Shown: positions 1-64,000 of the stretch, in pieces | Position numbering within the stretch: position 1 is the stretch's first letter | Layout of the letters: each line of letters begins with the position of its first letter | Origin: Alphaproteobacteria bacterium | GTDB lineage: Bacteria > Pseudomonadota > Alphaproteobacteria > Micavibrionales > UBA2020 | Assembly: GCA_016794125.1 (NCBI GenBank) | Contig: JAEUKT010000003.1 | Location: 1 to 64,000, forward strand | DNA length: 64,000 bases | Direction of reading: 5' to 3' | Notes under the pieces: model-generated | Database searches by the model: none | What the model was told of the DNA's origin: nothing | What the model saw: only the letters and a program-made list of their open reading frames with translations | Translations under genes and position numbers: made by a program

Positions 1-1
1 T

Positions 2-853
2 GTTGCCGACCTTGAGAAAGGAGTCCGCAGCTGGATGAAGCCTTGGAACGCAGGGCATACGGCGGGGAAAATCACCCGCCCCCTGCGTCACAACGGCACA
101 CCGTATCAGGGTATCAATATCCTGATGCTGTGGGGCGAAGCCTTGGACAAGGGTTATTCCGCGCCTATCTGGATGACTTACAATCAGGCGCAGGAATTGG
201 GGGCGCATGTTCGCAAAGGGCAGCAAGGTTCTCTTGTGGTCTATGCCAACAAGATAACCCGCACCGAAACGGGCGAAGGTGGCGAGGAAATCGAGAAGCA
301 GATACCATTCATGAAAGGATATTCTGTTTTCAACGTCGAGCAGATTGAGGGATTGCCCGCGCATTACTACGGCAAGCCTGAAAATCCGCTGCCCTTGGCT
401 GAACGCCTTGACCATGCGGAAAGGTTCATAGCCAACACGGGCGCGGTTATCGGCCACGGCGGGGATAAGGCTTACTATGCCCCTGCGCGTGACATCGTGC
501 AGATGCCGCCGTTTGAAGCTTTCAAAGATAAAGAAAGCTATTACGCCACCGTCTTGCATGAACTTTCGCACTGGACGAGCCACAAGACGCGCCTTGACCG
601 CAGCTTTAACGCTAAACGCTTTGGCGATAACGGTTATGCGAGGGAGGAACTTGTAGCGGAACTTGGCGCGGCCTTCCTGTCGGCAGACCTCGGCATAACG
701 CCGGAAATCAGGGAAGACCATGCGGCATATCTGGCGCATTGGCTGAAAGCGTTGAAGGAGGACAGCCGCGCCATATTCAGCGCGGCAGCCCACGCGCAAC
801 GGGCAGCCGATTTCCTGCAAGGCTTGCAGAGGGAGAAAGCGGAGGCGGCATAA
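2..853 (+). CDS. ardC: ArdC-family antirestriction protein, 5'-truncated by the window
   Basis: ArdC proteins are carried by conjugative plasmids and ICEs and protect incoming DNA from restriction. They pair an N-terminal ssDNA-binding domain with a C-terminal zinc-metallopeptidase-like domain. The frame is open from base 2, reading VADLEKGVRSWMKPW, which is typical ArdC N-terminal sequence. The ATG at 35 is therefore internal and the true start lies left of the window. Counted from that ATG, HELSH at about 175-179 is a zinc-binding HExxH motif, and a downstream REELVAEL segment near 207-214 supplies a likely third ligand. The C-terminus is complete. A terminator hairpin follows at 880. Confidence 0.85.
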   Translation, partial: VADLEKGVRSWMKPWNAGHTAGKITRPLRHNGTPYQGINILMLWGEALDKGYSAPIWMTYNQAQELGAHVRKGQQGSLVVYANKITRTETGEGGEEIEKQIPFMKGYSVFNVEQIEGLPAHYYGKPENPLPLAERLDHAERFIANTGAVIGHGGDKAYYAPARDIVQMPPFEAFKDKESYYATVLHELSHWTSHKTRLDRSFNAKRFGDNGYAREELVAELGAAFLSADLGITPEIREDHAAYLAHWLKALKEDSRAIFSAAAHAQRAADFLQGLQREKAEAA

Positions 854-879
854 ATGCCATAACCGCCCCCAATCGGACG

Positions 880-930
880 AAGGCTGTTGCCGGCAGAAAA
901 CGGCAGCAGCCTTCGCATTTTTATTTTTTT
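880..930 (+). terminator. Rho-independent terminator after ardC
   Basis: A 13-bp stem, AAGGCTGTTGCCG (880-892) against CGGCAGCAGCCTT (901-913) with one G-T pair, has an 8-nt loop. A T-rich run at 918-930 follows. A second, weaker hairpin (AGCCTCCCAAC / GTTGGGGGCT, 934-960) lies just downstream. The position after the ardC stop fits transcription termination. Confidence 0.8.
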
Positions 931-1041
931 AAAAGCCTCCCAACTCATAGGTTGGGGGCTATAGATTAAATTTATGTGTAAAAGTATAATATAATTGAGA
1001 AACAAATAGTCAGGATAAACATTCATCAGAAATGGTGGCGA

Positions 1042-1476
1042 ATGAAGTCTGAGGTTATCTGTTGCTTCTGTGGTAGGTGCCTGCCGGAACTTGACTCGGC
1101 CCAACTCGCCGTATTTCCCACGGCGGCCCGCGATGAGTCACAGGCTTTGCACTGTCATCGGCAATGTCTGGCGACAAGGCTTGCAGCGAACATTCCGAAA
1201 CATCCCGACTTAGATGTAGCAGAAGGCGCTGACATGCCCAATGAATACAAGTACTACTTGTTTGACTTGGGCTACGAGTTGAAGGGGGACGCGCTCGATG
1301 CGCGTCGCGAGGTAGATTCGGCACCTACAGGTAGTGAAGATCGCGCCTTCAAAAGTGGGCGAGCCCTCGCATACTATGAAGTCATATCGACAATGCAGCA
1401 GAGGGCGAAAGGGTTTAATATTCCTCTGTCTGATCTAAGGTTAGATGACATCAATCCAGACAAAGACCTTATCTAG
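1042..1476 (+). CDS. Hypothetical protein with N-terminal Cys pairs
   Basis: Encodes 144 residues and no family is recognised. The N-terminus has CCFCGRC at residues 7-13, with CHRQC further on at about 39-43. This could be a small metal-binding module. The rest is charged and soluble, with no signal peptide or membrane segment. A weak GGTGG at 1034-1038 may serve as the ribosome site for the ATG at 1042. It stands alone between the ardC terminator and two leftward genes, so it is probably accessory cargo such as an immunity or defence-associated protein. That role is a guess from location only. Confidence 0.55.
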   Translation: MKSEVICCFCGRCLPELDSAQLAVFPTAARDESQALHCHRQCLATRLAANIPKHPDLDVAEGADMPNEYKYYLFDLGYELKGDALDARREVDSAPTGSEDRAFKSGRALAYYEVISTMQQRAKGFNIPLSDLRLDDINPDKDLI

Positions 1477-1506
1477 CTAATTAATAGATGCTGCGGTTCT
1501 GTTTTC

Positions 1507-1851
1507 CTATTTATGTTCTGCGCTGTTTTGTTTCAGAAGTGCCGCCCTCACATCTTCCTCGCTCCAATGCAGTCGCTCGGGGCTTCCGCGAAGGAGTGTT
1601 GACCGCTTCTTCGTGATCGTCGTGCCGACTTTATGCGGCCTCAATTCTGAGCCGATAATATTTTCTATGACGGCTGCTTTCAGCACCGTCAGCTTGACGA
1701 AATCGCCGTCGATATGGGCGATTTGCGCCACAACCTTTTGCTTTCCCCACGGCTTGCTTTTGCCGCGCTTGTACTTCTTGGGCGACCATATCGCCTCTAC
1801 CCATTCAACAACGTCGGATTCAAGGAACTCGCTCGATTTTTCCCAAGTCAT
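1507..1851 (-). CDS. Hypothetical protein downstream of relaxase fragment
   Basis: Encodes 114 residues, soluble and basic, with no recognised family. The ATG at 1851 follows an AAGGGGAAAAGGT ribosome site. It starts 12 bases after the stop of the relaxase fragment on the same strand, so the two were probably co-transcribed before the upstream gene was broken. The centre reads as a short beta-rich segment (VVAQIAHIDGDFVKLTVLKA). A mobilisation-accessory role is possible from position but nothing in the sequence proves it. Confidence 0.6.
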   Translation of the reverse strand: MTWEKSSEFLESDVVEWVEAIWSPKKYKRGKSKPWGKQKVVAQIAHIDGDFVKLTVLKAAVIENIIGSELRPHKVGTTITKKRSTLLRGSPERLHWSEEDVRAALLKQNSAEHK

Positions 1852-1863
1852 ACCTTTTCCCCT

Positions 1864-3273
1864 TTACCTTTTCGCGTTGAACTTGATTGATGCCCGCGCC
1901 GAGGGCGCCGCCGTGGTCATGCGGATGGCGGCTGGCTTTACCGCGCTAATGCCGCCGCCCGATGGCGGGCGCAATCCGGTACGCACCAGCATTTCCCTGA
2001 CTTCCAGCACGTTCCGGCGCAGGTTAGGAACGGCTATTTTCGGGTCAATCGGAGGACGCTTCGACACTAGGCTTTCGTTCTCTGGTGACTTGAACACGCG
2101 GTCGAGCAGCTGGTCATTGTCGCGTTTTCTTACTACCGTCTGGAGGTAACTGGTCTCGTCAAGCTGCCGCTCAGGTGGCGGCGACATGACGAAGATGCTC
2201 CAGCGTGGCAGGCCATTAAGCGAATAACTCATATTGTTTATGAGCGACATAAACGAGTTGTTGGCTTCAATGCGCCGCGCTTCGGCTTCCTGTTTTATCT
2301 GGATTTCGGCATAGCGGCGCACCAGCTCGTTCAACTCGGCCTGCTTCGCCTGAACTTCCCTGCGTTCCTGCCGTTCCTCTTTCTCCTGCTTTTCCTTCTC
2401 TACGGCCTTCAGTTGTAGGGTTTCCATCGTCTTCTCGATTACGCGCCGGATGCGCGCGCGCATCTCGTCCGAAAGGCGGTTATCTTCAAGGGAGGCTTGA
2501 AGGGTCGACAAGTCGCCTGCCAGCAGTGCAATACGCGCTTCCGTTTGCGCCAGTTGAGCCGCCAGCGGCACTTTTTCGACCGCCGCAACGCTATCCGCTC
2601 TTGCGGCGGGCGGCTGCGGCGGCTCTGTTTGTGTGGCGACATAGCGGGCGATTTCCTGCCGCAGCCGCGCAACCTCTATCTTGTGTTCTTCCCGATAAAC
2701 GGTGACGGTTTTCTGCAAGTCCTGTCGCATCAGGAGCTGGCTGCGGATAAGGGAATGCAGCTCCTTCCGGTCGCGCTGAATCGCGGCCTTGGTTTCGGCC
2801 TCGTTGATTGCCCTGATTTTCTGGTATTCGCCTGTGACGCGCTGCCATACGCCCGCGACACCGGAGGCGAGGCGCGAGGAACGGGCTTTGGTTTCCTTCG
2901 TCCACCGCGCCTGCTGAACGGCGAGCAGATCGCGCCGCTCTGCGCGATGCTGCGCCGTCAGGGTGCGAATTTCCTGCACCAAGGGAAGCCGCCTTGCGGA
3001 GGCGGTATTCTTGGCCTCCGCAACGAACCTTTGCAGGTTCTCCGTCATGCGGGAGGCCAGGAATACTTTTGCCTGCTCTATCGCAGGCAGGTCTTCAGGC
3101 TTGCCAAGCCGCGCCTTCAGCTCCCTTGTGCCAAGGTCGAGCCATCTTGTCAGGGAGTAAATACCGCCCTTCACATCGAGGGCGACAAAGCCGCGCTTGT
3201 CGCCCCGCGCCAGCAGGAATCCGCGTTCCTGCAAGGCGGCGGCGAAAGTTTGTTTGCTACAATGATGGTTCAA
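1864..3273 (-). pseudogene. Relaxase C-terminal fragment, N-terminal nicking domain lost
   Basis: The 469-residue frame matches the C-terminal half of MobA/VirD2-type relaxases. It begins with SKQTFAAALQERGFLLARGD, a segment that in full-length relaxases follows the catalytic domain, then a long charged coiled-coil-like stretch (about 100-340) and a Pro/Arg-rich tail. The catalytic tyrosine and three-His nicking domain are absent. In the minus-strand frame a TGA stop lies at 3277-3279, and the only start is a TTG at 3273. Relaxase-like sequence stops near 3258, where helicase-like sequence of opposite orientation begins. This is best read as a gene truncated by insertion or recombination. A translated accessory fragment cannot be excluded. 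Confidence 0.75.
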
Positions 3274-4859
3274 AGTTCAGACTGGCGCTCAATACAGAAA
3301 AGCATTTTGCTGTAATTGTTGAGAAGGAAAATGAAACGGTCGACTGGGGAAATATTGCTGAACTCGAAAATACAAACTTCAACTGTTATTGTCTGTACCA
3401 TGATGTGGAGAACAATCTTATGTTTGTTTATGCTAGCGCTAAAGAATTGCCTGATAGCATAGTGCAGGCGGTGACAGATAATGCACAGCGTTTGGTAGAC
3501 CAAAAAATTTATAGATGCTTGCATGGCATAAACCGATTAATGATCACTAATTTCGGACTGAAACAAAGACTTGTTGGCCCGATTAGGTATCGTCAATATA
3601 TAGGATTGGATGTTGGGCAGGGCTTGAAGGATAGGATAACTGAAAATTCTTACGCAGCTATGTTGTTTGGAACGGGCTATGAGGATGCCGACCGGACCAG
3701 TGTGGGATGTTCTTTAAAAGGAAAAATTTGGTCACGTGATGGAGGGTCATTAGCGGAGTGGAGTGAATGGTGCAATCACGTAGGAACAAAGATTGTTAAT
3801 GCAGAGATCGATGTTGAGAAAATATTTGAAGGGGTGCTATTCCCTGAGCAGTTGAAAGTTCTGCCTACTGATAAAAATATAATTATGGCCGATTGGTCTG
3901 ACTATATATTCGAAAACATGTTTGAGAGAGTTTCAATTACGGTTGATAACGTCAAGCACACAACTGATGAGTGCGAAATAGTCTTTAAAAGCTCTACAGA
4001 TAAGAAAATAGTATTCGAATTGAGTTATCCTAGCGGTGCCGTTTCTTATGAATTGGAACTGACAACGGATGCACCAGAAGGATATAGGATCAAATCTGTA
4101 ACGAATGATATTGCAGTAGTGTCAGGTAAGGATTCTAGAAACGGCGCTGACTTTTTTACAATCAACCCGCCTATGTTTTGGTTTGAAGATGCGTCTGTAT
4201 TGGTGGAGGGATGCTTATACATCAAAGCTAGTAAACACCAATTAGCTGGTGTTTATGATGCAACGACAGCTTCTGTTTTTGATTGGTCATCAACAGATAT
4301 ACGTGTCGAAAGTCAAGGAGAGGATAAAAAACCAAATTCAATTCAGAGAGCTACAATTTTAGACTCAAAAAAGGATAGCCCGATATTGGTATTTGATGAT
4401 GATGGATCGGGTGAAATTGCCGACGTGGTCGCTGTCTATAATCATGATGCTGAATTGGTAGTGAGGCTTTACCATTGCAAATATTCGAAGCAAGGCACAG
4501 CTGGGTTGCGGCTAAATGATGTTTATGAAATTTGTGGACAAGCGCAAAAGTCTGTCAAATGGGCGGGTTCAGCAAAAGACCTTTCTGACAGAATTAGACG
4601 GCGCGAGAAGAAGCGCGTAGAAAATGGAAAGCCGACCCGTTTTGAGGTCGGGGGCATGAGTGAATTGAACACCTTCTTAATGATGTCAAAACAAAAGCTC
4701 GTGAAATTTGAAATTGTATTAGTTCATCCTGGCATATCTTATGCCCAGTTAAACGCGGGTAGCGAGTCCGCGAGGAATATACTACGAGTTTTGGCTTCAA
4801 CCGCATCTTATCTTTTAGAAACTTTTGAAATTAAAATGAAACTTGTTATTAATGAGTAG
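3261..4859 (+). pseudogene. C-terminal fragment of a helicase-type defence protein with nuclease-like tail
   Basis: The frame runs open from inside the antisense relaxase, but recognisable sequence begins near NDGSKFRLALN at 3261. It resembles the C-terminal half of large DEAD/DEAH helicase-family proteins found in defence islands; I recognise the family but not a named system. The tail has DDDGSGEIADVV (about 4394-4430), then VRLYHCKYSK and CGQAQKSVKWA. This acidic-then-xCK spacing is reminiscent of a PD-(D/E)xK nuclease fold. No Walker motifs are present because the front half is missing. Base composition looks AT-richer than the flanks. There is no start codon with a ribosome site near the junction. 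The first in-frame ATG is about 3420. Confidence 0.6.
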
Positions 4860-4893
4860 CGCGCTCATATCGGAGAAGATGTTAGTGTTCGCC

Positions 4894-5184
4894 TCACTTA
4901 TGAGTTTTAAGCCACTCTTCCATGTCGGCAATTTCTTTCTTCTGCGCTGAAATAATTTTCTCAGCCATAGAACGCGCTTCCGCATCCTTGCCGTCTTTCA
5001 GCTGCTTCTCCGCCATGTCGAGTGCCATTTTGTGGTGGGGGATCATGTTGCGGATAAAATCCGCATCCTGATTTCCGGTCTTTACCATCGGCATACATTC
5101 TTTATGCGTCATCTCTGCGGCCTGTGCGGCTGCGCCATTGATAAGAAAGGCGAGGGCGGCAGCGGCGATAAAAGCGTGCTTCAT
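4894..5184 (-). CDS. Periplasmic DUF305 protein
   Basis: DUF305 proteins are small ferritin-like helical proteins, often near copper and silver resistance genes. A signal peptide (MKHAFIAAAALAFLINGAAA) is followed by the conserved core DADFIRNMIPHHKMALDMA, where the His pair and Met residues are likely metal ligands. I chose the ATG at 5184 over the ATG at 5205 because AAAGGAG sits just upstream of it and the signal peptide starts there. It is transcribed away from the metal operon that starts at 5333, with an inverted repeat between the two. A second DUF305 protein, membrane-anchored, lies at 12283. Confidence 0.88.
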   Translation of the reverse strand: MKHAFIAAAALAFLINGAAAQAAEMTHKECMPMVKTGNQDADFIRNMIPHHKMALDMAEKQLKDGKDAEARSMAEKIISAQKKEIADMEEWLKTHK

Positions 5185-5221
5185 GGTTGTTCTCCTTTTA
5201 TTCATAATCCGAACGAGGAAA

Positions 5222-5240
5222 TCTACAACTCAAATGTAGA
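5222..5240. promoter_or_regulatory. Inverted repeat, candidate operator
   Basis: TCTACA-N7-TGTAGA is a perfect 6-bp inverted repeat in the 150-bp gap between the leftward DUF305 gene and the rightward metal operon. Its half-sites recall TACA/TGTA-type copper operators, but the spacer is longer than in the classical CopY box. The function is inferred from position only. Confidence 0.35.
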
Positions 5241-5332
5241 ATGGGTGGGAGAGGTTCCCAAAGAGCGAATAAAAACAGCCTTGTAGCGGTATAACTGGAA
5301 AAGCCTTAACCGGAAGGTTATATAATGAGGGT

Positions 5333-5701
5333 ATGAAAGTGGGAATCGTAAAATTCCTGGCCGTTGTTCTAGCCCTTGGGTTCATGTTCGTCATGCCCAA
5401 GACGGCAGAGGCTCATCCCGCGAAGTTCCACGCATCCACCCAAGAGAAAAGCGCACCTGCTGCGGTGAAGACTGAAATTTCCGCGCAGGCTGTTGCCGTC
5501 CTATCCGGCTCGAATGAAGACGATGGCTGTGAAGGCGGCTGCTGCACGATGACGGCGGCCTGCTGCTCGCCTGCCGCGCTGATGCAGCACCAGTTCGAGC
5601 TTGTTCCTGTTCAAGCCGCCTTCGATTTTGTTTACAATACGGAAGTTATGCCGCAAGGCCCGCCTTACACGCTGTTGCGCCCCCCGAAATTCTCCGCCTG
5701 A
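5333..5701 (+). CDS. Cys-rich secreted protein ahead of the first RND system
   Basis: Encodes 122 residues: a signal peptide (MKVGIVKFLAVVLALGFMFV through TAEA, cleavage near AEA-HP), a Cys cluster (GCEGGCCTMTAACC, about 64-77), and a C-terminus ending LLRPPKFSA. No named family is certain. The layout is like DUF2946-type small secreted proteins near metal pumps. The protein at 12952 has the same plan. A role in periplasmic metal capture is inferred. The start is fixed by the signal peptide. The ribosome site is poor, because GAGG ends only two bases before the ATG. Confidence 0.7.
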   Translation: MKVGIVKFLAVVLALGFMFVMPKTAEAHPAKFHASTQEKSAPAAVKTEISAQAVAVLSGSNEDDGCEGGCCTMTAACCSPAALMQHQFELVPVQAAFDFVYNTEVMPQGPPYTLLRPPKFSA

Positions 5702-5787
5702 CATTGCCAGTGACCGTATTCGCTATTGGGGATAATTGTGTCCTCGTGGCTACGGCATGAACAATCGCTCATGTGGAGTTTATTCCA

Positions 5788-6750
5788 ATGCTCACGATAC
5801 GCCCGTATTCTATCTGCGCCGCTATGGTGCTTGCCGCCCTTGTTATATCCGCGCCAGTTCAGGCGCATGAAGGACATGACGACACCGCCGCGCTCACCGG
5901 AGAGGCAGCGCCCGAAGGCGCACCGCTCACCCTTAGCTCCGAGACAATCGCCAATCTGGACGTAAAGACTGCCACGGCGGCAATGAAGCCATTGCCGGAT
6001 ACATTATCCATGCCGGCCACTGTTTCTCTCCTGCCGGAACGGCAAGCGCAGGTTACGACCCGCTTTGACGGACGAATACAGGAAATCAAGGTCAAGATCG
6101 GGCAGGACGTTCAAAAAGGACAAGAGCTGATAATCGTCGAGCCTGTGCAAATCGGCACGAATGTCATCACATACAGGTCACCCATGACAGGGCGCGTGAT
6201 GCAGCAGAATGTCGTAGCAGGGCAGGCTGTGACATTCCAGACCTCTCTCATTGACTTGGCCGATATTAGCCAAGTGTTGCTCAAGGGCGCGGTCTACGAA
6301 ACTCCCGACCTTGCACGGTTGAAGGTAGGCCAGACAGTCACGGCGAATGTCGGCATTTATCCCAACCAGACTTTTGTAGGCAAAATAGAGAAGATAGACG
6401 CGGGGCCAGCGGCAGACAGCCGCGCACTCCATGTTTACGCCTTGTTCGATAACGCGGCGGGGCTGTTGAAGCCAAACCTGCGCGGGACGATGGTTGTTAC
6501 CCTCAATGACAAGGACGATAAACCAACCGTTGTCATTCCGCTTGCAGCCGTACTTGAAAATAACGGCGTGTCCTTTGTCTTTGTGAAGGAAGGCCAGACA
6601 TTCGAGCGGCGGGAAGTGCAGCTCGGAAGCAAGACCAGTTCGGAAGTCGAGGTTATCAGCGGCGTATTGCCTGACGAGGAAGTGGTGACGCAGGGAAATT
6701 ACCAGCTTCAGTATTTGAAGCCGACACCTGCGAAACCGAAGGAGCATTAA
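5788..6750 (+). CDS. HME-RND efflux periplasmic adaptor subunit
   Basis: CusB/CzcB-type membrane fusion protein that links the inner-membrane RND pump to an outer-membrane channel. It has a signal peptide (to VQAHEGHDD), a His-containing N-terminus, then barrel-sandwich and beta-barrel segments including FDGRIQEIKVKIGQDVQKGQ and YRSPMTGRVMQQNVVAGQ. At 320 residues it is on the short side for the family. I chose the ATG at 5788, nine bases after GGAG, over the upstream GTG at 5773. The gene is two bases from the pump gene. No outer-membrane factor is in this operon; the only one is encoded at 13355. Confidence 0.9.
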   Translation: MLTIRPYSICAAMVLAALVISAPVQAHEGHDDTAALTGEAAPEGAPLTLSSETIANLDVKTATAAMKPLPDTLSMPATVSLLPERQAQVTTRFDGRIQEIKVKIGQDVQKGQELIIVEPVQIGTNVITYRSPMTGRVMQQNVVAGQAVTFQTSLIDLADISQVLLKGAVYETPDLARLKVGQTVTANVGIYPNQTFVGKIEKIDAGPAADSRALHVYALFDNAAGLLKPNLRGTMVVTLNDKDDKPTVVIPLAAVLENNGVSFVFVKEGQTFERREVQLGSKTSSEVEVISGVLPDEEVVTQGNYQLQYLKPTPAKPKEH

Positions 6751-6752
6751 TC

Positions 6753-9700
6753 ATGTTCGACAAGCTCATAGGCTTTTCGCTGTCAAACCGCCTGTTTGTA
6801 GTGGCCTTCGCCTGCGCGGTCATGGCCTACGGCCTGCTGACCCTGCGCCAGCTTCCGGTCGATGTCTTTCCCGACCTTAATCGCCCGACCGTTACGATAT
6901 TCAGCGAGGCCGAAGGGCTTGCGCCCGAAGAAGTCGAAACGCTCGTTACCCTGCCCATCGAAACCGTCATGAACGGCGCAAATGGCGTGATGCGGGTGCG
7001 CTCGGCTTCTGCAATCGGACTTTCGATTGTCTGGGTTGAATTTGACTGGAACATGGATGTCTATAAAGCACGCCAGATTGTCACGGAAAAGCTCGCGCAA
7101 TCGTCGGCGGTTCTGCCCAGCACCGTGAAACCTATACTTGGCCCCATTTCTTCCATCATGGGAGAAATCATGCTCGTCGGCCTTACCTCCGATAACAAAG
7201 ACGTAAACCCGATGGAATTGCGGAGCCTTGCAGACTGGACGATACGCCCGCGCCTGCTTGCCGTGCCGGGATTATCACAGGTCACGGTAATCGGGGGAGA
7301 GAAGAAGCAATATCAGGTGTTGCTCGACCCCGAGAAGATGATTTATCACAGCGTCACTTTCGAGGAAGTCAGGGCAGCCCTCGAAAATTCCAACGTCAAC
7401 TCCACAGGCGGTTTCCTGTTCGAGCCATATCAGGAAAGGCTTATCCGTAATATAGCAAGGGTCAAAGACCTGAATGATATACGGCAGGCTGTGCTGCCAA
7501 AGCAGGTCGAGAAAGACGCGCCGCCGCTCACCATTGGCGATGTCGGCCAAGTCAGGCTAGGCGGCCCCCTCGGCAAGCGCGGGGACGCGGGCATAGGCGG
7601 CAAGGCGGGCGTAATCCTGTCCGTCCAGAAACAGCCAAATGCCGACACCATCGGCCTGACCAAGAAGATTGAAGTCGAACTTGCCGCCATCGGCAAGACG
7701 CTGCCGGAAGGCGTTAAGCTGCATCTGGAGATATTCGAGCAGGCGAGGTTCATAGACAGGGCAATCAATAACGTGGTTCAGGCGTTGCGGGATGGTTCGA
7801 TTCTCGTTGTCGTCGTCCTGTTTATCTTCCTGCTGAACATTCGCACGACATTCATCACCCTCACCGCCATTCCACTGTCCTTGATTATCACCGCGCTTGT
7901 CTTCAAGTTCTTCGGACTATCCATCAATACCATGACGCTGGGCGGCCTTGCGGTTGCTGTCGGAGAGCTTGTGGACGATGCAATCGTGGACGTTGAGAAC
8001 GTCTATCGGCGCTTGCGTGAAAACCGCCAGCTTGCCAATCCTCGGCCTGCGGTCGAGGTGATCCGCGAGGCTTCTGTCGAAGTCAGAAGCTCAATCGTAT
8101 TTGCCACCATCATCGTCATTCTGGTTTTTGTGCCTCTGTTTGCAATGAGCGGCATCGAGGGACGGATATTCATGCCGCTGGGCGTTGCTTACATCGTATC
8201 CATTCTGGCTTCGCTGTTCGTCGCCGTGACGGTCACGCCCGCTCTTTGCTCCTATCTGCTGCCGCAGATGTCAAAATTAGGCCACAAAGGGGACGGGCTG
8301 ATTGTCAGGGTGTTAAAGGCGTTCCAGCGTGTCGGCCTTGCAATCGCCCTGAAACTGCGCTGGCTCGTCTTGGCCGGAGCCTTTGCCGCGTTTCTCTGGG
8401 CGGCGGCATTGTCGCTGACTTTCGGCAAGGAGTTCCTGCCGCCCTTCAATGAAGGCAGCGCAACGATCAATCTGCTGTCTGTTCCTGGCACTTCGCTTGC
8501 GGAGAGCAATCGCATCGGGACGATAGCGGAAAAACTTATCATGGAAGTTCCAGAAGTTGCCCTGACCGGACGCAGGACAGGTCGGGCAGAGCTGGACGAC
8601 CACGCCGAGGGCGTCCACTCAACGGAAATCGAAGTCGAGTTGAAGGAAGGCGGGAGAGGAAAGAAGGAAGTCATGGACGATATTCGCGCCAAACTTTCCA
8701 CAATTCCCGGAATTGTCGTAAATATCGGGCAGCCGATTTCACACCGGATAGACCATATCTTGTCAGGGGTGCGCGCGCAGGTCGCTATCAAAATATTTGG
8801 CGACGATCTCGCCACTTTGAGAAGCCTTGCGGAGGAAACCCAAAACGCCATGTCCGGCGTGAAGGGTGTGGTAGACCTGCAAGTGGAAAAGCAGGTCTTG
8901 GTTCCGCAGCTCCATATCCGCATAGACCGGAGCAAGGCTTTGGCACAGGGGGTCATGGCGGGGGAAATCGCGGATATGAGCGAACTCGCCTTGCAGGGAA
9001 AAACTGTCAGTCAGATCATAGAAGGTCAGCGCATCTATGACCTTGTTGTCAGGCTCAACGAGGACGACCGCGCCAATGCGTCCGATATTTCCCGTATCCC
9101 GATGGACACGGTGCGCGGCACGACAACGCCGCTCGGCCTAGTCGCCAATATTGAGAAGGGAGAAGGCCCGAACATCATCAATCGTGAAGATGTGCATCGG
9201 CGAATAGTCGTTTCTGCCAACGTGGCAGGCCGCGACCTTGTGAGCGCGGTCGGAGAAATCAAGCAGGTTCTTGAGCAGAAAGTGCATCTGCCCCAAGGAT
9301 ATTACTATGTCTATAGCGGGCAGTTCGAGGCGCAGGCTTCCGCCTCCAGAATGCTCGCTATTCTCGGGATGTTTTCGCTGCTTGGAATATTCGTTGTGCT
9401 GTATAGCCATTTCAACAGCGTAAATCTCGCCCTGCAAATCATGATTGGAATACCCTTGGCATTTATCGGAGCGGTCGCGGGCGTATGGGCGACCGGAGGA
9501 GTGTTCTCGGTTGCAACGCTTGTCGGCTTCATCACCCTGACAGGCATTGCAGCACGAAACGGCATCATGATGATTGCCCACTATCTGCACCTGATGAAGT
9601 CCGAAGGGGAGAAGTTCACCCTTCAGATGCTTTATCGGGGGTCGCAGGAAAGGCTTGTGCCTGTCCTGATGACGGCCTTGACCGCGCTGATGGCGCTTGT

Positions 9701-9872
9701 CCCGCTGATAATGGCTGCTGACGAACCCGGCAAGGAAATCCTCCATCCGGTCGCGGTCGTCATCTTTTACGGCCTGCTCACAAGTACAATACTTAACCTG
9801 ATCGTCACGCCTCTGGTTTTCTGGATGTTCGGAGAGAAGACGGTAAGGCGATTAGTCCCGACAGCATTTTGA
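6753..9872 (+). CDS. HME-RND heavy-metal efflux pump (CusA/CzcA family), first copy
   Basis: Encodes 1039 residues, full length for RND pumps: twelve membrane segments and two large periplasmic loops. The fourth membrane segment carries VGELVDDAIVDVEN (about 402-415), with the acidic residues that relay protons. This VDDA/DVEN signature differs from the Cus (copper/silver) pattern and from the DFG/DG pattern of the second pump here. The substrate is therefore probably a divalent cation but not assigned. AAGGAG precedes the ATG. It lies in an operon with the adaptor before it and a periplasmic protein after it. Confidence 0.92.
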   Translation: MFDKLIGFSLSNRLFVVAFACAVMAYGLLTLRQLPVDVFPDLNRPTVTIFSEAEGLAPEEVETLVTLPIETVMNGANGVMRVRSASAIGLSIVWVEFDWNMDVYKARQIVTEKLAQSSAVLPSTVKPILGPISSIMGEIMLVGLTSDNKDVNPMELRSLADWTIRPRLLAVPGLSQVTVIGGEKKQYQVLLDPEKMIYHSVTFEEVRAALENSNVNSTGGFLFEPYQERLIRNIARVKDLNDIRQAVLPKQVEKDAPPLTIGDVGQVRLGGPLGKRGDAGIGGKAGVILSVQKQPNADTIGLTKKIEVELAAIGKTLPEGVKLHLEIFEQARFIDRAINNVVQALRDGSILVVVVLFIFLLNIRTTFITLTAIPLSLIITALVFKFFGLSINTMTLGGLAVAVGELVDDAIVDVENVYRRLRENRQLANPRPAVEVIREASVEVRSSIVFATIIVILVFVPLFAMSGIEGRIFMPLGVAYIVSILASLFVAVTVTPALCSYLLPQMSKLGHKGDGLIVRVLKAFQRVGLAIALKLRWLVLAGAFAAFLWAAALSLTFGKEFLPPFNEGSATINLLSVPGTSLAESNRIGTIAEKLIMEVPEVALTGRRTGRAELDDHAEGVHSTEIEVELKEGGRGKKEVMDDIRAKLSTIPGIVVNIGQPISHRIDHILSGVRAQVAIKIFGDDLATLRSLAEETQNAMSGVKGVVDLQVEKQVLVPQLHIRIDRSKALAQGVMAGEIADMSELALQGKTVSQIIEGQRIYDLVVRLNEDDRANASDISRIPMDTVRGTTTPLGLVANIEKGEGPNIINREDVHRRIVVSANVAGRDLVSAVGEIKQVLEQKVHLPQGYYYVYSGQFEAQASASRMLAILGMFSLLGIFVVLYSHFNSVNLALQIMIGIPLAFIGAVAGVWATGGVFSVATLVGFITLTGIAARNGIMMIAHYLHLMKSEGEKFTLQMLYRGSQERLVPVLMTALTALMALVPLIMAADEPGKEILHPVAVVIFYGLLTSTILNLIVTPLVFWMFGEKTVRRLVPTAF

Positions 9873-9893
9873 TATTTAACACAGGAGAAACTT

Positions 9894-11051
9894 ATGAAGA
9901 CTAAAATCTATGTAATCGCTCTAGCGGCAATGCTTGTTTCAACGCCCGTTTGGGCGCATGGGGACGAACACGCCGCGCATCATGAAACCGCTGCGCCAGC
10001 CGCAGGCAGCGAAATCAAAACCTTGGAAGATGGCCTTGCGGCTTTGCAAGCCGCCGTAAAGGAAAAAGCGTTCGATAAAATTCATGAAGTTGTCGAATCG
10101 ATGGAGCCAGCTCTGAAAGCCATAGGCGAGACGCATAAGGATGAAGCCGGTATAACCGGAACAACCGCACAGCTTGGAAAGGCTCTCAATGCTTTGCATA
10201 CCTCTGGCGATGCAAAGGATGCGGAGGCCACGGCTGCGGCATTGAAAAAGCTCGATGGCGGCATCAAGCTTCTGAAAAGCAGGTTGTCCGGTACTGAGTC
10301 TAAGCATGACCAACATTCGGATAACGGCGGCAAAGCTGGCAGTGAAATCTCGATACAGATAACGAGCGCTGCCTCTTTGGTTGCGGGCAAGGAAAACACC
10401 CTTGCCGTCAAGCTGGCTGACAGTAACGGCCTGCCTTTAACCCTCGACAAGCTGAAGGAAGTGCATACCCAAAAGGTACACCTTTTGGTAGCTGATGAAA
10501 CTTTGGGCGATTATCACCATCTGCATCCAGTTGCGGGAAAGAATCGCGGTGAATATATCGCTACTTTTATCCCGAAAAAGGCAACTTCCTATAAAGTCTG
10601 GGCTGATATTACCCCCGTTGATGGAAGCCACAAATTTGTTTCAGCTCTGGTCAAGGGGAAAGAACCCTGTGCCGCTCCCTGCGTTCAAAAGGATTTAGCT
10701 GACAGCGCGAAGGAAGCGGGACTGATGGCAAATCTTTCTTTTGAAGTAAAGGTAACTGCGGGAAAAGCCGTCATGGGTTCATTGACCATCAAGGATGAAA
10801 AAGGAAATCCGGTAAAAGACCTGCAGCCTGTTATGGGCGCGTTCGCGCATATCGTGGGCTTTTATGAAGATTTTAACTCGGTCGCGCATATCCATCCGAT
10901 GGGTGAGGAGCCAACCAAGGCCGAACAGCGCGGCGGGCCGCAACTGAAGTTCCACTTTGAACCGGAGCGCAAAGGCTTTGTTAAACTCTATGCCCAAATC
11001 AGACGGAATGATAAGGACATCTTCATTCCGTTCGGCATTGAAGTTGAATAA
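9894..11051 (+). CDS. Periplasmic His-rich protein of the metal operon, unknown
   Basis: Encodes 385 residues. A signal peptide (to WAHGDEHAAHH) opens directly into a His-rich stretch. An alpha-helical region (about 40-145) is followed by two beta-rich segments, each with clustered His: GDYHHLHPV (about 204-212) and SVAHIHPMGEEP (about 330-341). The two His-containing segments suggest duplicated metal-binding beta domains. AGGAGAA precedes the ATG and the gene follows the pump by 21 bases. A periplasmic metal-binding or chaperone role is inferred from location and composition. I do not recognise a named family. Confidence 0.75.
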   Translation: MKTKIYVIALAAMLVSTPVWAHGDEHAAHHETAAPAAGSEIKTLEDGLAALQAAVKEKAFDKIHEVVESMEPALKAIGETHKDEAGITGTTAQLGKALNALHTSGDAKDAEATAAALKKLDGGIKLLKSRLSGTESKHDQHSDNGGKAGSEISIQITSAASLVAGKENTLAVKLADSNGLPLTLDKLKEVHTQKVHLLVADETLGDYHHLHPVAGKNRGEYIATFIPKKATSYKVWADITPVDGSHKFVSALVKGKEPCAAPCVQKDLADSAKEAGLMANLSFEVKVTAGKAVMGSLTIKDEKGNPVKDLQPVMGAFAHIVGFYEDFNSVAHIHPMGEEPTKAEQRGGPQLKFHFEPERKGFVKLYAQIRRNDKDIFIPFGIEVE

Positions 11052-11089
11052 CCCGAAAAGTAGTCACCAGCAAATTTATGGAGCCAGCA

Positions 11090-11497
11090 ATGTTTAAGTC
11101 TGTATTATCTGTCCTCTCGGTTTTACTTTTGACAGCCTGCGCCGGACAGTCACGCCCGCCCGTTGAATCTCTTGTCACCGGAAAGGAATCAAGAGTGGAA
11201 AGAATTTCGGTTCTTGCCAAGGAATGTGAGCGGGAAGTGTTGTATGGACACCTTCAGCTCTGCCCGCCGCGCAATCTTTGTGCCAAAGATTTTAGGCATA
11301 AGGCAGCTACGCGTTCCGTCTGTCAAACCTTGGCCGTCGCTGTTTCCTCGGACAGTACTTCGGAGATTGGACAGGCACGGCAAGCATGTCTGGCAGAGGC
11401 GACGAGGGGAAAAGGGATTAATAATCCGGCCAGACGGGAACACGCACAACGCCAAACGGCTTTGTGTGAAGCACTCTACAACGAACGCAGAAAGTAA
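11090..11497 (+). CDS. Small lipoprotein, paralogue of the one at 18985
   Basis: Encodes 135 residues. A hydrophobic signal with lipobox LLTAC gives an acylated Cys, and several further Cys residues follow. The segment GKESRVERISVLAKECE and the C-terminal third align with GKSKQERVATLAAACE and the matching part of the lipoprotein at 18985. Both genes sit directly downstream of an RND system block. GGAG six bases before the ATG at 11090 favours this start over the ATG at 11078. The function is unknown. A periplasmic or outer-membrane accessory role is inferred. Confidence 0.7.
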   Translation: MFKSVLSVLSVLLLTACAGQSRPPVESLVTGKESRVERISVLAKECEREVLYGHLQLCPPRNLCAKDFRHKAATRSVCQTLAVAVSSDSTSEIGQARQACLAEATRGKGINNPARREHAQRQTALCEALYNERRK

Positions 11498-11503
11498 ATA
11501 GAC

Positions 11504-12202
11504 ATGACCTCAATTGAAATCCAAGGTATGACCTGCCAGAACTGCGTCAGGAAAATAACGGCTGCCTTTCAGGAAGCCGGAATAGCGGGGAAGGTAACGC
11601 TTGATCCGCCAGCGGTAACATTCGAAGGGAATGCCCCAGACCGCGCGGCATTAAGCGCCGCCTTGGCAAAGGCGGGTGACCATTACCACCTCAAGGAAGG
11701 CGCAGGGAGTTCACTCGAGCCCGCCGCAGAGCCGCATAAGAGCTGGCTGGAAATTTATTATCCGTTGCTCCTCATTTTCGGTTTTATCTCCGTGGTTTCA
11801 TTCAAGGGAGCCGATACCTGGCACGACTGGATGCTTCACTTCATGGCGGGCTTCTTCCTCGTATTCTCCTTTTTCAAGTTCTTGAGCCTGACCGGATTTA
11901 AAGACGCATATTCGACCTATGATCTGCTGGCAAAGAAATGGAACGGGTATGGCTATCTTTACCCGTTTCTGGAGCTGGGACTTGGCCTTGCCTTCCTCTT
12001 TGGCATCTATCTCCAGCAGGCTTTGTGGTTTTCGATTGTGCTGATGGGTTTCAGCAGCTTGGGGGTTATCAAGGCTCTTTCGGAGAAGAAGAAAATCCGC
12101 TGTGCCTGCCTCGGGACGGTATTGAACCTGCCTATGTCTACCCTGACGCTGGTTGAAGACCTTGGAATGGTGGCGATGTCCATTGCTATGCTGGCTTTCT
12201 AA
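11504..12202 (+). CDS. HMA domain fused to MauE/DoxX-like membrane protein
   Basis: Encodes 232 residues. An N-terminal heavy-metal-associated domain (GMTCQNC, about 8-14) is joined through a linker to four or five membrane segments of the MauE/DoxX redox-associated type. CACLG (about 205-209) is a Cys pair typical of that family. Such proteins are thought to handle metal or thiol redox chemistry at the membrane, but the exact reaction is not established. It lies six bases after the lipoprotein gene, so the two are probably co-transcribed. Confidence 0.78.
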   Translation: MTSIEIQGMTCQNCVRKITAAFQEAGIAGKVTLDPPAVTFEGNAPDRAALSAALAKAGDHYHLKEGAGSSLEPAAEPHKSWLEIYYPLLLIFGFISVVSFKGADTWHDWMLHFMAGFFLVFSFFKFLSLTGFKDAYSTYDLLAKKWNGYGYLYPFLELGLGLAFLFGIYLQQALWFSIVLMGFSSLGVIKALSEKKKIRCACLGTVLNLPMSTLTLVEDLGMVAMSIAMLAF

Positions 12203-12215
12203 ATAGGAATCTAAC

Positions 12216-12282
12216 CCTCCTGAACCAAATAGGCGGATTATTCGTTAGCCTCTTTGGTAGAAATCTGTATCAGGAGGCTTCC
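12216..12282 (+). promoter_or_regulatory. Structured leader that hides the ribosome site of the next gene
   Basis: CCTCCTGA (12216-12223) is perfectly complementary to TCAGGAGG (12270-12277), which contains the Shine-Dalgarno sequence of the gene at 12283. Inside it, CCAAATAGGC (12225-12234) pairs with GCCTCTTTGG (12248-12257) at nine of ten positions, leaving a 13-nt loop. A 12-nt strand (12258-12269) forms an internal bulge. There is no T-run, so it is not a terminator. The layout is that of a translational switch. The signal, whether metal, temperature or a protein, is unknown. Confidence 0.55.
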
Positions 12283-12768
12283 ATGAAATCCGGTATGGCA
12301 CATCACGGGCATGAGCAGCACGACCACAGCCCATACGGGCAGTTGGGTGTTATGGCGTTGGCATCGTTTGTCGCCATGTATGTCCTTATGTACGCGATGG
12401 TGGATTCAACCGAGAACGTCTATCCGAATTTTAACCAGTTCTATATGGCTTCTCTGATGACCGCGCCAATGGTCATAATAGAACTGCTTGTGATGCAGGG
12501 CATGTATAAGAACAAAAAGCTCAATGCCGCAATACTGGCTGGTAGCGCGGTAGTAGCCACTCTTGCGTTCTTCTTTATCCAGCAACAGACGCTTATTACG
12601 GACGAGCAGTTTTTAAAGTCGATGATACCGCACCATGCGGCGGCTGTTCTGATGTGCGAAAAGGCACCGATCAAGGATGCCGAAATAAAGCAGCTCTGTG
12701 ACAACATCCTCTCCAGCCAGCAGGCCGAAATTAAGCAGATGAAGAAGAAGTTGAATGACATAAAGTAG
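12283..12768 (+). CDS. Membrane-anchored DUF305 protein
   Basis: Encodes 161 residues. A His-rich N-terminus (MAHHGHEQHDH) precedes three predicted membrane segments (about 20-40, 53-70, 80-98). A DUF305 core follows with FLKSMIPHHAAAVLMCEKA, where the His pair and Met/Cys residues are likely metal ligands. The AGGAGG ribosome site is strong but buried in the preceding hairpin. It is the second DUF305 protein of the island. The role in metal tolerance is inferred from family and neighbours. Confidence 0.85.
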   Translation: MKSGMAHHGHEQHDHSPYGQLGVMALASFVAMYVLMYAMVDSTENVYPNFNQFYMASLMTAPMVIIELLVMQGMYKNKKLNAAILAGSAVVATLAFFFIQQQTLITDEQFLKSMIPHHAAAVLMCEKAPIKDAEIKQLCDNILSSQQAEIKQMKKKLNDIK

Positions 12769-12951
12769 ATGGGGTTCTATAAAATGTCTTCAAAACTTAC
12801 ATAATCTCTTACAAAATCCAAGAAAGCCTGACGAATTATCACTTTAATTCAATCGGTTGAGTTCCTTGCGCTGACTTCAAGTTTTGCCTTCGTCACCGAA
12901 TAAATTAAATTTGATTTGTGAAATTTCGCCAACCTATGCAATGCTGCGCTT

Positions 12952-13263
12952 ATGAGACTGCTGCTTATCATCGCCCTGATCGTCGCTTCTTTATCCTTCA
13001 CTGGCTCAGTGAAGGCGGCGGATTTTTGCGCGGATCATGACTGCCAGCAGGAGATGAGCGTCGCGCAAGATGACGCGCCAAGCCAAGCGCCCGATGTACC
13101 TTGCAACGATTGCTGCCTGCATCATTGCGGGCATATGGTTTTCTCCGGCAAAGTCCAGAACGTACAATTGCCGTTGGTTCTAACCAAATATAGCCGCGTC
13201 GAGCCGCCTTCATTGCAAGGCCGCGAACCCGCAGGCCTTTTCCGTCCTCCCCAAAACGCTTAA
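12952..13263 (+). CDS. Cys/His-rich secreted protein ahead of the second RND system
   Basis: Encodes 103 residues: a signal peptide (to SVKAADFC), then CNDCCLHHCGHM (about 51-62), a Cys/His cluster suited to metal binding, and a C-terminus ending GLFRPPQNA. The plan and ending match the protein at 5333, which also precedes an RND operon. The family is uncertain, perhaps DUF2946-like. The 180 bases before it (12769-12951) are AT-rich and hold no gene that I can see. Confidence 0.7.
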   Translation: MRLLLIIALIVASLSFTGSVKAADFCADHDCQQEMSVAQDDAPSQAPDVPCNDCCLHHCGHMVFSGKVQNVQLPLVLTKYSRVEPPSLQGREPAGLFRPPQNA

Positions 13264-13354
13264 CTTCCCAAGTCCTTGAAATAGTCTAGGCGTATCACGC
13301 CATGACTCCGTTTCAAGGCTCGTTTTTTGTTGGGTCAAGTTATGTGGTATCACT

Positions 13355-14614
13355 ATGCGTTATCAATCATTGTTCCTGTATGCGGGGTTAATCCTGTTCC
13401 TTGCAGCGCCCGCTTACGCGGAAGTCACCAAGGGAATAACCCTTGAGGAAGCCACCAGCCAAGCCTTGCGGTTTTCCCCAAAACTGAAATCGGGCGTTGA
13501 AGCCGTGGGCGCAAGCAAGGGCGACCGCCGACAAAGCTCCCTTGCGCCAAACCCCGAACTGGCGTTCGAGGCCGAAAATATGCTCGGCACCGGAACCAAA
13601 AGCGGGTTCAAGGAGGCCGAGTTTACGCTAGGCATTGCCCAGCCCGTCGAAATGGGCGGCAAGCGTGGGGCGCGGGTAAAGGCAGCCACCCACCAGCTTA
13701 GTATCGCCCAGCTGGATTTGCAGTCAGTCGCGCTCGATGTCGTGCGCGATACGACTGCAGCCTGGGCGGAAGTTATCGGAACCGCCGAGGAGGCAAAACT
13801 GGCGGAGGAGCAAAGGAAGCTGGCGGGCGATGTGCTGGCAAGCGTCAGGAAGCGCGTGGAAGCCGCCGCCGAGCCAGCCATCCAAAAGAGCAAGGCCGAG
13901 GTGGAAGTCGCCAGCACCAAAATCGCGGTGCAGAAGGCGGAGCGGGCGCATCTCGCCGCACTTCAGCATTTTGCGCAGGTGATCGGACTTGATGACCTCC
14001 GGCCTGCCGTTTCGACTGAAGGCTTCTTCGACCTGCAACAGCTGGATACAACCGCCACGCTGGAACAGAACCCCGATTTCAAGAAACTGGAGGCGGGAAT
14101 ACAACTGGCAAGCGCTAATCTCGCGCTTGAGAAGACGAACGCGGTTCCCGATGTAACGTTTGAAGTTGGTGTCAGGAACTCCCGCGATACGGATGACCAG
14201 TCTTTCCTCGCGGGCGTATCCGTACCGTTTCCGGTATTCAACCGGAACCAAGGCGCGATTATGCGGGCAGGGCATGAAGTGACGAAGGCCAATCATGACA
14301 AGGTGGCAAGCGTCAACGACATGCAGATTGCTCTCGTGCGGGCGCAGAACAATCTTGAAACGACTTATGCCGAGGCCGCTAGCCTTAAAAAATCCGTCCT
14401 GTCGTCGGCTGAAAAAGCCTTCCGGCAAGCGCGGGAAGGCTATCAAGCGGGCAAGTTCAGCTATCTCGAAGTGCTGGACGCGCAGCGGACATTGTTCGAC
14501 GTAAAGGCGCAGCGTATCGCCGCGCTGAAAGAATATCACGCCGCCAAAGCCGAATATGAACGGCTGACGGCGAAACATATCGGGCTGATCGAAGTCCAAG
14601 GAGAAAAGAAATGA
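13355..14614 (+). CDS. czcC: TolC-family outer-membrane factor of the metal efflux system
   Basis: CzcC/CusC-like channel protein of 419 residues, a normal length. It has a signal peptide (to PAYAEVTKG) and two repeats of long helices with beta hairpins. LEEATSQALRFSPKLK near the start and FSYLEVLDAQRTLFDVKAQR near the end are typical outer-membrane efflux repeats. It is the only outer-membrane factor in the island, so both RND pumps may use it. It overlaps the next gene by ATGA. The symbol is by family resemblance and does not imply a proven substrate. Confidence 0.9.
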   Translation: MRYQSLFLYAGLILFLAAPAYAEVTKGITLEEATSQALRFSPKLKSGVEAVGASKGDRRQSSLAPNPELAFEAENMLGTGTKSGFKEAEFTLGIAQPVEMGGKRGARVKAATHQLSIAQLDLQSVALDVVRDTTAAWAEVIGTAEEAKLAEEQRKLAGDVLASVRKRVEAAAEPAIQKSKAEVEVASTKIAVQKAERAHLAALQHFAQVIGLDDLRPAVSTEGFFDLQQLDTTATLEQNPDFKKLEAGIQLASANLALEKTNAVPDVTFEVGVRNSRDTDDQSFLAGVSVPFPVFNRNQGAIMRAGHEVTKANHDKVASVNDMQIALVRAQNNLETTYAEAASLKKSVLSSAEKAFRQAREGYQAGKFSYLEVLDAQRTLFDVKAQRIAALKEYHAAKAEYERLTAKHIGLIEVQGEKK

Positions 14615-15714
14615 AAAACTATCGTGTAAAACTACTGTCTCTGGCTCTGGTTGCGATGCTGTGTATGGCCGGAGCGTCCTACGCATCGCAAGGGCATGAC
14701 GACCATGCCGGCGATGACCATAAAGAAGCCAAAGAAGAAAGCCGCGGCGGGCATGACCACGCCGAGGACGCGCCTGCCGCCAAGAAGCCGGAAGAAAAGC
14801 ACGAACATGAGGAAGGCGAGAAGGAACACTCCGAAGAGGAAGGACCTGAGCATAAAGAAGGCGAAGGCCATAAGGACGAGCATGGTCATAACGAAGAAGA
14901 AGGCAAGCTGAACATCGAAAGAGCGGCAGCAGACGCGATGAAGATTGAAGTTATCGTAGCTGGCCCTGCGACTGTGCGCGTGTCTATCCCTGTGACCGGA
15001 AAAGTCGCCTTGAATAAAAACACCATCGCCCAAGTGCGGGCGCGGTTTGACGGCGTGGTAAAGACCGTCAGCAAGACCCAAGGCGAAATGGTGCAGGCGG
15101 GCGAAACGCTGGCGACCGTGGAGAGCAATGAGAGCCTACAAGCCTATCCGGTCAAATCGCCTATTGGCGGGATGATACTCGACCGCAACACGAATGTCGG
15201 TCATGTGACAGGCGACGAAAACCTGTTCGAGGTGGCAGACCTTTCGACGCTGTGGGTGCAGTTCCATGTTTTCCCGAAGGACATGCCCCATGTGGAGCAG
15301 GGGCAGAAGGTGCGCGTGGCTGCCGTGGGCGGCAACCTGTCGGTTGAAACCGCCCTTGCCTCCATCCTGCCTGTCGCGGACAGCGCCAGCCAGACCGTCG
15401 TGGCGCGTGGAGAAATCCAGAACAGTGAAGGTAAGTGGCGGCCTGGCATGTCCGTTCACGGTGAAATCTTCGTGAACGAGAAGAAAGCCGCTGTGGCAAT
15501 CAAAGCAGGCGCGGTGCAGCGGATGGAAGGCAAAACGGTCATCTATGTGCAGGAAGGCGAAAGCTATGAAGCCCGCCCTGTGCGTCTTGGTTTACAGGAT
15601 GGCGAGTGGGCGGAAGTTCTGGAAGGATTGAAAGCAGGGGAGCGGTATGTCGCGTCCAACAGCTTTGTTCTGAAAGCCCATGCCGGAAAATCCGAAGCGG
15701 AACACGTTCACTAA
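14611..15714 (+). CDS. czcB: HME-RND periplasmic adaptor with long His/Glu-rich arm
   Basis: Encodes 367 residues. The signal peptide (to SYASQGHDDH) is followed by about 75 residues made almost wholly of His, Glu, Asp, Lys and Gly, with repeated HxH and HDD patterns. A standard adaptor follows: helical hairpin, lipoyl-like segment (FDGVVKTVSKTQGEMVQAGE, PVKSPIGGMILDRNTNVG) and beta-barrel. The acidic His-rich arm probably captures metal in the periplasm and hands it to the pump. It is coupled to czcC by an ATGA overlap and lies nine bases from the pump gene. Confidence 0.92.
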   Translation: MKNYRVKLLSLALVAMLCMAGASYASQGHDDHAGDDHKEAKEESRGGHDHAEDAPAAKKPEEKHEHEEGEKEHSEEEGPEHKEGEGHKDEHGHNEEEGKLNIERAAADAMKIEVIVAGPATVRVSIPVTGKVALNKNTIAQVRARFDGVVKTVSKTQGEMVQAGETLATVESNESLQAYPVKSPIGGMILDRNTNVGHVTGDENLFEVADLSTLWVQFHVFPKDMPHVEQGQKVRVAAVGGNLSVETALASILPVADSASQTVVARGEIQNSEGKWRPGMSVHGEIFVNEKKAAVAIKAGAVQRMEGKTVIYVQEGESYEARPVRLGLQDGEWAEVLEGLKAGERYVASNSFVLKAHAGKSEAEHVH

Positions 15715-15723
15715 GGAAGTACC

Positions 15724-18700
15724 ATGTTCGAACGCATTATCGCCTTTTCCCTCCATCATCGTTACATGATCGCCTTGCTGACGCTGGCGGTTGCGGCTAT
15801 CGGCTTTTACTCGCTCAGAAGCCTGCCCATTGACGCGGTGCCGGATATTACTAACAAACAGGTGCAGATTAACACCCTCGCACCCGCCTTTTCTCCCTTG
15901 GAGGTGGAAAAGCAGGTGACGTTCCCCATCGAAACGGCCTTGTCCGGCATACCCGGCTTGGAAAGTACACGTTCGATATCGCGCAACGGTTTCTCGCAGA
16001 TTACCGCTGTGTTCAAGGATAGCGTGGATATTTACTTCGCACGGCAGCAAGTCAGCGAACGCATGACGGAGGCTAAGGAAAGCTTGCCGGATGGTGTGGA
16101 GCCTGCAATGGGCGCTATTACTACAGGCCTTGGCGAAATCTATATGTGGACGGTCGAATACGAGCATCCCGAAGGGAAGGGCGCGACCGCCAAGGACGGT
16201 ACGGCAGGCTGGCAGACAGATGGCAGTTATCTCACGGCTGAAGGCCAGAAGCTGAAGAAGGATTACGAACTCGCGTCCTATCTTCGCACCGTGCAGGACT
16301 GGATTATCCGTCCGCAATTGAAATCCGTGCCGAATGTGGCGGGCATTGACGCAATCGGTGGCTATGTGAAGCAGTATCACATTATGCCCTATCCCGAAAA
16401 GCTTGTAACTTTCGGCCTCAGCTTCTCGGAAGTCATCGAGGTCATCGAGAACAACAACGCCAGCATTGGCGCAGGCTATATCGAAAACAACGGCGAAGCC
16501 TATGTCGTGCGCTCGGACGGGCGCATCGAGAACACCGAGCAGATCGGCAGCATCGTAGTCGCCAATCGCAAAGGTATTCCTGTTTATTTGCGAGATATTG
16601 CTGATGTCGGTATTGGCAAGGAGCTTCGCACAGGCTCAGCCAGTGAAAACGGGCATGAGGTAGTGGTAGGAACTGCCCTCATGCTGATCGGCGCGAACAG
16701 CCGCACCGTTTCAGACGCGGTGGATACAAAACTTGCGGAAGTCGCCAAATCGCTTCCGACGGGTATCAAGGTGAAGCCCGTCCTGAACCGGACGAAACTG
16801 GTGGATGCGACTATCAAGACGGTTCAAGTCAACCTGACGGAAGGCGCGTTGCTGGTTATTGCTGTTCTGTTCTGGATGCTGGGCAATTTTCGCGCAGCGC
16901 TGATTACGGCTTTTGTCATTCCCGTTTCCATGCTTATGACGGCTATCGGCATGGTGAAGGGTGGTATCAGCGGCAACCTTATGAGCCTTGGTGCGCTCGA
17001 TTTTGGCCTGATTGTCGATGGTTCGATTATCATTACCGAAAACTGCCTGAAAAAACTCGCAGAGCGGCAGCATCATGAAGGCCGTGGCTTGACGCTATCG
17101 GAGCGGTTGCATGAAACCATGCAGGCTGCCAAGGAAATGATTCAGCCAACCGTTTTCGGGCAGATCATTATCATCATGGTTTATATTCCCATGCTGACCT
17201 TTACGGGCGTGGAAGGAAAAATGTTCGAGCCGATGGCGATTACAGTCATCCTCGCGCTGGCTGCTGCGCTTGTCTTGTCTCTGACCTTCGTTCCCGCCAT
17301 GATTGCCATTTTCGTGAAGGGAAAAGTAAGTGAGAAGGAAAGTCGCCTGATTTCCGTCGCCAAGAGGGGCTATATGCCCGCATTGCGCGGCGCGGTAGCG
17401 CATCCGTTGAAAGTCGCTTTTATCGCTTTTGCAGCGTTTGTGGCGGCGGGCTTTGTCTTCATGTCGCTTGGGCGCGAGTTTATCCCGACGCTCGATGAAA
17501 AAGACATTGCCATGCACGCCATGCGCATACCAAGCACCTCATTAAGCCAATCCCAAACGATGCAAAAAGAGGTGGAACGCACAGTCAGCAGCTTCCCCGA
17601 AGTCGCGTTCGTCTTCTCGAAGACCGGAACGGCGGAAATGGCATCCGACCCGATGCCGCCAAACGTTTCGGACACTTTCATTATCTTGAAACCGCAAGAG
17701 GAGTGGCCTGACAAGAAGCTGGCAAAGGCAAAGCTGATTCAACGGCTGGAAGAAGCCGTGAACAAGGTTCCTGGCAACAACTACGAATTTACCCAGCCTA
17801 TCCAGATGCGTTTTAACGAACTTATCTCGGGGGTACGAAGCGATGTAGCGGTCAAAATCTACGGCGACGAGTTTGCCGTGATGGAAAAGACCGCCAACGA
17901 AATCGCCGCTGCCCTGAAAGCGACCCAAGGCGCGGCGGATGTGAAGGTTGAACAAACCTCCGGCCTGCCCATGCTGGAAATCAAACTGGATAAACCTGCC
18001 ATTGCGCGTTACGGCCTGAATGTCAGTGATGTTCTGGACGTTATCTCCATCGCCGTGGGCGGGCGCGAAGCTGGCCTCGTGTTCCAAGGCGACAGGCGTT
18101 TTGATATCATCGTGCGCCTGCCGGAACAGTTGCGGCAGGATATGAAAGCCATTCAGAACCTTCCTGTTCTTATTGAAAGCCAAGGCGACGAGACCCACGA
18201 CGACGATCCCGCCTATGTTCCCTTGCGCGAACTGGCGACGCTCGAAGTGGTAGACGGCCCGAACCAGATCAGCCGTGAAAACGGCAAACGCCGCGTCGTC
18301 ATTCAGGCGAACGTGCGCGGGCGCGACATTGGCAGCTTCGTGACGGATGCACAAGCAGCCATCGACAGCAAAGTGAAAGTTCCCGCCGGATACTGGCTGG
18401 AATGGGGCGGTCAGTTCGAGAATCTGAAAGCGGCCTCCGAACGGCTCGCGCTCGTCGTGCCAGCCTGCTTCTTCGCGATCTTCCTGCTGCTGTTTGCTGC
18501 GCTTAACTCCGTCAAGCATGCCGTGCTGGTGTTCAGCGGGATTCCGCTGGCCTTGATTGGCGGCATTATGACGCTCTGGCTGTTCCAAATGCCGTTTTCT
18601 ATCTCGGCGGCAGTCGGGTTTATCTCGCTTTCCGGTATCGCCGTCTTGAACGGCCTTATCATGGTGACGAGCATTAACCAGCATGTCAGCCAAGGAAAAA

Positions 18701-18948
18701 AAATCGGGGAAGCCGTGATGCAGGGTGCAGCCGACAAGCTGCGGCCTATGCTGATGGCGGCAATCGTGCCGTCGCTGGGCTATGTGCCGATGGCGATTTC
18801 CTCGGGCGCGGGCGCGGAAGTTCAAAGGCCGCTGGCAATGGTAGTTATCGGCGGCCTGATCGTTTCGACCATGCTGACGCTGTTCGTCGTGCCAGCCCTC
18901 TACAAGAGATTTACGACTATAGAAGACACTACGGAAGAAGCACTCTAA
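15724..18948 (+). CDS. czcA: HME-RND heavy-metal efflux pump (CzcA family), second copy
   Basis: Encodes 1074 residues, full length. The fourth membrane segment has DFGLIVDGSIIITEN (about 426-440), the DFG/DG/EN signature of the Czc/Cnr/Ncc-type pumps that export Zn, Co, Cd or Ni. A segment rich in charged residues (about 140-170, YEHPEGKGATAKDGTAGW) enlarges the first periplasmic loop. GAAGT precedes the ATG at 15724. With czcC and czcB it forms a complete tripartite transporter. The precise metal cannot be read from the sequence. Confidence 0.93.
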   Translation: MFERIIAFSLHHRYMIALLTLAVAAIGFYSLRSLPIDAVPDITNKQVQINTLAPAFSPLEVEKQVTFPIETALSGIPGLESTRSISRNGFSQITAVFKDSVDIYFARQQVSERMTEAKESLPDGVEPAMGAITTGLGEIYMWTVEYEHPEGKGATAKDGTAGWQTDGSYLTAEGQKLKKDYELASYLRTVQDWIIRPQLKSVPNVAGIDAIGGYVKQYHIMPYPEKLVTFGLSFSEVIEVIENNNASIGAGYIENNGEAYVVRSDGRIENTEQIGSIVVANRKGIPVYLRDIADVGIGKELRTGSASENGHEVVVGTALMLIGANSRTVSDAVDTKLAEVAKSLPTGIKVKPVLNRTKLVDATIKTVQVNLTEGALLVIAVLFWMLGNFRAALITAFVIPVSMLMTAIGMVKGGISGNLMSLGALDFGLIVDGSIIITENCLKKLAERQHHEGRGLTLSERLHETMQAAKEMIQPTVFGQIIIIMVYIPMLTFTGVEGKMFEPMAITVILALAAALVLSLTFVPAMIAIFVKGKVSEKESRLISVAKRGYMPALRGAVAHPLKVAFIAFAAFVAAGFVFMSLGREFIPTLDEKDIAMHAMRIPSTSLSQSQTMQKEVERTVSSFPEVAFVFSKTGTAEMASDPMPPNVSDTFIILKPQEEWPDKKLAKAKLIQRLEEAVNKVPGNNYEFTQPIQMRFNELISGVRSDVAVKIYGDEFAVMEKTANEIAAALKATQGAADVKVEQTSGLPMLEIKLDKPAIARYGLNVSDVLDVISIAVGGREAGLVFQGDRRFDIIVRLPEQLRQDMKAIQNLPVLIESQGDETHDDDPAYVPLRELATLEVVDGPNQISRENGKRRVVIQANVRGRDIGSFVTDAQAAIDSKVKVPAGYWLEWGGQFENLKAASERLALVVPACFFAIFLLLFAALNSVKHAVLVFSGIPLALIGGIMTLWLFQMPFSISAAVGFISLSGIAVLNGLIMVTSINQHVSQGKKIGEAVMQGAADKLRPMLMAAIVPSLGYVPMAISSGAGAEVQRPLAMVVIGGLIVSTMLTLFVVPALYKRFTTIEDTTEEAL

Positions 18949-18984
18949 AAAATCACCGAAACAAAATCTTCAGGAGAAGAAAAA

Positions 18985-19386
18985 ATGAAGAAGATATTCC
19001 CGATATTACTTTTATCCTTGGCCTTGTCGGCTTGCGCCGCAGAGCCGCAAGCAACTATCCACCAGCAGCTTGCCGGAAAGAGCAAGCAGGAGAGGGTGGC
19101 AACGCTTGCCGCCGCCTGTGAGCAGGAATTTGGCAAGAGCCATGTGACGAGAGATAACAGTGTAAGATACGGGAAAACCCGTTACAGACCCCACACTAAG
19201 GAAACGAAAGCCGTCTGTGGTGCTATGACACAGGCCGCAAGCGGTTCGAGAGGCGTTTCGGCAGACCAGCTTTTGAACCAATGCTTGAACGAACAAGTTA
19301 TTGGCGGCAGGCTTAACAAGAACCGCAATAAAGCGCATATTGAGCGGATAAACAACATTTGCCGCGCCTTCCGCGCTGAAATGTAA
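18985..19386 (+). CDS. Small lipoprotein, paralogue of the one at 11090
   Basis: Encodes 133 residues with lipobox ALSAC. The mature part has spaced Cys residues and aligns with the lipoprotein at 11090, including GKSKQERVATLAAACE and a C-terminal Cys-containing helix. The ribosome site AGGA lies in the loop of a small 5-bp hairpin (TCTTC-AGGA-GAAGA). It sits between czcA and the P-type ATPase gene and is probably in the same operon. The function is unknown. Confidence 0.7.
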   Translation: MKKIFPILLLSLALSACAAEPQATIHQQLAGKSKQERVATLAAACEQEFGKSHVTRDNSVRYGKTRYRPHTKETKAVCGAMTQAASGSRGVSADQLLNQCLNEQVIGGRLNKNRNKAHIERINNICRAFRAEM

Positions 19387-19406
19387 ACTCAGAAAGAGAA
19401 CTGGTC

Positions 19407-21677
19407 ATGAGCAATGCGCACGCCGATAACGAAGATAAGTGCTGCGGCACGAAACCTGAAACTCAGGGTTCGCCGCAGCATGGCGGGCATGCTCATGACC
19501 ATTCCGGCGGGGAACATGCCGCTCCCGTCAAATCCCGCCGCATCTTCAAGATTTCCGGCATGGATTGCATCGAGGAAGTGACCATCTTGCGGAAAGTACT
19601 CAGCCCGATCGTAGGAAACGAAGACAAGTTGTCCTTTGACGTACTCAACGGGCGCATGGGCGTAAATGACGACAAGGTGAGCGATGCCGACATTATCAAG
19701 GCGGTATCGCGCACCGGAATGAAGGCCGAAGTCGTCACGGCGGGCAAGGAGCCCCAAGACGCAGGCTCCTACCGCAAATATGCGACCATGCTTATGGTCG
19801 TGAGCGGGCTATTCACGACGGCGGGCTTTCTGGTTGACGCATACACCAAAGGCAGCTTAATGGCGGCCTTTCAGGAAGGCGGCAAGATGCCCGCTGCCGC
19901 GATAGGGCTTTATATCGCAGCAATTACCGCGGGCGGCTGGTTTGTCATGCCGAAGGCGATTTACGCCCTGCGCGGTATGCGCCCCGATATGAACCTGCTG
20001 ATGGTTATTGCCGTGCTGGGCGCAGCTGGGATTGGCGAATGGTTCGAGGCCGCGACCGTCACTTTCCTGTTCTCGTTATCTCTGTCTTTGGAAGCATGGA
20101 GTATCGGCAGGGCGAGGAGGGCGATTGCCGCCCTTATGAGCCTCGCGCCGGAAACCGCCCGCCTGAAGCAGGATGGCGGTGAAAAGGAAGTTCCGGCTGG
20201 CGAAGTGAAAGTCGGTGATACCTTTATCGTCCTTGGCGGCGAACGTATCCCTCTAGATGGCAAGGTGACGCGGGGCGAAAGCCATGTAAACCAAGCACCG
20301 ATTACAGGCGAAAGCGTGCCTGTGCGGAAGGAAGTTGGCGCGGAAGTCTTCGCAGGAACGATCAATGGGGATTCCACGCTCGAAATTGCCGCCACAAAAA
20401 CGTCGGATAACACGACGCTGGCGAATATCATTCGTCTTGTCGGTGAAGCGCAGAACAAACGCGCCCCCTCGGAGCAATGGGTCGAGAAATTCGCCCGCAT
20501 TTACACGCCTGCCGTGATACTGCTTGCGGTCGCCGTTTTTGTCATTCCCGTCATTATGGGGCTATCGGCAAGCGCATGGTTCTACAAAGCCCTTGTTCTG
20601 CTGGTTATTGCCTGTCCCTGTGCGCTTGTTATCTCTACGCCCGTTAGTATCGTTTCATCCCTGACGGCGGCTGCGAAAGCTGGCGTATTAATCAAGGGCG
20701 GGGTGCATGTTGAAACGCCGGGGCGATTGAAGGCACTGGCTTTGGATAAAACCGGCACGATTACCGAAGGCAGGCCGACCGTCGCGGAAGTTATCGCCCT
20801 GTCAGGTCATAGCGAAGAAGAACTCATGGCGCGCGCCAGTGCATTGGAGGCGCGAAGCACCCATCCTCTTGCGACCGCCGTTATAGAATATGCCCAAAAG
20901 AAAAACGTAAAAGTGGAGTCCGCCGAGGATGTTGCCATTATTCCTGGCAAGGGCGTGACGGGGCATTTCCAAGGCAAGGTTTATTGGCTTGGCTCCGAGC
21001 GATATTTGCAGGAGCGCAAACAGGAAACACCTGAAGTAAAAGCCATGATCGCTAAAATCAGCGGCGCAGGCCGCACGGTTATTGTTATCGGCAATGACAC
21101 GCATGTTTGCGGTCTGGTGGCGGTGGTCGATGCCATCCGGCCTGCCGCAAAAGCGGCCTTGGCGCGTTTGCGGGAGTTGGGCATAGAGCATCTTGTAATG
21201 CTGTCGGGCGACAACAAGGCGACGGCGGAAAGCATCGCCAAATCCGTCGGCATTGATGAAGTCCATGCCGAATTGCTGCCGGAAGACAAAGTGACCGCCA
21301 TCGACGGCCTCGTGAAGAAGTATCAGAGCGTCGGCATGATCGGCGACGGCGTGAACGACGCGCCAGCAATGGGCAGGGCAAGCCTTGGCATTGCAATGGG
21401 CGCGGTCGGCAGTGATGCCGCTATCGAGAGCGCGGATATTGCGCTAATGGCTGATGACTTGTCGAAGCTGCCTTGGCTGATTTCCCATTCGCGGCGCACG
21501 TTAAGCATTATCAAGCAGAACATCGCCCTGTCGCTGCTGACGAAGGGCGCATTTATCCTGTTGAACTTGGCTGGAATGAGTACATTGTGGATAGCGATTG
21601 CGGCAGACATGGGAACGACGCTCGTCGTTATCATGAACAGCCTGCGGCTGTTGTCCACATCAGAGAAAACAACGTAA
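19407..21677 (+). CDS. Zn/Cd/Pb-type P1B ATPase
   Basis: CadA/ZntA-like metal-exporting ATPase of 756 residues. The N-terminus is rich in Cys and His (KCCGTKPE, HGGHAHDHSGGEH) and is followed by an HMA domain with GMDC. The core has the membrane CPC motif (about 403-405), phosphorylation site DKTGT (about 447) and GDGVNDAP (about 646). The last membrane segments read LTKGAFILLNLAG and IAADMGTTL. Their Lys and Asp match the zinc-binding residues of ZntA. This places it in group P1B-2 (Zn, Cd, Pb). It moves metal to the periplasm, where the RND pumps can take over. Confidence 0.92.
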   Translation: MSNAHADNEDKCCGTKPETQGSPQHGGHAHDHSGGEHAAPVKSRRIFKISGMDCIEEVTILRKVLSPIVGNEDKLSFDVLNGRMGVNDDKVSDADIIKAVSRTGMKAEVVTAGKEPQDAGSYRKYATMLMVVSGLFTTAGFLVDAYTKGSLMAAFQEGGKMPAAAIGLYIAAITAGGWFVMPKAIYALRGMRPDMNLLMVIAVLGAAGIGEWFEAATVTFLFSLSLSLEAWSIGRARRAIAALMSLAPETARLKQDGGEKEVPAGEVKVGDTFIVLGGERIPLDGKVTRGESHVNQAPITGESVPVRKEVGAEVFAGTINGDSTLEIAATKTSDNTTLANIIRLVGEAQNKRAPSEQWVEKFARIYTPAVILLAVAVFVIPVIMGLSASAWFYKALVLLVIACPCALVISTPVSIVSSLTAAAKAGVLIKGGVHVETPGRLKALALDKTGTITEGRPTVAEVIALSGHSEEELMARASALEARSTHPLATAVIEYAQKKNVKVESAEDVAIIPGKGVTGHFQGKVYWLGSERYLQERKQETPEVKAMIAKISGAGRTVIVIGNDTHVCGLVAVVDAIRPAAKAALARLRELGIEHLVMLSGDNKATAESIAKSVGIDEVHAELLPEDKVTAIDGLVKKYQSVGMIGDGVNDAPAMGRASLGIAMGAVGSDAAIESADIALMADDLSKLPWLISHSRRTLSIIKQNIALSLLTKGAFILLNLAGMSTLWIAIAADMGTTLVVIMNSLRLLSTSEKTT

Positions 21678-21689
21678 CGAGGTGGGCAG

Positions 21690-22448
21690 ATGAAGTCTTT
21701 ACAGACAACGACCGCAATTATTCTAGCGATGGCGATTTCCGGCGCGGCATGGGCGGAAGCGCCCACAGCGGCAGAGAAAGAAGCCAGCCCCTTGGATGGG
21801 TTTTCTATAACGATTGATGCTGTTACCGATTACCGCGACCGTGGCCTGTCCTTGAGCGACGACAGCCCCGCGCTTCAAGGCAGCCTAGATTGGGAACATG
21901 ATAGCGGCCTGTATCTCGGCATATGGGCAACCAACGTCGATTTCAACGACGGCGGGGAGGCCAAATACGAGCTGGACGTATATGGCGGCTATACCTTCGC
22001 TTGGGCGGATTGGGATTGGGATTTGATGGTTAACGGCATCTTTTACCCCGGTGCCTCGGATGCTCTGGATTACGACCTCGTGGAGTTCAGCCTGTCGGCA
22101 GAACATACCTTCGGTATCGTCAAGACCAAGCCTTCCATTACCTTCAGCCCCGACAACTTCGGGGATAGCGGCGTGGCCTTTTATCCCCAACTGGAACTTG
22201 AAGCGCCTATCGCCGAGACAGGCTTCGCCGCGACAGCTTCCTATGGTTTCCAGAGCATTGACGATAAAGCCCGCTATGGATTCGGCGATTATAGCGACTG
22301 GTCAGCGGGGATTAAGTACACATGGAACGACGTCGAATTTGCCCTCCAATATATAGACACCAATTTGAGCAATGCCCAATGCCCCGACGGCTGCGACGCC
22401 ACGGCGGTCTTTTCGATCAGCCACACCTTTGGCGGAAGTGACGGTTAG
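21690..22448 (+). CDS. TorF-family putative porin
   Basis: Encodes 252 residues: a signal peptide (to AAWAEAP) then alternating beta strands of an outer-membrane barrel. VTDYRDRGLSLSDDSPALQG and the DSGLYLGIWATNVDF stretch are typical of the TorF (TIGR02001) family. It ends with a strand finishing in SHTFGGSDG. It lies 12 bases after the ATPase gene, so it is probably in the operon. The role in metal resistance is unknown; it may be a passive outer-membrane channel. Confidence 0.82.
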   Translation: MKSLQTTTAIILAMAISGAAWAEAPTAAEKEASPLDGFSITIDAVTDYRDRGLSLSDDSPALQGSLDWEHDSGLYLGIWATNVDFNDGGEAKYELDVYGGYTFAWADWDWDLMVNGIFYPGASDALDYDLVEFSLSAEHTFGIVKTKPSITFSPDNFGDSGVAFYPQLELEAPIAETGFAATASYGFQSIDDKARYGFGDYSDWSAGIKYTWNDVEFALQYIDTNLSNAQCPDGCDATAVFSISHTFGGSDG

Positions 22449-22458
22449 GGGCTTTGAC

Positions 22459-22485
22459 AGCCCGAAAAAGAAGGGCTATTTTGAT
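22459..22485 (+). terminator. Possible weak terminator after the metal block
   Basis: AGCCC (22459-22463) and GGGCT (22473-22477) form a short hairpin followed by ATTTTG. It is placed ten bases after the porin stop. The stem is short and the T-run brief. Confidence 0.35.
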
Positions 22486-22516
22486 GAAGAGTTACTCAAT
22501 CGGGTGCCTTCCGGTT

Positions 22517-22535
22517 AGCACACATTCTAGCACAC
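22517..22535. repeat. Two AGCACAC repeats beside the tRNA fragment
   Basis: AGCACAC occurs at 22517-22523 and 22529-22535, a 12-bp period, about 60 bases from the tRNA-Leu fragment. Short spaced repeats near attachment sites are often recombinase arm-binding sites. That reading is inference. Confidence 0.3.
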
Positions 22536-22593
22536 TGATTTCGAGACCCCTAAATAGGCTAATAAATACAGTACCTTACGGCAGCCTAAGTTA

Positions 22594-22650
22594 GACTCAA
22601 AATCTTGTTTCCGTAAGGAAGTGTCGGTTCGACCCCGACCGGGGGCACCA
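22594..22650 (+). repeat. tRNA-Leu(CAA) 3' fragment, attachment-site copy A
   Basis: Reads GACTCAAAATC (anticodon loop CTCAAAA, anticodon CAA), a variable arm with stem TTCC-GTAA-GGAA, a T-arm GTCGG-TTCGACC-CCGAC and an acceptor strand CGGGGGCACCA. The matching 5' half (expected GCCCCCG start and D-arm) is not present upstream, so this is not a functional tRNA. It matches copy B at 24604-24660 with four mismatches and one indel over 56 bases. Such 3' tRNA ends are typical attR or attL remnants. Confidence 0.8.
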
Positions 22651-22700
22651 TCTTAAAAGCCACGTTTTGCCTGCAAATACTGCTATTTCGCTTTTTGAAA

Positions 22701-22910
22701 TCAATCAGCCAGTATTTCAAACCTTCCCGGAAAAAACTGCACACTGCTAACACAGTTTTGAAGGAAGGTTGTTGAAATCAGAGATGCGGGAGGCTTCAAT
22801 AAAGATTGAGACGCGTCCGTCAAACTTCGCCGCGCTTTTTTCACCTCATCGCCACTTTTGTCCTTGCCGGATGTCTCGGCAATATACGAGCGGATTTCCT
22901 CTGCTGTCAT
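22701..22910 (-). CDS. Doubtful small ORF after the 415-residue gene
   Basis: Encodes about 69 residues from an ATG at 22910, or 80 from a GTG at 22943 that lies four bases after the upstream gene's stop. The N-terminal half is charged (MTAEEIRSYIAETSGKDKSG) and could be real coding sequence. The C-terminal half has no clear character. There are no recognised motifs. Together with the tRNA fragment it fills the gap between 22448 and 22947, where I see no other gene. Confidence 0.28.
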   Translation of the reverse strand: MTAEEIRSYIAETSGKDKSGDEVKKARRSLTDASQSLLKPPASLISTTFLQNCVSSVQFFPGRFEILAD

Positions 22911-22946
22911 TACCTGAATAATCTGAGGACGTACAGTTATCACTGC

Positions 22947-24194
22947 TTAAAATTCTAGCTTCACGCCACGCGCAGGCTTGTCGGCAAGCTTCTCTTCGGC
23001 CTTCGGCTCAAAAACGGCAAGGCTGATCTTGTAATCCGCTGGCAGGACGGGTGCGATGACTTCTTTGACCCATGTCGTGAATTTTTCGGTACTGCCCATC
23101 TCCTTGCGCAGGGTCTGCAGCAGCTTTTCGATCTGGAAGTCGCGCGTGGGCATCTGCGGATACTGATAGATGTCAAGCGGCAGATAGCCCTTTTCGTTTT
23201 CCTGCAGCAGCAGCTTCTTGGCTAGGTCGATCGCCACATCAGTGCCGAGCAACCGATCGAAGGCAGCGAGCATGGGTGACAAACTGTCGGTAAAGGTGCG
23301 TGAATCCTTAGGCGTGCTAAGGAGGTCGCTCGCCACCCATTTGCGGTGCATGGGCGTGTTTCCCTTGGCATCCGTTGCGGATAGTAGCTCGAATATGCCG
23401 TCGGCTTTCTGCTGCGGCGTGGCAGCGTCGCCCTTCAATTGTATCTCTAGCAGGCGAAAAAATGCCTTGCCGGGGAAATGCTCGGTCAGCAGCGTGCCGC
23501 GATATACGACAGGATCGGCGCTATCGTAAAAGTCTTTCATCTTCGCTAGTTGGCCTTTCGAATAGTCGCTCAGGTCGGTTTTCTTCTGTTGCTCGGCGAT
23601 ATAGGTCGCAATTGCCGGACGCAGTTCCGCGAGCGTTTCGCGTAAGGCTGCGGCCGTGACGGGATGGTACATATCGGTCGTCAGCGCATCGACTCTGGCG
23701 TACTCTTTCGAATCCCGGGCAAGAACGCTCCGCACGTTCTGGAAGTCGTAGGAAATGCCCGCGTCAAAACTACCGAGCGGCTCGGAAAGGATGCTCTTCA
23801 TTATCGCATCAGCTTTTTCCTCTCCCGCCCATTTGTAGAGTATGTCGAGGATTGGCTCGTGAGCCTCGCGATGGCCACCGTATTGAAGCGATTTGTGGAT
23901 CACTGACTGGCCGAGATTATTGGTCGCGGTTAGCAGCGCGACGCGCTTTGCCGCATCCGGCTCCGCTTTCTCGAGCGCAGCCAGCGCTGCGGTGGTGAAT
24001 TCCTTGTGCCTGTTATGCCCGATGTCACTGAAATAGCCGTCGACCATGTACGACAGGCCGCTGTCTGGTACGTCCTTCGACATCGGCGTCAGCAGCCATT
24101 TTCTGCCTACATCCGTTTCGAAAACTGCTGTCACTTGTTCGGGTGATTTCAAGTCTGATAAAAGGTCTACGAGAATTCTATTGGGAAGCGACAT
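22947..24194 (-). CDS. Unknown 415-residue protein between tRNA-Leu repeats
   Basis: Family not recognised. The protein is mostly helical with no signal peptide or membrane segment. Two segments resemble each other: LLTATNNLGQSVIHKS (about 101-116) and LLSATDAKGNTPMHRK (about 266-281). Both recall the start of ankyrin repeats (DxxGxTPLH), so a divergent ankyrin-like or solenoid protein is possible. The tail is rich in Lys and Glu. It is the only clear gene between the two tRNA-Leu 3' fragments and is transcribed leftward, against the chemotaxis region beyond. A cargo or effector role is inferred from location only. Confidence 0.7.
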   Translation of the reverse strand: MSLPNRILVDLLSDLKSPEQVTAVFETDVGRKWLLTPMSKDVPDSGLSYMVDGYFSDIGHNRHKEFTTAALAALEKAEPDAAKRVALLTATNNLGQSVIHKSLQYGGHREAHEPILDILYKWAGEEKADAIMKSILSEPLGSFDAGISYDFQNVRSVLARDSKEYARVDALTTDMYHPVTAAALRETLAELRPAIATYIAEQQKKTDLSDYSKGQLAKMKDFYDSADPVVYRGTLLTEHFPGKAFFRLLEIQLKGDAATPQQKADGIFELLSATDAKGNTPMHRKWVASDLLSTPKDSRTFTDSLSPMLAAFDRLLGTDVAIDLAKKLLLQENEKGYLPLDIYQYPQMPTRDFQIEKLLQTLRKEMGSTEKFTTWVKEVIAPVLPADYKISLAVFEPKAEEKLADKPARGVKLEF

Positions 24195-24603
24195 GGGGCA
24201 TATAACTCCAGTATTAATTGTACACTAAACCGAGGGCTACTGCTGGCGGTGACAATAGCAATGAACCTCGAACAAATAGTTCGTAGTTGTTTTGGAGCGC
24301 AGTAATTAAGGGGCAGGCGTCAGGTGAGAAACAAATCCACCTACGGAAAACCACTCTGTCGATAAAAGCGCTAGCATGACTTTACTACGTATCAAATCAC
24401 AGCACGCCAGTCAATATGTAAATTATTAACACTTGAGTGCGCCAGAAGATCGGAGATTGGTCTTCTCCGATAAATTGTACCATTTTCAGTGAGGAAAAAA
24501 TCCTGTCGGTCAGGAGTAATAAAATTATACACAGTTTCATGCACAGTCAAAAATGGGCTAATAAAAAACCAATTTTGCCAATGGGTTACGCAATTTCAAC
24601 ATC
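24195..24603. other. Intergenic stretch, no gene seen
   Basis: About 400 AT-rich bases between the 415-residue gene and tRNA fragment B. No ORF with a convincing ribosome site or composition, no RNA gene and no clear repeat was found. It probably contains the promoter of the leftward gene, but I could not pick one out with confidence. Confidence 0.5.
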
Positions 24604-24660
24604 ACTCAAAATCTTGTTTCTGTAAGTAAGAGTCGGTTCGATCCCGACCGGGGGGCACCA
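24604..24660 (+). repeat. tRNA-Leu(CAA) 3' fragment, attachment-site copy B
   Basis: Starts ACTCAAAATC and ends GGGGGGCACCA. Compared with copy A the variable-arm stem is broken (TTTCTGTAAGTAAG), one T-loop base differs and there is an extra G in the acceptor strand. It is more decayed than copy A. Core chromosomal genes start eight bases later, so this probably marks the outer, older edge of the island. Confidence 0.78.
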
Positions 24661-24668
24661 ATTTTCAA

Positions 24669-25088
24669 TCAGGCTTTGCCAAAGCGCCCGCGCTGCTCCA
24701 GCCATTTGACAACTTTTTCGATATGGTCGGCTAGGGTATTGGCCTTGAACGGCTTGACGATGTAAGACGTTGCCCCTGATTTCAATGCCTCCTGAATATA
24801 CCGCTGGCCGTCTTCACCGGATACGATCACGAAGGCGACATTGTCGTAGGCGCGGTCTTCGCGGTATTGCTGCATCAGTGCAACGCCGCTTTTGCCTGTC
24901 ATGCGCCAGTCCAGGAAAAGTACGTCGTAGCCCGATGCCGACATTTTCTCCTCCGCCTCGGCTGCGCTTGAAGCGGTATCGATCTGCGTGATGCCGAGGT
25001 CGCCCAGCATCTGTTGCAGCGCCTTGATGACCACGCGGCTGTCATCGACGATCATGTATTTCAGTTGTTTTGCTTTATCGTCTGTCAT
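24669..25088 (-). CDS. CheY-like single-domain response regulator
   Basis: A 139-residue receiver domain. The acidic pair is in MIVDDSRVV, the phospho-acceptor Asp in VLFLDWRMTGKSG, and the conserved Lys in YIVKPF. There is no output domain. It overlaps the REC-REC-GGDEF gene by TCAT/ATGA, so translation is coupled. Its closest relative in the window is the regulator at 31623 (shared FLDW, GxSGV, DR-YD-V and a KW-E-R ending), which lies at the other end of the chemotaxis genes. The target is unknown; a chemotaxis or c-di-GMP link is likely from position. Confidence 0.88.
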   Translation of the reverse strand: MTDDKAKQLKYMIVDDSRVVIKALQQMLGDLGITQIDTASSAAEAEEKMSASGYDVLFLDWRMTGKSGVALMQQYREDRAYDNVAFVIVSGEDGQRYIQEALKSGATSYIVKPFKANTLADHIEKVVKWLEQRGRFGKA

Positions 25089-26377
25089 TTCCCGGTTTCT
25101 TTTTTCCTGATTTCGGACAGTTCCACCCTGTTACGTCCGTTCTTTTTTGCGCGTGTCAGCAGGTCGTCTGCTTCCTTCATCATCGCTTCCAGGCTTTCGC
25201 GCGTGCCGTGGCAAACGCCGAAGCTGGCCGTGATCTTGAGCGGGCGCCCGTTGTCGTTCAGCTCCAGCGTCTCGACCGCGTTTCGGATACGCTCGAAAAA
25301 CTGCACAATACTGTCATCCGCTAGGTTTACCGCAAGGATGGCGAAGGAATCAAGCCCGTAGCGCGCCACTATATCTGTCTGGCGGCACTGGCGGCGCAGC
25401 AGGTCGGCCACGCCTTTCAGAACGATATCGCCAGCCTTGTGCCCGTATGTGTCATTGATCTGCTTGATGAAATCCAAGTCGATCATGGCGGCGGTCAGGC
25501 GCAATTGATCGCGTTTGGTACTTGAAAACAGGCCTGATCCGGCCTCGAAGAAAAAGCGCCGGTTGTGGATGCCCGTCAGCGTATCGCGGATGCCCATATC
25601 CTTCAGCCTGCTGAAGAGGTCGAGCATGCGCAGGTTTTGCGATACGCGGCAGAAAAACTCTTCGGGCAGGAACGGTTTTTTCAGGAAGTCGTTCGCGCCC
25701 AGCTTGATGAACTCGGCCGACAGCGCGCCGCGGCTGACGCCTGATGCGATGCCGATGATCGACAACTGGTCGCGGTCGAATTTCTTGCGTATTTCCTGCA
25801 CCAGTTCCACGCCGTTCATGCCGGGCATGAAATAATCGGTGATGACAAGGCGGATGTCGGGCTGCGCCTCCAGCATATCCAGCGCTTCCTGTGCTGTGCC
25901 GGCCTCGATCACCTGGCACTGGTAACCGGTCAGCAGCGCGCGCACATGCATCCGGCTCGTTTTTGAATCGTCCACGACCAGTATCTTGGTTTCGCGGTTG
26001 CGGTGCACACGCTCCACGATATCCACAAGGTAACTGAGGGAGGAGGGCGTGTCTTTAATCACGTAATCCATGACGTTCCAGTCGAGGATCATCTTGCGCA
26101 GGTCTTCGGAATAAAAACTGGTGAATACGATGCAGGGTACGCGTTTCTGCATCAGGTATTCTGCCGCTTCGCCTTCGGAACTGTCGGGCAGAATGATATC
26201 GACAAGCGCCAGGTGGAATTTCGTCTGGCCGCTCTCCAGCAGGGCGCGGGCGGCGGCGAGGGTTTCGACCGTCACAACTTCCGCGCCGATGCGTTCCACA
26301 ATGGCTTTTTTGACGATGCGTGAAAAGAACCTGGAATCATCGACGATCAGAATGCGGGTGGCATCTTGGATATCCAT
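25085..26377 (-). CDS. REC-REC-GGDEF protein with degenerate active site (PleD-like layout)
   Basis: Encodes 430 residues. REC1 (about 9-125) has VDDSR and a likely phospho-Asp60 in LALVDIILPD. REC2 (about 131-250) has VDDSK and Asp181 in VITDYFMPGMNG. The GGDEF domain (about 262-425) has the fold segments RDTLTGIHNRRFF and DLDFIKQINDTYGHKAGD. The signature, however, reads GLDSF (341-345) instead of GGDEF, losing the second Gly and the catalytic Glu. The inhibitory-site motif RQTD (332-335) is kept. It may therefore bind c-di-GMP or GTP without making c-di-GMP. It is divergent from cheA. Confidence 0.9.
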   Translation of the reverse strand: MDIQDATRILIVDDSRFFSRIVKKAIVERIGAEVVTVETLAAARALLESGQTKFHLALVDIILPDSSEGEAAEYLMQKRVPCIVFTSFYSEDLRKMILDWNVMDYVIKDTPSSLSYLVDIVERVHRNRETKILVVDDSKTSRMHVRALLTGYQCQVIEAGTAQEALDMLEAQPDIRLVITDYFMPGMNGVELVQEIRKKFDRDQLSIIGIASGVSRGALSAEFIKLGANDFLKKPFLPEEFFCRVSQNLRMLDLFSRLKDMGIRDTLTGIHNRRFFFEAGSGLFSSTKRDQLRLTAAMIDLDFIKQINDTYGHKAGDIVLKGVADLLRRQCRQTDIVARYGLDSFAILAVNLADDSIVQFFERIRNAVETLELNDNGRPLKITASFGVCHGTRESLEAMMKEADDLLTRAKKNGRNRVELSEIRKKETGK

Positions 26378-26534
26378 GAGGCCCGTTTTCCTATGCCTTT
26401 GCCGGTATTGTATTTGCCGCCATTTTTTTGTGCATCAGGCGTGTACAGCATTGAAAATAACGAATATCCGACCCGAAAGCCAGCCGGAGCTGCGTTTTGT
26501 TCCATAAAACCAATTGAAATGATTTGATATTATG

Positions 26535-26568
26535 CCAATTCCGATGTCGGAAATCGTAAAGGAATTGG
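26535..26568. promoter_or_regulatory. Nested inverted repeats upstream of cheA
   Basis: CCAATTCC (26535-26542) and GGAATTGG (26561-26568) are a perfect 8-bp inverted repeat. CCGA-TG-TCGG (26541-26550) is a second one overlapping the left arm. They lie in the 264-bp gap between the divergent GGDEF and cheA genes. A regulator-binding site for either direction is plausible. There is no direct evidence. Confidence 0.35.
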
Positions 26569-26641
26569 TGATACGATATAAGTGGTGGTTGCCGTCAATG
26601 GGCAGCCGCGTCCGATCGGGCTCCCAAGGACTTCTCGCACC

Positions 26642-28804
26642 ATGGATGAAATCCTCTCTGAATTTCTGGCCGAAACGAATGAAGGGCTTGCCGAGCTCGA
26701 TAATGCGCTTGTACTGTTCGAGCGCAGTCCCGATGACGAAGAACTGCTGGCAAAAATTTTCCGCGTCTTTCATACAATCAAGGGAAGCTGCGGCTTTATC
26801 GGTCTTGAACGCCTCGGCAGCATTGCCCACCGCGCAGAAGACATTCTGGATCTGGTGCGTGAAGGTAAACTGGATATCACCCCTGATTTCATCACGGCGC
26901 TGCTTGGCGCTGTTGACCGGATCCGTACGCTGACGGCCGAGCTGGAAAAAAACGGACAGGAACCAAACGGCGAAGACGAAGATATCTTGTCCCTGATGAA
27001 CGATATTGCCGGTGCGCTGTCTGAAAAAGACGCGCCGCCAGCAGAGCAGGAAGATGCCGGCAGTGACGGAAACGACCAGTCGTGGTCATCAGCAGCAAAT
27101 GATTTTTCATCAGCCGCAAAACCCGAAGAAGGCCGCAAGACGAATGCATCGGAAGCCGACGCGGCGCAGCAGACCCTGCGCGTTAACGTCGATCTGCTGG
27201 AAAGCATGATGACGGTCGTGAGCGAACTGGTGTTGACCCGCAACCAGCTGTTGCAGACCGCGCGCACGACTAAAAATACGATGTTTAATACGCCGTTGCA
27301 GCGGCTTAACCAGGTTGTCACCGAATTGCAGGAAAGCGTCATGAAGACGCGTATGCAGCCCATCGGAAATGCATGGTCCAAAATGCCGCGTATCGTGCGG
27401 GATGTGTGTCATGAGCTGGGCAAGAAAATCGACCTTGAAATGCGCGGGCAGGATACCGAGTTGGACCGGCAGGTGCTCGAAATGATCAAGGATCCCCTGA
27501 TGCACATGGTGCGCAACGCCGCCGACCATGGCATCGAAGACCCGTTTGAGCGAGTCAAGGTCGGCAAGCCCGAAACTGGGCATATCGTGCTGAATGCTTA
27601 CCATCAGGGCGGGCATATCATCATCCAGATTTCGGATGACGGGCGCGGGCTTGCGCTGAACAAGATCAAGGGCAAGGCCTTGCAGGCGGGATGGGCAAGC
27701 CAAGAACAGCTGAATAAACTTTCCCCGCAGCAGATACAGCAATTTATATTCCGTCCGGGTTTTTCGACGGCAGAACGCGTCACATCGGTTTCAGGGCGCG
27801 GGGTCGGCATGGATGTTGTGCGCACCAACATCCAGAAAATCGGCGGCACCGTCGAAATGACCTCGACCGAGGGCAGGGGGATGACTTTCACGATAAATAT
27901 CCCTCTTACGCTTGCTATTGTGCCGGCATTGATTATCGAGGTTGCGGGCGCACGCTTTGCCTTTCCGCAGCTTGCCGTTTCCGAACTGGTGATGGTCGGC
28001 AAAGGAACGGGCATGGAGATCGAGACGATCAACGGCACGCCTGTACTGCGCTTGCGCGATACTTTGCTGCCGCTGATATATCTTGGCGATTACCTGAAGG
28101 TCTGGGACAAACGCAAAGAGCATGCGCATGATGACGGAGAGCTTCGCTATGTCGTCGTCACGCGCGCTGCGGGCATACCTTATGGTATCGTCGTCGATCA
28201 TGTTCTCGACATGGAGGAAATTGTCGTCAAGCCGACTTCCAGCAACCTGAAGGAAGTCCATATTTTTTCCGGCAACACGATTTTGGGCGACGGCACGGTG
28301 ATAATGATCCTCGATCCGTCGCAACTGTTGCAGGCGGCCAACCTGCGCGAAGATTTAACGCACCAGCATCTTGCTGATCATAAACATCTGCTAGAAACGA
28401 CCGCAGCTGAAAACATGCTTCTGCTTTTCAAGGCCGGTGATAAAACGCCGAAAGCGGCACCTTTGAAAATGGTGTCGCGCCTGCGTGAAATACGTTCTGC
28501 CGATATAGAACTGTCGAATGGCAGGCCTGTGTTGCAGCATTTGGGCCGCCTGATGCCGGTTTTTCGATTTGACGACAAACCCGTCAGCGGAGAGAATGCG
28601 TTCCTGATCATTTTTGAACATGACGGACATCATTTCGGCCTACTGGTCGATCAGGTGCTGGATATCGCCACTTACAACGGGTCGCTCGCTGAAAGCAGTG
28701 CGGATATGCTGCTGGATACAATTATCCTCAACCAGCAATCGACAGATGTGGTCAATCCTTTGTGGTACATGTCGTCCGTTCATCAGTCGGCAGGTGGCGT
28801 GTGA
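26642..28804 (+). CDS. cheA: Chemotaxis histidine kinase CheA
   Basis: Encodes 720 residues from the ATG at 26642, which follows AAGGA; the frame extends upstream but without homology. The HPt domain has the phospho-His in FHTIKGSC (His44). Next come a dimerisation domain (LRVNVDLLESMMTVVSELVL), then the ATPase with N-box HMVRNAADHGIE, DDGRG and GRGVGMDVV. The C-terminus holds a CheW-like domain and a second CheW-like segment, which accounts for its size. The classical P2 CheY-binding domain is replaced by a short acidic linker. It passes phosphate to CheY and CheB. The stop overlaps cheW (TGATG). Confidence 0.95.
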   Translation: MDEILSEFLAETNEGLAELDNALVLFERSPDDEELLAKIFRVFHTIKGSCGFIGLERLGSIAHRAEDILDLVREGKLDITPDFITALLGAVDRIRTLTAELEKNGQEPNGEDEDILSLMNDIAGALSEKDAPPAEQEDAGSDGNDQSWSSAANDFSSAAKPEEGRKTNASEADAAQQTLRVNVDLLESMMTVVSELVLTRNQLLQTARTTKNTMFNTPLQRLNQVVTELQESVMKTRMQPIGNAWSKMPRIVRDVCHELGKKIDLEMRGQDTELDRQVLEMIKDPLMHMVRNAADHGIEDPFERVKVGKPETGHIVLNAYHQGGHIIIQISDDGRGLALNKIKGKALQAGWASQEQLNKLSPQQIQQFIFRPGFSTAERVTSVSGRGVGMDVVRTNIQKIGGTVEMTSTEGRGMTFTINIPLTLAIVPALIIEVAGARFAFPQLAVSELVMVGKGTGMEIETINGTPVLRLRDTLLPLIYLGDYLKVWDKRKEHAHDDGELRYVVVTRAAGIPYGIVVDHVLDMEEIVVKPTSSNLKEVHIFSGNTILGDGTVIMILDPSQLLQAANLREDLTHQHLADHKHLLETTAAENMLLLFKAGDKTPKAAPLKMVSRLREIRSADIELSNGRPVLQHLGRLMPVFRFDDKPVSGENAFLIIFEHDGHHFGLLVDQVLDIATYNGSLAESSADMLLDTIILNQQSTDVVNPLWYMSSVHQSAGGV

Positions 28805-29271
28805 TGGATACAGCCGCTGATAAAATCGCGACGATGGACGGGGTAGAGCAGGTGCTGGCCGTGTATCTTGGCAGCGAAATGTTCGGCATTCCGATTGCCC
28901 AGATGCAGGGGGTGCTTGAAACCCTGCCTCTGACCTTTGTGCCGCTCGCGCCACCGGCTGTGCGAGGTGTCATGAACTTGCGGGGGCGTATCGTCACGGC
29001 CGTCGATCTGCGCACTTTGCTGGGGCTTGCCGAACGCCCCGGCGTGGAGCAGGCGAATATGAGCGTCGTGATCGAAAACGGTGGCGAACTTTTCAGCCTG
29101 CTCGTTGATAGCGTGGGTGATGTCTACGCAATACCCCTTGCCAATATCGAAGAGCCACCGCTCACCATGCCTGAATCGATGAAGCATGTATCCTCCGGAG
29201 TTTTTCCGTTGCGCGACCGCATCATGATACTTTTGAAGCCATCCGTTTTTCTGCAAGTAAACGAGGAGTGA
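28804..29271 (+). CDS. cheW: Chemotaxis adaptor CheW
   Basis: Encodes 155 residues from the ATG that overlaps the cheA stop. It is a single CheW SH3-like double barrel with PAVRGVMNLRGRIVTAVDLR, the family's best-conserved segment, and a closing DRIMILLKPSVFL strand. It couples CheA to chemoreceptor tips. The cytoplasmic assembly partners CheA and one chemoreceptor are encoded nearby. Confidence 0.93.
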   Translation: MDTAADKIATMDGVEQVLAVYLGSEMFGIPIAQMQGVLETLPLTFVPLAPPAVRGVMNLRGRIVTAVDLRTLLGLAERPGVEQANMSVVIENGGELFSLLVDSVGDVYAIPLANIEEPPLTMPESMKHVSSGVFPLRDRIMILLKPSVFLQVNEE

Positions 29272-29278
29272 CGAGCAC

Positions 29279-29653
29279 ATGAAAACCTGCATGATCGTCG
29301 ATGACAGTGCGGTGGTGCGCAAGCTTGTGCGCAACATCCTCGAACCGCTGCAGTTCGATTGCTCTGATGCCAAAAACGGTGAAATCGCGCTGACGGCTTG
29401 CAAGACCTCGATGCCTGAACTGATTATGCTCGACTGGAATATGCCCGTCATGGACGGCATGGAGTTCCTGAAACAATTGCGCCAGACGCCGGGCGGCGAC
29501 AAACCTGTCGTTTTCTTCTGCACATCGGAATGCAGCATCGAGCATATCAAGGCGGCGATGGCGGCGGGCGCGACGGATTATGTGATGAAGCCGTTCGACA
29601 GCGAAATCGTCGTCGGCAAGCTTGTTCAGAACGGTATTATTTCGGCAGTGTAA
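29279..29653 (+). CDS. cheY: Chemotaxis response regulator CheY
   Basis: A 124-residue receiver with DDSAVVRK, phospho-Asp in LIMLDWNMPVMDG, CTSE in place of the usual TA(E) segment and MKPF carrying the conserved Lys. Position seven bases after cheW and before cheB marks it as the pathway's main output regulator. GAGGAG lies 12 to 17 bases upstream. No CheZ or flagellar motor genes are in the window. Confidence 0.92.
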   Translation: MKTCMIVDDSAVVRKLVRNILEPLQFDCSDAKNGEIALTACKTSMPELIMLDWNMPVMDGMEFLKQLRQTPGGDKPVVFFCTSECSIEHIKAAMAAGATDYVMKPFDSEIVVGKLVQNGIISAV

Positions 29654-29663
29654 AGGCGTACGG

Positions 29664-30746
29664 ATGCGCAAGGCGGCCACAGAAAAGAAACCGGTAGGCG
29701 TCCTGATCGTGGACGATTCCAAGGTTACACGCGCTGTCATCGGTAAAATATTGCAGGAAGCTGCGCCTCAGGTAAAAATTGTAGGCTATGCGGAGGATGG
29801 CGCAAGTGCGTTAAAGGCGCTCGATGTGTGTGACCCGGATATCGTGATCCTCGACCTTGCGATGCCCAGTATGGACGGTCTTACGGCGCTGCCTCTGATC
29901 CTTCAAAAAAAACCGCGCACACGTATTGTCGTCTGTTCCTCTTCAAGCGCACCCGGTGCCGAGATATCCGTGCGGGCGCTGTCTCTTGGCGCGACTGCTT
30001 GCGTCGCGAAGCCGGCCGGCACCAAAAATCCGAAGGCTATCGCCGATTTCAAATCTGCGCTGAAGCAGGCTGTGTTGGGACTTTGTGATGTGCCGCTTGC
30101 CAAGCTGACTGGAGAAACAGCGCGCGCCGCAGCAGCCCCCGACCTGTCGTCGTTCCGGCCCAAGCTGGTCGCTATCGGCAGTTCGACCGGCGGCCCAAAT
30201 GCTGTCATATCTTTGCTTAAGGAAATGGGAAAGCTGCCTGTTCCGGTAGTGATCACGCAGCATATGATGGAAATGTTCATTACAATTCTTGCCCGCCAGA
30301 TTACTCAGGAAACAGGTATAGAATGCATCGAAGGCAGTGATGGCCTGTTGCTAGAGCCTGGACGTATTTATCTTGCGGCTGGTGGTCGCCACATGGTGCT
30401 CAAAAAATCCGGCCACCGCGTGACGATCGGTCTGAACGACGGTCCGCCGGAAAATTTCTGCAAACCGTCTGTCGATGTGATGCTGCGCAGCGCCGTCGAG
30501 GTATATGGCGGCGACATTATGGCCGTGATCCTGACAGGGATGGGCAAGGATGGCCTTGCCGGTAGCGAAATCCTTGCTCAGGCAGGCGGTCGTATCGTCG
30601 TTCAGGACCAGGAATCGTCGATTGTCTGGGGCATGCCAGGCAGCGTTGCGAATGCGGGCCTGGCGAGCGCCATTTTGCCCGTGTCTGGCCTTGCGCGCGC
30701 TGTGCGGAGCACGTTGCTGGACGTAATGCCGCGAGGTGAATCATGA
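29664..30746 (+). CDS. cheB: Chemoreceptor glutamate methylesterase CheB
   Basis: Encodes 360 residues from the ATG at 29664 preceded by AAAGG. The receiver domain (phospho-Asp in VILDLAMPSMDG) joins the methylesterase domain with catalytic Ser in IGSSTGGPN, His in ITQHM and Asp in LTGMGKDG. Once phosphorylated by CheA it removes receptor methyl groups, opposing CheR. It overlaps cheR by four bases (ATGA). Confidence 0.95.
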   Translation: MRKAATEKKPVGVLIVDDSKVTRAVIGKILQEAAPQVKIVGYAEDGASALKALDVCDPDIVILDLAMPSMDGLTALPLILQKKPRTRIVVCSSSSAPGAEISVRALSLGATACVAKPAGTKNPKAIADFKSALKQAVLGLCDVPLAKLTGETARAAAAPDLSSFRPKLVAIGSSTGGPNAVISLLKEMGKLPVPVVITQHMMEMFITILARQITQETGIECIEGSDGLLLEPGRIYLAAGGRHMVLKKSGHRVTIGLNDGPPENFCKPSVDVMLRSAVEVYGGDIMAVILTGMGKDGLAGSEILAQAGGRIVVQDQESSIVWGMPGSVANAGLASAILPVSGLARAVRSTLLDVMPRGES

Positions 30747-31588
30747 ACCTCGATGATTTCAAGTTTTATCAAAAGATGCTGATTGACCATTCGGGTCTGT
30801 CGCTGACACAGGACAAGACATATTTGCTGACCACAAGGCTGGATCCCGTCGCGCGCAGCATGGAATTTGAAAAGCTTGACGAATTTACAAATCATTTGCG
30901 ATTAAACCTCGACCCACGCACCATTGCACTGGTCGTGCAAGCCATGGCGACCAAGGAAACCTCTTTCTTCCGCGACAGCCTGCCCTTTACTCATCTTAAA
31001 AGCAGCATTCTGCCCGGGCTTGCAAAAAAAAATGCCGCGACCAAAACTATCCGCATCTGGTCTGCGGCCTGCTCGACGGGGCAGGAACCGTATTCTATAG
31101 CCATGGTCGCACGCGAATTTCTGCAGGCGTATCCCGGCTGGTCGGTGCAGATTGTCGCGACAGATATTGCCGATGACGCGCTGGCACAGGCGCAGGAAGG
31201 GTTGTATTCGCATTTCGATATCCAGCGCGGCCTGACCATGAAACTGATTCTTGATCATTTCACCATGGAAAACACAAAATGGCGCGTGCAGGAAGACCTG
31301 AAGCAGATGATAAGGTTTTCGAAATTCAACCTGCTGAAACCGATGGAGCCGATGGGGCGTTTTGACGTTATTTTCTGCAGGAATGTGCTGATTTATTTCG
31401 ATACGCCGACAAAAAAATCTGTTCTCGACAGGCTGGGCGAGCGGTTATATCCGGATGGCTACCTGCTGTTGGGAGCATGTGAATCGTCGATCGGCTTGAA
31501 TACCAGGCTAAGGCTCTGTCCCGATATGCCGGGAGTTCATATGGCAGCAGCGCCTGTGCCCGTAGCACAAAAAGAAAACGTGAAATGA
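30743..31588 (+). CDS. cheR: Chemoreceptor methyltransferase CheR
   Basis: Encodes 281 residues: an N-terminal helical domain, then a SAM-binding fold with WSAACSTGQEPYSIAM and FDVIFCRNVLIYF. It methylates receptor glutamates for adaptation. The chemoreceptor encoded at 32055 lacks the C-terminal NWETF-type CheR-docking peptide, so CheR must act without that tether on it. It is coupled to cheB by overlap. Confidence 0.95.
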   Translation: MNLDDFKFYQKMLIDHSGLSLTQDKTYLLTTRLDPVARSMEFEKLDEFTNHLRLNLDPRTIALVVQAMATKETSFFRDSLPFTHLKSSILPGLAKKNAATKTIRIWSAACSTGQEPYSIAMVAREFLQAYPGWSVQIVATDIADDALAQAQEGLYSHFDIQRGLTMKLILDHFTMENTKWRVQEDLKQMIRFSKFNLLKPMEPMGRFDVIFCRNVLIYFDTPTKKSVLDRLGERLYPDGYLLLGACESSIGLNTRLRLCPDMPGVHMAAAPVPVAQKENVK

Positions 31589-31622
31589 CAGTTCGAGATG
31601 AATTGAACCGATGGAGTAACGC

Positions 31623-32048
31623 ATGCCTAAAAGTAAAATCCCCTATTTAAGGGTATTGATCGTCGATGACAGCCGCATGCAGCGATCGCTGATGCATGAA
31701 ATGCTGGCCAGCTTCGGCTTCAAACATATCGACGAGGCGGAAAATTCAGGCGATGCGAACGAGAAAATGGACGCTTTGCGATATGACATCGTTTTTCTTG
31801 ACTGGGTCATGCCGGGCAGGAGCGGCGTGTCGCTGATGGAGGAGTGGCGCGGCGACCGGCGTTACGACGATGTCGCGATGTTTGTGGTGTCTATGCAGGA
31901 CGACAAATCCATGATAGCCGGCGCAGTCAAGGCAGGCGCGCTCAGTTATATCATCAAGCCTGTTACCGAAGGCGTCTTGCTGATAAACGTGGAAAAAGCC
32001 TTGAAGTGGATCGACGAGCGCCGCGCAGCCCGCGAAAACGAAGAGTGA
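31623..32048 (+). CDS. CheY-like single-domain response regulator, second copy
   Basis: A 141-residue receiver with VDDSRMQRS, phospho-Asp in IVFLDWVMPGRSG, VVSMQDD and IIKP with the conserved Lys. It resembles the regulator at 24669 more than the CheY at 29279. A TGGAG ribosome site is at the correct distance. It ends the rightward chemotaxis set, six bases from the convergent chemoreceptor gene. It may be a phosphate sink or a separate output. Confidence 0.88.
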   Translation: MPKSKIPYLRVLIVDDSRMQRSLMHEMLASFGFKHIDEAENSGDANEKMDALRYDIVFLDWVMPGRSGVSLMEEWRGDRRYDDVAMFVVSMQDDKSMIAGAVKAGALSYIIKPVTEGVLLINVEKALKWIDERRAARENEE

Positions 32049-32054
32049 CGGAAA

Positions 32055-33647
32055 TTATGCCGAGCGCACGTTGCCGAGGAATTTCAAGACTTCCGCGCGC
32101 AGTACATCCGCTTCCTTGAGCAGTTTTTTGGACTCATCCAGCATCGCTGTCGATGCTTCACCCGTCACTTCAGCCGCCTTCATGACTGCGGTAATGTTGT
32201 GAGAAACGTCTGATGTGCCATGTGCTGCTTCGGTCACGTTGCGTGTGATTTCATTTGTCGATGCATCCTGTTCGACCACGGCTGAACTGATGGTCGTCTG
32301 GATAAGGTTGCAGCGTTCGATGATTTTTGTGATGCTTTCGATGGCTGCAACCGCAGCATGCGTCGATTGCTGCATTTCCGAAATTTGGGTGCGGATATCT
32401 TCGGTCGCCTTCGCAGTCTGACTGGCGAGGTTTTTGACTTCCGATGCGACAACAGCAAATCCCTTGCCGGCTTCGCCTGCGCGTGCGGCCTCGATGGTCG
32501 CGTTCAGAGCCAGAAGGTTGGTTTGTGCCGCGATATGATTGATCAGGTTGACGACATCGCCGATGTTCTGGGCTGCAGTCGAAAGGACTTTCATGCGGTC
32601 GTTCGTCTGGCGCGCCTGGTTCGAGATATCACCGAAAACGGCGGTCGCTTCCTGCACCAGCATCGAGATTTGCGAGATGGAGGTCGCAAGGTCGCTGGCT
32701 GAGTTCGTCACCGTCTGCACGTTGGTCGAAGCTTCGAACGCGCCTGATGACACGGATGTCGCCTGCCGCAGCGTTTCCTTGGCGGTATTGCAGAGGTTGC
32801 CGGCCGAAGTGGTGAGGTTGCCGGATGCGACCGAAACAGAATCCACGCATTTCAGGATGTTCTTCTCGAAATTTTCAGAGAGGGACAGGAGGAGCGAGCG
32901 GCGGTCTTCCTCTGCTGCCTGCCGGATAGAGGCAAGGCCTTTGACCTGTTCAAGGTTTTGCGCGATTGCCTTTTGCATGCCGGCAAGCGCGCCCAGCAAT
33001 TGCGCGATTTCTGTGAGGCCGCGCACGGGAATGTCGTTATCCAGCTTGCCGTCGGCAATCTTTTTTGCGATAGAAACGCTGTAACGCAGCTGCGGGATCG
33101 TGGCGCGGATGATGCAGACGCTCAAAATTGCTGCCAGCACGATAGCGCAGAGCAGGATGATGCCCATTGAATCCCGCGTTTTCGCAATTTTTTCAGCGGC
33201 CGCGTCGATGGAAGTGACACGGTCGGCCTGATAATTCCCGACGAGCCGCGCAAGGTCCTTGTCGATAATAGTGGCATCCGCTTGAAGGTTGGTGCTTTTG
33301 GGAAGGGCAGACAGCTTGTCCTGAAGATCGAGGATAAGGGAAGTTTCCTTGTCGTTCGATGCCCATTCCTTGGCCTGGTCGAGTATCGCCTTGATCGATT
33401 CAATATCGTCCAGCGACGATTGATCGGTCAGCGTGGCTTCAGTCCCTTGATGGCTGAGCATCAGGCTTTTGAAACCCAGCTGCGCTGCGTTCGAATAATG
33501 GACGCCTTCAAAGTTGCGGTCGTATAGTGAGATAACCTCGCCGACTGTTTTAGCTTGCGTATTGATCAGGTCATATCCGACACCGCCCAGGATGATCATA
33601 AAAGCGAGTGAGTTGAAGATGATCAGGTTGCGGAAGGAAAAACGCAT
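32055..33647 (-). CDS. Methyl-accepting chemotaxis protein
   Basis: Encodes 530 residues. TM1 (about 8-25), a periplasmic helical bundle (about 26-157), TM2 (about 158-178), a HAMP domain (about 178-232) and a long signalling hairpin ending KFLGNVRSA follow one another. The hairpin tip is around [20 protein letters not shown]. The periplasmic part looks like a small four-helix sensor without a clear ligand pocket. It lies 38 bases downstream of a YfiR-family gene on the same strand, so the two are probably one operon. There is no CheR-docking pentapeptide. Confidence 0.92.
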
Positions 33648-33685
33648 TTTAAGTCAGCCTTTTGTTAGGTAAGTGCGGGACGCCC

Positions 33686-34228
33686 TTACCGGATGTTCAT
33701 GTTGGCAAGCGACAGCAGCTTGGAGCTGATGGAAAGGCCTGTCACGCGTACCTGCGACAAAGCAACCCAGATGCCGATCTTGCCGTCTTCAAGTTTGAAT
33801 TCCACCATGCCACCCTGGTTTGAGAAACCGGATATATCGCTCATGGTCAGCACGGGCGTGCCCTTGATCTGTGCCAGGATCGTCTTTAAATTCCTGTTCT
33901 CGGATCCCGATACAAACAGGGCGTTGCAGGCCTTCACATCGCTGTCAGCGCTGCTGAGGTGGCGGATGGTGATTTTCTTGTCGTTAACCTTGCGGCTTTT
34001 GATAGGTTCCAGGTTGGCACCAAACGGATCCTGCCCGACCACGCATACCGTAAAACTTTCGTCCATCACGCCCGAGGGCCAGGTCGTGAGTTGCGTAAAA
34101 TTATAGATATAGGCCGAGATGAGCGTATATTTGCTATCGACGTTTTCCGCGCCGGCACGCGTGGACATGACTGCCCACGAAATGGCCATAATAATGAATA
34201 CCGGAAAATAATGGAATAAGGGTCTCAT
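33686..34228 (-). CDS. YfiR-family periplasmic protein (DUF4154)
   Basis: Encodes 180 residues. A signal peptide or N-terminal membrane segment (to about 27) is followed by the YfiR core KYTLISAYIYNFTQLTTWP, VCVVGQDPFG and LTMSDISGF. In Pseudomonas, YfiR is a periplasmic repressor of the diguanylate cyclase YfiN. Here no YfiN is adjacent. The downstream partner is a chemoreceptor with a periplasmic domain, and a TonB-dependent receptor is divergently encoded. YfiR may act on that chemoreceptor; this is inference. Confidence 0.85.
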   Translation of the reverse strand: MRPLFHYFPVFIIMAISWAVMSTRAGAENVDSKYTLISAYIYNFTQLTTWPSGVMDESFTVCVVGQDPFGANLEPIKSRKVNDKKITIRHLSSADSDVKACNALFVSGSENRNLKTILAQIKGTPVLTMSDISGFSNQGGMVEFKLEDGKIGIWVALSQVRVTGLSISSKLLSLANMNIR

Positions 34229-34406
34229 ACACCTATTAAAACTTCAACTGTGCCGCAGGTCAACTTCATTCCCCGCTTTTCAATCTATAGCACCGGCGGT
34301 TTCCAGAAACGGAGACTGTATCGTTGCGGTGTTATGCCGTTAAATTATCCCTTTGCAAAGGGCAGGGGAGAATGGACTATACTTTTAGAAAAGCGGGGCC
34401 AAGAGT

Positions 34407-36413
34407 TTGTTGCGACACAGTCATATACTGCCACTTTGTTTAGCTGCCGCCCTGCTGGTGATAACGGCGCAGGCGCAGGCACAGACGTTGTCGGCTGCCG
34501 ACCTGATGGACATGCCGCTTGAAAAGCTTGTCGAGGTCGAAGTCTTGGTCACCGGCGCCTCGAAATACGCCGAGAAAGCAAGCGAGTCACCGTCAATCGT
34601 CGAAATCATCACAGCCGATGATATCCGCCATTACGGCTACCGCACATTGGGCGACGCGCTGAACGGATTGCATGGCATATATACCAGCAGCGATCGCAAC
34701 TATAATTCGCTGGGAACCCGCGGGTTCATCATGACCGGCTATTCAAGTTCACGCGTGCTTATTATGATAGATGGCCGGCGCATGAATGAAAACGTCTATG
34801 ATGCCGCGTATGTTGGCGAAGAATTCATGCTCGATATGGCGCTGATCGACCACATCGAGTATATTCCCGGGCCGGGATCGTCTATTTATGGCGCAAACGC
34901 GATGATGGGCGTTGTAAACGTCGTCACGAAAAAGGGCTCCGACTTCAATGGGACGCAGGTTGAAGCGGGCATCGGCAGTTTTAATACCGGTGTTGCGCGC
35001 ACGACATACGGCAAAAGCTTCTCTAACGGCGCGAATGTGCTTATATCCGCTTCCGGTTATACGTCCGGCGGGCAGGAAAACCTTTACTATCCCGAGTTTG
35101 ATACTCCGCTCGAAAACAACGGTATCGCGCACAATCTGGATGATGAGCATTCGAAGCGGCTGTATGCAAAGGTGCAAAAAGGCGATGTCACTTACGTGGC
35201 CGGCTATCAGAGCCGTTACAAGAAAGTGCCTACCGCTCCCTATGTCACCGAATTTAACGTACAGGGCAACGACACGGTCGATACGCAGGCCTATGCCGAC
35301 ATACGCTACAACAAACAGCTCAACGACAAAAACAGCATCGAATTGCGCAGCTATGTGCATTCCTATGATTCACAATTGCAATATCCGTATGACTTTTTTG
35401 GCCCCTATATCCTGACGAGCTCTTATAACGGGCAATGGGCCGGTGCCGAAGCGACATTGGTCAGCACGGCTTTTGACCGCCACAAAATCGTTGTGGGAGC
35501 CGAGGTTCAATACGACTTTAACCAGCAGTTGTACGATTACGACATTTTCGGGGTTTATCAGGATACCAATCGCGGCGGTTTCAGAAGCGGCCTGTTTGCG
35601 CAGGATTCTTACCAGATACTGGACAACCTGACTTTGAGCGCCGGCCTGAGGCTTGATCAGCATCATATGATCGAGAATGTGCAATTAAACCCGCGTATCG
35701 GTCTTATCTGGAACCCCAAACCGTCAACGACGATCAAGCTGCTATACGGCTCTGCCTTCCGTGCGCCGAACGTGTACGAGCGTGATTACGATGCCTATAC
35801 CTCATGGACAGCCAATCCGGATAACCAGGAGGAGCATATCAAGAACTATGAAGCGGTGGCGGAGTGGCGCGGACCCAACGGGTACAAAGTCAACGGTTCT
35901 CTGTTTTATAACGTTTTCACCGATGTCCTGAACAAAAATTATGATTCACTGAGCCCCGACTATCACAAATATACAAACACCGGTAACCTCAAATCTGCCG
36001 GTATGGAATTGGGTGCCGAGAAAAAATGGGATAACGGCCGGGAAATCAAGCTATCTTATAACCATACGGAATACCTTGAGCATACCGGCACGGCCTGGGG
36101 CGCAGTGGACGCGCCGAAAGATGTCGCCAAGCTGCGTTACATGCAACCATTGTTTGCTGACAGGTTCAAACTTGCCGCTGAACATATTTTCGTAGGGCAT
36201 CGTAAGACTCTCTATTACAGGACGGAAGACCATTACAATCTGGTTAACCTGAACCTGACTGCCGATAACTGGTTTTTGGGTGCTGATTATTCCCTGGGCA
36301 TCTACAACCTTTTAGGCGGCGAACGCAACATGATTGGACCTGCGTTCACCGATCAGGACGTGATTCCGATGAATGGACGCAGCCTGATGTTTATCGTCAG
36401 GAAAACCTTCTGA
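34407..36413 (+). CDS. TonB-dependent outer-membrane receptor
   Basis: Encodes 668 residues. A signal peptide (to AQAQAQTLSA) leads to a plug domain with SPSIVEIITADDIRHYGYRT and GVVNVVTKKGSDF, then a 22-strand-type barrel ending in an aromatic residue (VRKTF). The frame has a stop just upstream and no ATG, so a TTG (34407 or 34410) after AAGAG must start it. The ligand is unknown; the plug is of the siderophore/vitamin type. Pairing with a divergent YfiR gene suggests a shared envelope-signalling role. A classical TonB box is not obvious. Confidence 0.88.
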   Translation: MLRHSHILPLCLAAALLVITAQAQAQTLSAADLMDMPLEKLVEVEVLVTGASKYAEKASESPSIVEIITADDIRHYGYRTLGDALNGLHGIYTSSDRNYNSLGTRGFIMTGYSSSRVLIMIDGRRMNENVYDAAYVGEEFMLDMALIDHIEYIPGPGSSIYGANAMMGVVNVVTKKGSDFNGTQVEAGIGSFNTGVARTTYGKSFSNGANVLISASGYTSGGQENLYYPEFDTPLENNGIAHNLDDEHSKRLYAKVQKGDVTYVAGYQSRYKKVPTAPYVTEFNVQGNDTVDTQAYADIRYNKQLNDKNSIELRSYVHSYDSQLQYPYDFFGPYILTSSYNGQWAGAEATLVSTAFDRHKIVVGAEVQYDFNQQLYDYDIFGVYQDTNRGGFRSGLFAQDSYQILDNLTLSAGLRLDQHHMIENVQLNPRIGLIWNPKPSTTIKLLYGSAFRAPNVYERDYDAYTSWTANPDNQEEHIKNYEAVAEWRGPNGYKVNGSLFYNVFTDVLNKNYDSLSPDYHKYTNTGNLKSAGMELGAEKKWDNGREIKLSYNHTEYLEHTGTAWGAVDAPKDVAKLRYMQPLFADRFKLAAEHIFVGHRKTLYYRTEDHYNLVNLNLTADNWFLGADYSLGIYNLLGGERNMIGPAFTDQDVIPMNGRSLMFIVRKTF

Positions 36414-36476
36414 TCTGTCGCGTTACGGTTTGTTAATCATTCACTTGTAGTATCAATAAAGATCAAGGGCTTGTGA

Positions 36477-37730
36477 ATGTTGGGTTTCTTCAAGAAAATT
36501 TTTGCTGACGAACCTGTCAGCTACGAGACACAAAAGAGAATGCTGGACAGCGGGGAACCGCAACAGCTGCTCGAGTTGGCGCGGAACGAAAAAACGCTGC
36601 CCGAAATCCTTTATCTGCTGGCCGGCAACCAAAGCGATGCTGTACGCACTGCGGTCGCGGCGAATAAATCAACGCCTGTTCATGCGGCCGCGATTATCGC
36701 GAAAGATAAAAACGCAGATGTGCGTCTGCTGCTGGCATCGCGCGTAGCACGTCTGCTGCCGTCGCTGACAGGCCCGGAACAGGCGCAGCTATACGCCTTT
36801 GCTGTGCAGGCGCTCGGCACGCTGGTGCAGGACGAGGTGACGCAGGTGCGTAAGGCGCTGTCCGACGCCTTGCGTGACTACGCAAAAGCGCCGCCCGAGA
36901 TTGTTGCGCGTCTGGCCCGTGACGTCGAGCGCGAAGTAGCAGAGCCAATTTTACGTTTCTGTGTGGCGCTGGCGGACGAGGATTTACTGGATATTCTATC
37001 GAACCATCCCGCATCATGGGTCGTGAACACGATTGCCGAGCGCCAATATATAAATGAACAGCTGGCAAACGCGATCATCGACACGAACGATATATCGGCC
37101 ATCGGCACCCTGTTGAAAAACCCTGTTGCGGCCATCGAGACCGAAAAGCTTTTCGAAATCGTCGAGCGTGCGCGCGAATACCCGGAGTGGCACCGGCCGA
37201 TTGCGCTCCGCCGTGAATTATCCGCTCAGATGGCGCACCGTTTATCCGGTTTCGTGGACAAGGCAGTGCTTGAAGTCCTTGAAAAACGAAGTGATTTTGA
37301 TCCTGAAACACGTCAGGCTGTCGCCGATATCGTGAAACGTCGCATCGCCTTCGCCAACGAAAGCCCGACGGAAGAAGCAGCTGCACGCGTCGAGCGTTAC
37401 GCCCGCGAAAAGCGCCTGACGCCCGAAACGATCCAGGATGCCATGATGTGGCATGACGCCGAGTTCGCGACGCTGGCGATTGCGTATCTTTCGGCCATTC
37501 ACCCGCAGGTTTTGCGTCGCATGATCGAGACGCACAAGCCCAAACCTGTGGTCGCTTTCTGCCGCAAGGCAAACCTTCCGGTGCGGATGGCGGTTGAGGT
37601 TCAGCGTTACCTCGCCAAAGTACCCCTCAGGGAAATCATGTACGCCAAGCAGGGCACGGATTACCCGTTGAATGACGACGAGGTTAAATGGCAGCTGGAG
37701 TTTTTCGGCGTGCCTGCCAGCCTGCCATAA
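36477..37730 (+). CDS. DUF2336-family protein
   Basis: Encodes 417 residues, all-helical and HEAT-like, with the DUF2336 pattern (EPILRFCVALADEDLLDIL, HPASWVVNTIAERQ, VEVQRYLAKVPL). The family is common in Alphaproteobacteria and its molecular role is not established. The ATG at 36477 follows AAGGGC. It stands between the TonB receptor and the arginine operon and looks independently transcribed. Confidence 0.85.
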   Translation: MLGFFKKIFADEPVSYETQKRMLDSGEPQQLLELARNEKTLPEILYLLAGNQSDAVRTAVAANKSTPVHAAAIIAKDKNADVRLLLASRVARLLPSLTGPEQAQLYAFAVQALGTLVQDEVTQVRKALSDALRDYAKAPPEIVARLARDVEREVAEPILRFCVALADEDLLDILSNHPASWVVNTIAERQYINEQLANAIIDTNDISAIGTLLKNPVAAIETEKLFEIVERAREYPEWHRPIALRRELSAQMAHRLSGFVDKAVLEVLEKRSDFDPETRQAVADIVKRRIAFANESPTEEAAARVERYAREKRLTPETIQDAMMWHDAEFATLAIAYLSAIHPQVLRRMIETHKPKPVVAFCRKANLPVRMAVEVQRYLAKVPLREIMYAKQGTDYPLNDDEVKWQLEFFGVPASLP

Positions 37731-37900
37731 TCAAAAAAATGCGATAATATGATAAATGAATCCCTCCGCAAAAGCGTTTGTAATTCGCGCCGTTTCATCC
37801 GTCTGGGCGTGGCTGAAAAACAACTATAATTACCAGCCATATCCATATATTTTTTATGCCTGACGGCAGCGACCGTTGATTCGGCAAAAGGGGTGTTTCA

Positions 37901-39136
37901 ATGAGCAAAAAGAAAGTTGTTTTGGCCTATTCCGGCGGTCTCGATACGTCAGTCATCCTGAAATGGATGCTGGAGCAGGGCTATGAGGTCGTTGCCTATC
38001 TCGCCGATGTTGGCCAGCAGGAAGATTTCAACGCCGCCAAAGAAAAAGCGCTGAAGGTTGGTGCGTCCAAGGTTTATATCGAAGACCTGAAAACAGAATT
38101 CGTCACCGATTTCATCTTCCCCGCATTTTCCGCTAATGCCGTCTATGAAGGGCGCTACTTACTCGGCACCTCGCTGGCGCGTCCGCTGATCGCGAAACGA
38201 CAGATCGAAATCGCCGAAAAGGAAGGCGCGGATTTCGTCGGCCACGGCGCAACCGGCAAGGGGAACGATCAGGTACGCTTCGAACTCGGCTACTTTGCCC
38301 TAAACCCCGGCATCAAGGTTCTCGCGCCGTGGAAAATGCGCAACTTCCTGGACAAATTCAAGGGCCGCTCCGACATGCTGGCCTATGCCGACCTTCACGG
38401 CATTCCCGTGACGGCGACCAAGAAAAAATCCTATTCCGAAGATGAAAACCTCCTGCATATCTCTCACGAGGCGGGCATTTTGGAAGATCCCGGCGCGATT
38501 TGCCCGGAGGAAGTCTATTCCCGCACCGCTTCGCTGGAAACAGCGCCGGACAAGGCCGATATCATCGAATTGACGTTTAAAAACGGCATGCCTGTGAAGG
38601 TTGAAAACAAGACGGATGGCACGACCAAGTCCGAGCCGCTTGCTCTGTTCCAATACCTGAACGCGCTTGGCAGTAAGCATGGCATCGGCCGCCTCGACAT
38701 GGTTGAAAACCGCTTCGTCGGCATCAAGTCGCGCGGCGTGTATGAAACACCCGGCGGTACGATCCTGCTGAACGCGCATCGCGACCTTGAAGGCATCACG
38801 ATGGACCGCGAAGTCATGAAAATCCGCGACACACTGTCGCTGAAAGTGGCCGAACTGATCTATAACGGCTTCTGGTTCTCCCCCGAAATGGATTTCCTGA
38901 TGAACGCGATCCGCAAGAGCCAGGAGAACGTGGAAGGTGTCGTTACCATGAAACTGCTCAAGGGCGCTGCCTATGCTGCCGCCCGCACCAGCGGCAAGAG
39001 CCTTTACAACATGAACCTGTCGTCGATGGACGAGGAGGGCGGCTTCAACCAGCAGCATTCCGAAGGCTTTATCAAGATTAACGCGATGCGGCTCGAAGCC
39101 GACTTCCGCCTCAAAAAAGGCACGAAAAAGGCATGA
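37901..39136 (+). CDS. argG: Argininosuccinate synthase
   Basis: Joins citrulline and aspartate using ATP. The 411 residues begin with the PP-loop [15 protein letters not shown] and contain [15 protein letters not shown] and [15 protein letters not shown], all diagnostic. AAGGGG precedes the ATG. It opens the arginine operon and overlaps argH by ATGA. The 170 bases upstream are AT-rich and should hold the operon promoter. Confidence 0.96.
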
Positions 39137-40446
39137 CCGCCAACAAACCCAACCAGATGTGGGGCGGGCGATTTGGTGAAGCGCCCAGCGATGTGATGGT
39201 GCAGATCAACGCGTCCATCGATGTTGATAAACGCCTTTATAAACAGGACATCCAGGGCTCGATCGCGCATTCCGAAATGCTGGTCGCACAAAAAATCCTG
39301 AAGCCCGACGAAGGCAAGAAAATTCAGGATGGATTGCGCACGATATTGGCCGAAATCGATAACGGCCAGTTCGTGTTCAGTACGGCGCTCGAAGATATCC
39401 ACATGAATATCGAATCCCGGCTCAAGGATTTGATCGGCGATGTTGCGGGGAAGTTGCATACCGCCCGCTCCCGCAACGATCAGGTCGCAACCGATATGCG
39501 GTTGTGGGTGAAGGAAGCGATTGCATCGGTCATGACCGAAATCGGCGCGTTCCAGTCGGCTTTGGATGCGCAGTCAAAAACGCATGAAAAGACTGTCATG
39601 CCGGGCTTTACCCACCTGCAGATTGCGCAGCCTGTGACGCTTGGCCTGCATTTGCAGGCCTATAGCGATATGATGTCGCGCGATAAATCGCGTTTTGCCG
39701 ATTGCCTCGAGCGTATGGATGAAAACCCGCTGGGCGCTTGCGCGCTGGCTGGTACACGCCACGATATCGACCGCAACATGACCGCCAAGGCGCTCGGTTT
39801 CCGGCAGCCCGTGCGCAATACAATGGATGCTGTATCGGCGCGTGATTTTCTGCTGGAATTTCTGTCGGCGGCCAGCATTTGCAGCATCCATCTGTCCCGC
39901 CTTGCCGAAGAATTGATCATTTGGTCCACGACACAGTTCAATTTCATCCGCCTTGGCGACAAATTCACGACAGGCAGCTCGATCATGCCGCAAAAGAAAA
40001 ATCCCGATGCAGCAGAACTTGTGCGCGCGAAGTCGGGCCGCATCAGCGGGAACCTTGTGCAACTGCTGATGGTCATGAAGGCGCTGCCGCTGACCTACAA
40101 CAAGGACATGCAGGAAGACAAAGCCAGCGTGTTCGAGGCCTATGACGCGCTCATCCTTTGCCTGCGTGCATGCGCCGGCATGATCGGCGATATGAAGGTG
40201 AACAAAGAAAAGATGCTCGCCGATGCGGGCAGCGGCTATTCCACGGCAACGTATCTTGCCGACTGGCTGGTCAAACACCTTGATGTGCCGTTCCGTCAGG
40301 CGCATCACATCACCGGCCAGATCGTGGCGATGGCCGAGAAAAAAGGCCAGCGGCTGGACGAAATGGCGCTTCTGGATATGCAAGCCGTCGAGCCGCGCAT
40401 CACGCAGGATATCTTCAACTTTATCAGTATTTCGGAGCAGAAATGA
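39133..40446 (+). CDS. argH: Argininosuccinate lyase
   Basis: Cleaves argininosuccinate to arginine and fumarate. The 437-residue protein has the start motif [12 protein letters not shown] and the fumarase-superfamily signature [13 protein letters not shown] near residue 280, containing the catalytic Ser. [13 protein letters not shown] is also typical. It overlaps both neighbours by four bases, so it is translationally coupled to argG and to the NTPase gene. Confidence 0.96.
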
Positions 40447-41477
40447 GAAGCGTTGAATTCGATAAAATCAGCTCCGTCACCAAGAATCTGAAGCTGAATT
40501 ATAACGAATACCTCACCGACGACCTGAGCACCAAGCATGGCACCGTGTTGGCGGCGCAAGTGCTGCACGACAAATCGACCTATGACGAGATCGAGTTGCC
40601 GACCGGGCGCATGTCTAAACTGAAGAAAGACGACATTATTGCCGTGGCGCTTGGCGAGCGTATGGCGCTGAAAGGATTTGTCGGCCATCTGCCGCGCACC
40701 CTTAAAACCGACGATGTTATCAACTTGCTCAACTTTGGCGGTATCGCCGGCATCTGCACCAGTTCGAACGTCAAAGAAGTGGGCGAACCGCTGCGCATCC
40801 GCGTTTTGGGCGGTGTTGCGCGCAATGGCAAGCTGCTGAACATCGAACAGGCCGCATTGTTTAAGCCAGCGCGCACGCTCCGCAGTAATATCCCGATCAT
40901 CCTGATTACCGCCGGCAGCATGGACAGCGGCAAGACGACGGTCGCCGCACAAGTCATCAAGACACTCAACCGCATTGGTATGCGCCTTGCTGGAGCGAAG
41001 CTGACCGGCGTCGGTGCCATGCGCGATCTCTATAAAATGGAGGATTACGGCGTCTATAAATCCGTTTCCTTCGTTGATGCCGGTATTACCTCGACGGCGA
41101 ATATCGATGCCGACAAGATCGTCAAAATGGGCAAGGGGGCGCTGAACTATCTCAGTAAAGACAAACCCGATGCCATCGTCGTTGAAATGGGCGACGGCGT
41201 GATTGGTAAATACGGTGTGCTGCCGTTGCTGCAGGATCCGGAAATCCAGCGTAATGTGCGCCTGCATTTCGCTTGCGCGCGCGATCCGGCCGGCGCAATC
41301 AAGCTGGTCGAAGATTGCGCAAAAATGGGCGTGCCCGTCGATATCATCAGCGGCCCGATCACCGATAACGAAGTCGGTAAGGCGATTATCCGTGAACACC
41401 TCGATGTCATGACGTATAACGCCTTCACGCCCAGCAACGAGTGGCTTGATCTTGTGATCGAGCGGTGGGCGGTTTAA
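40443..41477 (+). CDS. P-loop NTPase of unknown function inside the arginine operon
   Basis: Encodes 344 residues. The N-terminal domain (about 1-145) is beta-rich and ends with [20 protein letters not shown]. The C-terminal domain is a P-loop NTPase with Walker [10 protein letters not shown] (158-166, Lys164), then [15 protein letters not shown], and [17 protein letters not shown] as a likely Walker B region. The layout recalls DUF1611/DgcN or dethiobiotin-synthetase-like ATPases, but I cannot assign it. It overlaps argH by ATGA and argC by TAATG, so it is made in step with arginine enzymes. A regulatory, carrier-modifying or acyltransfer role would be conjecture. Confidence 0.8.
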
Positions 41478-42469
41478 TGGGCAAGATACGCGCATCCATC
41501 ATCGGCGTGACGGGCTATACGGGGATTGAGCTTCTGCGCTTGCTGTGGGCTCATCCGGATGTTGACATCGCGTATCTGACATCGCGGCAGCATCCGCGTG
41601 AAAAAATCGGTAATGTATATCCGCATCTAGCGCATCTGCCGCTCGAAATCACCGATGCCGCGCCCGCCGAAGTCGCACAGGGCAGCGACGTCGTATTTCT
41701 CGCCCTGCCGCACAAAACCGCTCAGGAAGTGGCTGCCGAACTGCATGGCCGCGTCAAGATCATCGACCTGTCGGCTGATTTCCGCCTTGATGACGCTTCG
41801 ACTTATGCGGCCTATTACGAAGAACATAAATATCCCGATTTGCTGAAAGAATTCGTCTATGGCCTGCCCGAAACGGTGGGTCGCGATAAAATTTCCAAGG
41901 CACAAAGTGTCGCCAATCCCGGCTGCTTCGCGCTTGTCAGTCAGTTGTTGCTGCACCCTTTTAAGGGGAAAATAGCGCAGGCCGATATTTTTGCCGTCAC
42001 CGGATCGAGCGGCGCGGGAAAGACTCCGGTCGATGGCACGCACCATCCCGTGCGCAACCACAACATGAAAAGCTATAACGTCAACAAACACCGCCATATT
42101 CCCGAAATCATCCGGGCGGGCGGCATTGACGCGGCAAAACTCAATTTCGTGCCCACCTCCGGCCCGTTCACGCGCGGTATTTTTGCGCAAGCCTTTATCA
42201 CGTTGACGGGCGAAGCCGGTGACCCAGCGGCGGCCTATAAAGATTGCCCATTCGTGCGTATCCAGAAAAATGTCGAGCTGGCGGGTATCGTCGGCTCGAA
42301 TTTCGCTGATCTCAGCTTTGAAATTGGCACGGGCGGACGCGTTCTGGCGCAGGGTGCGATTGACAATCTTGTGAAAGGCGCGGGCGGCAGCGCCGTGCAG
42401 AACATGAACCTGATGTTCGGTCTTCTCGAAACCGCCGGTCTTTTCAATCTTGCCCCATTGTATCCCTGA
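41477..42469 (+). CDS. argC: N-acetyl-gamma-glutamyl-phosphate reductase
   Basis: NADPH-dependent third step of arginine synthesis. From the ATG overlapping the preceding stop it encodes 330 residues. GVTGYTGIELLRLL is the nucleotide-binding start, NPGCF holds the catalytic Cys, and GAGKTPVDGTHHP with NVNKHRHIPEI are family signatures. The frame extends four codons upstream (from 41465), but TAATG coupling favours 41477. Confidence 0.95.
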   Translation: MGKIRASIIGVTGYTGIELLRLLWAHPDVDIAYLTSRQHPREKIGNVYPHLAHLPLEITDAAPAEVAQGSDVVFLALPHKTAQEVAAELHGRVKIIDLSADFRLDDASTYAAYYEEHKYPDLLKEFVYGLPETVGRDKISKAQSVANPGCFALVSQLLLHPFKGKIAQADIFAVTGSSGAGKTPVDGTHHPVRNHNMKSYNVNKHRHIPEIIRAGGIDAAKLNFVPTSGPFTRGIFAQAFITLTGEAGDPAAAYKDCPFVRIQKNVELAGIVGSNFADLSFEIGTGGRVLAQGAIDNLVKGAGGSAVQNMNLMFGLLETAGLFNLAPLYP

Positions 42470-42479
42470 CAGGTCACTC

Positions 42480-43406
42480 ATGAAAAAAAGATCCATCCCA
42501 AATTTCCTGATCGAGGCTTTTTACGAAGGCCGCTTCAAGGACAATATTTTTATCGTAAAGGCGGGCGGCAAGATCATCGAGGATCGCAAGGCGCTGGATA
42601 ACCTGATCTCCAATATCCGCGACCTGACGCTGCGCGGCATCAAGGTATTGCTGGTCTATGGACATGGCCGCGCGGTCGATGAGCGCCTGAAAAGCCGGAA
42701 GATCGAAGTAAAGAAAATCAACGGCCGCCGCGTGACCGATGCGGCGACGATGGGCGTTATCCAGGAAGTCGTGGGCGGCATGCTGTCGATGAACATCGCG
42801 GGCAGCATGGCGCGCAACAACCTGCGCGGCATCTGCCTTGCTTCCGTTCCTGCCGACTGGATGGACGTCGAAAAACGTCCCGCCAAGCCGGTCGATTTCG
42901 GTTACGTGGGCGACATCAAGGATGTCGAGGCTGAACCTGTCCTGCGTCATTTTAAAATCACCAATTTCATCGCCTGTTCCTGTATCGCGGTCATGGCCGA
43001 TGGCCAGCCGCTGAACATCAACGCAGATACCGTGGCCTCCGCGCTTGCGACTGGCATCAAGGCGGACAAGCTGGTTTATCTGTCCGATGTTGACGGCGTA
43101 ATGGTAAACGGCAAGGTCGAACCGCTACTGACCCCCAAGGATGTCAAAGCGCTCATCAAGGCCGGGCACGTAAAGGACGGCATGCGCGTCAAGCTTGATA
43201 ATTGCGTCGATGCCCTGAAGCGCGGCGTGCGGCGTATCCATCTGATCAACGGATTGCGCAAGAACGCGCTGCGTGACGAAATTTATGAATCCGAAGGCCT
43301 CGGCACCATGCTGGTGAAGGAAGACGAAACAATCATTTACTCGCGCGAAATCGATACGCAAAAGGCGTTGGAGCGTCATACCAAACGCCGCAAGAGGGCA
43401 AAATGA
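42480..43406 (+). CDS. argB: Acetylglutamate kinase, divergent
   Basis: Amino-acid-kinase fold: FIVKAGGKIIEDR at the start, LNINADTVASALA and LVYLSDVDGVMVNGK further on. The usual VHGGGP phosphate loop reads VYGHGRAVDE, an unusual substitution. At 308 residues it has an extended, very basic C-terminus ending KRRKRAK. The ATG at 42480 follows AGGT. The operon position between argC and argD supports kinase activity on N-acetylglutamate, but the changed loop leaves some doubt about substrate or catalysis. Confidence 0.85.
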   Translation: MKKRSIPNFLIEAFYEGRFKDNIFIVKAGGKIIEDRKALDNLISNIRDLTLRGIKVLLVYGHGRAVDERLKSRKIEVKKINGRRVTDAATMGVIQEVVGGMLSMNIAGSMARNNLRGICLASVPADWMDVEKRPAKPVDFGYVGDIKDVEAEPVLRHFKITNFIACSCIAVMADGQPLNINADTVASALATGIKADKLVYLSDVDGVMVNGKVEPLLTPKDVKALIKAGHVKDGMRVKLDNCVDALKRGVRRIHLINGLRKNALRDEIYESEGLGTMLVKEDETIIYSREIDTQKALERHTKRRKRAK

Positions 43407-44602
43407 CCGGCAACACGCAGGCGCTTCTGGACGAAACAAAGGAATTACTGGTCAACACCTATGCTACCCAGCCCATCGTGCTGGAACGCGGCGAAGGGTG
43501 CTATGTTTATGATGTCGAGGGTAAGAAATACCTCGATTTCGCGGCCGGTATTGCCGTTGCATCCCTTGGCCATGCTGCGCCGGTGATGCTAAAGGCATTG
43601 CAGGAACAAGCATCGCAACTGATGGTCGCGCCGCCGTCCTTCGTGACCAAGGCAAAGGTCGACTGCGCCCGCCTGCTTGTCGATAACAGCTGCTTTGACC
43701 AGATATTTTTCACGAACAGCGGCACGGAAGCGATCGAGGCTTGCATCAAGACCGTGCGTAAATGGGCGTACGACAACAAATCAAAAGAATGCAGCGATAT
43801 CATTTCTTTCCGCAAAAGTTTCCATGGGCGCAGCTATGGCGCAGGAAGCCTGACTGAAAAACGCCACTCGCAACCCTATTTCGCGCCTTACGTGCCGGGT
43901 GTGCATTTTGCCGAATTCAACGACATTGAATCCGTCCGTAAGCTGATAACGCCGAATGTCTGTGCTGTTTTTATAGAACCGGTGCAGGGTGAGGGCGGCA
44001 TCTATGCAGCAAAGCCTGAATTCATGCAAGGCCTGCGCAGGATTTGCGATGAAAACAAGATCGTCCTCGTGTTCGACGAAATCCAGACAGGCATGGCACG
44101 CACCGGTAAAATGTTCGCGTATGACCACATGGGCATGGAGCCGGACATGGCCGCTTTCGCCAAAGGCATGGGCGGCGGCTTCCCGATTGGCGCAATGGCG
44201 GCCAAAAAAGAATTTGCGCAGGCTCTCACGGTCGGTTCGCATGGCAGTACCTATGCGGGGAATCCCCTCGCAACCGCTGTTGCGGCCGCCGTACTGCGTG
44301 AAATCACCGGCCCCGGATTTGTGGAACAGGTCGCAAAAACCGGCGAGTATTTCCGCAAAAAACTGGAAGAAGTGCAGCGCCGCTCCAACAAAATCACCGA
44401 TATCCGCGGTCTTGGCCTGATGATCGGTATCGACACCACGGTCGATATCAAGAAACTGCCACGCGCATTGCAGGCCAACGGCCTGCTGGCGACGCAAGCG
44501 GGTGAAGCAACCTTGCGCTTGACCCCGCCGCTGATCGTGACTGAAGCGCAAGTTGACGAGGCCGTTGCAATCATCGAAAAAACCCTGCAGGAGCTGTCAT
44601 GA
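43403..44602 (+). CDS. argD: Acetylornithine aminotransferase
   Basis: PLP enzyme of class III, 399 residues. TNSGTEAIEACIKTVR binds the cofactor phosphate, VFDEIQTGMARTG contains the PLP-contacting Asp, and AKGMGGGFPIGAM holds the Schiff-base Lys. It converts N-acetylglutamate semialdehyde to acetylornithine. It overlaps argB (ATGA) and argF (ATGA). Confidence 0.94.
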   Translation: MTGNTQALLDETKELLVNTYATQPIVLERGEGCYVYDVEGKKYLDFAAGIAVASLGHAAPVMLKALQEQASQLMVAPPSFVTKAKVDCARLLVDNSCFDQIFFTNSGTEAIEACIKTVRKWAYDNKSKECSDIISFRKSFHGRSYGAGSLTEKRHSQPYFAPYVPGVHFAEFNDIESVRKLITPNVCAVFIEPVQGEGGIYAAKPEFMQGLRRICDENKIVLVFDEIQTGMARTGKMFAYDHMGMEPDMAAFAKGMGGGFPIGAMAAKKEFAQALTVGSHGSTYAGNPLATAVAAAVLREITGPGFVEQVAKTGEYFRKKLEEVQRRSNKITDIRGLGLMIGIDTTVDIKKLPRALQANGLLATQAGEATLRLTPPLIVTEAQVDEAVAIIEKTLQELS

Positions 44603-45495
44603 CACGCACTGTCCGCCATTTCCTCGACCTGCCCGATATTCCGGCGGAAACGCTGAAGGAAATTCTGGCCAACGCGCACCGCATGAAGCGCGAGAAATTC
44701 GAGCCGCCGCAATTGTTTTACGGCATGTCGCTCGCCATGGTGTTCGACAAAAAATCCACCCGCACGCGCATGAGCTTTGAAGTCGCCATGAAGCAGCTGG
44801 GCGGCCATACCATCGTCATGTCTGCCGACGATATGCATCTGACAGGCGCGGAGAGCATCGAAGACACATCAAAAGTGCTGTCGCGTTATGTCGATGCCGC
44901 TATGTTCCGCATTTCGAACCATGAAACCCTGCTGGAAATCGCCAAACATTCGGCGATTCCGATCATTAACGGCCTGACCAACCATTCGCATCCGTGCCAG
45001 ATCATGGCCGATCTTGTGACCATCGAGGAAAAACTCGGATCCGTGCAGGGCAAAAAGGTCGCATGGTTCGGTGATTATAATAACGTCGCGCGCACTTTCG
45101 CGCAGGCATCGAAAATCTGGGATTTCGAACTGGTCGCCGCAGTGCCTGCAGACCTTGCGCCTGCAAAATCCGATGGCATTAAAATTACACAGGATGTCGC
45201 ATCCGCTGCTGCGAACGCAGATGTCATCGTAACCGACACCTGGGTATCGATGGGGCAGGAGGGCAAGGCGATTGAAAAATTCCTGCCATTCCAGGTTAAT
45301 CCGTCTTTAATGGCGAAAGCCAAACCCGGGGCCATCTTCATGCATTGCATGCCGATCCATCGCGGAGAGGAAGTGACCGACAGCGTTTTGGCAACGAAAG
45401 CCAGCGTCATTTACGACGAAGCCGAAAATCGCCTTCACGCTCAAAAAGCGGTTCTTGCCTGGTGTCTTGAAGGAGCTGGCGTTAAGGTTCTTTAA
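44599..45495 (+). CDS. argF: Ornithine carbamoyltransferase
   Basis: Encodes 298 residues. KKSTRTRMSFE is the carbamoyl-phosphate site, NHSHPCQIMADL the conserved HPCQ segment, VTDTWVSMGQE the ornithine-binding SMG loop, and FMHCMPIHRGEE the HCxP motif. It makes citrulline. It is the last gene of the operon. The steps that make N-acetylglutamate and release ornithine (argA/argJ/argE) are not in the window. Confidence 0.94.
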   Translation: MTRTVRHFLDLPDIPAETLKEILANAHRMKREKFEPPQLFYGMSLAMVFDKKSTRTRMSFEVAMKQLGGHTIVMSADDMHLTGAESIEDTSKVLSRYVDAAMFRISNHETLLEIAKHSAIPIINGLTNHSHPCQIMADLVTIEEKLGSVQGKKVAWFGDYNNVARTFAQASKIWDFELVAAVPADLAPAKSDGIKITQDVASAAANADVIVTDTWVSMGQEGKAIEKFLPFQVNPSLMAKAKPGAIFMHCMPIHRGEEVTDSVLATKASVIYDEAENRLHAQKAVLAWCLEGAGVKVL

Positions 45496-45548
45496 TCAGC
45501 GAACTCAGTTGCATGCGTCCTTCGGACCGGCGACGATAGGGGTAAAGC

Positions 45549-46433
45549 ATGACAATTAAAAAAGGTATTATACTTGCTGCGGGCAAGGCTACGCGCCTGC
45601 ATCCCGCCAGCCTTGCCTTCGGCAAACAGCTGATGCCTGTTTACGATAAACCGATGATTTATTATCCGCTAGCCGCGCTGATGTCTGCAGGTATCCGCGA
45701 TGTGTTGATCATCGTTACGCCGCGCGACCGGAAATTATTTGAAACGCTGCTGGGCAACGGATCACAGTATGGTATTTCGATTTCGTATGAAGAACAACAC
45801 AAACAGGACGGTATTGCCGGTGCGTTCATTATTGGCGAAAAATTTGTGGGCAATGACGCGGTCTGTCTGGTTCTGGGCGACAATTTCTTCCACGGCCCGC
45901 AATTCGATTCCATCTTGAGAGACGCCGTGCGATCTGTAGAGGGTGCGACAATTTTCTGCCATCACGTTGACGAACCTTCGGCATATGGCGTTGCAGAACT
46001 GGGCGCAGATAACCGCGTGAAGCGCCTTGTTGAAAAACCTAAGGTGTTCATTTCGAACTGGTGCGTGACGGGGCTTTATTTCTATGACAATAAAGCTGTT
46101 GAAACGGCCAAAACCCTCAAACCATCTGCACGGAACGAATTAGAAATTACCGACCTGAATATCAGGTACCTTGAGCAAGGCAGGCTGAGTGCCATTACAC
46201 TTCCGGCTTCCTACCGCTGGTTTGATCTTGGCACCCACCAGCACATACATGATGCAGCTGAATTTATCCGGGATCATGAGTTAAGGACGGGAAAGAAAAT
46301 CGGCTGTATTGACGAAGCCGCTTATCGCGCGGGGTTTATTGACGCAGCGCAATTGCGCAACAACGCCGACAAAATCGGCAACCCTGGCTATGCCGATTAC
46401 CTGCGCAAACTGTCCGAGGCGCCGCTTCTCTAG
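45549..46433 (+). CDS. rmlA: RmlA-like glucose-1-phosphate thymidylyltransferase
   Basis: Encodes 294 residues. The nucleotide-binding start GIILAAGKATRLHPAS is a variant of GGxGTRLxPxT. Other typical segments are PVYDKPMIYYPL, LGDNFFHGP and WCVTGLYFYD. It activates glucose-1-phosphate for dTDP-sugar synthesis. No rmlB, rmlC or rmlD gene is beside it. A GGGGTAAAGC ribosome site precedes the ATG. It is probably separate from the arginine operon, starting 53 bases after argF. Confidence 0.88.
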   Translation: MTIKKGIILAAGKATRLHPASLAFGKQLMPVYDKPMIYYPLAALMSAGIRDVLIIVTPRDRKLFETLLGNGSQYGISISYEEQHKQDGIAGAFIIGEKFVGNDAVCLVLGDNFFHGPQFDSILRDAVRSVEGATIFCHHVDEPSAYGVAELGADNRVKRLVEKPKVFISNWCVTGLYFYDNKAVETAKTLKPSARNELEITDLNIRYLEQGRLSAITLPASYRWFDLGTHQHIHDAAEFIRDHELRTGKKIGCIDEAAYRAGFIDAAQLRNNADKIGNPGYADYLRKLSEAPLL

Positions 46434-46742
46434 GTGCGGGCAAACAATCTGAAAGTGATACGGAATTCCATATTAGGGAGCAAATCTCAGCTTCGCGGTG
46501 ACGATATTCTATATTATTTTCTAAAAAATAGTTATATTTCAAATAGATAAAGTATTTTCACGATGTGGGCAAAACCTCTTTACGACTTCCAGAAATAAAG
46601 TATAGTATTATCCGAGTTCCGAGTTCTGCCTGTTTGAGACCCGCAAGGCTCTACAAGACGACGCTGATTTTCGGATATCAGGAATGGGCAATGGTTGCCC
46701 GGTCCTCATGCACGGAAGTGCGTTTCTTGAAGGAGACTAAAT
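46434..46742 (+). promoter_or_regulatory. cold-shock gene promoter region and structured leader
   Basis: The first half is very AT-rich and holds a possible -10 (TATAGT, 46601-46606) with a poor -35. The likely leader (about 46610-46742) contains two hairpins just before the ribosome site: GGGCAA-TGG-TTGCCC (46686-46700) and GCAC-GGAA-GTGC (46710-46721). AAGGAG then precedes the ATG. Long structured leaders are usual for cspA-type genes. The promoter choice is tentative. Confidence 0.45.
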
Positions 46743-46946
46743 ATGGCTACAGGTACCGTGAAATGGTTCAACGCGCAAAAAGGCTTCGGCTTCATCCAGC
46801 CCGATGACGGCGGCGCAGATGTGTTCGTTCACATCTCCGCAGTTGAAAAAGCAGGCCTGCGCGGCCTCAACGAAGGTCAAAAAGTGTCTTACGACATCGT
46901 GACCGAGCGCGGTAAATCCGCTGCAGGCAACCTGAAAGCCGCGTAA
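46743..46946 (+). CDS. Cold-shock domain protein
   Basis: A CspA-type OB-fold RNA chaperone of 67 residues, normal length. It begins [20 protein letters not shown], with the RNP1 motif KGFGFI. VFVHIS is RNP2. It binds single-stranded nucleic acid and melts RNA structure. It is a single-gene unit bounded by a structured leader and a terminator. Confidence 0.95.
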
Positions 46947-46970
46947 GCGTCTTTAAGGTTACAAGATCGA

Positions 46971-47002
46971 AAAACCCCGGTGCGCAAGCGCCGGGGTTTT
47001 TT
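46971..47002 (+). terminator. Rho-independent terminator of the cold-shock gene
   Basis: AAAACCCCGG with TGCG, loop CAAG, then CGCCGGGGTTTT and further T residues: a strong GC stem and a T-run starting 25 bases after the stop. Confidence 0.9.
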
Positions 47003-47105
47003 CATGCGCGCATCGCACCGTTGTATTGCCGCATGGCAGAAGGAACATTAAAGCCCTATACTGCATTAGCGTACAGATAAGCCACATTCGCACAGAAGGG
47101 GCGAT

Positions 47106-48194
47106 ATGAAGTTTTTGGAGGAACGGATATCGCAAGGCACCAGCAAGCTGGCTCTGACAGGCGACTGGACTGTCGGAAATGCAGCCGCTATCGAGGCCGC
47201 CGTCCATTCCTATGACGTAAAACCTGCGCTGGTCGATGCCAGCGGCCTTGGCAAGCTCGATACCGCCGGTGCATGGCTGATCCAGAAATATTTCGCAAAG
47301 ACGACAATCGAAAATATGTCCGACAGGCAAAGGGCATTGATGGAATTCGTGCCTGATGCGCAGCCGCCGGTGCCCCCCGCGAATGAGCTGCCACCCTTTG
47401 TCGCGTTTTTTGTGAATTTCGGCAGGCGCACATCTGAGGGGCTTGCATTCATGGTGTCGCTGTTTTCATTCATGGGCGAAGTATTTGTCCGCATCTTCCG
47501 CAATATCGCGGAGCCGTCGCATTTTCGCCCGGCTGCAATAGCGCGGCATATCCATGAAACGGGCGTGCAGGCGCTGCCCATCATCGGACTTCTCGGCTTT
47601 GGCATCAGCATGGTTATTTCCTATCAAGGCGCGACACAACTGCAAAAATTCGGCGCCGATATCTTCACGATCGACCTGACCGTGATTTCGCTGTTGCGGG
47701 AAATGGCGGTGCTGACGACGGCTATCATGTTTGCCGGACGCTCCGGCAGCGCATTTGCAGCGGAAATCGGCGTGATGAAAATGCGCGGGGAAGTCGATGC
47801 GTTAAAAACCATGGGGCTGGACCCGATCGAAACGCTGGTTGTACCTCGCCTGCTTGCGCTGCTGCTGACCCTGCCGGCGCTGACGTTTTTTGCAACCGTT
47901 GTTGGCTTGGCAGGCTGCGGTTTGATGTCGGTCATGCAGCTTGACCTTTCCGTGCATTCTTATCTCGTGCGCGTGCACGAAGTGGCAACCCCGACGATGT
48001 TCTTCATCGGCATGATCAAGGCGCCGGTTTTTGCGCTTTTAATCACCGCCATCTGTGCCTATCAGGGGATTAACGCGCAGGGTTCTGCCGAAAACGTGGG
48101 CAAGCTGACGACTTTGGCCGTGGTGCAGTCGATATTCCTCGTCATCATGGCGGACGCGCTGTTTTCGGTCATTTTTGCGGAAATGGGGCTGTAG
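47106..48194 (+). CDS. mlaE: STAS-MlaE fusion, lipid ABC transporter permease
   Basis: Encodes 362 residues. The first about 75 residues form a STAS-like domain (LALTGDWTV, PALVDASGLGKLDTAGAWLI), which in E. coli is the separate protein MlaB. The MlaE permease follows with about five or six membrane segments and the coupling segment GVMKMRGEVDALKTMGLDP. The complex moves phospholipids between outer and inner membranes. It starts a four-gene operon. Confidence 0.92.
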   Translation: MKFLEERISQGTSKLALTGDWTVGNAAAIEAAVHSYDVKPALVDASGLGKLDTAGAWLIQKYFAKTTIENMSDRQRALMEFVPDAQPPVPPANELPPFVAFFVNFGRRTSEGLAFMVSLFSFMGEVFVRIFRNIAEPSHFRPAAIARHIHETGVQALPIIGLLGFGISMVISYQGATQLQKFGADIFTIDLTVISLLREMAVLTTAIMFAGRSGSAFAAEIGVMKMRGEVDALKTMGLDPIETLVVPRLLALLLTLPALTFFATVVGLAGCGLMSVMQLDLSVHSYLVRVHEVATPTMFFIGMIKAPVFALLITAICAYQGINAQGSAENVGKLTTLAVVQSIFLVIMADALFSVIFAEMGL

Positions 48195-48195
48195 C

Positions 48196-48978
48196 ATGGC
48201 AAGCGTCATCGAAGCTCACGGCATCGTCAATAAATTCGGCAAGCAGGTCGTGCATGACGGGCTAAACCTTACGCTGCAAAAAGGCGAGATATTGGGGCTG
48301 GTCGGCGGCTCAGGTTCCGGCAAATCGGTATTACTGCGCACCCTGCTGGGCTTGCACAAACCGAATGCGGGCAGCGTGATCGTGGGCGGCGCGGATGTCA
48401 GCGACATGGACGACGCGCAAAAAAAAGAAATGGCGAAAAAATGGGGCGTGTTGTTCCAGGATGGCGCGCTGTTTTCCGGGTTCAACGTACTCGACAATAT
48501 CTGCCTGCCGCTGCGGGAGCATACCGACCTTGCCGACAAGGATATCCAGAGCCTTGCGATGTTCAAGCTGCACGCTGTCGGGTTGAAGCCTGAAACCGCC
48601 AAGAAAAAGCCGTCCGAGCTGTCGGGCGGTATGGCGAAGCGGGCGGGGATCGCAAGGTCGCTGGCGCTCGACCCTGAAATCCTGTTTCTGGACGAACCCA
48701 CGGCCGGTCTCGACCCCGTCGCCGCTGCCGCTTTTGATGACCTGATTTTGCAACTGCGCCGCGTGCTGGAACTCAGTGTGCTGATCATCACCCATGACCT
48801 CGACACGCTTGTCGATGTCTGCGACCGTATCGCAATGATCGTCGATAAGAAAATCGTGACAGGAACGGTCGGGGAAATGATGAAAATGGATCATCCGCAG
48901 ATCAGGGAATATTTCCAAGGTTCACGTATGCGCGCCGTGCAGCGTGAGCCCAAACACCGTCAAGCAGGAGCCGTCTGA
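48196..48978 (+). CDS. mlaF: Mla-type ABC transporter ATPase
   Basis: Encodes 260 residues from the ATG at 48196, two bases after the mlaE stop. Walker A is GGSGSGKSV, the signature LSGGMAKRAGIARS, Walker B ILFLDEPTAGLDP and the switch His lies in IITHDLDT. It powers the lipid transporter. The stop overlaps the mlaD start (TGATG). Confidence 0.94.
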   Translation: MASVIEAHGIVNKFGKQVVHDGLNLTLQKGEILGLVGGSGSGKSVLLRTLLGLHKPNAGSVIVGGADVSDMDDAQKKEMAKKWGVLFQDGALFSGFNVLDNICLPLREHTDLADKDIQSLAMFKLHAVGLKPETAKKKPSELSGGMAKRAGIARSLALDPEILFLDEPTAGLDPVAAAAFDDLILQLRRVLELSVLIITHDLDTLVDVCDRIAMIVDKKIVTGTVGEMMKMDHPQIREYFQGSRMRAVQREPKHRQAGAV

Positions 48979-49874
48979 TGGAAAAAACCGCGCCTTATTT
49001 TCTGGTCGGCGTCTTTATGACGGGTATGGTCATCGCCTCCGTCTGCTTCCTGATCTGGCTGGTGGGCCCGCAGGAACAGAAAAATTTCAAGTTTTTTACC
49101 GTCGAGTTCCACGATTCCATCACGGGACTTGAGGAGGGTGCGGCTGTTCAATATATGGGCGTCAAAGTCGGTAAAGTGGTCGCTGTACGCCTGGTGAAGG
49201 ATAATCCTGAATTGGTGCATGTCGATATTGGTGTTGATAAATCAACGCCCGTGAAGTCAAAAACCAGGGTCACGATGGCGACGCAGGGCGTGACGGGGCT
49301 GGTGCGTATCGAAATGGCCACCGCAAAAGAAGATACCTCGGAGGCTTCTATCGTAGGGGATATGAAATATCCGCTCCTTCAGGGCAGCGCGTCGAAATTG
49401 TACGAGGCGCTTGAGGATATTCCGGCCATTACATCGCAAGTGCGCGCGATCACGGCGAAGTTCGATACGATGCTGAACGACCGCACGATGGCGGCGGTAC
49501 AGGCCGCGATGGTGAACCTTGAAAACATCAGCCGCGACCTGAACGGCGTCCTGAGCCCCGTAAATGTGTCGAACGTCAGCATGCTGCTCGATAACCTGAG
49601 CCTGTCGAGCGCGCAAATGCCCAAGCTGATCGAAAACATGGGCAGCACCGTCGATAACCTCGATAACGCAGCCGAGAATTTCAGCAGGCTGCTGGACCGG
49701 AACCGGCCGCATATCGACCGTTTTGCGTCGGACGGGCTTGAACAGTTCACCGCCGCGTCACGCGCGACGCGCGGCACTGCGAATTCGGTCCGCAAGCTTG
49801 CCGACAAGCTCGACCGCGATCCCTCTCAGGTCATATATCAGCCGTCTTCGCGCGGCGTGGAGATTCCGAAATGA
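48978..49874 (+). CDS. mlaD: MlaD-like MCE-domain protein
   Basis: Encodes 298 residues. An N-terminal membrane anchor (about 8-30) precedes a single MCE domain (VEFHDSITGLEEGAAVQYMG, VTMATQGVTGLVRIEM). A long helical tail (about 140-290) is expected to form or line a tunnel. It is the periplasmic lipid-binding part of the transporter. It overlaps mlaF and the lipoprotein gene by one and four bases. Confidence 0.92.
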   Translation: MEKTAPYFLVGVFMTGMVIASVCFLIWLVGPQEQKNFKFFTVEFHDSITGLEEGAAVQYMGVKVGKVVAVRLVKDNPELVHVDIGVDKSTPVKSKTRVTMATQGVTGLVRIEMATAKEDTSEASIVGDMKYPLLQGSASKLYEALEDIPAITSQVRAITAKFDTMLNDRTMAAVQAAMVNLENISRDLNGVLSPVNVSNVSMLLDNLSLSSAQMPKLIENMGSTVDNLDNAAENFSRLLDRNRPHIDRFASDGLEQFTAASRATRGTANSVRKLADKLDRDPSQVIYQPSSRGVEIPK

Positions 49875-50506
49875 ATAAGTTGTTTCCTGTCCTCGCCTGC
49901 ATCTGCCTTGCCGCGCTTGCGGGCTGCGGCAATATCACCAAATCGAAGGCGCCGCCGGTGTCGGTCTATACGCTGCATGCCGAAAAGCCTGAAAAACGCG
50001 TATCATCGGCGGCAGTTATTGTGCAGGAACCGGAAATGCCGGCGGGCTTCGACACCGCGCGTATTGCATTGCATATGTCCGGCGGCAGGCGTATGGATTT
50101 TTATGCGGATGCCGCCTGGCCGGATGCGCTTAACAAGGTCATGCAGGACTTCATCATCCAGTCCGCGCGGTTTTCCGCCGTGACACCGGATAGCGGTGTG
50201 AACGCACCTTATTCGCTGCAGGTCAAGGTAAATGACTTCCAGCCGGTCTATGCGGATACCGCGCAGGGCATGGCTGAAATCCGCGTGTCGCTCACATTCC
50301 GCCTGATCGACCGCAGCAGTGAAAAATTGCTGCGTGATTTCACGCTGTCGGAAAAAATGCCCGCTTCAGCCAATACCATCACGGCGATCACGGGCGATCT
50401 TGAAACGCTGCTGCGCAAAGTAACCGCGTCGGGATTGGCGCGCATTTCAAAAGATGTGACAGTCAAAAAGCCTGCGCCGGAGCCTGCAAAACCGGTAGTT
50501 CCCTGA
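49871..50506 (+). CDS. ABC-type transport auxiliary lipoprotein (PqiC/DUF330-like)
   Basis: Encodes 211 residues. The signal with lipobox LAALAGC is followed by the auxiliary-lipoprotein domain with YTLHAEKPEK and a FYADAAWPDALNKVMQD segment typical of the family. The C-terminus is Pro/Lys-rich. It probably sits on the outer membrane and docks the MCE protein. No mlaC gene is present, so this may take its role. It overlaps mlaD by ATGA. Confidence 0.88.
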   Translation: MNKLFPVLACICLAALAGCGNITKSKAPPVSVYTLHAEKPEKRVSSAAVIVQEPEMPAGFDTARIALHMSGGRRMDFYADAAWPDALNKVMQDFIIQSARFSAVTPDSGVNAPYSLQVKVNDFQPVYADTAQGMAEIRVSLTFRLIDRSSEKLLRDFTLSEKMPASANTITAITGDLETLLRKVTASGLARISKDVTVKKPAPEPAKPVVP

Positions 50507-50601
50507 TAAAATCATAAACCCGCGTTTTTCTTCGCGGAACATTATGCGTAGTTTAACCGTTTTTATCAAAGTATCGTCCGACCGTAACAAAGGACCGGTT
50601 G

Positions 50602-51693
50602 ATGCCAAAGGACTCCGAACCAAAGGGAACATTCAAGTTTTTCTACCGTACCTCGGATATCTGGGATGCGATGTATGCCGATTGCAAACTGGCACGCATA
50701 TCCATCGAATTCGAGCAGTATATCATGATGGACGATTATGCCGGACATCGCTTCCTCCAGCTTTTTGCCGAGAAGGCGCGGCAGGGCGTCAAGATAAGGC
50801 TGATGTTCGACGGGGTCGGCAGCCGCGGCCTGCTGGTCAGCAAGTTGCTGGACGATATCAGGCTGGCAGGGGGCGAGGTTTATTTCTATAATTCACTTTT
50901 ATCGCACCGTGCTTTCATGCCGTCACGCTGGCTGCCGCGCAGCCATGTCAAGACATTGTTGATCGACGGCGAAGTGGCGCATACCGGCAGCGCCTGCATG
51001 TGGGAGATCATGGAACGCTGGCATGAAATGCATTGCCGATTTACGGGGCCCGCCGTCGCCGATGTCGCTGCACATTTTTCCAGCGTATGGGAATCACGCG
51101 ATAAGAATGAAACCATCCGCGATGGACTGAAGCCGGACATGAATGCTTGCACCTCATATGCGGTATCGCATCCCACATTGCGCATGAACCCGATTTACCG
51201 CGAGCTTCTGCAGCAGATCAAATCGGCTAAGAAATCAATCCGCCTTGTGACGCCGTATTTCTTGCCGCCGCGCCGTCTGCGCCATGAACTGATCCGCGCA
51301 TCGCGGCGCGGGATAAATGTAGAGATACTTGTCAGCGCCAAAACCGACGTGCCACTGGCCGACCATGTATCGCATTCATATTTTCCGGGGCTGCTGCGAC
51401 GCAAAATCAGGATTTTTTTGTACCCATATCAGGTTCTGCATGCAAAATATGCGCTCATCGATGACAGCTGGGCGACGATCGGCAGCACGAACATGGACTA
51501 CCTGAGTCTTTTTCACAACCGCGAAGCAAACCTGATCATACGTGCGCCGCAGAATGTACTGCATGAGTTGCGCGTTGCATCCGATGCCTATATGCGCGAC
51601 TCAACACAGGTTGATATGCAATATTGCCGGAACATTCCTTTCATGGAACGGCTCGCCGGTTACATGGGCCGCTGGATCAAGGGAATTTTATGA
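50602..51693 (+). CDS. Phospholipase D-family protein (cardiolipin-synthase-like)
   Basis: Encodes 363 residues with two HKD motifs: SHVKTLLIDGEVAHTGSA and LHAKYALIDDSWATIGSTN. Both His/Lys pairs are present, so it should be active. The layout is like cardiolipin synthase ClsB, a soluble or peripheral enzyme without the N-terminal membrane helices of ClsA. The ATG at 50602 lies seven bases after AGGA; a TTG codon precedes it in frame. It is followed one base later by an endonuclease/exonuclease/phosphatase-family gene. Confidence 0.88.
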   Translation: MPKDSEPKGTFKFFYRTSDIWDAMYADCKLARISIEFEQYIMMDDYAGHRFLQLFAEKARQGVKIRLMFDGVGSRGLLVSKLLDDIRLAGGEVYFYNSLLSHRAFMPSRWLPRSHVKTLLIDGEVAHTGSACMWEIMERWHEMHCRFTGPAVADVAAHFSSVWESRDKNETIRDGLKPDMNACTSYAVSHPTLRMNPIYRELLQQIKSAKKSIRLVTPYFLPPRRLRHELIRASRRGINVEILVSAKTDVPLADHVSHSYFPGLLRRKIRIFLYPYQVLHAKYALIDDSWATIGSTNMDYLSLFHNREANLIIRAPQNVLHELRVASDAYMRDSTQVDMQYCRNIPFMERLAGYMGRWIKGIL

Positions 51694-51694
51694 C

Positions 51695-52450
51695 ATGACA
51701 TTCAAGGTCCTGTTCAGCAACATCGGCTACGCGCGCGGCATAGACGGCACGCTGTGGCAGCACCTATGCCGCTTTAACCGTCATTTCTATTGCAGCATAC
51801 CATTGCAGCAGCAGGTGCTGATGCAATTGAAAAACATCATTGCCGCCACAAACCCCGATATATGCTGCTTTGTCGAGATTGACGAGGGATCTGTTCATTC
51901 CGCGCGTTTTAACCAGATAAAATACCTGCTGGATGACGAATACCGTCATTACGACATCGCTGACAAATACGGCCCCGGCAACTGGCTGGCTGGTCTGCCG
52001 CTGCATTTCGGAAAAAGCAGCGCATTTATGTCGCGCTTGGAATATCCGTTTGAAAAGCTCTATTTCACGACCGGCTCCAAACGATTGATCCATCGTATCG
52101 CGCTGCCTAACAACGTGATGCTGTATTTCACGCATTTTTCGTTGCAACGGAAAGTGCGTCAGCAGCAATTTAGCGAACTGCGCATGCAGATTGAAGAGCA
52201 GGGCGTGCCTGTCATCATCATGGCTGATTTTAATATTATGCAAGGCTTTGCCGAGTTGAAGCCGTTTCTTGACGGCACAGATCTCGCGATATTGAACGAT
52301 GAGCAGCAGCCTACATTCCGCTTACACCGCGCCACGAAGGCACTGGACCTGTGCATTTGCAGCAAGTCACTTGCCAATAAAATGGACCTGAAAATTATCC
52401 AGCAGCCTTTTTCCGATCATGCCGCATTGCTGCTAGAGGCGGCGTGGTGA
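51695..52450 (+). CDS. Endonuclease/exonuclease/phosphatase-family protein
   Basis: Encodes 251 residues from the ATG at 51695, one base after the phospholipase D gene stop; longer upstream frames are shadows. The family residues are visible: Glu in CCFVEIDEG, Asp-x-Asn in IIMADFNIM and Asp-His in FSDHAALLLE. The family includes nucleases and phosphodiesterases acting on lipids. Position next to phospholipase D and the Mla genes favours a lipid or headgroup substrate, by inference. Confidence 0.82.
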   Translation: MTFKVLFSNIGYARGIDGTLWQHLCRFNRHFYCSIPLQQQVLMQLKNIIAATNPDICCFVEIDEGSVHSARFNQIKYLLDDEYRHYDIADKYGPGNWLAGLPLHFGKSSAFMSRLEYPFEKLYFTTGSKRLIHRIALPNNVMLYFTHFSLQRKVRQQQFSELRMQIEEQGVPVIIMADFNIMQGFAELKPFLDGTDLAILNDEQQPTFRLHRATKALDLCICSKSLANKMDLKIIQQPFSDHAALLLEAAW

Positions 52451-52488
52451 ACCATTGACGGCATACCTGCGTTAGAGTCTAAGGCAAA

Positions 52489-54102
52489 ATGACAGGTTCA
52501 AAAATGCAGATATTTCAAGGTGAAAGCCTGAACAATTGGCGCGACGGTGATATGGGGCGCACGCATTATCCCCGTCTGGCGGAAAACCTGTCTGCAGATG
52601 TTTGCGTGGTCGGCGGTGGGCTTACGGGCCTTACGACGGCATATCTTTTGCAACGCGCAGGCAAAGCAGTCGTCGTTTTGGACTCGCAAGAATTGGCGCG
52701 TGGTGAAACCAGTCGCACGACAGGGCACCTTACAACGGTTCTTGACACTCGTTACGCCCAGTTGGAAAAGGATTTTGATACTCCCACTATGGCGCTCATC
52801 GCCCAAAGCCACCAGATGGCGGTCGGACTTGTTCAAAAAATCATAGCGGAGGAGAACATCGACTGCGCCTGTTATCCTGTGACGGGGTATATGCTGGCAG
52901 CCGGTGAAGAACAGCAGGCGGAATTGAACCGTGAAGTCGCCGCGGCAGGCAAAGCAGGTTTTGCCAGCTGGAAAAAGCTTTCGGAAATCAGGATCGGGAA
53001 TTTTACATGGCAAAACGGCGGCATGGAAGTGCCACAACAGGTCATTTTCCACCCGGTCAAATATATGCTGAAACTTGCTGAAATCATAGCATCACGGGGC
53101 GGGGTTATCCGCACCGGAAATCCGGTCGTGGAAGTGCATGGTGGCGCTGAACCATACATCATTACCCATGACGGATTTCGCGTCGATGCGCAATCTATCG
53201 TCGTGTCCACGCATACCCCCATCAATGACAGGCTGACGATGCATACAAAGCAGGCGGCCTACCGGAGCTATAGCATTTCCTTTCGTGTCGCAAAAGATTC
53301 ATATCCTCCCTTCATGATGTGGGATATGAACGACCCTTACCATTATGCGCGTACAGTTTCGGGGGACAGCTATGACATGCTTGTTGTGGGCGGCGAAGAC
53401 CATAAAACCGGCCAAGCGAATGACGGTGAATTGCGTTATCAGGCAATCGAAGCATGGACACGCGCGCTGTTCCCTGATGTACGGCAGGTACTGTACAAAT
53501 GGTCAGGACAGATCATCAATTCGGTCGATGGTATCGCGTTGATCGGGCGTAATCCGGGCGAGAAGAATATTTACATCGCAACGGGTTTTTCCGGCACCGG
53601 CATGACCTATGCCACAATCGCCGCAATCGTGATACGCGACCTGGTCATGGGCAACGAGAACATGTTGGAGCATATTTATGATCCGTCACGTAAAATGCTC
53701 AATAACCTTGGCAAGTATTTTAGCGAGAATACGAACGCCATCGGTCATTTGATGTCCGATTTCGTCGCGCCCGCCGAGGCTGACAGCGATGAAGATATCG
53801 CGCCCGGCGAGGGGGCGATTATCCGCCGCGGCTTGCATAAAATCGCCGCTTATAGAGATGAGCAGGGCAGGCTTCACGAGTGTTCGGCCGCTTGCACGCA
53901 TCTGGGCTGCACCGTACAGTGGAACGCAACTGAAAGAAGCTGGGATTGCCCGTGTGACGGCTCGCGTTATGCGATTGACGGCCGTGTGCTGCACGGGCCA
54001 GCAACCATACCTTTGTCGCGCGTTAATGAACCGGCAGCGGCCGGACGCATCCCGGATGAAGCGCAACCGCTTGCGAATACGCCGCCGCCTGACCCTGCGT
54101 AG
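52489..54102 (+). CDS. FAD-dependent oxidoreductase with C-terminal Rieske-like domain
   Basis: Encodes 537 residues. The DAO-type FAD domain has VVGGGLTGLTTAYLLQRAG (about 36-54), GETSRTTGHLTT and FSGTGMTYATIAA. The C-terminal Rieske domain (about 440-510) has CTHLGC (469-474) and CPCDGS (487-492). Family members normally have CPCHGS. The His ligand is Asp490 here, which removes one of four canonical iron-sulphur ligands. The ATG at 52489 or at 52504 could start it; neither has a strong ribosome site. The substrate is unknown. Confidence 0.88.
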   Translation: MTGSKMQIFQGESLNNWRDGDMGRTHYPRLAENLSADVCVVGGGLTGLTTAYLLQRAGKAVVVLDSQELARGETSRTTGHLTTVLDTRYAQLEKDFDTPTMALIAQSHQMAVGLVQKIIAEENIDCACYPVTGYMLAAGEEQQAELNREVAAAGKAGFASWKKLSEIRIGNFTWQNGGMEVPQQVIFHPVKYMLKLAEIIASRGGVIRTGNPVVEVHGGAEPYIITHDGFRVDAQSIVVSTHTPINDRLTMHTKQAAYRSYSISFRVAKDSYPPFMMWDMNDPYHYARTVSGDSYDMLVVGGEDHKTGQANDGELRYQAIEAWTRALFPDVRQVLYKWSGQIINSVDGIALIGRNPGEKNIYIATGFSGTGMTYATIAAIVIRDLVMGNENMLEHIYDPSRKMLNNLGKYFSENTNAIGHLMSDFVAPAEADSDEDIAPGEGAIIRRGLHKIAAYRDEQGRLHECSAACTHLGCTVQWNATERSWDCPCDGSRYAIDGRVLHGPATIPLSRVNEPAAAGRIPDEAQPLANTPPPDPA

Positions 54103-54182
54103 TCATGGATATCATTTTATCATGTTGCGATGTTTGCCGGTATGTTTAAACTGGTTACAAAAGCAAACGCAAGGCGCATGAT

Positions 54183-54755
54183 ATGTTTGAAAACCTGACA
54201 GCGATTGAAATTTGCGGCTGGCTGTGGCTGGGGTGGTTTTTTTATTGGGTTGTCGCGGCGCAATTTGTCCTGAAACGTAAATGGGATGAAAACCTGAAAC
54301 GGCTGCAGCATACCGTACCGACTCTTTTCGGCCTGATCGCTATATTCCACAACGGTCATGTAGCTGCCCTCAATTGGGGAATGTTTCACGATATCGCTGG
54401 GCTGAAATGGCTTGGCGTTGCGCTGACGGTTGCCGGGCATGGATATTCTGTCTGGGCGCGGCGGCATCTTGGCAAATACTGGAGCGGTACGGTCGCGCTG
54501 AAAGAGGGGCATAAGCTTGTCACGACCGGCCCTTATGCGCATGTGCGCCATCCGATCTATACGGGCCTGTTTCTGGCGGTAATCGGCACCGTTCTGGCGG
54601 CCGCAACATGGGCTGCAATTGCGGGTTTTATCGTGATGCTGGCGGCGCATTACATCAAATGGCGGCGCGAGGAAAATCTGATGATTCAGGAATTCGGGCA
54701 GGAATACCGCGATTATATGAACAAAACCAAGGCTATTGTGCCATTTATTTTCTAG
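54183..54755 (+). CDS. Isoprenylcysteine carboxyl methyltransferase-family protein
   Basis: Encodes 190 residues with about five membrane segments. The SAM-binding end reads LVTTGPYAHVRHPIYTG, with RREENLMIQEFG and EYRDY, all typical of the ICMT/PEMT-like family. Bacterial members methylate membrane-associated substrates that are mostly unknown. It is a single gene between the FAD oxidoreductase and tryptophan dioxygenase genes. Confidence 0.85.
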   Translation: MFENLTAIEICGWLWLGWFFYWVVAAQFVLKRKWDENLKRLQHTVPTLFGLIAIFHNGHVAALNWGMFHDIAGLKWLGVALTVAGHGYSVWARRHLGKYWSGTVALKEGHKLVTTGPYAHVRHPIYTGLFLAVIGTVLAAATWAAIAGFIVMLAAHYIKWRREENLMIQEFGQEYRDYMNKTKAIVPFIF

Positions 54756-54778
54756 CCGCGAAGTGCTAATCTCTCGCC

Positions 54779-55846
54779 ATGTCAAAAGAACCCGACCTTT
54801 CATATAAATCCTATCTCGACCTCGGCACCCTGCTGCAGGCACAAAAACCGCTGAGCGCGGCGCATGACGAAATGATGTTTGTTGTGCTGCACCAAACCTA
54901 TGAGCTGTGGTTCAAGCTGATCCTGTTTGAACTTGACCGTGTGCAGAGCGTGTTCGGCAATGCGGTCGTGAAGGATTCCGACCTGCGCGTCGTCTCCGCC
55001 AGCCTGTCGCGCATCACCGATATCCTGCGTCTGCTGGTGCGGCAGCTTGATATCATGGAAACCATGACGCCGCTCGACTTCCTCGATTTCCGGCACGTGT
55101 TCCGCTCGGCATCGGGATTCCAGAGCATGCAGTTCCGCCAGATCGAAGTGCGCCTTGGCCTTCAGCATGACGCGCGCGTCGGTTATGACGGGAAATCGTT
55201 CGAAAACTTCCTGCCCGCCGAAGACCGTGACGCGCTGCACGAAGTCATGAAAAAAACATCTCTGGTCGATCAGGTCGGCAACTGGCTGTCGCGCACGCCG
55301 TTTGTGGAAATGACCGGCTTTTCGTTCTGGCAGTCTTATCGCCAGGCCGTAATAGACATGCTGGAAAACGACCGCAAGGCGATCGGCGCGAATACCCAGA
55401 TGCCTGATGCCGCGCGCGAAATGGAATTGAGCAAGCTGAAAGGCATGCAGGCGCAATTCGACCTGCTGTTCGGCGAAGGAGACGGGGAGCCGCTGCCGTG
55501 GCGTTTCGACAAGCCCGCGCTTCAGGCCGCGCTGTTTATCAACTTGTACCGTGACCAGCCTGCTTTGCAGATTCCGTTCAAGATCCTGAGCGACCTGATG
55601 GATGTCGATGAATTGATGGCGCTCTGGCGGTATCGCCACGCGTTGATGGCTCAACGTATGCTGGGCACGAAAATGGGCAGCGGCGGGTCGACGGGACATG
55701 ATTACCTTGCCGCGACCGCGACCAAGCACCGCATATTCAAAGACCTGTTCGGCATTTCAACATTTCTTATCCCGCGATCAAAACTGCCGCCGCTGCCGCC
55801 GCATGTCGAGGCAAGCATGGGATTTAAATACTGGGATAAAAATTGA
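54779..55846 (+). CDS. kynA: Tryptophan 2,3-dioxygenase
   Basis: A haem enzyme that opens the indole ring of tryptophan, the first kynurenine step. The 355 residues are longer than typical bacterial forms. HDEMMFVVLHQTYELWFK contains the distal His, RHVFRSASGFQS the substrate-binding Arg, and QRMLGTKMGSGGSTGHDYL the haem-proximal loop. No other kynurenine genes are adjacent. The stop overlaps the photolyase TTG start. Confidence 0.93.
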   Translation: MSKEPDLSYKSYLDLGTLLQAQKPLSAAHDEMMFVVLHQTYELWFKLILFELDRVQSVFGNAVVKDSDLRVVSASLSRITDILRLLVRQLDIMETMTPLDFLDFRHVFRSASGFQSMQFRQIEVRLGLQHDARVGYDGKSFENFLPAEDRDALHEVMKKTSLVDQVGNWLSRTPFVEMTGFSFWQSYRQAVIDMLENDRKAIGANTQMPDAAREMELSKLKGMQAQFDLLFGEGDGEPLPWRFDKPALQAALFINLYRDQPALQIPFKILSDLMDVDELMALWRYRHALMAQRMLGTKMGSGGSTGHDYLAATATKHRIFKDLFGISTFLIPRSKLPPLPPHVEASMGFKYWDKN

Positions 55847-57300
55847 CCGACGCGCCTGTTATTTTCTGGTTCCGGTCCGACCTGCGCTTGGCCGACAATC
55901 CCGGACTTGCCGCCGCCCGCGATACGGGCAAGCCTGTCATCGCCGTCTATATACTCGACGATGTCAACCCCGGCATCTGGAAGCAGGGCGGGGCGACGCG
56001 GTGGTGGCTGCACCAATCGCTGAAAGAGCTCGGCGGTAAAATTCCGCTGACCTTGCGCAAAGGCGACGCCGCAAAGGAAATCGCGAAGCTGGTAAAAGAA
56101 ACCGGCGCAACCGCCGTTTTCTGGAACCGCCGCTATGAGCCCTGGGCCATGACGCGCGACACAAAAATTAAGGAATCTCTTAAAAACGGTGGTGTGGAGG
56201 CGCATAGCTTCGGTTCCTTCCTGATGTTCGAGCCCTGGGAGATCCAAAACAAGACCGGCGGATCATACAAAGTCTTCACGCCCTATTCCAAAGCCTGCCT
56301 TGATCGCGGCGGCATACGCCCGCCCCTGAAAACGGTGAACGTCGAATTCAAGAAATGCGCCGGCCTGAAGCTCGCCGATCTTGGCCTGATGCCGGATATT
56401 AAATGGTACAAAACCATGCAGGAATTCTGGCAGCCGGGCGAGGAGGGCGGCCAGGCACGGCTGAAGGAATTCGTGAAGCAGGCCGCGGGAAAATACAAAC
56501 AGCAGCGCGACCTGCCCGCTATTGACGGCACATCGCAACTGTCGCCGTATCTGCATTTCGGCGAAGTCAGCCCGCATCAGGTCTGGCATACGGTCAGTGC
56601 GATGCTGGCGAAAAATGATAACGCGTTGATCGCCGCAAACGGTCAGGCATATCTGCGCCAGCTGCTTTGGCGCGAATTCTCCTGGCATTTGCTTTACCAT
56701 TCGCCGGACTTCCCCGAACAACCATGGAACAAGCGATTTACAAAATTTCCGTGGGCGAAGAACGATCGGATGCTGAAATTGTGGCAAAAAGGGATGACCG
56801 GTTATCCGATCGTCGATGCCGGCATGCGGCAGCTGTGGCAGACGGGGTGGATGCATAACCGCGTGCGCATGATTGTTGGGTCGTTTCTTGTCAAAAACCT
56901 GCTGATCAGCTGGCGCGACGGCGAAGACTGGTTCTGGGATACGCTTGTCGATGCAGATCTTGGCAATAATGCGGCGGGCTGGCAATGGATCGGCGGCTGC
57001 GGTGCCGATGCCGCGCCGTATTTCCGTATTTTTAATCCGTTGCTGCAAAGTGCGAAGTTCGATCCGGCGGGCGAATACATCAAAACTTATGTGCCGGAGT
57101 TGAAAAACGTACCGGCGGCCTATATTCATGCGCCGTGGGATGCCCCGCCGCTGGTGTTGGCGCAGGCGGGTGTCACGCTTGGTAAAAACTATCCGCACCC
57201 TATTGTCGATCATGCCGAGGCGCGGGCAAGGGCCCTGAAGGCTTATGGCGTGACCAAAACCGGTGACGATGCCGCGGACGCAGAATATGACGACGAATAA
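55843..57300 (+). CDS. phrB: Deoxyribodipyrimidine photolyase
   Basis: Encodes 485 residues, class I. The N-terminal antenna domain begins FWFRSDLRLADNPGL. The FAD domain has GEVSPHQVW, FSWHLLYHSP, GYPIVDAGMRQLWQTGWMHN and DADLGNNAAGWQW. It repairs UV cyclobutane dimers using blue light. The start is a TTG overlapping the kynA stop (TTGA); there is no ATG upstream in frame. Confidence 0.93.
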   Translation: MTDAPVIFWFRSDLRLADNPGLAAARDTGKPVIAVYILDDVNPGIWKQGGATRWWLHQSLKELGGKIPLTLRKGDAAKEIAKLVKETGATAVFWNRRYEPWAMTRDTKIKESLKNGGVEAHSFGSFLMFEPWEIQNKTGGSYKVFTPYSKACLDRGGIRPPLKTVNVEFKKCAGLKLADLGLMPDIKWYKTMQEFWQPGEEGGQARLKEFVKQAAGKYKQQRDLPAIDGTSQLSPYLHFGEVSPHQVWHTVSAMLAKNDNALIAANGQAYLRQLLWREFSWHLLYHSPDFPEQPWNKRFTKFPWAKNDRMLKLWQKGMTGYPIVDAGMRQLWQTGWMHNRVRMIVGSFLVKNLLISWRDGEDWFWDTLVDADLGNNAAGWQWIGGCGADAAPYFRIFNPLLQSAKFDPAGEYIKTYVPELKNVPAAYIHAPWDAPPLVLAQAGVTLGKNYPHPIVDHAEARARALKAYGVTKTGDDAADAEYDDE

Positions 57301-58072
57301 CCCCATCCACCTGTCCGACCGCTGCCTTGTCCGCGTGGCGGGCGACGATGCGCGCGATTTCCTGCAAAACGTCATTACGAATGACATGAAGCATGTAGGC
57401 GCGGGCAGGCTGGTTTATTCCTGCCTGCTGATGCCGCAGGGTTTTGTGTTGCATGATTTTTTCATCGGGCAGGATGAGGCTGGATATTTCCTTGATTGCG
57501 AAACGGCACGCGTCGATGACCTGCTGCGCCGCTTTGCGATTTTCAAATTGCGGGCAAAGGTGAGTTTCGCGCGCATGGCCGGAAATGTGTATGCAGGCGC
57601 AGGCGGCATCTCCGATCCGCGCCTTGCCGCGCTGCCGCCGCGTATCTACAATACCGAAACAATCCCCGCCGGGCCTGTTGCGGCCTATCACGACATCTGC
57701 ATCGCCAAAACGATCCCCTGCGGCAGCCTTGCCATTACCGAACGCGATACGATGGCCGATGTAAACCTCGACCTTCTGAACGCCGTCGCATGGGACAAGG
57801 GCTGTTTTATCGGGCAGGAAGTGGCGGCGCGCATGTATAACCTGTCCAAGGCCAAGCGCCGCATCGTTACCGTAACCTCTGCAACACCGATCGCGCCGCG
57901 CACTAAAATATTTGCTGATGGCAAGGATATGGGGGAGGTACGGCAGGTATCATCCGACAGTCTTTCCGCGCTGGCGCAGCTGAAAGTGGCGGTTCTGGCT
58001 GAAAATCCCCCTGTTTTGCATACGGATGAAGGCCATGCGCTGGCGTTGTCCGTGCCGGATTATCTGCTTTAA
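57287..58072 (+). CDS. ygfZ: Folate-binding protein YgfZ
   Basis: Encodes 261 residues from the ATG at 57287, inside the end of phrB. The GcvT-like fold carries the family signature DKGCFIGQEVAARM with its conserved Cys. YgfZ helps iron-sulphur enzyme assembly or repair with a folate. It overlaps phrB by 14 bases, so the two are co-expressed. Confidence 0.92.
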   Translation: MTTNNPIHLSDRCLVRVAGDDARDFLQNVITNDMKHVGAGRLVYSCLLMPQGFVLHDFFIGQDEAGYFLDCETARVDDLLRRFAIFKLRAKVSFARMAGNVYAGAGGISDPRLAALPPRIYNTETIPAGPVAAYHDICIAKTIPCGSLAITERDTMADVNLDLLNAVAWDKGCFIGQEVAARMYNLSKAKRRIVTVTSATPIAPRTKIFADGKDMGEVRQVSSDSLSALAQLKVAVLAENPPVLHTDEGHALALSVPDYLL

Positions 58073-58124
58073 ATCGTTAACCTTTATGCTTTAAAATACT
58101 ATTTAGGGTATTTTGGGTGCAATC

Positions 58125-59174
58125 GTGACAACCGACAAATCAAAAACCGGCGGCAAGGGCGGCAAACCGCCTGTTTCCGACCGTGACGCCATCGACGCGC
58201 TGCCGCTGTCGATGATTCCGTTGTCGAGCGGTACGCTGAAGTCCGCGCGGCTTGTAAAAAATTCGCGCATGGAAACGGCGGTCGAGCTTCATAACGATTC
58301 AGTATCGGGCAGTCTGCAGATCCGCCCCGAAGACATCGTGCAGGCGCAAGCGGGCACGGTCGAGGACCAGAATATCGTCTCGAAACTTTCCGCGCTGCCG
58401 AGCTATGATATTTATTCACTGCGTTCCAGCCTCAAGCGTCTTGGCATCGAGGTGGATGACACAGTGCTGGAACTGTCGGGCGACATGAAGGACACGCTGC
58501 ACCGTTACACGCAGGAATTCACGCGCCCGCTGATCCGTAATATCTTCGGCGAAGGCGATGAAACCGATGCTGACCTGCTGAAACTGTTCAACGATCCCGA
58601 CAAAACACGCGTGGCGGTACGGTTGAAAATGATGGGGCAGAAAACCGGTCTTGGCATGGGTGAAATCCCGGCTTTTCTTGAAGATTACAGCGATGTGTTT
58701 TTATCCGTCGCCTATTATCGTCACACATTTCACGGCATCGTGCCCGACATCAACCGCTTCTGGCTCTGGCTTGGTGATCTGCGCACGCAGCGGGAAGTAT
58801 CTTCGTCGCCCCGCACGCTTGCAAGCTGTAAGAAAGTGGAGGACAGCTTGCGCTTCCTTTCAACTTCCATCCGGGAGCGTCTTGCGAAGTTCCAGAACGG
58901 CTTCGAATTGTTTTGGGGCGACATCAACAAGCAGTCTTTCATGAAACTGCGCAGCGAGATCGAGGAAAACCACGCCGGTATGGGCGCGGTGCTGTGCGGT
59001 CTTGTCGTGAAAACCCGCAACTGGTCGCTGGAATTCCCCGACAATGCCATCGGCGGCCCGCAAAAACGCGCGCAATACGTGATTACCGAGCTGGAACCGG
59101 GCCTTGAACAGCTGAAACTGATGGAAAACGAGGCGCGTTCGCGCATCGGCCTGTCGCTCGTTCATATCTTCTAA
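58125..59174 (+). CDS. Conserved-looking hypothetical protein, cytoplasmic
   Basis: Encodes 349 residues from a GTG at 58125 with GGGTG upstream; a TTG at 58113 is the alternative. No family is recognised. The N-terminal 30 residues are basic and disordered (DKSKTGGKGGKPP) and the remainder is helical (FGEGDETDADLLKLF, FWLWLGDLRTQREV). Codon use matches its chromosomal neighbours. The next gene, also unknown, follows by 31 bases on the same strand. Confidence 0.7.
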   Translation: MTTDKSKTGGKGGKPPVSDRDAIDALPLSMIPLSSGTLKSARLVKNSRMETAVELHNDSVSGSLQIRPEDIVQAQAGTVEDQNIVSKLSALPSYDIYSLRSSLKRLGIEVDDTVLELSGDMKDTLHRYTQEFTRPLIRNIFGEGDETDADLLKLFNDPDKTRVAVRLKMMGQKTGLGMGEIPAFLEDYSDVFLSVAYYRHTFHGIVPDINRFWLWLGDLRTQREVSSSPRTLASCKKVEDSLRFLSTSIRERLAKFQNGFELFWGDINKQSFMKLRSEIEENHAGMGAVLCGLVVKTRNWSLEFPDNAIGGPQKRAQYVITELEPGLEQLKLMENEARSRIGLSLVHIF

Positions 59175-59205
59175 CCCGCAACTCCTTGAATCCTCACGAC
59201 AAGCT

Positions 59206-59712
59206 ATGGGATGTTTGACAGCGTCAGCATTCAACGGTACCTTTAGTTATACACAAACTGAGCATATAGGGCAGAATCGCTTGTTAACTGACACCCGCAT
59301 TCTCGATTGCGACCAGACAGACGGACAGGCCTTTTCGCGCCATGTCTGCGCGGCGCTGGCGCGGTACGAGGTGCGCAGGGCAGGGTTCAACCTCGCGGCA
59401 AACGCGCCTAGCTTAAGCCCTGACAACCATGTTTTCATGGTCTATCCCGAACACGCCCATGGCCTGATCACCACCAGCCTGAAGGCGCTGAAGGAGTTCG
59501 AGACCGACGGCCAAGTGTCGAAGTCCACGCGCGAGCGTTTCGTGCTGGAAGACACCAAAGACCGCCTGCAGAGCGTGCAGGGCGAAATGGGTGCCACCGA
59601 ATACCGTGAACTGCACGACCGCACCATGGCGCACCTGAACGCGAAACTGACGGGCATGGAAAGCCTCGCCCTGTTTTCCGCACCGCCGCCCGCTCGCAAA
59701 AACGGCCTTTAA
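59206..59712 (+). CDS. Hypothetical protein, start uncertain
   Basis: Encodes 168 residues from the ATG at 59206. The first 25 residues have less typical composition, and a TTGACA at 59215 could be a promoter element. The real start may be the TTG at 59281. The rest (FSRHVCAALARYEVRRAG, EYRELHDRTMAHLNAK) is soluble and helical. Family not recognised. It pairs with the preceding unknown gene. Confidence 0.6.
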   Translation: MGCLTASAFNGTFSYTQTEHIGQNRLLTDTRILDCDQTDGQAFSRHVCAALARYEVRRAGFNLAANAPSLSPDNHVFMVYPEHAHGLITTSLKALKEFETDGQVSKSTRERFVLEDTKDRLQSVQGEMGATEYRELHDRTMAHLNAKLTGMESLALFSAPPPARKNGL

Positions 59713-59783
59713 TAATTTCCCGAAAAATATGTTGCGCCGCAGCATAAAAGGTAATAATATTACCCGCAAGTGAAAGACGGGTG

Positions 59784-60515
59784 ATGGCGATGATTTTCGG
59801 TGATGTGATCGATTGGGTGGCGTTCGGCTGGTTTCTGGCCTGCTGGGTGGGATACACGCTTTACGCAAAAAAACGCGCACATGACACCGAATGCCTGTCG
59901 GCGCTTTTGTATTCGTACCGTACCGACTGGATGAAAAAACTCCTCTACCGCGAAAACCGCATTTCCGACCTCGCGCTGCTGAACAACCTTGTGCAGATGG
60001 TCAACTTCCTTGCGACCACCAATATCTTCATTCTCGCGGGTGCGGTGACGGTTCTGTATTCGTCGCAGAACGTGATGGAGCTTTTGTCCAACCACGCCTT
60101 CGTCGCGAAAACGACGGTGGAGCAGGTGCAGTTCAAACTGCTGACACTCGTCATCATCTTCGTCTATGCGTTCTTCCGCTTCACCTGGGCGATGCGGCAG
60201 CATACGTTTGTTTCAATCCTGATCGGCGCCGCGCCGCAGGTGGCCGTCGGCACGCCGCTGACGCCGGATGAAGAAGACTTCGCCGTGCAGCTGGCAAAAA
60301 TTTCCGACCGCGCGGGTCATGAATTCAATTACGGCCTGCGGTCGTATTATTTTGCGCTCGCGCTGCTGCCGTGGTTCATCAGCCCGTGGTTGCTGATCCC
60401 CACCTGCACGCTGGTCGTGATTGTGCTGTATTTGCGCGAATTCCGCTCCCGCACCCTGAAATTCCTGGTGCGCAGCCGCGAAGATTACACGCGGATTTAC
60501 GCGAAGGGTGTTTAA
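59784..60515 (+). CDS. DUF599-family membrane protein
   Basis: Encodes 243 residues with four or five membrane segments. The family pattern is visible in the first part: WVGYTLYAKKRAHDT, RENRISDLALLNNLVQMVNFL, TTNIFILAGAV. The function of DUF599 proteins is not established. The ATG at 59784 is preferred over the GTG at 59781. It converges on the small membrane gene at 60519. Confidence 0.82.
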   Translation: MAMIFGDVIDWVAFGWFLACWVGYTLYAKKRAHDTECLSALLYSYRTDWMKKLLYRENRISDLALLNNLVQMVNFLATTNIFILAGAVTVLYSSQNVMELLSNHAFVAKTTVEQVQFKLLTLVIIFVYAFFRFTWAMRQHTFVSILIGAAPQVAVGTPLTPDEEDFAVQLAKISDRAGHEFNYGLRSYYFALALLPWFISPWLLIPTCTLVVIVLYLREFRSRTLKFLVRSREDYTRIYAKGV

Positions 60516-60552
60516 TCCCTAACTATCTATAAAGATAGAAATGCGAGGGATT
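60514..60552. terminator. Hairpin between convergent genes
   Basis: AATCCCT (60514-60520) and AGGGATT (60546-60552) enclose a second stem TATCT-ATAA-AGATA (60524-60537). It lies at the convergent ends of the DUF599 gene and the small membrane gene and could terminate both. TTTTA follows on the right. Confidence 0.4.
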
Positions 60553-60868
60553 TTATCGAAGGCCGCAAGAAAATAGAAAAGAGCCCATATTACGCATGAA
60601 ATAGCGAAATAAGCTATTGTACCGAATATGCGCAAAATTATTTTTTCTCGCCATATCAAGACCGCTGCAATTCCCGGAAGCAACTGCGAAAAAAATATTA
60701 TCTCATGCCCATATCGACCGACAATAAAATTTGAAATTTTATCTGGCTGAGGTAGTTCGCTAGCGTTTAACGAGACCCCTAATATAGAAAAAATCCCCCA
60801 ACAGACAAATGGCCATAAGAACGCAAAGCCAAGCGGGCTTTTAATTTTTGAAATGGCCTTGTGAAAGG

Positions 60869-60872
<4 letters not shown>
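60519..60872 (-). CDS. Small membrane protein coupled to ppdK
   Basis: Encodes 117 residues with three predicted membrane segments (about 15-33, 58-74, 82-105). No family is recognised. The GTG start at 60872 overlaps the ppdK stop (GTGA), suggesting coupled translation. The region is AT-richer than ppdK, so it may be a recent addition. Confidence 0.55.
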
Positions 60873-63517
<2,645 letters not shown>

Positions 63518-63523
63518 CGAATA

Positions 63524-64000
63524 TTACCCCTCTAGTTTGGAAAAGTCTGCGACCTCGTTCATCGTGCCGGCGATGCTGGCGAGCATGGACAGGCGGTTGG
63601 CGCGCAAATTCGCATCCGGTGCGTTGACAAGGATTTTGTCAAAGAACGCATCGACCGCGCTGCGTATGCCCGACATGCCGGACATGACGGCCTTGTAATC
63701 TTCCTTCGCAAGGTCGGCCTTGATCTTGCCGCCGGATGCGCCCAGTGCCGCGAACAGGTTCTTTTCCTGTTCTTCGGCCAGCAGCGCTTCCTTCACATCC
63801 TTGCCGGAATAGGATTTGCCGTCCTTCTTTTCCTCGATGCGCAGGATGTTCGTGGCTCGTTTGTAACCAGCCAGCAGGTTAGCGCCGTCTTCGGTTTTCA
63901 CAAAATCCTGCACTGCGTTGACGCGCGCGACCACGCGGGTCAGGTCGTCATCGGATTTTGCGGCGAAGACCGCGTCGATCAGATCATGGCGCACGCCCTG
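63524..64000 (-). CDS. glyS: Glycyl-tRNA synthetase beta subunit, C-terminal part
   Basis: The frame is open to the end of the window (QGVRHDLIDAVF), so only the last about 158 codons are seen. The segment RATNILRIEEKK and the closing VDAFFDKILVNAPDANLRANRLSMLASIA belong to the anticodon-binding domain of the beta subunit. The GTG at 63994 is internal. glyQ is expected further right, outside the window. Confidence 0.92.
   Translation of the reverse strand, partial: QGVRHDLIDAVFAAKSDDDLTRVVARVNAVQDFVKTEDGANLLAGYKRATNILRIEEKKDGKSYSGKDVKEALLAEEQEKNLFAALGASGGKIKADLAKEDYKAVMSGMSGIRSAVDAFFDKILVNAPDANLRANRLSMLASIAGTMNEVADFSKLEG

Follow-up and report, generated by a model that had tools for sequence, protein, structure and literature searches.

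Background

In the copper operon cutF-cutO of Rhodobacter capsulatus, an intergenic stem-loop covers the Shine-Dalgarno (SD) sequence of the downstream gene, and the copper-dependent translation of CutF, a small Cu-binding protein that is exported and has a proline-rich end, is needed to open this loop (PMC9973294). Post-transcriptional control of a copper operon has also been described for CruR, a DUF2946 copper leader ORF that acts via Rho-dependent termination (PMC9426467). Here we analysed the leader of a DUF305 gene in a stretch of DNA of 64,000 nucleotides (the window), which the original prediction had presented as a translational switch in a metal-resistance block, possibly sensing metal, temperature or a protein. 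Like cutF-cutO, this locus (Table 1) has an SD-shielding intergenic stem-loop in a copper operon; the ORF preceding it is, however, a 232-aa HMA-MauE membrane protein without a proline-rich end. The CutF layout is matched by two other leader ORFs of the block, ORF1 and ORF2, and not by the hairpin under study. These two ORFs also share with CruR the layout of an upstream ORF in a copper operon, and the C-terminal RAPP of CruR resembles their RPP, whereas no such ORF precedes the hairpin.

The genes between 5773 and 12768 all lie on the forward strand with short gaps, the one before the DUF305 gene being of 80 nt, and this arrangement makes it probable that an RND-type (copper-type) metal operon ends with the DUF305 gene. 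Its product has 161 aa and matches the CopM metallochaperone model of NCBIfam at 46 bits, which is a sub-threshold score, under the cut-off of 90.

Table 1. Genes, leader ORFs and structural parts of the DUF305 leader, in positions of the window
Feature	Position	Strand	Basis
CutF-like leader ORF1, before a CusB-like gene; separate from the hairpin	5333-5701	+	length, PP, neighbour, pairing
Upstream gene HMA-MauE: N-terminal HMA domain and MauE-like membrane part	11504-12202	+	Pfam
Outer helix P0, 5' arm: last codons of HMA-MauE	12184-12199	+	folding; other junctions equally strong
Outer helix of fold A (P2), 5' arm CCTCCTGA	12216-12223	+	sequence, folding
Inner stem P3, 5' arm (9/10 pairs)	12225-12234	+	folding
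Rival local hairpin B (AGCCUCUUUGGUA/UAUCAGGAGGCU), SD also buried	12247-12279	+	folding
Inner stem, 3' arm; doubles as 5' part of hairpin B	12248-12257	+	folding
3' arm TCAGGAGG, includes SD AGGAGG (12272-12277)	12270-12277	+	sequence, folding
DUF305 gene: membrane protein, C-terminal DUF305 (CopM-like) domain	12283-12768	+	Pfam DUF305, 9.6e-12
Outer helix P0, 3' arm: first codons of the DUF305 gene	12285-12300	+	folding
CutF-like leader ORF2, before a TolC-like gene; separate from the hairpin	12952-13263	+	length, PP, neighbour, profile, pairing

Predicted structure of the leader

The hairpin is confirmed in the sequence, and its parts lie where the original prediction had placed them. All eight pairs of the outer helix between CCTCCTGA and TCAGGAGG are perfect, the inner stem CCAAAtAGGC/GCCTcTTTGG forms nine of its ten pairs, and the SD AGGAGG ends 5 nt upstream of the ATG at 12283. 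The whole hairpin has about 18 bp, with its 5' arm beginning 14 nt past the HMA-MauE stop codon. The T-run is absent, as had also been pointed out, and terminator calling gives no terminator here, so that an intrinsic terminator was rejected.

Folding of 12216-12277 yielded a minimum free energy (MFE) of -23.9 kcal/mol (z = -4.2), equalled in none of 200 shuffles. In the longer stretch 12205-12300, the one that the original prediction had singled out for thermodynamic folding, the SD is again buried, but the z value is merely -1.5 and the centroid differs from the MFE structure, being hairpin B, in which the SD pairs with the 3' half of the inner stem. Hairpin B (-13.6 kcal/mol) competes with fold A for the same SD; the two are mutually exclusive and both bury it. 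Their balance depends on the stretch folded and ranges from all A to all B across 42 fold contexts (choices of ends), fold A becoming dominant once the stretch begins at 12160 and includes the upstream coding end, because of an additional outer helix (P0) between the end of HMA-MauE and the start of the DUF305 gene that appears in this wide fold. The stretch 12183-12300 reaches -43.3 kcal/mol with z = -5.1, its boundaries having been picked after the fold was seen. Throughout the 42 contexts the unpaired probability of the SD is at most 0.6%, so that the ribosome site is predicted to be thermodynamically closed whichever of these ends is chosen. As A and B are each an "off" state, no built-in on-state is visible.

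Chance expectation and comparison with other genes

We compared the leader with 82 genes of its own genome that have an SD, taken from the window and eight 20-kb stretches by crude gene calls in which some starts are probably wrong. With an unpaired probability of 0.5%, the SD of the DUF305 gene is the least accessible in this set, and its opening cost of about 10.2-10.5 kcal/mol ranks second; using a wider window together with a wider SD region the rank drops to 9th, and for the whole ribosome binding site (RBS) it is 6th. When the boundaries are optimised for each gene, the best z value of the leader is third among the 82. The first, second and third of these ranks, and the fact that the same site is buried by two separate helices, argue against a chance origin, in which a strong SD met complementary upstream bases and no function was selected, the gene being poorly translated or helped by active ribosomes. 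On the other side, helices of 8 bp or more form on this SD in 1.3% of upstream shuffles in which the SD is held fixed, the opening energy is equally high in 49 of 2000 such shuffles (2.5%), an 8-bp SD helix is present in 3 of the 82 nearby genes, and the leader is nowhere conserved (see below). From the shuffle frequencies and the ranks among the 82 genes, the leader is unusual per gene, with roughly one such case expected by chance per 64-kb window.

The helix between the two coding regions is not special either, since 3 of 47 other gene junctions (4 of 48 including its own) pair at least as strongly and the DUF305 RBS pairs equally well with eight other gene ends; the idea that the HMA-MauE end pairs specifically with this RBS was rejected. 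Of the 82 starts, the one with the strongest local fold lies elsewhere, at 3002-3086 (z = -6.8; inverted repeat TGGCCTCC/GGAGGCCA), close to where an ORF of unknown family (2994-4859) begins.

Effect of upstream translation

In ordinary translational coupling in operons, the downstream RBS is closed in ribosome-free mRNA and is partly opened by upstream ribosomes. Placing a modelled ribosome on the HMA-MauE stop codon (12200) lowered the opening cost of the whole RBS from 21.6 to 16.0 kcal/mol, and that of the SD itself went from 10.5 to about 12.5 kcal/mol. Because the modelled ribosome breaks the outer helix while the SD helix stays shut at this cost, we tentatively favour a fixed translational damper with partial coupling, to which we give a probability of about 0.42. 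Helices A and B would each pair the SD of the last gene and keep its RBS closed, and the outer helix with the upstream gene end would raise the opening cost further. On a message presumably shared by the two genes, ribosomes reaching the end of HMA-MauE would disrupt the outer helix, making DUF305 translation partly dependent on that of the upstream gene, the SD helix itself remaining shut. The outcome would be a low, operon-linked synthesis of the DUF305 protein that requires no ligand. As in ordinary coupling, upstream ribosomes would partly open a closed RBS; here, however, the footprint of the terminating ribosome does not extend to the SD helix, and coupling would therefore be incomplete. 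We consider chance nearly as likely as this damper. If functional, the hairpin would fix how much of a single copper-handling protein is made in its operon, a role that is nothing unusual.

Conservation of the leader

The leader is single-copy in its own genome, and a repeat or mobile element was rejected on this ground. Searches of 385 genomes of the class and of plasmid and phage collections returned short chance matches only and no homologous leader; the viral contigs held no relatives of it, and the plasmids matched only in DUF305-coding sequence (71-76% identity). The nearest relative with a DUF305 gene, a genome of the same genus (G002), encodes a protein 64-66% identical to that of the window, and its gene lies 10 nt after a short DUF305 gene (both at L003 1492-2317, minus strand) without this leader. 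In the window, a short DUF305 gene is found at 4894-5205 on the minus strand, at the opposite end of the first operon from the membrane DUF305 gene.

The original prediction had proposed looking for the same structure upstream of other DUF305 genes. Comparable occlusion is absent from 33 homologous leaders, which resemble the background: over the 34 DUF305 leaders with a recognisable SD, including the one studied here, the median SD opening is 3.1 kcal/mol (3.0 for the genomic background), and this leader stands alone at 10.5 kcal/mol, the next-highest being 7.4. By these sequence comparisons the hairpin is lineage-specific, its fold being found in one species only.

The sequence after the HMA-MauE gene also differs in G002 and in a further genome, G006, where the hairpin is not conserved. 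This bears on the idea of a hairpin that shields the upstream operon message at its 3' end or serves as an RNase cleavage site, the closing of the SD being incidental. Although a hairpin of about 18 bp placed shortly past a stop codon and ahead of the last gene would suit such an element of mRNA processing or stability, its absence behind the MauE gene of both relatives makes this quite improbable.

Tests for sensing

ROSE and FourU thermometers are imperfect helices that melt near growth temperature. They share with the DUF305 leader an SD paired within a leader hairpin, but the SD helix here is perfectly Watson-Crick paired and predicted to be stable to 60 C: exposure of the SD is estimated at 0.2% at 20 C and 2% at 60 C, where 98% of it remains paired. 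As so little of the SD is exposed even at 60 C, the suggestion of a temperature-sensing leader did not hold; an RNA thermometer was rejected and seems to us scarcely credible. Nor did the covariance models of Rfam, with NiCo, yybP-ykoY, ROSE and FourU among the families, give any relevant match to the leader, and a known metal riboswitch was likewise rejected. Of the proposed translational switch, the burying of the SD stood in all fold contexts, while its sensing part found no support in a leader without counterparts in relatives, without melting, without an Rfam match and with both folds "off".

A regulated switch could still be imagined that responds to metal stress in the way CutF acts on cutO, the ribosome site being opened by a metal, a small RNA, an RNA-binding protein or the stalling of ribosomes on HMA-MauE. 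The setting in a copper-type operon would agree with it, as would the near-isoenergetic folds A and B and the known CutF-type stem-loops that cover the SD in copper operons (PMC9973294), two of which lie in this same block. The criteria for CutF-like proteins are fewer than 150 aa, export and PP in the last 15 residues (PMC9973294), whereas HMA-MauE lacks the short exported form and the proline-rich end, having 232 aa and ending in LVEDLGMVAMSIAMLAF. Moreover, a ribosome modelled at the end of this ORF does not free the SD, as the opening costs given above show, and the leader has no similarity above that of shuffles to the CutF-like leaders of the block, so that a relic of these was also rejected. 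Together with the missing Rfam match and the two closed folds, these results make a regulated switch unlikely. A more specific version, in which HMA-MauE acts as a full-size membrane-metallochaperone sensor ORF whose metal-bound nascent HMA domain would slow ribosomes, break the outer helix and shift the balance between A and B, is a long shot. As a switch the hairpin is unproven, and we read it as a species-specific damper of DUF305 translation, or as chance.

Two other identities of the leader were considered and rejected. An integron attC site was discarded by eye, the paired core sites being missing. The gap contains no leader-peptide ORF with a start codon and an SD, and the frame through CCTCCT (Pro-Pro) is open only downstream of a stop at 12204 and lacks a start codon.

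CutF-like leader ORFs of the metal block

The statement that the block has no visible regulator genes proved misleading, since each of its two operons is headed by a CutF-like leader ORF. ORF1 encodes 122 aa with Cys clusters and ends in QGPPYTLLRPPKFSA (GPPYTLLRPPKFSA before the stop), its RPP lying 4 residues from the end; ORF2 encodes 103 aa, also with Cys clusters, and ends in FRPPQNA before the stop, with RPP 3 residues from the end. Both have the length, PP and neighbour of CutF-like proteins (PMC9973294), an N-terminal hydrophobic stretch, judged by eye, that is a putative Sec signal, and, by prediction, a stem-loop over the following gene's SD or start. Neither has a Pfam match to DUF2946.

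In both cases the following gene's RBS is paired with the last codons and stop of the ORF, within 5333-5800 for ORF1 and 12952-13370 for ORF2. For ORF1, the end CUCCGC..UGA is paired with the SD region UCA..GUGGAG of the CusB-like gene. A modelled ribosome on the ORF end lowers the RBS opening cost from 18.3 to 11.8 kcal/mol for ORF1 and from 8.4 to 4.9 kcal/mol for ORF2. Relatives of ORF1 are found in G002 only, where there are two and the pairing is kept with different bases, and the ORF2 profile matches 29 of 142 genomes of the order. Across 22 leaders, the duplex between the upstream ORF end and its cognate RBS averages -12.4 kcal/mol against -8.2 kcal/mol for swapped pairs, with none of 20,000 permutations as good, a count that overstates the independence of the leaders because related rows have common ancestry; for the G006 row the wrong downstream start was used, and the true G006 RBS does pair. 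Examples of co-varying helices are AUAGCUUAAGUU/ACUUAAGCUAU against AUAGCUUAGGUU/ACCUAAGCUAU, AAGCUUAAAUC/GAUUUAAGCUU and AAAGCAUAGUUA/UAACUAUGCUUU. Pairing of this kind is seen in about half of the leaders examined, the others being without it given the start sites chosen.

By analogy with the described systems, ORF1 and ORF2 look like the real copper switches of the block, of an already known kind. They are a better lead than the DUF305 hairpin, which we regard as ordinary to mildly interesting, and finding them at the head of a seemingly regulator-less metal block is the more useful outcome of this analysis. The co-variation of their end-to-RBS pairing across the order would extend a recently described mode of copper sensing, for which the CutF-like leaders of the order offer a ready test set.

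Composition of the metal block

The block looks assembled from separate modules. Another genome of the same genus (G004, L108 1446-2993) also carries the next operon, with 92.7% identity starting at 12897, and has neither the DUF305 gene with its leader nor the first operon. Beside the block, at 35-853, an antirestriction gene of the ArdC type that includes a zincin-like metallopeptidase domain suggests a mobile element. Each operon also carries a small lipoprotein-like ORF (11078-11497 and 18985-19386); the two are similar and of unknown family.

Follow-up and report, generated by a model that had tools for sequence, protein, structure and literature searches.

What does a YfiR-family protein do when the gene that follows it encodes a chemoreceptor? 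In Pseudomonas, YfiR is described as the repressor of YfiN (PMC3375315). The question arises from a locus in the window analysed here, a stretch of 64,000 nucleotides that is part of a 3.16-Mb alphaproteobacterial genome. Both genes lie on the minus strand, so that YfiR (33686-34228, 180 amino acids) is upstream of the chemoreceptor (32055-33647, 530 amino acids) despite its higher coordinates. The 38-base gap between them (33648-33685, minus strand) is nearly identical in sequence in a sister species (G124, discussed below), and a consensus scan found no terminator-like site on its minus strand. A TonB-dependent receptor (34407-36413, plus strand, 668 amino acids from a TTG start, with the Plug and beta-barrel domains PF07715 and PF00593) is divergent from YfiR across a 178-base intergenic region (34229-34406) where promoters may lie. 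Coordinates and Pfam matches confirm the first-pass annotation on both points, the closely spaced YfiR–chemoreceptor tandem and the divergent TonB receptor. The pair is flanked by this receptor and by a che operon; no further co-directional gene follows it, and the putative YfiR–MCP operon contains no gene for a YfiB lipoprotein. The next gene after the TonB receptor, in the same orientation, encodes a DUF2336 protein (36477-37730) that is SpbR-like by NCBIfam, with a score under the cut-off.

The upstream protein matches the YfiR/HmsC-like domain PF13689 (DUF4154; E = 7.1e-39, 133.6 bits against a cut-off of 24.9), and its hydrophobic N-terminus looks by eye like a signal peptide. Its NCBIfam scores are below the cut-offs both for YfiR_like_TOL0243 (E = 2.8e-30, 105.3 bits, cut-off 125) and for sequest_YfiR (38.1 bits, cut-off 85), and by these profile scores we class it as a member of the family and an equivalog of neither. 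The best NCBIfam match of the TonB receptor is TonB_dep_TOL0244 (E = 1.5e-38), far under its cut-off. The NCBIfam model pairs named after TOL_0243 and TOL_0244 indicate that annotation already records a YfiR–TonB receptor association; literature searches for DUF4154 or YfiR with TonB returned nothing, or unrelated papers.

The chemoreceptor gene ends tail to tail with the che operon, 6 bases away. This operon (26582-32048, plus strand) encodes CheA (26582-28804; Hpt, H-kinase_dim, HATPase_c and CheW domains; orthologues 96% identical in G124 and 86% in G127, another related genome), CheW (28762-29271, an ORF with orthologues in the same place in G124 and G127, which suggest a start near 28801), a CheY-like receiver protein of 124 amino acids (29279-29653, assigned from its sequence and an orthologue in the G127 cluster), CheB (29622-30746, REC plus methylesterase, PF01339, E = 1.9e-52, with a true start maybe slightly downstream), CheR (30743-31588, PF01739, E = 3.4e-56) and a CheY-like response regulator (31623-32048, PF00072, E = 2.1e-22). 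Divergent from cheA, on the minus strand, is a REC-REC-GGDEF protein (25085-26377; two PF00072 domains and PF00990), for which CbrR is the top NCBIfam match (E = 2.4e-75, a score under the cut-off). Its GGDEF signature reads GLDSF, degenerate relative to an intact GG[D/E]EF, in the window and in both the G124 and G127 orthologues. Adjoining this gene on the same strand is a stand-alone receiver protein (24669-25088; NCBIfam CheY, E = 6.1e-22, below the cut-off), the G127 orthologue of which adjoins the same REC-REC-GGDEF gene. A 415-amino-acid protein beside the receiver genes (22947-24194) matches nothing in NCBIfam at E 0.01 and nothing in Pfam below E 0.02.

The genome has two CheA loci. 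The second che cluster (C4) is near genes for a FliI/EscN-type ATPase and a ChpT-like phosphotransferase, from which we infer that it is probably the flagellar one. The cluster in the window is probably accessory; among the family che loci looked at, no genome apart from its own, G124 and G127 has a cluster with this gene content.

This setting brings up the first rival explanation, that YfiR and the chemoreceptor are neighbours and not partners. The chemoreceptor would be the che cluster's own receptor and would sense a small molecule directly through its four-helix bundle, the TonB receptor and YfiR would form a separate or left-over unit, and YfiR would act through an unrecognised membrane protein elsewhere. 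A full che operon ending so close by would indeed be a natural home for a chemoreceptor without YfiR. The strands argue the other way: the chemoreceptor is on the YfiR strand, a short gap downstream, and convergent with the che operon, and by position it therefore belongs to YfiR's transcription unit rather than to that of the che operon. We consider a mere neighbourhood, and with it an unrecognised partner of YfiR elsewhere, rather unlikely, but enough of a contender to be carried through the evidence that follows.

In the sister species G124 (locus L034, contig JADYYV010000344.1), the order is TonB receptor, YfiR, chemoreceptor, receiver protein and CheR, with the short gap kept and the TonB receptor divergent. 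The chemoreceptors of the two species are identical at 522 of 530 residues and the YfiR proteins at 165 of 180, with dS values of 0.51 for YfiR and 0.62 for the MCP. Mature YfiR has a dN/dS of 0.035, and the ratio is 0.011 over the chemoreceptor, 0.028 over its periplasmic portion and 0.041 over as much of the TonB receptor as is available; the YfiR–chemoreceptor arrangement in this species is under strong purifying selection. G127 is more favourable to a neighbours-only reading. There, a contig end carries only the C-terminal 104 residues of the chemoreceptor (98% identity), adjoined by the same che cluster and REC-REC-GGDEF gene; any YfiR side would be beyond the edge, and no YfiR was found in this genome, which is 77% complete. 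The complete pair was thus seen in two closely related species only, the window's and G124.

Two further genomes of the same genus, G123 and G125 (each 99% complete, with contamination of 8% and 5%), have YfiR proteins 56% and 52% identical to that of the window. In both, YfiR is followed by a CHASE8-HAMP-PAS-kinase-receiver-Hpt protein and then by a protein with a C-terminal receiver; its length had raised the suspicion that the phosphate-type stress regulator PhyR was the partner of the kinase, and this was dropped when Pfam and NCBIfam showed just the C-terminal receiver domain. G125 has two TonB receptors divergent from YfiR, which share 51-52% identity with the one in the window. Neither genome has a CheA at E <= 1e-30 or a relative of the window chemoreceptor at E <= 1e-20. 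Comparison of these loci with those of the window and G124 indicates that, within the genus, the input pair goes with a kinase in some genomes and with a chemoreceptor in others, with four genomes being too few to make this a rule. The same-genus contigs carry the label Alphaproteobacteria MAGs. A search with the chemoreceptor's sensor region through 135 genomes of the order gave convincing matches only in the window genome and G124, with six others at E 0.01-0.08; viral contigs, scanned with the full-length protein, yielded a single weak match.

For a wider view, we surveyed the neighbours of YfiR. Loci were drawn from five overlapping genome samples, in which PF13689 was present in 24 of 142, 21 of 385, 94 of 398, 19 of 48 and 57 of 369 genomes, and from a contig search with YfiR. 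ORFs weaker than E 1e-4 to a purpose-built model were dropped, and collapsing identical YfiR domains reduced 314 YfiR-like ORFs to 232 distinct YfiR. A gene was counted as directly downstream if it was on the same strand with a gap of -150 to 400 bases. By this measure the commonest partner was a CHASE8 histidine kinase (105 of 232), and a CHASE8 diguanylate cyclase followed in 32, which does not bear out the earlier description of the chemoreceptor as standing in place of a diguanylate cyclase, the type of partner that YfiR has in Pseudomonas. Other direct partners were CHASE8 proteins without a recognised output (11), kinases with another sensor (11) and GGDEF proteins with another sensor (2); YfiR was fused with a kinase in 12, the partner was unrecognised in 51, and the locus edge cut it off in 5. 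A TonB receptor was within 1 kb of YfiR in 148 of the 232, so that the receptor is not special to this locus and forms with YfiR a common input cassette. At four loci (L037, L044, L050 and L046) the YfiR partners are 462-474 amino acids long; in the first three, CHASE8 is the sole Pfam domain, and the C-terminal 250 residues are perhaps an unrecognised output domain.

A chemoreceptor was the direct partner in only 3 of the 232 (the window, G124 and G1115; an earlier, smaller tally of 123 YfiR had G124 as the one case). The pairing put forward for a count across genomes is thus kept in the sister species and rare overall. In the third case (L318, G1115:C28, 2-3434), a TonB receptor, YfiR and a CHASE8-HAMP-MCP protein are encoded in a row, with the start of the last overlapping the YfiR stop by 4 bases. 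This YfiR is 32% identical to that of the window and comes from a genome of another class, and L318 is an independent YfiR–chemoreceptor case, in which a YfiN-type sensor has a chemoreceptor output. Its occurrence in an unrelated lineage counts against a chance neighbourhood in the window. Three other candidates (L341, L189 and L350) were rejected as direct partners because a CHASE8 kinase directly follows YfiR, and at L205, L135 and L078 the chemoreceptor is further off or a fragment. A chemoreceptor is nevertheless just upstream of YfiR on the same strand at L341 and in the neighbourhood at L189 and L350, and these three are possible further links between a YfiR module and a chemoreceptor.

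The contig search returned the three same-genus loci (G124, G123 and G125) and nine outside the genus, labelled Bacteroidetes/Bacteroidales, Marinifilum/Prolixibacteraceae or Ignavibacteria. Eight of these nine non-alphaproteobacterial loci encode a YfiR–kinase fusion, and in the ninth the locus breaks off. At L282 and L284-L290, all outside Proteobacteria, the YfiR–histidine kinase fusion mostly has a TonB receptor just upstream and receivers downstream. Fusion to a kinase beside a TonB receptor in most of the outside loci ties YfiR to its neighbouring signal transducer.

If the chemoreceptor is that transducer here, its sensor is not of the usual kind. From hydropathy and AlphaFold2, the protein is predicted to consist of TM1, a periplasmic four-helix bundle, TM2, a HAMP-like stretch (23.7 bits, just below the cut-off of 25) and the MCP signalling domain (PF00015, E = 3e-32; 112.3 bits against a cut-off of 34.6). 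The N-terminal 190 residues have no Pfam sensor match better than E 0.15, and a Pfam scan to E 10 of the chemoreceptor gave no CHASE8 match. A single-sequence AlphaFold2 model of residues 1-240 has four helices with a mean pLDDT of 73, and block values of 76-94 across residues 41-140. The small periplasmic bundle read from the sequence at the outset is tentatively supported by this model and by the lack of a Pfam sensor match. The best Foldseek matches are the helical bundles of PcaY_PP, QseE with QseG, NarQ, KinB, Tsr and Tar, none of them at E <= 0.001; VIA-align gave Z-scores of 11-14, at which helical bundles may match by their common arrangement.

Descent of this sensor from CHASE8 was considered and rejected. 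An hhalign comparison with 115 CHASE8 sequences gave a probability of 2% with a single TM helix aligned, a weak test in that the chemoreceptor profile is effectively one sequence. Three other chemoreceptors, run as controls, had probabilities of 58.7, 23.7 and 56.9, each on 24-36 columns at the template end, and because they scored higher the low score of the window protein is not the artefact of a dead test. The AlphaFold2 model of CHASE8 (40 sequences, mean pLDDT 89.5) is alpha/beta and matches WalK, a LapD-type domain and CitA sensors, whereas the window model is all-helical. The sensor is thus not CHASE8 by sequence or by predicted fold, and any contact with YfiR would have to differ from the YfiN contact: without CHASE8 similarity, the known YfiR docking surface is missing. 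The absence of CHASE8, like the resemblance to the small-molecule-binding domains of PcaY_PP, Tsr and Tar, is what a che receptor unconnected with YfiR would look like. A helical partner of YfiR other than CHASE8 does have precedents in this order, since three of the kinases with another sensor, when checked, had NIT-like helical sensors (one below the Pfam cut-off).

One short motif may bear on docking. Malone et al. 2012 (PMC3375315) name AAVVF as the YfiN motif for YfiR binding. The chemoreceptor has a look-alike, AQLGF, at residues 55-59, where the first predicted helix is about to end (AQLAF in G124). Of 5000 shuffles of the periplasmic part, 5.6% had such a motif at any position and 0.5% had it at a comparable one, figures to be read with the motif having been picked after the sequence was seen. 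Its distance from TM1 is 36, a little beyond that of most CHASE8 proteins, for which 30 of the 34 values listed are 25-34. We regard AQLGF as only a lead to a YfiR-binding motif.

The rest of the genome also bears on who the partner is. It encodes one YfiR and two chemoreceptors, and neither a CHASE8 protein at E <= 0.001 nor an NIT protein at E <= 0.1 was detected, which makes the window chemoreceptor the best candidate partner of YfiR. A YfiR kept under such strong purifying selection, in a genome with no detectable CHASE8 or NIT partner, is also hard to square with a left-over unit. Co-orientation, the short gap, conservation in the sister species, the tail-to-tail placement of the chemoreceptor relative to the che operon and the lack of CHASE8 and NIT proteins all lead us to view YfiR and the chemoreceptor as very probably one transcription unit (with presumed co-transcription) and one signalling unit. 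Of the proposal that YfiR passes an envelope or ligand state to chemotaxis, the single unit stands on strand, gap, conservation in G124 and the absence of CHASE8 and NIT; the original framing was too strong.

The locus is best read as an output-swapped member of known TonB receptor–YfiR signalling, conserved in a narrow clade. The specific reading that we prefer, and consider more likely than not, is a trans-envelope unit in which the TonB receptor and YfiR cassette has been combined with a chemoreceptor, in the place of a CHASE8 kinase or diguanylate cyclase. The signal would run from the TonB receptor to YfiR, the chemoreceptor and CheA. An outer-membrane receptor that is occupied, or pulled by TonB, would alter how periplasmic YfiR is held through a putative contact; YfiR would then bind or leave the four-helix-bundle sensor, much like YfiR on YfiN or a binding protein on Tar; and the chemoreceptor would shift CheA activity, subject to CheR/CheB adaptation, with phosphate passing on to the receivers encoded in the accessory che cluster next door. 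In this scheme we infer both contacts (YfiR with the chemoreceptor and the TonB receptor with YfiR), the sign, the ligand and the output regulator, as we do co-transcription.

The sign could be the opposite. YfiR and the chemoreceptor may be coupled with YfiR as a ligand-dependent activator, a co-receptor like maltose-binding protein for Tar, and not as a repressor released by the TonB receptor. The fold matches include helical-bundle sensors known to be engaged by partner proteins (QseE bound to its lipoprotein partner QseG, and the LytS–XylFII complex), and the CHASE8-type repressor surface is absent. These matches are weak for a helical bundle (no Foldseek E <= 0.001; Z 11-12), and Pseudomonas YfiR represses its partner as described in PMC3375315, so that we find an activator distinctly improbable.

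As for the output of the preferred trans-envelope unit, the REC-REC-GGDEF protein suggests c-di-GMP, with the receiver proteins of the cluster as alternative outputs. Cyclase activity is doubtful given the GLDSF signature in all three species that have the protein, and conservation of this degenerate signature argues against an ordinary cyclase and for a constrained other role. A bolder version, which we judge unlikely, is a Yfi/chemosensory hybrid in which the TonB receptor would signal through YfiR, by a new docking mode, to the four-helix-bundle chemoreceptor, and the array would control not (only) flagella but the REC-REC-GGDEF protein, with its GLDSF motif making it a nucleotide-binding effector and no ordinary cyclase.

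If the trans-envelope unit is real, YfiR would be a general periplasmic adaptor, not bound to the CHASE8 surface, through which the state of an outer-membrane receptor reaches a kinase, a cyclase or a chemosensory array. Chemotaxis could then sense a compound bound to the TonB receptor without its entry into the periplasm. The arrangement suggests a chemotaxis-type pathway that takes its input from the outer membrane, and one genus offers the natural comparison: G123 and G125 with a CHASE8 kinase and no CheA versus the window and G124 with a chemoreceptor and no detectable CHASE8.

The partnership had been thought undescribed. Malone et al. 2012 (PMC3375315) call the YfiR–YfiN core modular and report that the YfiN GGDEF is swapped for GGDEF-EAL pairs, Hpt domains or kinases, and one sentence of their Discussion mentions MCP domains in its place, so that an MCP output as such is on record. 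Titles and the starts of abstracts found with YfiR and chemoreceptor or methyl-accepting chemotaxis contain no TonB receptor–YfiR–chemoreceptor unit. What looks new is the non-CHASE8 chemoreceptor partner with its predicted four-helix-bundle sensor, set beside an accessory che cluster whose REC-REC-GGDEF protein is degenerate.

The closest known systems differ in several ways. In YfiBNR of Pseudomonas aeruginosa, as here, the gene for a periplasmic YfiR accompanies that for an inner-membrane transducer, and there is a link to an outer-membrane component. Residues Cys62 and Cys101 of the YfiR in the window fall opposite cysteines when aligned to the solved YfiR, whose second (C-terminal) pair is unmatched in the alignment. 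The window transducer, unlike YfiN, is a chemoreceptor lacking both CHASE8 and GGDEF, and the outer-membrane component is a TonB receptor rather than the YfiB lipoprotein. In the YfiN variants with MCP output mentioned by Malone et al. 2012 (PMC3375315), GGDEF is replaced behind a PAS-like sensor. L318 shares the chemoreceptor directly after YfiR and the TonB receptor before it but keeps its CHASE8 sensor, whereas the window chemoreceptor has another. The TonB receptor–YfiR–CHASE8 histidine kinase modules, of which G123 and G125 have the same-genus form, use the same two input proteins; the window has a chemoreceptor and che cluster for their kinase and response regulator, and its YfiR and TonB receptor score below the cut-offs of the TOL0243/TOL0244 models. 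Wsp and other alternative-function chemosensory systems combine a chemoreceptor and CheA/W/B/R with an adjoining REC-GGDEF-type protein; the window differs in its GLDSF signature and in the proposed input via YfiR. Finally, in Tar with maltose-binding protein, LytS–XylFII and QseE–QseG, a four-helix-bundle sensor is engaged by a periplasmic or lipoprotein partner, and in the window the putative partner would be of the YfiR family and have a link to a TonB receptor.
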